Part shown: positions 1 to 25,923 of the stretch, piece after piece
Layout of the letters: the number at the start of each line of letters is the position of its first letter
How positions within the stretch are numbered: the stretch's first letter is position 1
The notes under the pieces: model-generated
What the model was told of the DNA's origin: nothing
Seen by the model: only the letters and a program-made list of their open reading frames with translations
Databases searched by the model: none
Translations under genes and position numbers: made by a program
DNA from: a virus
Virus record (IMG/VR): IMGVR_UViG_3300005541_000021
Location: 1 to 25,923 of that record
Length of the DNA: 25,923 nucleotides
Direction: 5' to 3' (one strand)

Positions 1-1
1 G

Positions 2-1243
2 GCACTTTCTAATCCTGTATTATGGGCAGCAGCGGCTAATAATCCAGCTATGCAACAACAATTGATTGGTTTGATGAGTAAAATGCCAGGAACAGCAAGC
101 GGTCAAACCAATAATTTACCTTCTCCTCCTGCACAAGGTGGAATTGGAAATAGTTTATTAGGAATGTTAGTTAATAAAATAACGGGTAATTCATCATCTC
201 CTAATCCTATTAATAATTCTTTGGCTAATAGTCCTTCCGTATCACAAATGCCTGCCACTAATGCCATGAATCAAACTACGGGGCCTTCTACGCCTGCTGT
301 CAATCCGACTCCTTCTACGCAACCCAATACAATTCCAGATAGTACAATTCAAAGGACGGCTGCCGGAAATCCTTTGAATGGAGTTAATCCGGTAACTATT
401 TCAAATGCACAAGCGGCGGCTCTTAATGCGACTGCTACTAATGAAGCACAAAATCAACAATCTCAATGGAAAGAGCGCCAAGATTTAGGTAATAATGCGG
501 CTACAAGCGCGCAAAATAATATCAATTATTTAAATAAATTAAAAAGTTCTTATCCTAATTTAGGGTGGTATGAAAGAGGATATCCTTTTGGTGCATTTCC
601 GGGTGTAACTCAGGCAGCTAATGATGTTGATACAGCTTCCAGCGCAATGGCAGATTCAGTCGCTAGAGCAAATCAAGAAGGCCATATAACCAATTCAGAT
701 AGAAATATTTACAGCACTATGAAACCTTCTCGCACTCAATCAACGGGAGGATTTAATGATGCTGTAACTTTTAATATGGGAATGAATCAAAGATTGTTAG
801 AAGTTCCTCAATTTAATATTGCTGCTCAAAATGCCGGATTAACTCCTAGTCAAGCTCAGGCTGTATGGACTTATTACTCGCGTAAAGAACCTTTTTATGA
901 TTCTAAGAAAAATGAAATCATTAATGATAATTTAGGTAAATGGGAAGATTATTTAACACCTGACAAAGTAAAAGAAGCTTTAAGTCCTAAGCAACAAAAA
1001 TTATCTGAAAAAGAAATGCCGTCGCAGGGAAATTCAAAAACTACACCAGGAAATAATTTACCTGATGTAAATGTTAGTGCTCCTAGACTTAATTCGGCAT
1101 CTTCAAAATCTGGATATGACCCAACCACCATATTAAATTATAATTTTAAAGATCCTAAAGAATTTAGAGAAGCTTTTAACACTTTAGATGATAGTGCTAA
1201 ACAACAGGTGATCGCTGAAATGAAAAAAAGAGGATGGACTTAA
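2..1243 (+). CDS. Partial low-complexity phage virion protein, possible ejection protein
   Basis: The reading frame is open from base 2, with no stop before the first ATG at 50, so the true start lies left of the window. The visible part is rich in Asn, Ser, Thr, Pro and Gln over its first ~150 residues (of the ATG-50 form), followed by a more ordered region with aromatic residues (~165-300) and a charged C-terminal tail. There is no signal peptide or catalytic motif. It is followed after 1 base by a second large protein and then tail-fibre genes. In P22-like phages that position is held by proteins ejected with the DNA, so an internal virion or ejection role is inferred from position and composition only. 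I do not recognise the family. Confidence 0.6.
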   Translation, partial: ALSNPVLWAAAANNPAMQQQLIGLMSKMPGTASGQTNNLPSPPAQGGIGNSLLGMLVNKITGNSSSPNPINNSLANSPSVSQMPATNAMNQTTGPSTPAVNPTPSTQPNTIPDSTIQRTAAGNPLNGVNPVTISNAQAAALNATATNEAQNQQSQWKERQDLGNNAATSAQNNINYLNKLKSSYPNLGWYERGYPFGAFPGVTQAANDVDTASSAMADSVARANQEGHITNSDRNIYSTMKPSRTQSTGGFNDAVTFNMGMNQRLLEVPQFNIAAQNAGLTPSQAQAVWTYYSRKEPFYDSKKNEIINDNLGKWEDYLTPDKVKEALSPKQQKLSEKEMPSQGNSKTTPGNNLPDVNVSAPRLNSASSKSGYDPTTILNYNFKDPKEFREAFNTLDDSAKQQVIAEMKKRGWT

Positions 1244-1244
1244 T

Positions 1245-2765
1245 ATGAATTATAGGCCGTCCTTAAGTGATATTTCACAAAATAATCCTGCTCCTATAAA
1301 TACTTACCGTCCTTCTTTATCTGATTTAAATGATAACGATAATTCATTCAATAGAATGGAAAATTTGAACCCACAGTCTTCAGTGATGCATTCAATGCCC
1401 AATAGACCAATGACTATTACTGACGTAAGAAATGCATTGCTACGCGGTTCTGGAGCATTATTGACCGCTTCTAATCCTGAATTAATGCCAGAAATTGGAA
1501 TGATGCCTAAATTTATTAATGCATTGGGCAGAATAGGATCAGGAACCACAGGCGCTACGTTAATGAATGCCCCTAATGCTAATTCTATTCAGGAATTGGG
1601 AAAAAATGCCGGTCAAAATGCTGCATTAAATACAGGATTAGAAGCCATTAGTCCGGCTTTAAATCTAGTCGGGAAAGGATTGTCTTTAATGCAACCACAA
1701 AAATATGCTCAACAGTTTATTGATAAACTTAGTGGTGGACAAAATTTAGAAAATACTGGAAAATACATAGCTAGTAATATTAATAATGCATATAAAAAAG
1801 TCAAAGACGAGTTTAAAAATAAATATGATAACCTTTTTAATAGCTATGATTCTGTTGGTGATTCTCGCTTGTATAACCGAACCGATCCGATAATCGGAAT
1901 TCACAAGCCAACGCCATTTGAAAATTTAAATTTAACTAAAGATGATATAAAAGACAGTAAGCTTTTTGATTCTTATTCTGATTTTTTATCAAATCCTACT
2001 TTAGAAAAAGCACATGACTTACAAAGTGATTTTGGTAAGCGTGCTTCTTTATTAAAATCTAATCAAATTAATCCTGATCATGATACGATCCAAACCTTAA
2101 TGAATTCTAGAAAATTATTACAAAATGATATTCATAATTTTATGGAGTCTTATGATAAGGGATTGTCTAATGATTATAAAAAATTAGGACAAGATTATAA
2201 AAAAGAAGTAGTGCCCTATTATTCAGATACTAATTTAAACGCTATGGCTGAGGGGAAAACCCAAAATCCTACGAGAGAAAGTTTAATAAGATTATTTAGA
2301 AATCCTGATACCGATATTAATACTATTATTGGTCATCAAACGCCCGATTTTAAAAATAAAATTTTGCATGTTTTATTAGGGCAAGAAAAAGAAACCGTTA
2401 CCCCTCAATCATTATTAACGGCTATTAAACCTTTCGGGAAAAAAGGCTTAAATAGTTATCGAACACCCGAATTAAATGATGCCATAAATAGCATTAGTAA
2501 TAGACAAGCTTTGCAGAATGTTATTAAAAGAGGTGCTGGAGCTGGAGCTGGATATTTATTAGGGCATTTATCTGGAAATCCGTCGATAGAGGCATTGGGT
2601 GCTTTAGGAGGATTTACAGGCGCTCCTAATGCAATGCATTTATTAAAATATCCTTTTGATAAATTACATTTGCCAGAAGTTACGCAACCATTAAAAAATG
2701 CCTTAATTGGTGGTTATAAGCCTGCTCTAAGATTTTTAGGGAATAATAGTTTAAGTAATCAATAA
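1245..2765 (+). CDS. Large phage virion protein, possible internal or ejection protein
   Basis: 506 residues, beginning 1 base after the previous stop and so probably translationally coupled (GAGGA about 13 bases upstream of the ATG). The N-terminus is Asn/Pro-rich and repeats a short motif, YRPSLSD, at residues ~3 and ~21. A helical, Lys/Asp/Asn-rich middle follows (~150-420). Near residue 430 is a Gly/Ala stretch (GAGAGAGYLLG) that continues into further small and hydrophobic residues, which could insert in or cross a membrane. Ejection proteins of short-tailed phages often carry such small-residue hydrophobic segments. The protein sits directly before the tail-fibre genes. The function is inferred from context; the family is not recognised. 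Confidence 0.6.
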   Translation: MNYRPSLSDISQNNPAPINTYRPSLSDLNDNDNSFNRMENLNPQSSVMHSMPNRPMTITDVRNALLRGSGALLTASNPELMPEIGMMPKFINALGRIGSGTTGATLMNAPNANSIQELGKNAGQNAALNTGLEAISPALNLVGKGLSLMQPQKYAQQFIDKLSGGQNLENTGKYIASNINNAYKKVKDEFKNKYDNLFNSYDSVGDSRLYNRTDPIIGIHKPTPFENLNLTKDDIKDSKLFDSYSDFLSNPTLEKAHDLQSDFGKRASLLKSNQINPDHDTIQTLMNSRKLLQNDIHNFMESYDKGLSNDYKKLGQDYKKEVVPYYSDTNLNAMAEGKTQNPTRESLIRLFRNPDTDINTIIGHQTPDFKNKILHVLLGQEKETVTPQSLLTAIKPFGKKGLNSYRTPELNDAINSISNRQALQNVIKRGAGAGAGYLLGHLSGNPSIEALGALGGFTGAPNAMHLLKYPFDKLHLPEVTQPLKNALIGGYKPALRFLGNNSLSNQ

Positions 2766-2808
2766 TATTTGATGATATTATAAGTAATCATTCTCAAGGA
2801 AGAGAATA

Positions 2809-4416
2809 ATGACAATTACATATTCATTGGCACCAATGCCAAAATGGTACATCGCCGATCTAGTAGGTCGCCCCTTAGGTGGCGGATCGATGTATACATA
2901 TAGCAATCTTGATAAAACTACCTTTAAGTTTATCTTTCAAGATCCTGCTGGTAACTTTCCTTGGACTGACCCCGTACTTTTTGATGAAAATGGTTCTCAA
3001 GGACCTTTCTACTGGGAAGTTGATTCGGACGATCCTACTGACACTTATTACATTGAAGTTTATGATTCTGATGGCGTCCTACAATGGACGATATCTGATT
3101 TCACCCCTCCTGGAGGCGGTGGTGGAAGTATAATCACGACCGCTTTAGATCTTGAGAATTTAATTGTAAATAATGTGTTTTGGCGCGGAACTGTTGGGAC
3201 AACGCCTGTTTCAACGACCACTCAATTTCATTTAGCACCGGGTGCTCATGCAGCATTTTCTAATAATGTCACTAATTCATCCGGAACTTATACTGGCCCA
3301 GATATTTATTTCCTTAAAAATAATACAAATGCCACTGACACATTATCATTACCTACCTTTACATTGGGAAGTACCCCTTTAACTGGAGATGTAACCCCGG
3401 TTAATTATCTCAATTATACGTGCACAAATACCCCTGCCGCTGAAACTACTAAGGTTGTTCAATTTCCTATCACAACTCAGGTACAAAATTTATCTAATCA
3501 GAATGTGACGGTCACTATATGGGCGCGATGTAATTCGGGCAATACATCTCTCACTCTTCAATGGTATCAATTCTTTGGGGATGGGGTGGGCGCTTCTGCA
3601 CCGGCTGTTACTAACATTCAAACACTCACTTTAACGGCTGCATGGCAAAAATTCATTATTCAAGACAATATCCCGGATGTAACCGGACAGGTTCTTGGAT
3701 CGATGGGTGCGTGCGCCAATGATGCATTATTTTTACAAGTGGGTTATCCATTAGGATCAGCGACTAATATTGATTTTACTAAACCATGCGTTTATTTAGG
3801 AAATATTTCACCTCAAGAGGATTATCATACCTATGACATGATTGATGGAGTGATCAATGCCCAACGAACTGGTTATGTAATTCCAGGATATGCGGCATCA
3901 TCTCCCGGGTCTCCACCTGGATATGTCGTCATGAATGATGGAACGATAGGAAGTGCTGCATCAGGAGCAACTACTCGCGCCAATTCAGATACTTTCGCAC
4001 TTTATAATTTACTTTATAACAATGTCACGGTTCCTTCATCAAATACTCTTTGTATTGTTACGGCATTTAGTGGAAATGCTGTTAATGATTATGTGGCTAA
4101 TAGAGTCATGCATTTGCCAGCGGTATTAGGTCGAGCAATGTGTTCGGCTGGAAGTGGTGCTGGTCTGACGCCTCGTGCATTAGCCTCTATTACCGGATCA
4201 GAAACCATATCGATTGCTGCTATGCCTGCGCATAACCATCCTGGATCAGTGATGCCATTCCAATCATTTAATGCATCGGGTGGTGGAACGTCCGTTGTGG
4301 AAACGCCGGGTTCCGTAAGTGGTAATTATGCGTTGAGTATCGCATCACAAGGTAGTGGTGCGGCTGATGGAAATATGCAGCCTTCTTCATTCATGAACTT
4401 TTTCATTAAGCTATAG
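2809..4416 (+). CDS. Tail fibre or spike protein with C-terminal tail-collar-like domain
   Basis: 535 residues behind AAGGAAGAG. The first ~100 residues (WYIADLVGRPLGGGSMYTY, a DxDG-like segment, then a Gly hinge PPGGGGGS) look like a virion-attachment domain. A beta-rich middle (~110-340) could be a carbohydrate-binding jelly roll. The C-terminal ~180 residues resemble the phage Collar domain: PGYVVMNDGT, then LPAVLGRAMCSAGSGAG, then AAMPAHNHPGS, the His-rich motif typical of tail-collar proteins. It probably forms the receptor-binding fibre. It heads a run of small tail genes on the same strand. The collar assignment is fairly firm; receptor and oligomeric state are unknown. Confidence 0.8.
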   Translation: MTITYSLAPMPKWYIADLVGRPLGGGSMYTYSNLDKTTFKFIFQDPAGNFPWTDPVLFDENGSQGPFYWEVDSDDPTDTYYIEVYDSDGVLQWTISDFTPPGGGGGSIITTALDLENLIVNNVFWRGTVGTTPVSTTTQFHLAPGAHAAFSNNVTNSSGTYTGPDIYFLKNNTNATDTLSLPTFTLGSTPLTGDVTPVNYLNYTCTNTPAAETTKVVQFPITTQVQNLSNQNVTVTIWARCNSGNTSLTLQWYQFFGDGVGASAPAVTNIQTLTLTAAWQKFIIQDNIPDVTGQVLGSMGACANDALFLQVGYPLGSATNIDFTKPCVYLGNISPQEDYHTYDMIDGVINAQRTGYVIPGYAASSPGSPPGYVVMNDGTIGSAASGATTRANSDTFALYNLLYNNVTVPSSNTLCIVTAFSGNAVNDYVANRVMHLPAVLGRAMCSAGSGAGLTPRALASITGSETISIAAMPAHNHPGSVMPFQSFNASGGGTSVVETPGSVSGNYALSIASQGSGAADGNMQPSSFMNFFIKL

Positions 4417-4429
4417 GGAGATAACTTAA

Positions 4430-4720
4430 ATGGCTTTGCAAACAATTTTGAATGTTCCACCGCTAGACCCTAATTTGAAAACGGGTCCAACACGGATTAT
4501 GTCCGGAGTTGTGCGTACCTTAGCGCCTACTGTCAATGTTCCCTATGGTGAATTTATGACATGGATCTATTTGGGTACGGCAGGCGATTTATCCTATGTT
4601 AAATGGGATGGAACAACAGAGACTCTACTAGGACTTGCAGCCGGCGTATTTCATCCGATTTATTCAGTGATGATTAATTCGAGTGGTACAACAGCAAGTA
4701 ATATAAGGGTAGGAAGTTAA
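4430..4720 (+). CDS. Small beta-rich tail or spike-base-like protein
   Basis: 96 residues with a GGGAG site about 10 bases upstream of the ATG. The pattern IYLGTAGDLSYVKWDGTTE, then GLAAGVFHPIY, then a terminal SGTTASNIRVGS matches the layout of small phage and gene-transfer-agent proteins described as spike-base (RCAP_Rcc01079-like): a short beta sandwich with V-G-x-x-G-D, A-G-x-x-H/L-P-I and G-T-T-A-x-x-I near the end. It lies between two fibre genes, which suits a structural or adaptor role in the tail tip. No enzyme motif is visible. The assignment rests on remembered sequence patterns and should be treated as moderate. Confidence 0.6.
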   Translation: MALQTILNVPPLDPNLKTGPTRIMSGVVRTLAPTVNVPYGEFMTWIYLGTAGDLSYVKWDGTTETLLGLAAGVFHPIYSVMINSSGTTASNIRVGS

Positions 4721-4753
4721 ACTGATATCAGTGTTTTAAAAAGGAGTTTTACA

Positions 4754-5623
4754 ATGAGCACAATCGAAGCCTTAAATGCATCACAACAATTAGCGTCTGT
4801 ACGTGTTGTTTCCAATAGCAATCAATCAGGTACTTATTACAATGGTCCATTAAACAATGGTGTTCGAGCAACTTTTACTTATGCGACAGGTGCTTTAACC
4901 ATTGATAGCGTTGCCATTAACTTTAATGACTATGTGTTATTAGCGGGTCAAACAAGCGCATTTCAAAATGGTATTTATCAATGCACGCAACAAGGTGCAA
5001 CCGGTGTAGCCGCTATTCTAACTCGTCGTGGCGACTTTCAATGTCGTGAGCAAATCCAAGGTGGCAATTATGTACCCGTTTCAGCAGGTACGTCATTTGG
5101 TGGCTCTATGTGGACTGTGGTTGAGCCCTATCCTCAAGCCATTGGTAACCCTCAAACAGCGGGTGCAAATAATATCAATTTTGCAACGATTACCGCTGCT
5201 GGATCTTCTTTATATCTTCAAGTGGCTAATAACTTGTCTGATGTAGCCAATGCTGCAACCTCTCTTTCTAATTTGGGTGGCTTGGCATTAGCTGGCGGCC
5301 AAATGACAGGTTCTGTCTTAATGGATAGAGGGACTGCTACGAGCACCGCAGGTGCCGCAACAGTTAATCATCAAGCTGGTGTCATTACCACTGAAGCATT
5401 AACAACAGCAGCCGCTTCGGCTTATTCATTTACTCTTACTGATTCAAGAATCACGGCATCATCTATTGTTCTATTACAATTAATGGGTGGAACCAATACG
5501 ACACGCGGTCTTGAATTACGTGCTATTCCAGGATCGGGAAGTGCAACGCTTTCTATCTACAATAACAATGTCGCTGGAACTGCATTAAATGGAACGCTTA
5601 TCTTTGGATTTGTAGTTATCTAA
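4754..5623 (+). CDS. Modular phage tail fibre protein
   Basis: 289 residues with AAAGGAG 7-8 bases before the ATG. Residues ~10-150 form a repeat-like beta module seen in many phage fibres: GTYYNGPLNNGVRATFTY, then LTIDSVAINFNDYVLLAGQ, then QNGIYQCTQQ, then LTRRGDF and INFATI. A linker (LQVANNLSDVANAATSLSNL) of the type that joins fibre segments follows. The C-terminal ~110 residues are a beta-rich tip (ALTTAAASAYSFTLTDSRIT...). It is followed at once by a strong terminator, so it ends a transcription unit that includes the fibre gene upstream. Role: tail fibre or tip component, inferred from module recognition. Confidence 0.7.
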   Translation: MSTIEALNASQQLASVRVVSNSNQSGTYYNGPLNNGVRATFTYATGALTIDSVAINFNDYVLLAGQTSAFQNGIYQCTQQGATGVAAILTRRGDFQCREQIQGGNYVPVSAGTSFGGSMWTVVEPYPQAIGNPQTAGANNINFATITAAGSSLYLQVANNLSDVANAATSLSNLGGLALAGGQMTGSVLMDRGTATSTAGAATVNHQAGVITTEALTTAAASAYSFTLTDSRITASSIVLLQLMGGTNTTRGLELRAIPGSGSATLSIYNNNVAGTALNGTLIFGFVVI

Positions 5624-5629
5624 TGAATA

Positions 5630-5652
5630 GGGGGCATGAAGCCCCCTTTTTT
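5630..5652 (+). terminator. Rho-independent terminator after the fibre gene
   Basis: GGGGGC at 5630-5635 pairs perfectly with GCCCCC at 5641-5646 around the loop ATGAA, and is followed by six T residues (5647-5652). It begins 6 bases after the stop of the 289-residue fibre gene. The stem is all G-C, so it should be efficient on the plus strand. Confidence 0.9.
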
Positions 5653-5663
5653 AAGGATAGACA

Positions 5664-5807
5664 ATGAATTGTTATGGAAGTGGTTATATCACTCAACTTA
5701 TCTACGCCACCTTTGGTAGTGGTGCTGCGGATAATTTTTCGCTGTTAACAGAAGATGGACAGCAATTATTAACAGAAGATGGGAACGTCATTGAAATCGA
5801 ACATTAA
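5664..5807 (+). CDS. Small 47-residue phage protein with repeated LLTEDG motif
   Basis: ATG at 5664 behind AAGGAT. The 47-residue product ends in a tandem repeat, LLTEDGQQLLTEDGNVIEIE. Short acidic repeats of the form LLxEDGxxLLxEDG are common in small phage tail-associated proteins of unknown function and in spacers between fibre domains. It lies between a terminator and the next fibre gene, in the same direction. Its start is supported by the ribosome binding site and by the full use of the gap. No catalytic or membrane feature is visible. A structural or linker role is only an inference. Confidence 0.6.
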   Translation: MNCYGSGYITQLIYATFGSGAADNFSLLTEDGQQLLTEDGNVIEIEH

Positions 5808-5821
5808 AGGAGTTTTATGCC

Positions 5822-6505
5822 ATGGCAGGCGTGAAAATAAGTGGATTACCCCCCGTACCGGTGGCTCCCGCATTAACAGATATTATCCCTGAGGTTCAGC
5901 CTCCTACAGGAGGAACAACCTATAAAGTAAGTTTTCAACAACTTTACAATTTATTTAGTTCAAATTCTGGAACAGTAAATACCGGATCAATTAATCAATT
6001 AGCTTATTATGCCGCCGCTGGAAATGCATTGAGCGGTGTAGGACCATTGACTAATGGTCAATTATTAATTGGATCAACGGGTGCACCTGCTGCTCCCGGA
6101 ACTATTAGTGCAGGTCCGGGCATTTCCGTGGCCAATGGTCCTGGAACTATTACGATTTCTGGCACCGGAAGTGGCATTGGATGGACGAATGTTACTGGGA
6201 CAACACAGCAAATGGTTGCGGATAGCGCCTATGTCGCCGATAACGCTGGCTTAGTAACGTTAACATTACCTGCTACCGCCGCCTTTGGGACGGCCATAGT
6301 GGTGTTAGGACGAGGAGCAGGTGGTTGGTCGATTGCTCAAAATTCTGGGCAAAATATTCAAGTGGGCTCTGTCTCATCGACTGTTGGTGCGAGTGGTTCT
6401 GTATCGTCAACCAATCAATGGGATTCTATTACCATGATTTGTGTAGCTGCAAATACGACATGGTCACAATATGGCGCCCCTCAAGGAAATTTGACAATAG
6501 TTTAA
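5822..6505 (+). CDS. Beta-rich phage tail fibre or spike protein
   Basis: 227 residues. AAAGGAG at 5806-5812 is 9 bases from this ATG; a nearer ATG at 5817 opens a frame of only five codons and was rejected. The N-terminus (MAGVKISGLPPVPVAPALTD) is typical of short phage fibre proteins that begin with a target-binding leader. A small-residue-rich segment (~80-125) follows. The C-terminal ~105 residues form a recurring phage module: TQQMVADSAYVADNAGLVTL, then LPATAAFGTAIVVLGRG, then a Trp-containing strand and INVQVG-like repeats. It has the same transcription direction and tight spacing as the Gly-rich gene that follows. Role inferred: part of the tail fibre or spike. Confidence 0.65.
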   Translation: MAGVKISGLPPVPVAPALTDIIPEVQPPTGGTTYKVSFQQLYNLFSSNSGTVNTGSINQLAYYAAAGNALSGVGPLTNGQLLIGSTGAPAAPGTISAGPGISVANGPGTITISGTGSGIGWTNVTGTTQQMVADSAYVADNAGLVTLTLPATAAFGTAIVVLGRGAGGWSIAQNSGQNIQVGSVSSTVGASGSVSSTNQWDSITMICVAANTTWSQYGAPQGNLTIV

Positions 6506-6517
6506 AAGGAATTAAAC

Positions 6518-7213
6518 ATGGCTACAAATAATGCTATTAATGCAACGCTACCCGTATTTGATAAATATACTGTTCAAATTTTTACAAGCGGAGGAACCTA
6601 TACTCCCACCACTGGCATGAAGTTTTGTAGGGTGAGGCTTGTAGGCGGAGGTGGTGGGACGGCAGGTTCGCCTGCAACGAGCGCAGTACAAGCTTCTTTT
6701 AGTTCAGGTGGTGGCGCAGGCGGTTACGCAGAATCAATATTATCCGCGGCGACTGTGGGAGCTTCTCAAACGATTACAATTGGTGCGGGTGGTACGGCTG
6801 GAACAAGTGCGCCGACAAATGGCGGCACTGGTGGAACGACTTCATTCGGTGCAATTTTAAGTGCTACTGGCGGTGTGGGTACTACTCAACAAAGCGCCTT
6901 GGCAAATACGACCATTAGCTTTGCAATTGGAGGCGCTGGTGGAAGTGGTAGCGGTGGAAATGTTTTAAATATCGTAGGGTCAAATGGTGGTTATGGTTTT
7001 ATCCTCGGTGCTAATGTGGCAGGCGGTATGGGTGGCGCTAGTTTGTTAGGAGGATCTATTAATAATTTAGGTAATGGATCTCCTGCGGCTGGTCAATCTG
7101 GCATTAGTTATGGTAGTGGTGGTTCTGGTAGCGCTAGTACAAATAGTGCAGGACAAGCGGGAGGCGCGGGATCATCGGGGATAGTAATTATTGAAGAATT
7201 TTGTAGTGTATAA
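6518..7213 (+). CDS. Glycine-rich phage tail protein
   Basis: 231 residues behind AAAGGAATTAAACATG. Residues ~15-45 (YTVQIFTSGGTYTPTTGMKF, then a VRLVGGGGG segment) match the start of the glycine-rich domain often found at the end of phage tail fibres. The rest is made of Gly/Ser/Ala-rich repeats (GGGAGGYAES, GGAGGSGSGG, GSGGSGSAS) ending in SGIVIIEEF, the usual closing strand of that domain. Such domains form thin polyglycine-II-like tips that contact the receptor. It is the last gene of the rightward tail cluster and is followed 5 bases later by a terminator. Confidence 0.75.
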   Translation: MATNNAINATLPVFDKYTVQIFTSGGTYTPTTGMKFCRVRLVGGGGGTAGSPATSAVQASFSSGGGAGGYAESILSAATVGASQTITIGAGGTAGTSAPTNGGTGGTTSFGAILSATGGVGTTQQSALANTTISFAIGGAGGSGSGGNVLNIVGSNGGYGFILGANVAGGMGGASLLGGSINNLGNGSPAAGQSGISYGSGGSGSASTNSAGQAGGAGSSGIVIIEEFCSV

Positions 7214-7218
7214 AATTT

Positions 7219-7243
7219 AAGAGGGGTTTTATCCCCTCTTTTT
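7219..7243 (+). terminator. Rho-independent terminator closing the tail cluster
   Basis: AAGAGGGG at 7219-7226 pairs with CCCCTCTT at 7233-7240 around the loop TTTTAT, followed by TTT. It lies between the end of the Gly-rich tail gene and the end of a leftward gene at 7249. The reverse strand also reads the stem followed by TTAAATTTTA, so the hairpin may terminate both converging units. Confidence 0.85.
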
Positions 7244-7248
7244 ATAAA

Positions 7249-7392
7249 TTATTTTTTCTTCTTACCACGTCTAGCTTCAGAATATGCAATCGCAACGGAT
7301 TGATCTAACTTCTTACCTTCTTTACGTTCTCTTTTTACATTTTCTGAAAATCCTTTACGAGTACTGGCTTTTTTTCCTTTGACGAGTGGCAT
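7249..7392 (-). CDS. Small basic phage protein (47 residues)
   Basis: Leftward 47-residue protein starting at 7392, with AAAGGA 8 bases upstream. The sequence is Lys/Arg-rich: it begins MPLVKGKKASTRKGFSENV, continues with an alternating acidic/basic helix and the motif QSVAIAYSEA, and ends in RRGKKKK. This layout (basic N-terminus, KxG, then QAVAIALSxA) is a widespread family of tiny phage proteins with no assigned role; nucleic-acid binding is plausible from charge. It converges on the tail terminator. The start is well supported. Confidence 0.75.
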   Translation of the reverse strand: MPLVKGKKASTRKGFSENVKRERKEGKKLDQSVAIAYSEARRGKKKK

Positions 7393-7425
7393 AGCATTAT
7401 TCCTTTAATTTGTAAATTAATACTC

Positions 7426-7431
7426 TATAAT
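7426..7431 (+). promoter_or_regulatory. Possible -10 element before the His-rich gene
   Basis: A perfect TATAAT lies 37 bases upstream of the ATG at 7468, in the divergent gap between the basic leftward gene and the His-rich rightward gene. No good -35 hexamer is seen 16-18 bases upstream (the best match at 17 bp is CTTTAA), so this is only a candidate promoter, perhaps needing an activator. Confidence 0.3.
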
Positions 7432-7467
7432 ATATCAGTTAATCATTTATTTAAAAGGGATTTACCA

Positions 7468-7644
7468 ATGAAGCATAAATCACCTCATCATGAAAAAGCC
7501 GTTCATCATATGGAAAAAGCTGCCCATCATCATGAGAAAGCTAAACATTACATGGAGAAAGTAAAAATGGAAAAAAAGCACGAAAAGAAAGAAGAAAAGA
7601 AACACGAAAAGAAAGAACCTAAAAAACACCATAAAAAGAAATAA
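7468..7644 (+). CDS. His/Lys-rich 58-residue protein, possible metal binder
   Basis: ATG at 7468 behind AAAAGGGA. The 58-residue product has 13 His and a very large share of Lys and Glu. The first half repeats HHMEKAAHHHEKAKHYMEK, spaced so that His pairs would fall on one face of a helix; the second half is a KKHEKKE repeat. There are no hydrophobic segments, Cys or known domain. Clustered His on a helix suggests binding of Zn, Ni or Cu ions or of nucleic acid, but this is inferred from composition. The gene stands alone between terminator and promoter elements, so it probably has its own message. Confidence 0.6.
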   Translation: MKHKSPHHEKAVHHMEKAAHHHEKAKHYMEKVKMEKKHEKKEEKKHEKKEPKKHHKKK

Positions 7645-7652
7645 GTTAATTT

Positions 7653-7708
7653 ATCATGGGTGAATTATTGACATATCTAAAAAGTAAGTAAATAATGCCG
7701 CCCATGAT
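7653..7708 (+). promoter_or_regulatory. Sigma70-type promoter flanked by an inverted repeat (putative operator)
   Basis: TTGACA (7668-7673) and AATAAT (7691-7696) are separated by 17 bases, a near-consensus promoter. ATCATGGG at 7653-7660 is the exact inverse of CCCATGAT at 7701-7708, so the promoter is enclosed by an 8-base inverted repeat, and the downstream arm covers the expected start point. A further ATCATGAG lies at 7717-7724. The next gene encodes a probable ribbon-helix-helix protein, so autoregulation at this site is a reasonable inference. Confidence 0.65.
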
Positions 7709-7730
7709 TTCTTATATCATGAGGAATCTA

Positions 7731-7931
7731 ATGACAGAATTAGCGTTAGAATTAGATGAGAAAGCGGCGACTTCTATTAATGATCTAATGATACATTACC
7801 AATTAGAAAGTGCAGCGCAACTTATATCTAAAGCTTTAACAGTATTGTCTCTAGCAGCTCACATTGACAATACGCAAGGTGAATTGTTTGCTAGGAAGGG
7901 CGGCCACGAGACAAAAATAGTTGTAAGATGA
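7731..7931 (+). CDS. Probable ribbon-helix-helix DNA-binding regulator
   Basis: 66 residues from ATG 7731, with GAGGA at 7721-7725. An upstream in-frame ATG at 7695 overlaps the -10 element and cannot be in the transcript, so it was rejected. The sequence (LALELDEKAATSINDLM, then LESAAQLISKALTVLSLAAH, then GELFARKG ending in IVVR) follows a small RHH-like pattern: a beta strand, two helices with a conserved A-x-x-I-x-x-A-L, and a C-terminal strand pair. It probably binds the inverted repeat around its own promoter. The following membrane-protein gene overlaps it by ATGA. Confidence 0.6.
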   Translation: MTELALELDEKAATSINDLMIHYQLESAAQLISKALTVLSLAAHIDNTQGELFARKGGHETKIVVR

Positions 7932-8218
7932 ATAGGCTATTTATGGCTGATAATTTGCTTCAAGACTTTTACAAAGTAAAGCAGTTTGATACGCAAAAGT
8001 TAGAGGGTTCGATTAATATAGGGCGGATTACAGAAAAAGAAAAATTTATAGCCGCTAAACAAATCCTATTAGGAATAGCTATTCTGTATTTGTTCACACT
8101 GTTGGCCTATTTATTTAGGCCAACCGAGGGGTCAAAATTATTAGATATTTGTACAACTACTTTTCCGCCTTTAGCCACTCTTATTCTTGTGGCTTATTTT
8201 CGGGACAAGGCTCATTAA
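7928..8218 (+). CDS. Small membrane protein of unknown function
   Basis: 96 residues, with an ATGA overlap with the RHH gene, so the two are co-translated. The first ~45 residues are polar. Two hydrophobic segments follow, ~44-64 (QILLGIAILYLFTLLAYLF) and ~74-91 (TTFPPLATLILVAYF), with a short charged tail. It is probably an inner-membrane protein. Partnered with a regulator and expressed from its own promoter, away from the structural genes, it could be a host-modifying or superinfection protein, which is inference only. Its 3' end overlaps the end of the converging leftward gene by 38 bases. Confidence 0.55.
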   Translation: MNRLFMADNLLQDFYKVKQFDTQKLEGSINIGRITEKEKFIAAKQILLGIAILYLFTLLAYLFRPTEGSKLLDICTTTFPPLATLILVAYFRDKAH

Positions 8219-8579
8219 TAAATCGTACGGGTTCTCTTTCGCTATCATATTTTTCTCGATATTCTTCTAAGGTGATTTCTCTGTTAGCTCCAAAATCTCT
8301 AACATAAATACCACTTCCGCAAGAGGTTTTCTCTGGAATATGATTCCACCAGTATTGAATCGTTCTCATCCAGTCAGAACGACAATCTTTACAGACTTTT
8401 AAGGTGTAAAAATCAATACCTGCATCTCTAGGGTCTAAAGTTTCATACATTAATTCTCTTTCAAATGGAATTTTTAATTCCATCATTTCATAAAAACATG
8501 ACATCCAAAGAATACGACGATCATCATCTTCTTTTTTATCCACAGGACCCGTTTTACAGCGCACACATATTTTATTCAT
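8181..8579 (-). CDS. Phage protein with two CxxC pairs, possible zinc binding
   Basis: 132 residues, with the start coupled by ATGA to the metallophosphoesterase upstream. CVRC at residues 5-8 and CKDC at ~63-66 could together bind zinc. Between them the sequence is acidic and aromatic (RRILWMSCFYEMMELKIPF). The C-terminal part has YVRDFGANREITLEEYREKY. I do not recognise the family. As the last gene of the leftward operon it converges on and overlaps the membrane-protein gene. No clear terminator was found after it; the operon may end by convergent transcription. Confidence 0.6.
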   Translation of the reverse strand: MNKICVRCKTGPVDKKEDDDRRILWMSCFYEMMELKIPFERELMYETLDPRDAGIDFYTLKVCKDCRSDWMRTIQYWWNHIPEKTSCGSGIYVRDFGANREITLEEYREKYDSEREPVRFINEPCPENKPQE

Positions 8580-9103
8580 AATGTTTTTAACCTTTCTTTA
8601 ATAATATCGGCATTAATGGGAGTTAGATGGTTTTGTTCGCATGAAACATTAAAATAATTTGGGTCTTCATGAAGAGTTTCACAAATATCATTACTACATA
8701 AAACGTGTTTACTATGTAAATGTCCATGAACATTCAATAACCATCTTTCGCCTAATTGTCTTGGATGAACAGGAATGTGACTTAATATGCAACGTTCCCA
8801 AAATAAGATCCCGTATAACTTTGTAAAATACCGGCAATAATCAGCACTTGGATAAGTATCATGATTGCCCATGATAAGCTTTTTCTTGCCGTTGAGACGC
8901 TCTGCGATTGATATATTATGGCGACCAAAGGCGAAGTCACCGAGATGAAATACAATATCATTGCGGTTAACGGTGTGATTCCAACGTTCAATTATCACCT
9001 CATTCATTTCTTTTATGGTTGAAAATGGGCGTGCATCTTTTTCATATTCTAAGATATTTTTATGGCCAAAGTGGGTATCAGATATAAACCAGGTTTCTAT
9101 CAT
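8576..9103 (-). CDS. Calcineurin-like metallophosphoesterase
   Basis: 175 residues with the full metallophosphatase signature: D9-x-H11 (SDTHFGH), G55-D56 (HLGDF), G79-N80-H81-D82, H109 (LSHIPVH), and G127-H128-x-H130 (NVHGHLH). These residues bind the two metal ions that hydrolyse phosphodiesters or phosphomonoesters. Length and order match the short single-domain phage and bacterial phosphoesterases. Start at 9103 overlaps the upstream stop (TAATG). The substrate is not shown by the sequence; cyclic nucleotides, nucleic-acid ends or dinucleotides are all possible. It sits among accessory genes, so removing a host signalling nucleotide is one option, unproven. Confidence 0.9.
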   Translation of the reverse strand: MIETWFISDTHFGHKNILEYEKDARPFSTIKEMNEVIIERWNHTVNRNDIVFHLGDFAFGRHNISIAERLNGKKKLIMGNHDTYPSADYCRYFTKLYGILFWERCILSHIPVHPRQLGERWLLNVHGHLHSKHVLCSNDICETLHEDPNYFNVSCEQNHLTPINADIIKERLKTL

Positions 9104-9570
9104 TATTCCTCACCTTGTGACGAATGGTTAACTCTAAAATTGATATAATTTTTATAAATTTGATATTCTACTAAAGTAACTGGCATGTGATCTAATTTGA
9201 ATGGCCGATTCCAAATAAATTTCACTCTTCCTTTCGTCAATCCGTTATCCATCATCAAAGTTCTTCCGGCGCCTGTTTCACATTTCACTAATAAAAAGTT
9301 CATATAATCATCAGGATCATGCATAGAAACTATTTTATCCCCACCTTTCCAGCCGAGCTTATTTAATACTTCCTCACCAAATCTTACGGTTATAAGATTA
9401 AAATCATTAGCATTTGGTGTGTTTTTAGTGAAACTAATGCCAACTCCATCATGAGGTATTGTCGCTGAATATCTACTTACACCTACAATGTTTACCCACT
9501 GAGTGCTTTCTATTAAATCTTTTAAACTTTTTGTTAATGTTTTTTTAACAGCAGATTTTTTAACTTTCAT
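9103..9570 (-). CDS. Phage protein of unknown function
   Basis: 155 residues, with AAGGAAAT before ATG 9570. The N-terminus is Lys-rich (MKVKKSAVKKTLTKSLKDL). The middle has VRFGEEVLNKLGWKGGDKIV followed by a beta-rich FLLVKCETGAGRTL. The pattern of a strand, a short L-G-W-K-x-G-D turn and a strand resembles the swapped-hairpin shape of AbrB-like small proteins and is seen in several uncharacterised phage proteins. DNA binding is possible but no fold is certain. It is coupled to the metallophosphoesterase by a TAATG overlap, so the two may act together. Confidence 0.6.
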   Translation of the reverse strand: MKVKKSAVKKTLTKSLKDLIESTQWVNIVGVSRYSATIPHDGVGISFTKNTPNANDFNLITVRFGEEVLNKLGWKGGDKIVSMHDPDDYMNFLLVKCETGAGRTLMMDNGLTKGRVKFIWNRPFKLDHMPVTLVEYQIYKNYINFRVNHSSQGEE

Positions 9571-9596
9571 TTTATTTCCTTGTGATTAAATTATTT

Positions 9597-9878
9597 TCAA
9601 TAAGATAAATTAACATTTATGCTAATGCATTTAGGCATTCTTATATCAAAAGAACAATCTTTAGGTAACTCAAATAAAATAGGTGAATGGTCAGCATATT
9701 TACCCCATTTGTCACCTAAATCCATACGTGACATCATTTCAAACTCTGCTTTGGATATTAGTTGATAATAGGATTTTTCGCTATTTAATCTGTCTATAGC
9801 AGGTTGGCCGAATAGAATTTTATCTTCGTAGGGAGTTTTAAATCTTATAGCAATAATTTTATAGAAATTTTCAGTCAT
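9597..9878 (-). CDS. Hypothetical 93-residue phage protein
   Basis: Start chosen at 9878 (MTENFYKIIAIRF): it has AGGAA just upstream and lies 1 base after the preceding stop. A longer in-frame ATG at 9929 lies deep inside the upstream gene and was rejected. The product is mixed alpha/beta, with MSRMDLGDKWGKYADHSP in the middle and the end ISINVNLSY. No motif, signal or membrane segment is recognised. Expressed with the DUF551-like gene upstream. Confidence 0.5.
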   Translation of the reverse strand: MTENFYKIIAIRFKTPYEDKILFGQPAIDRLNSEKSYYQLISKAEFEMMSRMDLGDKWGKYADHSPILFELPKDCSFDIRMPKCISINVNLSY

Positions 9879-9879
9879 T

Positions 9880-10179
9880 TTATTCCTGTAATAATTCAGG
9901 AAAAGGCATCCAGTGAGTAACCCACTCATTAGGAATATCTAAATATTGTGCATTTATATTCAATTCAAAATTTTTAAATGATTCATCATCTACTTTGAAA
10001 CCTATATGAGGACAATAAAAAAAATAACTTAAATAATTTCCGTCTTGTAACATATAACCTTGTATTATTATTTTATAATTCCTCAGCTCTAAGTCATCAT
10101 CATATTTTTCATATTTCAATAAAAGTAATATATCTTGCTTATTTTTTGGCAATTTATTTTTAACGTTTATCCAGTTCAT
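9880..10179 (-). CDS. DUF551-like phage protein
   Basis: 99 residues. The start is the ATG at 10179 (MNWINVKNKLPKN); the frame extends to a TTG at 10200, but the ATG gives the family's usual N-terminus. DUF551 proteins begin W-I-S/N-V-K-x-x-L-P and end V-T-H-W-x-P-x-P, and both are present (VTHWMPFPEL). The middle contains extra acidic and aromatic sequence. The function of DUF551 is unknown; it is frequent in phage accessory regions. A shorter paralogue lies at 10523-10714. A hairpin stands about 75 bases upstream. Confidence 0.75.
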   Translation of the reverse strand: MNWINVKNKLPKNKQDILLLLKYEKYDDDLELRNYKIIIQGYMLQDGNYLSYFFYCPHIGFKVDDESFKNFELNINAQYLDIPNEWVTHWMPFPELLQE

Positions 10180-10256
10180 TTTATTTATCTCATAATACAA
10201 TATGTAATTTAACGTAACTATAGTTTATTTGTTTACCACTATTTAACTAAAACTTA

Positions 10257-10282
10257 CTTTCGATAAGTGGAGCTATCGAAAG
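10257..10282. promoter_or_regulatory. Nine-base-pair hairpin between leftward genes
   Basis: CTTTCGATA (10257-10265) and TATCGAAAG (10274-10282) form a perfect stem with loop AGTGGAGC. It lies in the 125-base gap between two leftward genes. Read leftward, the stem is followed by TAAGTTTTAGTT, a weak T-tract, so it could be a partial terminator or a processing or operator site. Confidence 0.45.
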
Positions 10283-10304
10283 AAAAAATAATATACAGTT
10301 ATTT

Positions 10305-10520
10305 TTAATCCTTAATTTCTTCAAATCCTAACTTATTTAAATCTTTTCCAATTATTCCATGCAGAGCAATATAATGACGTTGTACTTTGTATTTTTTACC
10401 AGTTTCAAAATTTTCAATTGTTACAAACTCTCCTAATTCATTGGTCTTTTTAGTTATGTAGTCTTTTATTTCTTGATCTTTATAATGTAAAGGTAATCCA
10501 CAGTGACAATTAATGCTCAT
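10305..10520 (-). CDS. Hypothetical 71-residue phage protein
   Basis: ATG at 10520, just after the DUF551 paralogue. It begins MSINCHCGLPLHYKDQEI, with C5-x-C7 and a His nearby, then a charged helix, a beta-like FVTIENFETGKKYKVQRHYI, and an acidic C-terminus. C-x-C-G-x-P might bind a metal but there is no second Cys pair. I do not recognise the family. It is followed downstream by a 9-bp hairpin, so its message may end or be processed there. Confidence 0.5.
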   Translation of the reverse strand: MSINCHCGLPLHYKDQEIKDYITKKTNELGEFVTIENFETGKKYKVQRHYIALHGIIGKDLNKLGFEEIKD

Positions 10521-10522
10521 TA

Positions 10523-10714
10523 TTAATCCTCGGGAGGTAGTGGTAATGGTTGCCAGTGAGTAACAGGTAAATCACAGCCACGTTCGCTGCCAATCCAATA
10601 TTGATCGCCATCTTCTCCTGAGTTGTAACCCTTGCTTATGAATTCTTCCCAAAAGATTAAAACTTCTTCATCATCTTTAGGTAACATATCTTTAACACTT
10701 ATCCATTCACTCAT
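10523..10714 (-). CDS. Short DUF551 protein
   Basis: 63 residues that are almost entirely the DUF551 core: MSEWISVKDMLPKDDEEVLI at the start and DLPVTHWQPLPLPPED at the end. It is a paralogue of the gene at 9880-10179, sharing the W-I-x-V-K-x-x-L-P and V-T-H-W-x-P-x-P ends but lacking most of the middle. The ribosome binding site is weak (AAGCATAAATA before the ATG). The role of the family is unknown. Confidence 0.8.
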   Translation of the reverse strand: MSEWISVKDMLPKDDEEVLIFWEEFISKGYNSGEDGDQYWIGSERGCDLPVTHWQPLPLPPED

Positions 10715-10732
10715 TATTTATGCTTTATTCGG

Positions 10733-10918
10733 TCAATTTAAAAAACAATAAAAAATTGTAATGATTAAAAAAAATATAGTCGTCAATAAAAATATTATTC
10801 CTTCTAAAGGCAATTGATCTGTAGAAATTATCCACGGAATAACAATGCCAGACATAATCAATAATAAGTTAATTCCTAATAATGATAATAAAGATAACTT
10901 AATTATCTTTTTGTTCAT
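10733..10918 (-). CDS. Small two-helix membrane protein
   Basis: 61 residues, with AAGGAAAATAA before ATG 10918. After a short positive N-terminus (MNKKIIK) there are two hydrophobic segments, ~7-30 and ~40-60, joined by a short acidic/Pro turn (STDQLPLEG). This predicts a helical hairpin in the inner membrane. The gene starts 1 base after the stop of the SPFH lipoprotein gene, so the two are probably made together. A joint envelope role is inferred; no family recognised. Confidence 0.55.
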   Translation of the reverse strand: MNKKIIKLSLLSLLGINLLLIMSGIVIPWIISTDQLPLEGIIFLLTTIFFLIITIFYCFLN

Positions 10919-11758
10919 TTATTTTCCTTGAACATTGATAAAAGGTATTGGGTTGTTGCCGGTGAATGTAGGAAGTTGACCATTCCATCGCAATATTGCT
11001 TGATATTGCACGAACTCACTGGTGAGACTATCGGATAATATCTTGTTGGCTTTGGCTTGAGACTCTGCATTAATGAGGATCTGTTGGCCTCTAGCTTCTG
11101 CTTCGACAATAGTTTTTTGAGCTTCTGCACGTGACGTTGCAACTTCATTTTCGACCTTCATGGCATTTTGAGTAGCTTGTATCTTAGAGTTAATAGAATT
11201 AATAACGGTATCAGGTAATTGAAAAGATCCTACCAAATAAATCTTATCTACTTCAATACCATTCTCGCCTGCTTCTTTTTTAACTATTTCATTAACCTTT
11301 GATATAAATAATTCCTTTTGCGCGCCATATATTTGCTCTACAGTCATGGTAGATGCTACTTCATTCATGGCATCACGCACCATATTATGAAGAAAAGTAT
11401 TAGTAATTTCATCAATGCCTAATCGATATTTTTGGAATACCTTAACAACGTTGTCAGCTTGTATAAAGTAGGTGATACCTGCATCAGTCTTGATTGATAG
11501 CCCATCACTAGTTTGCATGGTAATAGATTGATCGTCTTTCCAGGAGTAGTTTTGCAAGAAGGTTGGGAACAAGTATAGCTCACTGTTCCACCCAGTATAG
11601 TAACGACCAACTCCGACGGATTGTTCTGAAACACCTTTATCACTCCCATATAAATGCACAATGACCCCACGATAGCCCGCAGGCACCTTGCTACACGATG
11701 AAAGTAATATAATTGCCGATAAGGCAGAAATTCCAGATATTATTTTTTTAAATTTCAT
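10919..11758 (-). CDS. SPFH/Band 7 (prohibitin-like) lipoprotein
   Basis: 279 residues. The N-terminus is a lipoprotein signal: KFKK, a hydrophobic stretch, then lipobox LSSC with Cys22. Next comes an SPFH domain (~25-190): VPAGYRGVIVHLYGSDKG, GRYYTGWN, SDGLSIKTDAGITY, a helix with YRLGIDEITNTFLHNMVRDA, and INSKIQATQNA. A coiled coil rich in Ala/Glu/Arg (~195-245) leads to LRWNGQLPTF, the usual end of prohibitin-like proteins. Host relatives (HflK/HflC) form cages around the FtsH protease. Lipid anchoring instead of a membrane helix is unusual for the family. It may sit in the periplasm and alter envelope or proteolysis control. Start overlaps the upstream stop by ATGA. Confidence 0.85.
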   Translation of the reverse strand: MKFKKIISGISALSAIILLSSCSKVPAGYRGVIVHLYGSDKGVSEQSVGVGRYYTGWNSELYLFPTFLQNYSWKDDQSITMQTSDGLSIKTDAGITYFIQADNVVKVFQKYRLGIDEITNTFLHNMVRDAMNEVASTMTVEQIYGAQKELFISKVNEIVKKEAGENGIEVDKIYLVGSFQLPDTVINSINSKIQATQNAMKVENEVATSRAEAQKTIVEAEARGQQILINAESQAKANKILSDSLTSEFVQYQAILRWNGQLPTFTGNNPIPFINVQGK

Positions 11759-12117
11759 CAGTGCACCTTCTTTTCTGATTCTTCAAAAGATTCTTTAATT
11801 CCTTGCGAAATTAAGCTTACAAATTGAGAACGAGAATCATTAGCCATTTTTATCCTATATTCTTCTTCAGTTATAAATAAAAGATCATCGTAAATTCCTG
11901 TTTTCAATGGAATATCCGGATTAATGTTATCGGCAATGACTACGCATTTTAAATCTTGGTCTAAAGTTAAAAGATGACCTCCCTTTATTGTATCTCCATT
12001 TTTATCTACTACCATTAGATGGATATCTTCATGTTTATCACATTGAGATAATTTTACGTATAATTGTTTTTCGTCGTTAGACAACTTACTTTCTTCTGTC
12101 CATATTTTTAATTTCAT
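11758..12117 (-). CDS. Hypothetical 119-residue phage protein
   Basis: Coupled at both ends: ATG 12117 overlaps the upstream stop (TAATG) and its stop overlaps the SPFH start (ATGA). The sequence is acidic with an alternating hydrophobic pattern in the first 80 residues (LHLMVVDKNGDTIKGGHLLT, CVVIADN), suggesting a beta-rich domain, then a helical C-terminus. No signal peptide or motif. Strict coupling to the SPFH lipoprotein suggests related expression, but the function is unknown. Confidence 0.55.
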   Translation of the reverse strand: MKLKIWTEESKLSNDEKQLYVKLSQCDKHEDIHLMVVDKNGDTIKGGHLLTLDQDLKCVVIADNINPDIPLKTGIYDDLLFITEEEYRIKMANDSRSQFVSLISQGIKESFEESEKKVH

Positions 12118-12401
12118 TATTTGTCTTCTCCAAACATTTCATCAATAATTTTTTCAAATTGTTCCTTGCGTCTTTTCACTAATTCTAGTTCATCAATTGC
12201 ATCAATAATTTTATCGAAGTTAATCGGATATTCAGCCGCATATTCCTGGATCTTTTGTTCTTTCTCAGCGATTGTGCTATCTAACTTACAAGCCTCTAAC
12301 TCTCCTTTCTTACGCATCTCACGAGCACGCAACGGTGCCATTGTCTCATTGATCTTTTCTTTGGCTAAAACAAGTATGTCTTTGTATTTCATTAAGCTCA
12401 T
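12117..12401 (-). CDS. Predicted coiled-coil phage protein
   Basis: 94 residues with GAGGTGA 3-4 bases before ATG 12401. Almost wholly helical and highly charged: KEKINETMAPLRAREMRKKG, then CKLDSTIAEKEQKIQEYAAE, then a C-terminal helix ending in EMFGEDK. Heptad-like spacing suggests a dimeric coiled coil. No catalytic residues or membrane segment. It lies in the tightly overlapping leftward operon. Function unknown. Confidence 0.55.
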   Translation of the reverse strand: MSLMKYKDILVLAKEKINETMAPLRAREMRKKGELEACKLDSTIAEKEQKIQEYAAEYPINFDKIIDAIDELELVKRRKEQFEKIIDEMFGEDK

Positions 12402-12404
12402 GTG

Positions 12405-12620
12405 TCACCTCAATAGTAATAAAAGTTTATTGGATTTTTTTTCATCAGATAAAGGATGTAGTGGCGATTCTTTTATCTGGAGGGATTGCATTTGTTGAGC
12501 TAAACTCATTTGATTTAAATAATTATGATATTGACTCATTCCATTTTGTAATATCTCATGTGTATGACCGCAATAATAACTATTACATAAATGGCAATAA
12601 CAAGAGGGTTGATTACTCAT
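12405..12620 (-). CDS. Small Cys/His-rich protein, possible zinc binding
   Basis: 71 residues starting at 12620, where ATGA overlaps the stop of the Tad2-like gene; a TTG five codons upstream was rejected. Residues ~5-20 contain CYCHLCNSYYCGHTH: four Cys and several His within 15 residues, enough for a zinc knuckle. The rest is Gln/Met/Ser-rich with a Lys/Leu-rich end (KKSNKLLLLLR). No family recognised. Compact zinc proteins of this size in phage early regions often bind nucleic acid or host proteins, which here is inference. Confidence 0.5.
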   Translation of the reverse strand: MSNQPSCYCHLCNSYYCGHTHEILQNGMSQYHNYLNQMSLAQQMQSLQIKESPLHPLSDEKKSNKLLLLLR

Positions 12621-13021
12621 TCCATTATTTCCCAATCAATGGCTGAAAAATCATCAAAAGTAGGGTGATAGGTGTGCTCTGATAACATATACATTATTAG
12701 ATTATTTTCTCTGTCTAATTCAATGTAAGTTAATTTTGGCCAGCATTTTAACTTAACTTTAAATTTCTTTTTCAACATTTTTATAGCTGAAGGGAAATCA
12801 ATAACATCTTCCGATCCATAAACCATCCAATCGTCAGAAATAATTATGTCTGCATTGTAAGAAAAATAAACTGCTTCATGTCGATAACCTTTTATGCAAG
12901 TTACTTCTTCCCCTTCCGGAATAATAATAGTAGTCAATTTTATATGGGAGTGTTCTTTCCATGATTTTCTTCTGATTGGATGACCAGATCGTAATTCTTT
13001 TACAATTTCTTCAAAGTTCAT
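12617..13021 (-). CDS. Internally duplicated Tad2-like (DUF2829-like) protein
   Basis: 134 residues from ATG 13021, with GGAAAA upstream and 1 base after the previous stop; a longer in-frame start at 13051 lies inside that gene. Residues 1-70 follow the DUF2829 pattern: F3, L10, G13, R17-R18, W21, then ISDDW65. Residues 74-134 repeat it: F76, L83, V89, W94, then SAIDW130. F-to-W spacing is 18 in both halves and also in the clear DUF2829 gene at 24190. In that family, Tad2 binds the cyclic ADP-ribose signal of Thoeris defence. The duplicated domain is divergent, so an anti-defence role is a hypothesis. Coupled to the Cys/His-rich gene downstream. Confidence 0.5.
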   Translation of the reverse strand: MNFEEIVKELRSGHPIRRKSWKEHSHIKLTTIIIPEGEEVTCIKGYRHEAVYFSYNADIIISDDWMVYGSEDVIDFPSAIKMLKKKFKVKLKCWPKLTYIELDRENNLIMYMLSEHTYHPTFDDFSAIDWEIME

Positions 13022-13022
13022 A

Positions 13023-13409
13023 TTAATTTTCCGTTTGGTTTTCAAATGCACGAGACTTTAATTTGTTGTGTGGCATCTTTGTCTTTTTCTCAATGCCATA
13101 GATGTACTCTTCCCAAAAGATAGCAACATCAATAGGCATGCGATCATCACTGCTATCATTGGCAATTTTATTAACTTCTCGATGACTAACAAAGGCGGGT
13201 ACTTGGAAATCTTGTACGAGTTCAATAACATCATCTTTACACATGTCCCACCGTCTTTGTAACATATCAACGGTGAAACCTTTTCTTTTGTCTACTACTT
13301 CTGAATATTCTTCAATGATATTATTTTTGCTCATTTTACGAATGATAACCGGTACTTCAGCACCGGTTTGTTTATGCCTTACAATGTGAATGACATTCCC
13401 TTGCTTCAT
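13023..13409 (-). CDS. Phage protein with a helix-turn-helix-like segment
   Basis: 128 residues, AAGGAT 5 bases before ATG 13409. Residues ~45-75 (FTVDMLQRRWDMCKDDVIEL, then VQDFQVPAFVS) have the pattern of a MerR/excisionase-like winged helix: T-V-x-x-L-x-x-R-W, a Lys/Asp turn, a recognition helix, and the P-A-F strand. A charged C-terminal region contains AIFWEEYIYGI. It could be a DNA-binding regulator or directionality factor; the resemblance is moderate. Its start lies only 22 bases from the structured block at 13432-13675, so that RNA may act as its leader. Confidence 0.5.
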   Translation of the reverse strand: MKQGNVIHIVRHKQTGAEVPVIIRKMSKNNIIEEYSEVVDKRKGFTVDMLQRRWDMCKDDVIELVQDFQVPAFVSHREVNKIANDSSDDRMPIDVAIFWEEYIYGIEKKTKMPHNKLKSRAFENQTEN

Positions 13410-13431
13410 CTTCTATCCTTAATATTAATAT

Positions 13432-13675
13432 TGGCAATAGGTACGAATTGCACGTACTATGTATGCCCTTACGTTTGCAGGTATTTCACATTTTCAGATT
13501 AATACCACATACCAAGGTCTCAGTTATCGAACGGTCATTAGTATATCCGCCCTCGTGCTTGTCACTGTCCAAGCTGCTATTGCCATAATTTGGTGGCCTA
13601 CTTTCCCTAACTCTCACTGATTGTCGATACTCCCTTACGCAAAGTTATGTATCGCATAAGTATCATCGGCCACTA
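13432..13675 (-). ncRNA. Candidate structured RNA or long structured leader
   Basis: This gene-free block is about 42% G+C, clearly above its AT-rich neighbours. It has two domains closed by long-range helices. Domain A: TGGCAATAG (13432-13440) with CTATTGCCA (13577-13585), 9 bp. Inside it are GTACG/CGTAC (13441-13457, stacked directly on it), GTATG/CATAC (13461-13512) enclosing GGTATT/AATACC (13480-13506), and GCTTG/CAAGC (13557-13574). Domain B: GTGGCC (13593-13598) with GGCCAC (13668-13673). Inside it are CGATAC/GTATCG (13625-13654) and CTTACGC/GCATAAG (13634-13660), which overlap and so are alternatives or a pseudoknot. The second gains a G-U pair only if transcribed leftward. CGTAAGGG (leftward) occurs in both domains. 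It ends 12 bases before a ribosome binding site. Strand is likely but unproven. Confidence 0.55.
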
Positions 13676-13676
13676 T

Positions 13677-14168
13677 TTAAAATGGTACTAAATCAGAAAA
13701 TCCGTCATCTATTTTAACAGGTGCTTTCATTTCTTTTTCAATAAAATCTCTAACATCATTTTTAGCTGGCCACATATCATCGGTTCCATCATTTTTAGCC
13801 CGAGCTTTTTGTGTGTATATTTTGCATACCCCTAACTTATTCATGCATTTATTAAACTGAGTGTACATGTGACCTTTCTCATACAACTCTAATACGCCAA
13901 AGCTTTCCGCAAAGTTTCTGGTTCGATAAGACATTTTATTTCTTTCGCTCCAGAATAGGTTGGTAAATATACTACGTTCTCGACCTTCTTTATCCCATAT
14001 TTTTAATTTTATTTTAGTCATCATGTCGCCATTACTATCAGTAAGGGGACAGTGATTTTTATCCACATTGCTAAACTCAATCAATTCGCATGGATATTCC
14101 CCGTCCTCAATCAACGGGGGGTTACTCATGTCTTTCGCTTCTTGTTTAGTTAATGGTCTATAACTCAT
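13677..14168 (-). CDS. DUF669-like single-strand-binding partner of Sak4
   Basis: 163 residues, ATGA overlap with the Sak4 gene. The N-terminal half has IEDGEYPCELIEF and a beta-rich MTKIKLKIWDKEGRERSIF, consistent with an OB-like fold. The C-terminus is acidic and ends DDGFSDLVPF, like the D-x-I-P-F tip of SSB proteins that recruits partners. Phage DUF669 proteins are repeatedly found next to Sak4-type ATPases. It probably coats single-stranded DNA during annealing or replication. The gene is followed by the structured block at 13432-13675. Confidence 0.75.
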   Translation of the reverse strand: MSYRPLTKQEAKDMSNPPLIEDGEYPCELIEFSNVDKNHCPLTDSNGDMMTKIKLKIWDKEGRERSIFTNLFWSERNKMSYRTRNFAESFGVLELYEKGHMYTQFNKCMNKLGVCKIYTQKARAKNDGTDDMWPAKNDVRDFIEKEMKAPVKIDDGFSDLVPF

Positions 14169-15022
14169 ACCGCCTCTCCTTTTGCATTAGATTTGTTTTC
14201 CATGTGTACGATTAACTTTTTAATGATTTCCTCATTCATTTCTTCAAAAGTATCAGCATTAGCTTTGTCCTTCCACTTCTGGACGACAGCTTCTGGTTCT
14301 TTGTAAAGATCGATGAGAAATTCTAAACGGCTCACTTGTTCGGCACTTGCGAGCTTTTCCGCAACAGCGTCACGCTCTAATACTTCTTTACCGTAACGAG
14401 TGGCTATTTCTTGATAGCTGAATGGGAAGGTATCACCATCGGGGAAGTTTTCTATTCTAGATTTCTTGATTAGCCCTACCCTTTCCTTTCGTCGCTTTTG
14501 TATTTCAAAAACGAGATCAAAAAGATAGTCGAGCTTCTTGTAGCAATCAAACGTCTGTCCGAGGACGCTCATATTCGTACCGTATTCATTCTTTGAATGA
14601 GAGGTAATTATGACGTTCATATCCAATCTAAGCAATAGATTAAGTAAATGTTTGACCTGTTTGTTAGCTTCGCTATAATGCCGACCGAACTCCGTACCAT
14701 TCTTTATTGCTGACTTGTCCAAGAGATCATTATAGAGAATGGTTAACGGATCAATGATTAATGTTTTATAGTCGTGTTTCTCGACTAATAGTGCTTTTAC
14801 TTCCTTCATAAGTTCATCAAAGTCAGAGGTTTTAAATACTGCGCCCCCTGATTTATTGATTAGTTTTACATACTGTTCGTTCTCCGAACCTTTTTCAGTA
14901 TCGATAAGGTATGGTTTTGGGAACTGAATAGCTGCGGTGGTTTTACCTACGCCAGCCGCGCCATAAAATAATGCCTTCAATCTTTTCTGTACTGTTTCTG
15001 GTTTTACGCCTCTTAATGCCAT
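14165..15022 (-). CDS. Sak4-like RecA-fold ATPase, phage recombinase
   Basis: 285 residues, GAGGTG 4 bases before ATG 15022. Walker A is GAAGVGKTT (21-29), Walker B LIIDP (88-92) and a sensor-like MNVIITSHSK lies near 155-164. The pattern LIDTEKGSENEQY (~39-51) and the short RecA-like core are those of the AAA_24/Sak4 group, which promotes single-strand annealing in phage recombination. A helical C-terminal region (~225-285) may contact partners. It overlaps the DUF669-like gene by ATGA, the usual pairing. It lies in the leftward early operon, so it is probably made before late genes. Confidence 0.85.
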   Translation of the reverse strand: MALRGVKPETVQKRLKALFYGAAGVGKTTAAIQFPKPYLIDTEKGSENEQYVKLINKSGGAVFKTSDFDELMKEVKALLVEKHDYKTLIIDPLTILYNDLLDKSAIKNGTEFGRHYSEANKQVKHLLNLLLRLDMNVIITSHSKNEYGTNMSVLGQTFDCYKKLDYLFDLVFEIQKRRKERVGLIKKSRIENFPDGDTFPFSYQEIATRYGKEVLERDAVAEKLASAEQVSRLEFLIDLYKEPEAVVQKWKDKANADTFEEMNEEIIKKLIVHMENKSNAKGEAV

Positions 15023-15082
15023 GTTACACCTCTATAGTTTAGTTAATGTTGTGACCATTTAAGGTCTTCGGATAAATCCATG

Positions 15083-15106
15083 AGAGACACTGTGATCAAT
15101 GTCTCT
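15083..15106. promoter_or_regulatory. Hairpin in the leader of the Sak4 gene
   Basis: AGAGACA (15083-15089) and TGTCTCT (15100-15106) form a 7-bp stem around CTGTGATCAA, about 60 bases upstream of the Sak4 start. No T-tract follows on either strand, so it is not a plain terminator. It could be an operator or an RNA control hairpin. The rest of the 15023-15129 gap is AT-rich with no gene seen. Confidence 0.35.
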
Positions 15107-15129
15107 GGTATATTTATCTATTTACTAAT

Positions 15130-15210
15130 TTAATTTGTTATTAATATTATTGAGTAAAAAATACATACAAATACAAATGAGAAAAAGAATGCTTGGATAA
15201 AATAATTCAT
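15130..15210 (-). CDS. Possible 26-residue membrane microprotein
   Basis: A 26-codon frame starts at 15210, where ATGA overlaps the stop of the upstream gene, as in many neighbouring gene pairs. It is almost one continuous hydrophobic helix: MNYFIQAFFFSFVFVCIFYS then IILITN. That is the size and shape of a single-pass membrane peptide. It may be real because of the coupling, but an AT-rich region yields hydrophobic codons by chance, so confidence is low to moderate. Confidence 0.35.
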   Translation of the reverse strand: MNYFIQAFFFSFVFVCIFYSIILITN

Positions 15211-15515
15211 GATGCAAGTCTCCAGTCCATAGAGTGGTAATCAATTAAATCTGCTTTATCTTCCGTGTGTACCTGGTCAATTTCATTATCTATCAATGAT
15301 TGCATGTATTTTTTATTTTCTATAACTAATGCATTTACTCCAGATTCATTAGAGCAAAATAGTTCATAGTCCTCAGCGGAAACGATATGAGATAGAAATA
15401 TTTTCTTATCATGTAAGGGCAACTCATCAACAAATAGAGAGTAATATTCAGGATCAACCTCTTTGTAAGACCGGATAATGTCATGGATATAGGATGTTAA
15501 TGCGCGAGATATCAT
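15207..15515 (-). CDS. Hypothetical 102-residue phage protein
   Basis: Start at 15515, 2 bases after the upstream stop. It is mostly helical and acidic: MISRALTSYIHDIIRSYKEV, DPEYYSLFVDELPLHDKKIF, SAEDYELFCSN, and the end DYHSMDWRLAS. No Cys pairs, signal peptide or membrane segment. Coupled with the 67-residue gene upstream and the 26-residue frame downstream. The family is not recognised; small acidic early phage proteins can mimic DNA or bind host enzymes, but nothing here proves that. Confidence 0.5.
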   Translation of the reverse strand: MISRALTSYIHDIIRSYKEVDPEYYSLFVDELPLHDKKIFLSHIVSAEDYELFCSNESGVNALVIENKKYMQSLIDNEIDQVHTEDKADLIDYHSMDWRLAS

Positions 15516-15517
15516 TA

Positions 15518-15721
15518 TTAAACACCTTCCTTAGTGCCGACAATATTGTCTATAAATAACTCATTCCATTTATGAGCTACATCTATTGCTTTTGATACAT
15601 GTCTATCATTGATCAAGTCTGGGTTGCAATCGGTTATTGATAAAACCTTATGAACTAGATCAATTGCTATACTAATCAGTTGAAAATTTAAAATGTTTCT
15701 GTTACTAATAGCGCTATTCAT
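15518..15721 (-). CDS. Hypothetical 67-residue phage protein
   Basis: ATG at 15721 with GAGGAG 7 bases upstream; a TTG five codons earlier was rejected. The product has NILNFQLISIAIDLVHKVLS, CNPDLINDRHVSKAIDVAHK and WNELFIDNIVGTKEGV, two amphipathic helices each containing I-D-x-x-H-K. The repeated ID(L/V)(V/A)HK suggests an internal duplication of about 33 residues. No known domain. Preceded by a hairpin at 15751-15780. Confidence 0.5.
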   Translation of the reverse strand: MNSAISNRNILNFQLISIAIDLVHKVLSITDCNPDLINDRHVSKAIDVAHKWNELFIDNIVGTKEGV

Positions 15722-15750
15722 ACATTGACTCCTCAAAGTTATTTATGAAC

Positions 15751-15780
15751 GGGGTAAGTTGGTTGCCACCTGCTTACCCC
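15751..15780. promoter_or_regulatory. Strong 8-bp hairpin between leftward genes
   Basis: GGGGTAAG (15751-15758) and CTTACCCC (15773-15780) form a perfect stem with a 14-base loop. It lies just after the stop of the RHH gene at 15791 and before the next leftward gene. Read leftward, no T-tract follows (GTTCATAAATAAC), so it may protect or process the message rather than end it. Read rightward it is followed by ATTTTTATT, but no rightward gene is present. Confidence 0.45.
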
Positions 15781-15790
15781 ATTTTTATTA

Positions 15791-15967
15791 CTATTCTTCC
15801 CCTACTACATTCTCTATCTTGTTACGTTGTTTATTTATATGTCTTTCTAATATATCCCTAACTACTTCTTGTAGTGTCATGTCTTTATCTATGGATATAA
15901 TCTTTAACTTCTTCCAACATTCTACTGTTACCTCTATATTTATATTCTTGTTACCTTTTGTTACCAT
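15791..15967 (-). CDS. Small ribbon-helix-helix-like regulator
   Basis: 58 residues from ATG 15967 with GGAAG 5 bases upstream. The pattern NINIEVTVECWKKLKIISID, KDMTLQEVVRDILERHINKQ is that of MetJ/Arc-type RHH proteins: a basic leader, a beta strand (I-x-I-x-V-x-V) that would sit in the DNA groove, then two helices. It has a short acidic tail. It follows another RHH gene by 59 bases. Together they head the leftward operon, so they are likely regulators of the divergent control region. Confidence 0.65.
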   Translation of the reverse strand: MVTKGNKNINIEVTVECWKKLKIISIDKDMTLQEVVRDILERHINKQRNKIENVVGEE

Positions 15968-16026
15968 GACTACTTCCTTATTTATTACTGTTATTTATCT
16001 TATTTACATACATAATATAAATGCAA

Positions 16027-16209
16027 TTATACCGATGTATCATCACTTGTCAACTTATCATCAAACTTTTTTTTGTATTTCTTTACGCATCTCACAATAA
16101 TATCCGTCATGGATTCTTCTTGTTCAGCAGCTGTCTTTTTTAAGAACATCCATATGTCTTTTGGCATGCGCATGTTAAAAGTTTTTATCTCTGTCTTTTT
16201 ACTTCCCAT
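16027..16209 (-). CDS. Arc-like ribbon-helix-helix regulator
   Basis: 60 residues, AAGGA 8 bases before ATG 16209. FNMRMPKDIWMFLKKTAAEQ and EESMTDIIVRCVKKYKKK match Arc/Mnt-type repressors: strand F-N-M-R-M-P, helix A with D-x-W-x-x-L-K-x-x-A, the turn E-E-S-M-T, and helix B. It is the first gene leftward of the divergent control region, the usual place for a switch repressor. The TTACGT boxes at 16613-16668 are candidate targets, though the link is inferred. Confidence 0.75.
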   Translation of the reverse strand: MGSKKTEIKTFNMRMPKDIWMFLKKTAAEQEESMTDIIVRCVKKYKKKFDDKLTSDDTSV

Positions 16210-16679
16210 TTTGTTAATCCTTTTGATTGCTTATTTATTGAATTGATTAAATGTATCACATTATGGATATTTTTACAATTGTGGTGAATTAGCTGCTTGT
16301 ATTGCCGAGTATCACCTATAATTTTGAAGTATTTTTTTATTGCGAATCATGTGAATGCACTCGAAATGGGTAGCAGTAACCGCAGAGTTAGCGCCGCAGT
16401 ATCGCAGCGAGTGCCGAGCTAGGTAAAAGTCTTGTAATTTACTGCATAAGACTTAAAAAATTAATCGCAATTGAGATATTTATTGAGTAATTAATAAGAT
16501 TAATTTATGAAATTTAATTTTGAATGGGAAATCGAAGAGAGCTAAGGTAATATTGATTTAAGAGAACATGCGCCCTGTTGAAGCAGAGCGCACACAACAT
16601 CCATTGGTCATCCATTACGTACTTATAATCTTAACGTAATGAGTGAAATGGATCAACATTTACGTTAAGGAAATTAACT
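16210..16679. other. Divergent control region and candidate replication origin, no gene seen
   Basis: This 470-base gap separates the leftward operon from the rightward replication operon. A GC-rich block is closed by GCACTCG (16357-16363) and CGAGTGC (16408-16414) and contains four GCAG units. Next is an inverted repeat, AAGTCTT/AAGACTT (16427-16454), then about 100 bases of very AT-rich DNA (16450-16550). A further hairpin is TGCGC/GCGCA with inner CTG/CAG (16569-16592). Structured DNA beside an AT-rich tract and directly before a replication protein gene suits an origin. No reading frame with a good start was found. The origin call is inference. Confidence 0.4.
16601..16668 (+). promoter_or_regulatory. 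Replication promoter with TTACGT operator boxes
   Basis: A perfect TATAAT lies at 16624-16629, with a poor -35 (CCATTG) 17 bases upstream. CATTACGT (16613-16620) and ACGTAATG (16634-16641) form a perfect 8-base inverted repeat centred on the -10. TTAACGTAA (16631-16639) is inverted again as TTACGTTAA (16660-16668), just at the ribosome binding site of the gene at 16680. Three related boxes around a promoter indicate repressor or activator binding. Confidence 0.6.
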
Positions 16680-17471
16680 ATGTCTGTAAATAAGTTAGAT
16701 TTTGATTCAATCATTCAATCCAAAAAAGGTTTTACCACTTCCCTCAATGATGTCATCCAAAATATTCGCGATCCCCTAATTCTTGGAATTTATGTCTATC
16801 TCACTTCCTTACCCCCTCAATGGTGTGTAAATCGTAATCACTTAATGGATCATTTTAATATCGGAAGAGAAAAATTACATAAGGCATTGCGTTGGTTGCA
16901 TGTAAATTATTTGATCAGCTATGAACAACAAAGAAATGCTAATGGAACTGTGGATAAGTCCACAATGGTCGTTCATGAAGGCTGGGAATTTTTAGAAAAA
17001 GTTGTTAATAATCAACAATCATCATCCGCACTACTGAAAACCCGTATAGCGGCGCCAACCGCACTACTGAAAAACCGTACTCCGGTTGAACCGTACTCCG
17101 GTGAAACAGCACCTATAAATACAATAGAAAATATAAAAGAAATAAAAAGAGAGAGAGTGACGCGCCAAAAACGCGCTCCTCTCTCTGAATCTTTTGTTTT
17201 TAACAATGAGGTAAAGCAACTCGCTGAAGAAGTGGGTAGGCGTGTTGGCTTAACAGGGTCTCAATTAAGAGAAAAATTTGTTTTGATATGCTTGGAGTCG
17301 GGTAAAACCAGTGCTGATTGGAATGCTTCTGCTAAGAAATTTCTTCTTACTGAAAGAATTGTAATAAAAGAAAACAAAATTCCTACTGCTAATAATTATC
17401 CTACAGGCACAGCTTATAAATTTTTCGACGATCCTACTCATCCATCTAATAATTTATTGTCTAAACATTAA
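16680..17471 (+). CDS. Phage replication protein with winged-helix domain
   Basis: 263 residues, AAGGA 8 bases before the ATG. The N-terminal ~100 residues form a winged-helix module like those of phage replication initiators and DnaD-type proteins: LGIYVYLTSLPPQWCVNRNH, then a helix-turn-helix IGREKLHKALRWLHVNYLIS, then a strand pair. A polar linker (~105-165) follows. The C-terminal domain has LTGSQLREKFVLICLESGKT and SADWNASAKKFLLTER, the W-x-x-x-F/A-K-x-x-L pattern seen at the end of phage replisome organisers. It probably recognises the adjacent origin and loads the helicase. Controlled by the TTACGT boxes. Confidence 0.7.
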   Translation: MSVNKLDFDSIIQSKKGFTTSLNDVIQNIRDPLILGIYVYLTSLPPQWCVNRNHLMDHFNIGREKLHKALRWLHVNYLISYEQQRNANGTVDKSTMVVHEGWEFLEKVVNNQQSSSALLKTRIAAPTALLKNRTPVEPYSGETAPINTIENIKEIKRERVTRQKRAPLSESFVFNNEVKQLAEEVGRRVGLTGSQLREKFVLICLESGKTSADWNASAKKFLLTERIVIKENKIPTANNYPTGTAYKFFDDPTHPSNNLLSKH

Positions 17472-17542
17472 ACATTTTTGACGATGATGGGCCGCTTTTA
17501 ATTGCCATAGCTCAGCTGCGGCAAAAAGTTAAGGAAAAGTTC

Positions 17543-17941
17543 ATGGAAGATTTAACGCAATTGGAAATGCGACTGGGTGATAAGATTTGTCATTTAATTA
17601 AACAAATTTATTTTGAAAGTGACACATGGCAATCTTCTTATCGCAAGATAGCGGTAAAATTTAGTTTATTTAAGCGAATAATGCGCACATTTTATCCGGA
17701 TATTGTCGAGATAACGGATATTTTGTCGAAGGTTCAAGGATTTATCGCCAAAGACGTGGAAGATATCTTTAGCTTTGAAGATCGAGTCAAAGAGGAAGTT
17801 AAGGTTATCCAGGGTGCCAAATATGACAAAAGGGTGACTTGGGTGCCGATCGGGATTGAAAGGCTAGAGCTGTTAGAAGCGATACGCCAAGTGACGGTTA
17901 ATGACGCCGTGATAGAAGTTAAGAAAAATATTGCCGTATGA
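17543..17941 (+). CDS. Hypothetical 132-residue phage protein in the replication operon
   Basis: AAGGA 9-10 bases before ATG 17543. The sequence is alpha-helical, with mixed charge: QLEMRLGDKICHLIKQIYFE, AVKFSLFKRIMRTFYPDIVE, VEDIFSFEDRVKEEVKVIQG and a C-terminal IGIERLELLEAIRQVTV. No Cys cluster, nucleotide-binding motif or membrane segment. It follows the replication protein after a 71-base gap that includes a small TTGCC/GGCAA stem. Function unknown. Confidence 0.55.
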   Translation: MEDLTQLEMRLGDKICHLIKQIYFESDTWQSSYRKIAVKFSLFKRIMRTFYPDIVEITDILSKVQGFIAKDVEDIFSFEDRVKEEVKVIQGAKYDKRVTWVPIGIERLELLEAIRQVTVNDAVIEVKKNIAV

Positions 17942-18012
17942 GCTCCAAATTTATTCATGACAAATAGATTGACTATTTTTAGTGGTTAGGTATAGGGTAT
18001 ATTTTAAAGTTC

Positions 18013-18041
18013 GTTAAAATTGAAATTTAGTGGGTTATAAT
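18013..18041 (+). promoter_or_regulatory. Possible promoter before the nuclease genes
   Basis: GTTAAA (18013-18018) and a perfect TATAAT (18036-18041) are 17 bases apart, 38 bases before the ATG at 18079. The -35 is imperfect. A second, weaker pair (TTGACT 17969, TATAGG 17991) lies further upstream in the same 137-base gap. Confidence 0.45.
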
Positions 18042-18078
18042 GGATGTTGTAAATTATCGCTAGGGAAGGTAAATAAAA

Positions 18079-18273
18079 ATGTTCCACGCAGAACATAAAT
18101 CGCAATTGGAAAAAGATTATCAATGGCAGAAGAAAGGGAAAAAGTACAAGACTAAATATTTTTCGGCATTAGGGGAATTATTCGGGAGAGAACCGCATGA
18201 CAAGGATTGTCAGCGAGATCTTGCCAACGGAACGGCAAGAACAGATTCAGTTTGTGACATGGTTAAAGAATAG
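18079..18273 (+). CDS. Small basic protein overlapping the VRR-NUC gene
   Basis: 64 residues with GGGAAGG about 10 bases upstream and a promoter candidate before it. The first ~40 residues are strongly basic (SQLEKDYQWQKKGKKYKTKY), suggesting nucleic-acid binding. The last 25 codons overlap the start of the VRR-NUC gene in another frame, which is longer than normal for this phage. Either the overlap is real or the message is shared by coupling. No family recognised. Confidence 0.45.
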   Translation: MFHAEHKSQLEKDYQWQKKGKKYKTKYFSALGELFGREPHDKDCQRDLANGTARTDSVCDMVKE

Positions 18274-18574
18274 GGGATTTAGGGTGGCCGCGTCTGCGAA
18301 TGGCGGGTCACGGCATCTTTTGGAGGCGATTGCGCTTAAAAAAATGGGCGTCTCCAAGGGATTTCCGGATGTTGAGGTGCCATTACCCAGCGGTCGTTAT
18401 CATGGGTTTTATGTTGAAATGAAGCGTCAAAAAGGTGGAAAAGTCTCTATAGAACAGGCAGAATGGCTCGCTTATTTACGTGAGAAAGGGTACTGGGCGG
18501 AGGTCGCTCGGGGATTTGAAGAGGCCAAAGAAATGTTTCTTCATTACCTTTCTTTTATGCCAAAAGCCGCTTAA
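18197..18574 (+). CDS. VRR-NUC domain nuclease
   Basis: 125 residues. The VRR-NUC fold of the PD-(D/E)xK group is clear: EQIQFVTWLKNRGFRVAASA, a helix with LKKMGVSKGFPDVE in which P57-D58 are the metal-binding pair, then HGFYVEMKRQKGGKVS with E74-x-K76, and Q87-A-E-W. Length is that of stand-alone phage VRR-NUC proteins, thought to act on branched DNA in replication or packaging. GGGAGAG precedes the ATG. It overlaps the 64-residue gene and is followed 9 bases later by a small membrane protein. Confidence 0.85.
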   Translation: MTRIVSEILPTERQEQIQFVTWLKNRGFRVAASANGGSRHLLEAIALKKMGVSKGFPDVEVPLPSGRYHGFYVEMKRQKGGKVSIEQAEWLAYLREKGYWAEVARGFEEAKEMFLHYLSFMPKAA

Positions 18575-18583
18575 GGAGAAGCC

Positions 18584-18736
18584 ATGCTGATTATTTGTAT
18601 GTTCATTTTAGGATTTATTTGTGGGGCGATCTTATCTTATATCTCCTTTAGGCCAGTCCATTTGGCATTAGAATCTCTTGAAAAAAAACACGAGCAACTC
18701 ATTTCAATCCTGTCTCAATGGCAGAGAAAAGTTTAG
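18584..18736 (+). CDS. Small single-TM protein, possible holin or spanin component
   Basis: 50 residues with AAGGAG 5-6 bases before ATG 18584. A hydrophobic helix fills residues 2-21 (LIICMFILGFICGAILSYIS), and a charged, coiled-coil-like tail follows (LALESLEKKHEQLISILSQW). N-terminal helix plus periplasmic or cytoplasmic coil is the form of small holins and inner-membrane spanins. It lies 250 bases before the lysozyme, which supports a lysis role without proving it. Starts 9 bases after the VRR-NUC stop. Confidence 0.5.
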   Translation: MLIICMFILGFICGAILSYISFRPVHLALESLEKKHEQLISILSQWQRKV

Positions 18737-18814
18737 TCCGTCATGTTAATTTGGAACTCCTCGTTCCTTGAACCACTCCTCGTTTTGTGAAATTAACTGC
18801 GTTTGATTGGACAA

Positions 18815-18846
18815 ATCCTCACCAAGGTTGGTGGGGATAATTTTAT
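18815..18846 (+). terminator. Probable terminator or attenuator before the lysis genes
   Basis: ATCCTCACC (18815-18823) pairs with GGTGGGGAT (18830-18838) over 9 bp with one T-G pair, loop AAGGTT, followed by AATTTTAT. The wobble pair favours the rightward strand. It sits directly before the ribosome binding site of the gene at 18858, so it may attenuate. Just upstream, ACTCCTCGTT occurs twice within 32 bases. Confidence 0.55.
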
Positions 18847-18857
18847 AAGGAAATTTT

Positions 18858-19025
18858 ATGGTAGTGTCGCGATGCTGTAAGAATGAAGTCTGGGTTTATC
18901 ATGGCAATGAAGGGACGTCCTTTTACATTTGCAATAATTGTGATAAAGCTTGTGATACGATGGAAAATCCTAGAGGGATAAGGAATGTCTATGATGACGC
19001 CAGGAATGCTCGCGAAACTACGTAG
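18858..19025 (+). CDS. Small zinc-ribbon-like phage protein
   Basis: 55 residues, AAGGAAA before ATG 18858. C6-C7 and, after VWVYHGNEGTSFYICNNCDK, C25 and C28 with another Cys at 32: the CC...C-x-x-C layout of tiny zinc-ribbon proteins common in phages. The C-terminus is polar (RGIRNVYDDARNARETT). The last 41 bases overlap the start of the lysozyme gene, so the two are translationally linked. The function of the family is not known to me. Confidence 0.6.
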   Translation: MVVSRCCKNEVWVYHGNEGTSFYICNNCDKACDTMENPRGIRNVYDDARNARETT

Positions 19026-19419
19026 ATCGTTAATCCAGCATGAGGGATATGAGAAATTTCCATATATAGATACAGTCGGTAAAATAACCATAGGGATTGG
19101 TTATAATTTAACCGATCGTGGCATGGATGATGATTGGATAAATAAAGAGTACATTAAGGACGTGGCCTATTTTTATCATCAACTCTCTCAATATTCGTGG
19201 TACTTAGACCTAAATCCTGACCGACAAATAATTTTAATCGATATGGCATTTATGGGATGGAAACGATTTATTGAATTTGAAGATATGATTAAGGCGCTAG
19301 AGCAGGGCGATTATGTTACGGCTTCTAAAGAAATGTTACAAAGCAAATGGGCTGAGCAAACAAAACGACGTGCGGAAACTTTAGCACAAGGAATGCTAAC
19401 AGGAGAGTATAATATATGA
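18985..19419 (+). CDS. Endolysin, T4-type lysozyme (GH24)
   Basis: 144 residues. HEGYEKFPYIDTVGKITIGI carries the catalytic triad E20, D29 and T35 with the same spacing as E11, D20 and T26 of T4 lysozyme. GYNLTDRG follows, and the C-terminal helix pattern SKWAEQTKRRAETLAQGM matches the family. It cleaves N-acetylmuramic acid-N-acetylglucosamine bonds in peptidoglycan. No signal peptide, so a holin is needed for export. ATG 18991 has better spacing from AAGGA (18980-18984) than ATG 18985, so the protein may be two residues shorter. Coupled to a 101-residue holin-like gene. Confidence 0.9.
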   Translation: MSMMTPGMLAKLRRSLIQHEGYEKFPYIDTVGKITIGIGYNLTDRGMDDDWINKEYIKDVAYFYHQLSQYSWYLDLNPDRQIILIDMAFMGWKRFIEFEDMIKALEQGDYVTASKEMLQSKWAEQTKRRAETLAQGMLTGEYNI

Positions 19420-19721
19420 ACGTTAAGGGAATATTTGAAGATGCGCTACCTATTATATCTACTTTTGCGCCCACTATTGGCGCTGCTCTTGGTGGTCCTA
19501 TCGGGCTTGCAACAGGTTATATTCTTCCTCTTCTGGCTCACGCTTTTAATATCGATCCATCTAACTTATCAGACCTCGCAACAAAGATTATCGGAGATCC
19601 AGAAGCTCAAGCGAAGCTTCAAGTAATAGAAGCTAATCATGGAAGTACGGTCGATCTTCTCATGAAATCTGTAAATAACTTGTCGAAAGCTGAAGTTAGT
19701 ATTAATCTTGAATGGAAATAA
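19416..19721 (+). CDS. Short holin-like protein with truncated C-terminus
   Basis: 101 residues, ATGA overlap with the lysozyme. Residues 1-45 (IISTFAPTIGAALGGPIGLA, TGYILPLLAHAFN) form a weakly hydrophobic Gly/Ala helix pair, followed by a polar helix with PEAQAKLQVIEANH. This is the N-terminal layout of the 3TM holin family (GTA_holin_3TM type), which normally adds two C-terminal transmembrane helices. Here the frame ends at NLEWK with none. It may be a natural short form, a truncated gene or a lysis regulator. Position next to the lysozyme supports a lysis role. Confidence 0.55.
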   Translation: MNVKGIFEDALPIISTFAPTIGAALGGPIGLATGYILPLLAHAFNIDPSNLSDLATKIIGDPEAQAKLQVIEANHGSTVDLLMKSVNNLSKAEVSINLEWK

Positions 19722-19753
19722 ATTACTCACGTTCGCAAAGGAATTGCGTATCT

Positions 19754-20200
19754 ATGACAGACAAAGTTAAACGTCCTATAGGTCGACCCGATAAATTTAC
19801 CCCTGAAAGACGTCAAGCTATCCTTGATGATATCTCCCATCGTATTCCCTATGAATTTGCAGCCGAAGCTAACGGAATTTGCGAAGACACACTTTATGAA
19901 TGGTTAAAGCGTGGGTTTATTGATAAAAAAATTGGAATAGAGAGTGAGTATGCTATTTTTTCCGAGGATTTAAAGAAAATTGAACGAAATAAGATCAGAG
20001 AACACCTTGAATGTATCAATTCTAATCCGGAAAGATGGCAGGCACAGGCATGGATTTTAGAGCGACGATGGTGGAAACAGTTTAGTCCTAATGCAGCCGT
20101 ATTGGATTTCAATAAACGATTAGATCGCATGGAAGCGGAAGAAGGAGAAAAGGATGTCAAAGCTCTCAGAGGCAAAGCGAAAGAAATTACCGAAAAGTGA
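19754..20200 (+). CDS. Terminase small subunit
   Basis: 148 residues from ATG 19754 (MTDKVKRPIGRPDKFTPERR); an in-frame ATG at 19712 overlaps the previous gene and lacks a clear ribosome binding site. A helix-turn-helix (IPYEFAAEANGICEDTLYEW) is typical of DNA-recognising small terminases, followed by helices with the NPERWQAQAWILERRWW motif also common in them. The protein binds the packaging start site and recruits the large subunit encoded at 20768. The 3' end overlaps the next gene by 47 bases. Confidence 0.8.
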   Translation: MTDKVKRPIGRPDKFTPERRQAILDDISHRIPYEFAAEANGICEDTLYEWLKRGFIDKKIGIESEYAIFSEDLKKIERNKIREHLECINSNPERWQAQAWILERRWWKQFSPNAAVLDFNKRLDRMEAEEGEKDVKALRGKAKEITEK

Positions 20201-20381
20201 TTTTGGTATGCCAGGCGAAAAGAAATACCCTATGCCGGATAAATCTCATGCGGCTAATGCTAAGGCTCGTGCTAGCCAAATGGTGAAGAAAGGCAAGCTT
20301 AGCAAGAGTTCTGAACAGAAGATTGATAGCAAAGCCAATAAGGTTTTGGGTCATAAGACTTTGCGCGGTGTGCGTAAATAA
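20154..20381 (+). CDS. Small basic phage protein of the packaging region
   Basis: 75 residues, overlapping the small terminase by 47 bases, with AGAAGGAGAAAAGG just before the ATG. MPGEKKYPMPDKSHAANAKA and RASQMVKKGKLS, then KANKVLGHKT, is a familiar short phage pattern (R/K-K-Y-P-x-x-D-x-x-H-A-x-N-A-x-A-R-x-S-Q) often placed near terminase or prohead genes. It is highly basic. The exact role is unknown. Confidence 0.65.
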   Translation: MSKLSEAKRKKLPKSDFGMPGEKKYPMPDKSHAANAKARASQMVKKGKLSKSSEQKIDSKANKVLGHKTLRGVRK

Positions 20382-20397
20382 TAAAAAGGAATTTTAC

Positions 20398-20580
20398 ATG
20401 AAAGAAGATAATGGCGATCAAGGGGTAGGCGCAACAGCATTTGACCTACCTAATTCTCAACATCCTGATTACACCAATAAGATTCATTACGGTGATCAAC
20501 GTGTCCCTCATCCCACTAATAGTGCTGCTAAAGTAACGCCACATGCTGAAGTAATGAGAGCCTTCGTACAAGGAAAGTAA
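20398..20580 (+). CDS. Hypothetical 60-residue phage protein
   Basis: AAAAGGAATTTTAC before ATG 20398. It is polar and short: an acidic N-terminus (MKEDNGDQGVGATAF), then NSQHPDYTNKIHYGDQRVPH, and a C-terminal helix TPHAEVMRAFVQGK. No Cys or hydrophobic segment. It lies between two small packaging-region genes with 16- and 5-base gaps, so it belongs to the same message. Family not recognised. Confidence 0.5.
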   Translation: MKEDNGDQGVGATAFDLPNSQHPDYTNKIHYGDQRVPHPTNSAAKVTPHAEVMRAFVQGK

Positions 20581-20585
20581 GCTGC

Positions 20586-20771
20586 ATGAAGTGCAAGGAA
20601 TGTCATTATCCTGACTCTCATGTTGTCCAGACATACAAGGACGACTTGAAGAATTTAGTCACTCGACGACGAGAATGTTTGCGTTGTGGTGTGCGTTTTA
20701 CCACGCACGAAAAGATTCGAGACCCTAAATTACCTTCTATTGAATCGCATGGGATGGTCTCGCATAAATGA
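20586..20771 (+). CDS. Isolated NrdR-type zinc ribbon protein
   Basis: 61 residues. MKCKECHYPDSHVVQ, RRRECLRCGVRFTTHEKI reproduces the N-terminal zinc ribbon of the NrdR repressor, with Cys at 3, 6, 31 and 34 exactly as in NrdR and the R-R-R-x-C-x-x-C-x-x-R-F-T-T core. The ATP-cone that makes NrdR sense nucleotides is absent: only 17 residues follow the F-T-T-H-E motif. It ends in ATGA with the large terminase. A DNA-binding role in packaging or late transcription is inferred. Confidence 0.75.
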   Translation: MKCKECHYPDSHVVQTYKDDLKNLVTRRRECLRCGVRFTTHEKIRDPKLPSIESHGMVSHK

Positions 20772-22357
20772 TAAATCTATCGTTAGCACAGTGTGAAAAT
20801 AGACGTGTCGGCTTAATGAATAAGCGCAATACCCTCAGTGACCAACATATTTTCTTTGACAAGGATGAGACAAGAATCTATGCCAGTGATAAAGATAAGG
20901 TATACGTCCCTAATCCAACGGGTGAGCTTTTTCATGCTGACAATACTTTTGTTCAGCTCATTATGGGACCATATGGAAGTGGCAAATCTACAATCTGCGT
21001 TAATAAAATTGTACGACATGCGTGCTCAATGCCCGTCTGGCGTAATGGCCGTAGGCGATCAAAGTGTCTCATCATCCGCAATACCTCAGGTGAGTTACAG
21101 TCCACCACCTTACAAACATGGCTCCAATGGTTTGGAGATCTTGGCGACATACGCAAGCGTCAAAAGCCATTACTCACGTATGAACATACATTCAATGATG
21201 GCTACGGTTTAATAGAATTAGAACTCGTATTTATTGCGTTAGATCGTGATGAAGATATCCGTAAGCTCAAGTCCATTGAAGCGACGATGGCTTATATAAA
21301 TGAGCTATCAGAGGTGCCACAAGCGGTATTACATCACTTAATTGGTCGCGTTAATCATCGCTATCCTTCCCAAGCTTTCTGTTCCGAACCTTATTGGTCG
21401 GGCATCATTGCTGATACAAATCCTCCTGATGAGGATCATTGGATTTATAAAGACTTCGAGTTAAATCCTACGCCTAATTACAAAGTTTTTTATCAACCTT
21501 CCGGACTCATCATTAATCAAGACGGTTCCTTTGCTAAAGATGATGAAGGAAATTACATCGCTAATACTCATTGTGACAATTATGAAAATCTATCCCCTGA
21601 TTACTATGTTAAGTTGGCTGAAAAGCGTTCCGAAGGTTTCATTAAAGTCTATTGCGCTGGGCGCTATGGTATCGTTGAATCTGGTAAGCGCGTTTACCCT
21701 GAATATAATGACGATATTCATTCAGTACCAAAACTCGAAGCTATACAAGGGTTGCCTATTCATCTTGGTTGGGACTTCGGTCTCACTCCTGCTTGTGTCG
21801 TATTTCAAGTATCGGCAAGAGGACAGGTTCGGATTTTGAAAGAATATCTTGCTGAAGATATGGGCATTAGGACATTTGCTAAAAATGTAGTGCTGCCTAA
21901 TCTTTCAGTAGACTTTGTGTATAACAAAATTGGTGAATCAGAAGGCGATCCAGCGGGTGCGGCTGGCGATGCCATTATGGAAGAGTTAAGTTGTATTGGT
22001 GAGCTTAATAGTTTGGGAATTAATACCAATCCTGCAACTACCAATGATCCTGATATACGTATTAGTAGCGTGCGATATTTCTTAAATGCGATGATCGACG
22101 GTCAGCCGGCATTACTTTTATCACGCGAAGGATGTCCGGTATTGCGCAAAGGATTTGTGAATGGTTATCACTTTAAACGACTGAAGATAACGGGTGATGA
22201 ACGTTATCAAGATAAACCAAATAAGAATCGTTTTTCTCATCCTCATGATGGTTTACAATATGGATTAATGAAATTTGCCTCTGATCGTGTGATTGATATT
22301 AAGAAGACTGAAGCTGCAAAAGTGGACATGTGGAACCCGGTATTAAGGATAATGTGA
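20768..22357 (+). CDS. Terminase large subunit
   Basis: 529 residues, ATGA overlap with the zinc-ribbon gene. The ATPase domain has Walker A GPYGSGKST (67-75) and Walker B MAYINE (174-179). The nuclease domain has WDFG (335-338, first metal Asp D336), DPAG (394-397) and the C-terminal HPHDGLQY (491-498). These are the packaging motor and head-full or end-cutting nuclease of tailed phages. Length is typical. A shorter start at 20816 has no ribosome binding site. It docks on the portal encoded at 24712. The stop overlaps the next gene (TGATG). Confidence 0.9.
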   Translation: MINLSLAQCENRRVGLMNKRNTLSDQHIFFDKDETRIYASDKDKVYVPNPTGELFHADNTFVQLIMGPYGSGKSTICVNKIVRHACSMPVWRNGRRRSKCLIIRNTSGELQSTTLQTWLQWFGDLGDIRKRQKPLLTYEHTFNDGYGLIELELVFIALDRDEDIRKLKSIEATMAYINELSEVPQAVLHHLIGRVNHRYPSQAFCSEPYWSGIIADTNPPDEDHWIYKDFELNPTPNYKVFYQPSGLIINQDGSFAKDDEGNYIANTHCDNYENLSPDYYVKLAEKRSEGFIKVYCAGRYGIVESGKRVYPEYNDDIHSVPKLEAIQGLPIHLGWDFGLTPACVVFQVSARGQVRILKEYLAEDMGIRTFAKNVVLPNLSVDFVYNKIGESEGDPAGAAGDAIMEELSCIGELNSLGINTNPATTNDPDIRISSVRYFLNAMIDGQPALLLSREGCPVLRKGFVNGYHFKRLKITGDERYQDKPNKNRFSHPHDGLQYGLMKFASDRVIDIKKTEAAKVDMWNPVLRIM

Positions 22358-22878
22358 TGTGGACGGTAGGTAACTCTCATAAATGGACAGCGGTTCCAGG
22401 AACGCGGACTGAGACTAAATATTATTTAGATGGTGCTCGATTTCATGGCATACCTATTCCGTTATTCAACAGAAAATACCTTGATATTGACACAGGTAAA
22501 TTTGATTTAGATAGAATTGAATCAATTAAGTCCATTGCTTGGGCAGATATTATTGATCATTATCCTGACGGGCACTCTCATGATCGTTGGTCAGATTCTA
22601 ATAAATATAGACATTTATCTGTTCCTTCGTTCACTCCTAAAGATAATGACTTTGATGAAGAGTACAGGAAAGATGAAGAATTAAAACGCAAACAACAAGA
22701 AGAAATAAAAAAAGCTCAGCAAGACGTAGACAGAATTAAATTAGAATTAGAAGAAAAAGAACGTCAGTATCAAGAATATGTGAAGATGAGAGAAAAACAA
22801 ATTGCTTTAGCTAAAGCAGCCTCACAACCTAATTGTCAATATATTATCACTGTATCAGGTATAAAAAGGGTGGCGTAA
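22357..22878 (+). CDS. Hypothetical phage protein with coiled-coil
   Basis: 173 residues from ATG 22357, overlapping the terminase stop by 1 base (TGATG); a longer start at 22330 lies inside the terminase. The first ~95 residues have a mixed fold with WTVGNSHKWTAVPGTRTETK and HYPDGHSHDRWSDS. Residues ~105-155 form a long charged coiled coil (EEIKKAQQDVDRIKLELEEK). Position between terminase and portal suggests a virion or packaging accessory role, not proven. Confidence 0.55.
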   Translation: MWTVGNSHKWTAVPGTRTETKYYLDGARFHGIPIPLFNRKYLDIDTGKFDLDRIESIKSIAWADIIDHYPDGHSHDRWSDSNKYRHLSVPSFTPKDNDFDEEYRKDEELKRKQQEEIKKAQQDVDRIKLELEEKERQYQEYVKMREKQIALAKAASQPNCQYIITVSGIKRVA

Positions 22879-23028
22879 ATGAATGAAGATAAAAATAAAC
22901 GTGAAGTATTATCCAATGACACTGATATCAAACGTCAAGTTCCTGGTATCTTACAAGATCATACTGGCGTAAATAAACCTGAAGAATTACGTAATCAGGA
23001 ACTATTTTATAGGGCGATTGGACGATGA
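22879..23028 (+). CDS. Hypothetical 49-residue phage protein
   Basis: ATG 22879 directly after the previous stop, with AAGGGTGG upstream. The short, polar product has MNEDKNKREVLSNDTDIKRQ, VPGILQDHTGVNKPEELRNQ and ends ELFYRAIGR. No Cys, signal or membrane segment. It fills the gap between two genes and shares their AT-rich codon use. Function unknown. Confidence 0.45.
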   Translation: MNEDKNKREVLSNDTDIKRQVPGILQDHTGVNKPEELRNQELFYRAIGR

Positions 23029-23037
23029 GCTCCCTTA

Positions 23038-23469
23038 ATGGATAAGTTAACGCTTGATCAAATAATTAAGTGTGGTTGGGAGAATTTAAGAATGAGCGGT
23101 TGTCATGATTCAGAAGAAAAAAACGTTTCTCCTATCTGTGAACAAATTCAATTATTAGAAAAGAGAATAAAAGAATTAGAAAATTATATTTATTCATCTA
23201 ACCTAACAAAAGAATTAGACCCAAAAGTATGGGTGCATGTTGCCGATAGACTAGATAAATTAGAGTCTTATTGCGCATTAATAAAGATTAACGATTTCCG
23301 TGAATTATGTGTAAAAATGGCACAAGATTTAAATGAAAATTTAGGAAAAATTCCGCACAAATGTCCTGTTTGTGATGGAAGTGGGAGATATAAATTAGCT
23401 ACGGCTTTATGTGCTAGTGATATTATTAATTGCCATTCTTGTGAAGGCAAAGGAATTGTTTGGGGATAA
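23038..23469 (+). CDS. Phage protein with DnaJ-type zinc-finger motifs
   Basis: 143 residues. Residues ~32-55 form a coiled coil (EQIQLLEKRIKELENYIYSS). The C-terminus carries two C-x-x-C-x-G-x-G repeats, CPVCDGSG (109-116) and CHSCEGKG (132-139), like those of the DnaJ zinc-binding domain, which usually has four repeats; only two are present. They could bind one zinc ion and contact unfolded protein or RNA. There is no J-domain. The ribosome binding site is weak. Confidence 0.6.
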   Translation: MDKLTLDQIIKCGWENLRMSGCHDSEEKNVSPICEQIQLLEKRIKELENYIYSSNLTKELDPKVWVHVADRLDKLESYCALIKINDFRELCVKMAQDLNENLGKIPHKCPVCDGSGRYKLATALCASDIINCHSCEGKGIVWG

Positions 23470-23495
23470 TTTTATAAACTTAAAGGAGTAAGACC

Positions 23496-23750
23496 ATGAG
23501 TGTATATTCATTTCAAATTAATTTTCCAGGGCAAAATAATGGCGTTGTTCCACGCATTGGACATCTTTATACACAAGTCGATAATCTTGCCACGGTTACG
23601 ACAGCAGGTTATTTAAATCCTTACATTCAAAGCCAAGGATTTAGTGTTCTTCCTACCGATTTAATTGCGGTAGTCGCGACCGATGGCACGCAATGGTATA
23701 AGCCTGTATTTAGCGCTACTGGAGTTTGTACCTTAACGGCGCTTCCATAA
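23496..23750 (+). CDS. Small beta-rich phage virion-like protein
   Basis: 84 residues, AAAGGAG about 9 bases before ATG 23496. VPRIGHLYTQVDNLATVTTA and GYLNPYIQSQGFSVLPTDLI, then a VVATDGTQWYKPVF strand, follow a pattern seen in many short phage proteins (NLATVTAAGYLNPY). They are often head or tail decoration-like, but a role is not established. The end is CTLTALP. Likely a structural or assembly protein by context. Confidence 0.55.
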   Translation: MSVYSFQINFPGQNNGVVPRIGHLYTQVDNLATVTTAGYLNPYIQSQGFSVLPTDLIAVVATDGTQWYKPVFSATGVCTLTALP

Positions 23751-23752
23751 GC

Positions 23753-23923
23753 ATGAGTATGACAGTTAAGAAATTAATCTCTGAATTAGAAAAGATAGAG
23801 AATAAGTTTCTTGAAGTAGAGGTTCATGCTATTGAGTACCGCTATAATTTTTATGAACTCGATACAGTCCGAAAGGTAGATAAAAAGGTGATTATTTTTA
23901 CTAAGGATAATAGGAGAAAGTAA
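23753..23923 (+). CDS. Hypothetical 56-residue phage protein
   Basis: Starts 2 bases after the previous stop; ATG 23753 or 23759 are possible, and a TTG upstream at 23726 was rejected. MSMTVKKLISELEKIENKFL, then VHAIEYRYNFYELDTVRKVD and a basic end. One helix and a likely beta hairpin. It ends as TAATG with the next gene. Function unknown; the fold may be a small nucleic-acid or protein binder. Confidence 0.45.
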   Translation: MSMTVKKLISELEKIENKFLEVEVHAIEYRYNFYELDTVRKVDKKVIIFTKDNRRK

Positions 23924-24180
23924 TGGATTATGACTTTAGCGGTTTATGTGCTGATCAAATTGAAAAGATTGAGAAGAGATTAATCTCGTTAAAGAAAACA
24001 TTTATCAAGGAATATGCTGTCGCTTTGAATGTCATTAACAATAAAAATGCTAATGAGAATCGTGGTGACATTAAAACAAAGATAGATGATTTATTTAACG
24101 ATACCGCTAATAAAGCCCAAATATTTTACACTGAATGTATGAATAAAGTTAAAAAAGTACTCACTGAAAACTTAAAATAA
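23923..24180 (+). CDS. Hypothetical 85-residue helical phage protein
   Basis: AGGAGAAAG 2 bases before ATG 23923, which overlaps the previous stop (TAATG). It is nearly all alpha-helical and charged: ADQIEKIEKRLISLKKTFIK, NNKNANENRGDIKTKIDDLF, and a C-terminal helix ending KKVLTENLK. No motif recognised. It precedes the DUF2829 gene by 9 bases, so it is co-expressed with it. Confidence 0.5.
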   Translation: MDYDFSGLCADQIEKIEKRLISLKKTFIKEYAVALNVINNKNANENRGDIKTKIDDLFNDTANKAQIFYTECMNKVKKVLTENLK

Positions 24181-24189
24181 GGAGCTTTT

Positions 24190-24423
24190 ATGTTATTTAA
24201 TGATGCATTAAATCTATTAATCAATGGTAAGTTTGTTGCTCGTAATGCGTGGGATGCAACCGGGGAATATTGTGTATTGCTTCCGGGAATGCAATATGTA
24301 TGGAAGATTTTAACAAATCCAACGCCTAATGCGGGTAATTGGTTGCCATTAGTTTCTGATTTATTGGCAGACGATTGGAAAGAATTAAGTAAAACTGAAT
24401 ATGATCCTAATCCTAAAGAATAG
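24190..24423 (+). CDS. Tad2-like (DUF2829) protein, candidate anti-Thoeris
   Basis: 77 residues with AAGGAG 5-6 bases before ATG 24190. It matches DUF2829 throughout: F3, A6, L10, G13-K14, V16-A17-R18, W21, LLPG (30-33), a Trp and Pro in GNWLP (49-53), and DLLADDW (57-63). The family includes Tad2 of phage SPO1, which binds the cyclic ADP-ribose isomer used by Thoeris and blocks the defence; some members bind other signalling nucleotides, and others may not. The ligand cannot be read from sequence. Found just before the tRNA-like element and the portal. Confidence 0.75.
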   Translation: MLFNDALNLLINGKFVARNAWDATGEYCVLLPGMQYVWKILTNPTPNAGNWLPLVSDLLADDWKELSKTEYDPNPKE

Positions 24424-24517
24424 TATGATAGGAACTGGCCAACAATACTTTGTGGATAGTATCTAAAATCTACGTGTAAGTCGTAGGGAATAGGGGAAAA
24501 GAGGCCGATAAATTTGT

Positions 24518-24595
24518 GCAATCGTGGTCTAATGGAAAGATAGTAGCTCTGAACACGTTCATCTAAAGATATCGGTTCGATTCCGGTCGATTGTC
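24518..24595 (+). tRNA. tRNA-like element lacking a recognisable anticodon stem
   Basis: GCAATCG (24518-24524) pairs with CGATTGT (24588-24594) as a 7-bp acceptor (first pair G-U), then T8-G9. The D-arm is GTCT/AGAT with loop AATGGAA, containing GG. The T-arm is ATCGG, loop TTCGATT, CCGGT, near-perfect. Between them, 28 bases should hold an anticodon arm and variable loop, but no 5-bp stem with a 7-base loop forms. Only TGAA/TTCA around CACG pairs. CTCTGAA resembles a tRNA-Gln (CTG) loop without its stem. No CCA is encoded. It is either a degenerate tRNA or a tRNA-like structure. Confidence 0.5.
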
Positions 24596-24633
24596 AATTG
24601 TTAGTAAAATATTGTGAAGTGTATATTATTGAA

Positions 24634-24671
24634 TAGATTAATTAATCAACAGGAAGTTGTTAATTGATCTA
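24634..24671 (+). promoter_or_regulatory. Long hairpin upstream of the portal gene
   Basis: TAGATTAATTAA (24634-24645) pairs with TTAATTGATCTA (24660-24671), 12 bp including one T-G, then after a bulged T, CAAC/GTTG closes the loop AGGAA. No T-tract follows, so it is not a standard terminator. Placed 40 bases before the portal start, it could be a processing, stability or control site. Confidence 0.55.
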
Positions 24672-24711
24672 ATAACCGCTGTTAAATGTTCATAACACCA
24701 AGGATGGTACT

Positions 24712-25923
24712 ATGGAACGTGAAGCCAATGACGTTAATGTCACTGAATTATCTCCTGATGAAATCAATGAGATGGAAGATCGTCGTATTGCCATGCTTAA
24801 TGAAGCGGGCATCGATGAATTAGATGTCTTAGAAAAAACCAATAAAAATTTAAATACCTGGAATAGTTATTTTAACGAGAATATTGTCCGTGGAAAGGAT
24901 GATATGAATTTCGTATTGCGTGACCAATGGACGGCGGTTGAAAGAAGCGAATTTACTCGCCTCTTTAAACCAGCCATGACATTTAACAAACTTTACGACT
25001 CGACAAAGAAGATATCAGGGGAGCAGCGTAAGAATAAACCCGATTTAATAGTACGGTCTCTGACGGGGAAAGCGTCACAAGATCAAATAAATCTTCGAGG
25101 AGACTTAGTTCGTACAATATCTTATCAATCACAAAACGATCTGGTATATCAAACTGCATTTAAGTCGGCCCTCATGATGGGTTTTGGGGCGTTTCAAGTC
25201 ATGGTTGACTATGAATCGCCACGTAGTTTCAACAAAGTGATTCGTTTTGACATCATCCCTGATGCAACCATGTGTTCATGGGACCCTACAGCGACCAAAC
25301 CTCATAAAGGTGATGGTAACTTTTGCTCTCGCCGCTTTGTTTTTACGAGAGATGAGTTTTTTGCCACTTATCCTTATGTGCTAAATCCAGTTTCTTATGT
25401 TGATCCATATATGCTACTGGATTTCCAATGGCAAACGCGCGATACCATAATCGTTTGCGATGAATTTGTCAAAGAATGGTTCCCTTTGAAGATATTTAAG
25501 CTTTCTAACGGAATGGTGGTAGACAAATATCAATGGGAAGAAGCACAAGAAGCGCATCAAATGCAGAAAAAGTTAGTAGAAGGATCAATTGTTGCCAAAA
25601 TCATCGAAAAAGGTATTCCCCGAATTGTCGATGAGAGACAGACGCAAGATTATCGAATTATGCATTATCGTATGATTCGTGACCGAATTATCGACTTTTC
25701 TGAATGGCCATCGCGTCAATTACCAATTCCTTTTGTTGATGGTGATTCTTATTACATTGAAGGCCGTCAATATACTAAATCCTTTATTCATGAGGCTAGA
25801 GATGCTCAAAAGGCTCTCAATTATTCTCTTTCGGAAACGATGGCCGAGATTAAAAATAGACGGCGTGAACAATGGATTGGCACGCCAGATAATATCATTG
25901 GTTACGAGCAAGATTGGCGTAAT
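24712..25923 (+). CDS. P22-type portal protein, truncated by the window end
   Basis: 404 residues visible, with AAGGAT about 8 bases before ATG 24712; the frame is open to the last base, so the gene continues. The sequence fits the P22 gp1 portal family: FVLRDQWTAVERSEFTRLF, a MTFNKL segment, an Asn/Lys-rich loop, LVYQTAFKSALMMGFGAFQV, then a DIIPDATMCSWDP segment and QLPIPFVDGDSYYIEGRQYT. The portal ring of 12 subunits is where the terminase packages DNA and the tail attaches. P22 portals are about 725 residues, so roughly 55% is here. Follows terminase on the same strand. Confidence 0.85.
   Translation, partial: MEREANDVNVTELSPDEINEMEDRRIAMLNEAGIDELDVLEKTNKNLNTWNSYFNENIVRGKDDMNFVLRDQWTAVERSEFTRLFKPAMTFNKLYDSTKKISGEQRKNKPDLIVRSLTGKASQDQINLRGDLVRTISYQSQNDLVYQTAFKSALMMGFGAFQVMVDYESPRSFNKVIRFDIIPDATMCSWDPTATKPHKGDGNFCSRRFVFTRDEFFATYPYVLNPVSYVDPYMLLDFQWQTRDTIIVCDEFVKEWFPLKIFKLSNGMVVDKYQWEEAQEAHQMQKKLVEGSIVAKIIEKGIPRIVDERQTQDYRIMHYRMIRDRIIDFSEWPSRQLPIPFVDGDSYYIEGRQYTKSFIHEARDAQKALNYSLSETMAEIKNRRREQWIGTPDNIIGYEQDWRN

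Follow-up and report, generated by a model that had tools for sequence, protein, structure and literature searches.

What does a phage encode in a gap between two genes that appears rich in paired sequence? We addressed this question at positions 13432-13675 of the window (the whole stretch of DNA analyzed here, 25,923 nucleotides, which represents one IMG/VR virus record). Its neighbors are a DUF669-like gene (13677-14168, minus strand) and, as the next gene leftward, one at 13023-13409 (minus strand). A first-pass annotation had placed a two-domain structured RNA within this leftward operon, offering a riboswitch-like leader or a free RNA as its possible identity, and had named folding against shuffled controls on both strands and covariation among homologues as evidence that would bear on it. 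Two genes downstream of the RNA, at 12617-13051 (minus strand), the window also encodes a protein with a Tad2-like (Thoeris anti-defence 2-like) domain (Pfam E value, 7.8e-13).

Folding of the single sequence by itself gave weak support for a predicted structure. The 301-nt minus strand had a mild advantage over its shuffles (z = -1.36) and domain B alone, as delimited below, reached a z of about -2.0, while the plus strand was no better than its shuffles (z = 0.23); the structured RNA reads leftward, on the minus strand. The annotation had recognized no known riboswitch, group I intron, or ribozyme core, and neither did we: neither domain matched Rfam at the gathering threshold, with riboswitches, group I introns, ribozymes, GOLLD, and ROOL included, and at E values up to 10 a snoRNA was the sole match, on the wrong strand (E = 4.8). 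The only tRNA called in the window by ARAGORN and Rfam was the phage's tRNA-Phe (GAA) gene at 24518-24595 (plus strand), far from the RNA; the gap RNA was not called. Nor did either call domain B as a tmRNA, which would combine tRNA-like ends with a tag reading frame. Against cultured phages, DNA similarity searches with the region returned chance matches only, two whole-element queries and one motif query (short, and therefore of low power) gave no convincing match, and the DUF669-like and HTH-like proteins on either side, used as protein queries, had no match. The family is undescribed in the literature we searched, which covered few subscription papers or preprints. Neither RNA matched a catalogued family, and the tRNA-like one is found again in dozens of environmental phages.

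Relatives were gathered by way of the window's Sak4-like annealase, which led to 80 related viral contigs. When these contigs were compared with the gap sequence, several proved to share, downstream of the Sak4/DUF669 block, a short core of conserved sequence, and a scan of all viral contigs with this core (KCKTGGACAGTGACAMGM) yielded 102 stretches. The homologues define two elements within the gap, so that the two-domain structure originally proposed was borne out. The elements and their parts, in the direction of reading, are as follows.

13591-13673, minus strand: domain A, a conserved RNA module distinct from B, with GGCCACCA as its end; 25 distinct copies (UGGCCGANGAUA...AAUAGGCCACC)
13668-13673, minus strand: 5' strand of the A closing helix, GUGGCC, pairing with 13593-13598, as read from the sequence and its relatives
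13657-13660, minus strand: 5' strand of the A inner stem P2, CUUA, pairing with UAGG at 13606-13609; covaries
13591-13594, minus strand: ACCA, the 3' end of A, resembling a tRNA discriminator plus CCA in sequence
13432-13585, minus strand: domain B, the whole tRNA-like RNA with its insert; homologous chassis in about 75 phage contigs, with an 18-pair consensus and strong covariation
13577-13585, minus strand: 5' strand of the B acceptor-like helix, U-GGCAAUAG, pairing with 13432-13440; all 8 core pairs changed on both sides among 58 sequences
13575-13576, minus strand: 2-nt linker CA, in the place of tRNA positions 8-9; in relatives, CG in 66 of 74 and CA in 5
13557-13574, minus strand: D-arm-like hairpin, GCUUGGACAGUGACAAGC; near-invariant in relatives, with compensating stem variants
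13458-13556, minus strand: variable insert ("cargo"), 99 nt, in place of the anticodon arm and variable loop; without similarity to other inserts
13441-13457, minus strand: T-arm-like hairpin, GUACG-UGCAAUU-CGUAC; all 5 pairs covary
13432-13440, minus strand: 3' strand of the B acceptor-like helix, CUAUUGCC-A, running on from the 3' strand of the T-arm, as it does in tRNA

Domain B is thus ordered as an acceptor-like helix of 8 to 9 bp, a 2-nt linker, a D-arm-like hairpin, the insert, a T-arm, and the returning acceptor strand. Given that the acceptor, D-arm, and T-arm stand in tRNA order, we consider domain B to be tRNA-like. Its T-arm, with 5 bp and a 7-nt loop, runs into the acceptor strand without a linker, as the T-arm of a tRNA does; a full cloverleaf was not found, as the inserts contain no common anticodon arm and the tRNA models are silent.

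We examined the pairing in sequences chosen blind to it, taking every exact TGGACAGTGACA and the first TGC[AG]A[TA]T after it, which are the D-arm and T-loop motifs. At least 7 of the 8 acceptor positions were paired in 63 of 72 such cases, and the mean over 60 distinct cases was 7.18 of 8, compared to 4.05 after shuffling; 2000 shuffles never exceeded 4.78. We then aligned 58 motif-chosen cores, keeping in a few plainly wrong T-loop choices. In this alignment 94.1% of consensus cells were paired (70% when shuffled, 32-42% when slid), double changes occurred at 15 of the 18 consensus pairs, every acceptor and T-stem pair had changes on both sides, and the covariation score was 0.607, compared to 0.146 for shuffled and at most 0.107 for slid alignments. 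RNAalifold, unaided, returned the same 18 pairs and the same fold. Since the D hairpin served as the search key, its conservation is inflated; the acceptor and T stems lay outside the key. The homologues are decisive for two features of domain B, both on the minus strand: its long closing helix, which the first-pass annotation had drawn as a 9-bp TGGCAATAG/CTATTGCCA pairing, and the hairpin stacked on that helix, which is the T-arm. What the annotation had missed was the tRNA-likeness of B, along with the recurrence of both domains as separable modules in other phages.

The chassis varies in ways that preserve its form. The D-arm stem occurs in compensating variants (GCGUG/CACGC, UCGUG/CACGA, GCUUG/CAAGC, and GCAUG/CAUGC), and relaxed scans turned up the alternative D-arms GCGTTGACAGTGAAACGC, GCGTTCACGGTGAAACGC, and GCGTGGTTTAGTTGACACGC on the same chassis, as well as T-loops of the tRNA type (TTCGACT, TTCAATT). 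The T-loop is UGCAAUU in 59 of 74 relatives, the others having UGCGAUU, UGUAAUU, or the tRNA-type UUCGACU/UUCAAUU. Also recurrent are a CG linker, an A preceding the T stem, and TTAT at the end of the 5' leader. A 3' CCA is encoded by a minority of B copies and is rare except in arrays; it could be added after transcription.

The inserts, by comparison, are hypervariable. Their lengths range from 29 to 254 nt with a median of 88 (85 inserts, a few of the longest being nested double counts), and 67 of the 85 are unlike any other. The window's own insert resembles none of the others, including those of phages with clearly related Sak4 proteins. Inserts are slightly more stable than their own shuffles (mean z = -0.67, p = 2e-6) and have a G+C content of 44%, compared to 36% for their contigs, in AT-rich phages. 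Because the mean structural signal is modest, some inserts may be near-neutral filler. In at least four phages, inserts of one class have the same two ends while the hairpin between them changes; the core of this class is present in six contigs, each of which also has the B core hairpin nearby. The inserts of L071, L106, L115, and L143 are of the class GGAAGCAACGTAGCTGAGCCTTCTCCCCAGTGGAT...GTTCAGCAAAACTGGA, with GCTGA/TCAGC and CCAGT/ACTGG in pseudoknot order. Separately, L171 (1499-1595) and L183 (1660-1756) carry a B variant with the D-arm GCGTGGTTTAGTTGACACGC and a 41-nt insert that could form an anticodon-like arm plus a variable arm, and part of the family may therefore be tRNA in a stricter sense.

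Domain A, recognized by UGGCCGANGAUACU ... GGGAAAAUAGGCCACCA, presents a different picture. The GTGGCC/GGCCAC pairing predicted earlier is present on the minus strand, and covariation cannot test this closing helix because it is largely invariant among relatives. Covariation appeared instead in the inner stem P2, just inside a conserved internal loop: a mean of 3.32 of its 4 pairs formed, compared to 2.42 after shuffling, with 0 of 2000 shuffles reaching 3.32 and in this register only. Covariation among homologues was thus found in both domains, in the acceptor and T stems of B and in this inner stem of A. Other features that the first-pass annotation had listed fared less well. CGATAC/GTATCG is present on the minus strand, yet homologues do not support it as conserved, the GATAC stretch being a conserved element outside the inner stem; CTTATGC/GCGTAAG is likewise present, the covarying inner stem being CUUA/UAGG; and CGTAAGGG does occur twice but has no support from homologues as a conserved feature. 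The switch or pseudoknot built on such pairs falls away with their lack of conservation in relatives. At the 3' end, ACC is kept in nearly all relatives of A, ACC being part of the search pattern. In the window, L007, L096, L108, and L213, A immediately precedes B or a variant of B; it occurs alone in other contigs, and a further copy follows it in tandem in L096 and L209. Since A stands beside B in some contigs and alone or in tandem elsewhere, A and B are separate modules.

The RNA keeps company with genes read in its own direction in many different phages: of 77 cases flanked by a reading frame on either side, 53 had both frames co-directional with it. No protein partner was common to the B loci, the recurrent neighbor clusters being phage genes of particular lineages. 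Most copies of B have no recognizable tRNA beside them; the distance from B to an ARAGORN tRNA call is 7-9 nt in L119, L165, and L184 and 38 nt in L179. L119 holds an array of an RNA, B, tRNA-Gln, and B, in which CCA ends the first three units.

Taken at a probability of roughly 0.6, our preferred reading is that the gap encodes A and B, in that order, as a tandem pair of stable non-coding RNAs, and that the tRNA-like chassis of B displays a swappable cargo. A and B would be transcribed leftward together with the neighboring phage genes. B amounts to a tRNA fold minus its anticodon arm, with the acceptor-like helix, D-arm-like hairpin, and T-arm as conserved chassis and a swappable RNA insert where the anticodon and variable arms would be. 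The host enzymes that process tRNA (RNase P and 3' trimming) may cut the RNA from its transcript, after which the chassis would protect the excised RNA. Weighing against this, most B copies are without an encoded CCA, so that their 3' ends would depend on trimming or on CCA being added, and most have no recognizable tRNA beside them. The insert might then perform phage-specific work, perhaps by binding a host or defence factor, and this is the least certain step. A broader proposal, which we advance only tentatively and at well below even odds, is a modular phage RNA system in which one tRNA-like chassis, shared by many unrelated phages, carries non-homologous cargoes exchanged between lineages, each with a different host or defence target. 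The combination of a fixed chassis, proven by covariation, with a hypervariable insert opens tRNA-adjacent stable phage RNAs to model-based detection, comparison, and insert testing. Were the preferred reading to hold, the tRNA fold would be serving phages as a scaffold for display.

Alternatively, B may act as a decoy or inhibitor, a tRNA-like RNA that occupies host or defence enzymes acting on tRNA (anticodon nucleases, tRNA-cutting toxins) and so shields the real tRNAs during infection, with the insert tracking different enemies. Mimicry of tRNA with a fast-changing insert, the lack of a fixed protein partner, and the proximity of the Tad2-like gene would all suit such a role; enzymes that recognize the anticodon arm, however, would find no such arm in B, and we hold this reading to be possible but rather unlikely. 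Somewhat less likely again is that the fold serves as processing punctuation, merely marking a cut site between cistrons with the insert as filler. This would account for a conserved chassis around an unconserved insert and for the position of B between co-directional genes, with the next reading frame 23 nt away in the window, but not for inserts that are on average stabler than shuffles and shifted in G+C, for the insert class that keeps a common core around its changing hairpin, or for the several copies that sit in RNA arrays and not between genes.

Bacterial tRNA-Sec has an 8+5 bp acceptor/T stack, and domain B shares both this stack and the canonical tRNA order of acceptor, 2-nt linker, D-arm, and T-arm; it differs in its insert, which replaces the anticodon and variable arms, and in usually encoding no CCA. 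The family might consist of divergent true tRNAs (tRNA-Sec-like or allo-tRNA-like) that become aminoacylated and take part in decoding, and the L171/L183 variant insert does have two hairpins of suitable size. We regard this as improbable, given that the inserts, at 29-254 nt, contain no common anticodon arm and that neither ARAGORN nor the Rfam tRNA models call B. The riboswitch-like leader of the first-pass annotation, controlling the next gene, is the least probable reading, and very much so: the window RNA does end just before a ribosome binding site, but the genes downstream differ between phages, and copies occur in tandem and inside tRNA arrays. Its other option, a free RNA, was rightly offered.

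The closest precedent for the arrangement of A then B is found in T4, where RNA C and RNA D (species 1 and 2 RNAs) are adjacent small stable phage RNAs beside tRNAs (PMC3014915, PMC9697503) and their function is unknown (PMC3014915, PMC9697503, PMC12685909). In T4, the CACC(A) end of RNA D stands just ahead of RNA C, which itself closes with a T-arm (CCGGG-UUCGAAU-CCCGG) running directly into an acceptor-like strand. A and B nevertheless have no evident sequence homology to either: the acceptor and D-arm differ, and RNA C has a canonical T-loop and an imperfect end helix and is without the GGACAGUGA D-arm. RNA C as a direct homologue is not supported; only the general layout is in common. The bacterial Y RNA YrlA, a non-coding RNA that partners with Rsr, also mimics tRNA through D, T, and acceptor-like arms (PMC8394870). 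Domain B resembles it in these arms, whereas the ends of YrlA pair in a basal stem tethering Rsr/Ro60 and those of B form an acceptor helix; no TROVE (Ro) gene was found in the 26 virus records searched, on the phage side only. GOLLD and ROOL are phage non-coding RNAs that often lie near tRNA islands, with functions unknown (PMC12286853), but they are much larger and have other folds.

Among GTDB genomes there were six exact matches to a 20-mer, three of which fit the full descriptor (bins of Planctomycetota, Chloroflexi, and Legionella); in the one class sampled, the single match among 369 genomes was the genome on which the search was centered. Further RNA units were noted at some loci. The first unit of the L119 array (12115-12230, minus strand; GGAGCA...TGTTCCGCCA) precedes B and tRNA-Gln, with GTTTAT separating units. 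In L012, a unit just upstream of B (6480-6601; GGGATG...GCGGGTGAAATTCCCGTCATCCCACCA) has a T-arm, an acceptor strand, and ACCA, and in L038 a tRNA-Tyr-like RNA with an odd T-loop (TGAAATC) occupies the same slot after DUF669 (5880-5985).
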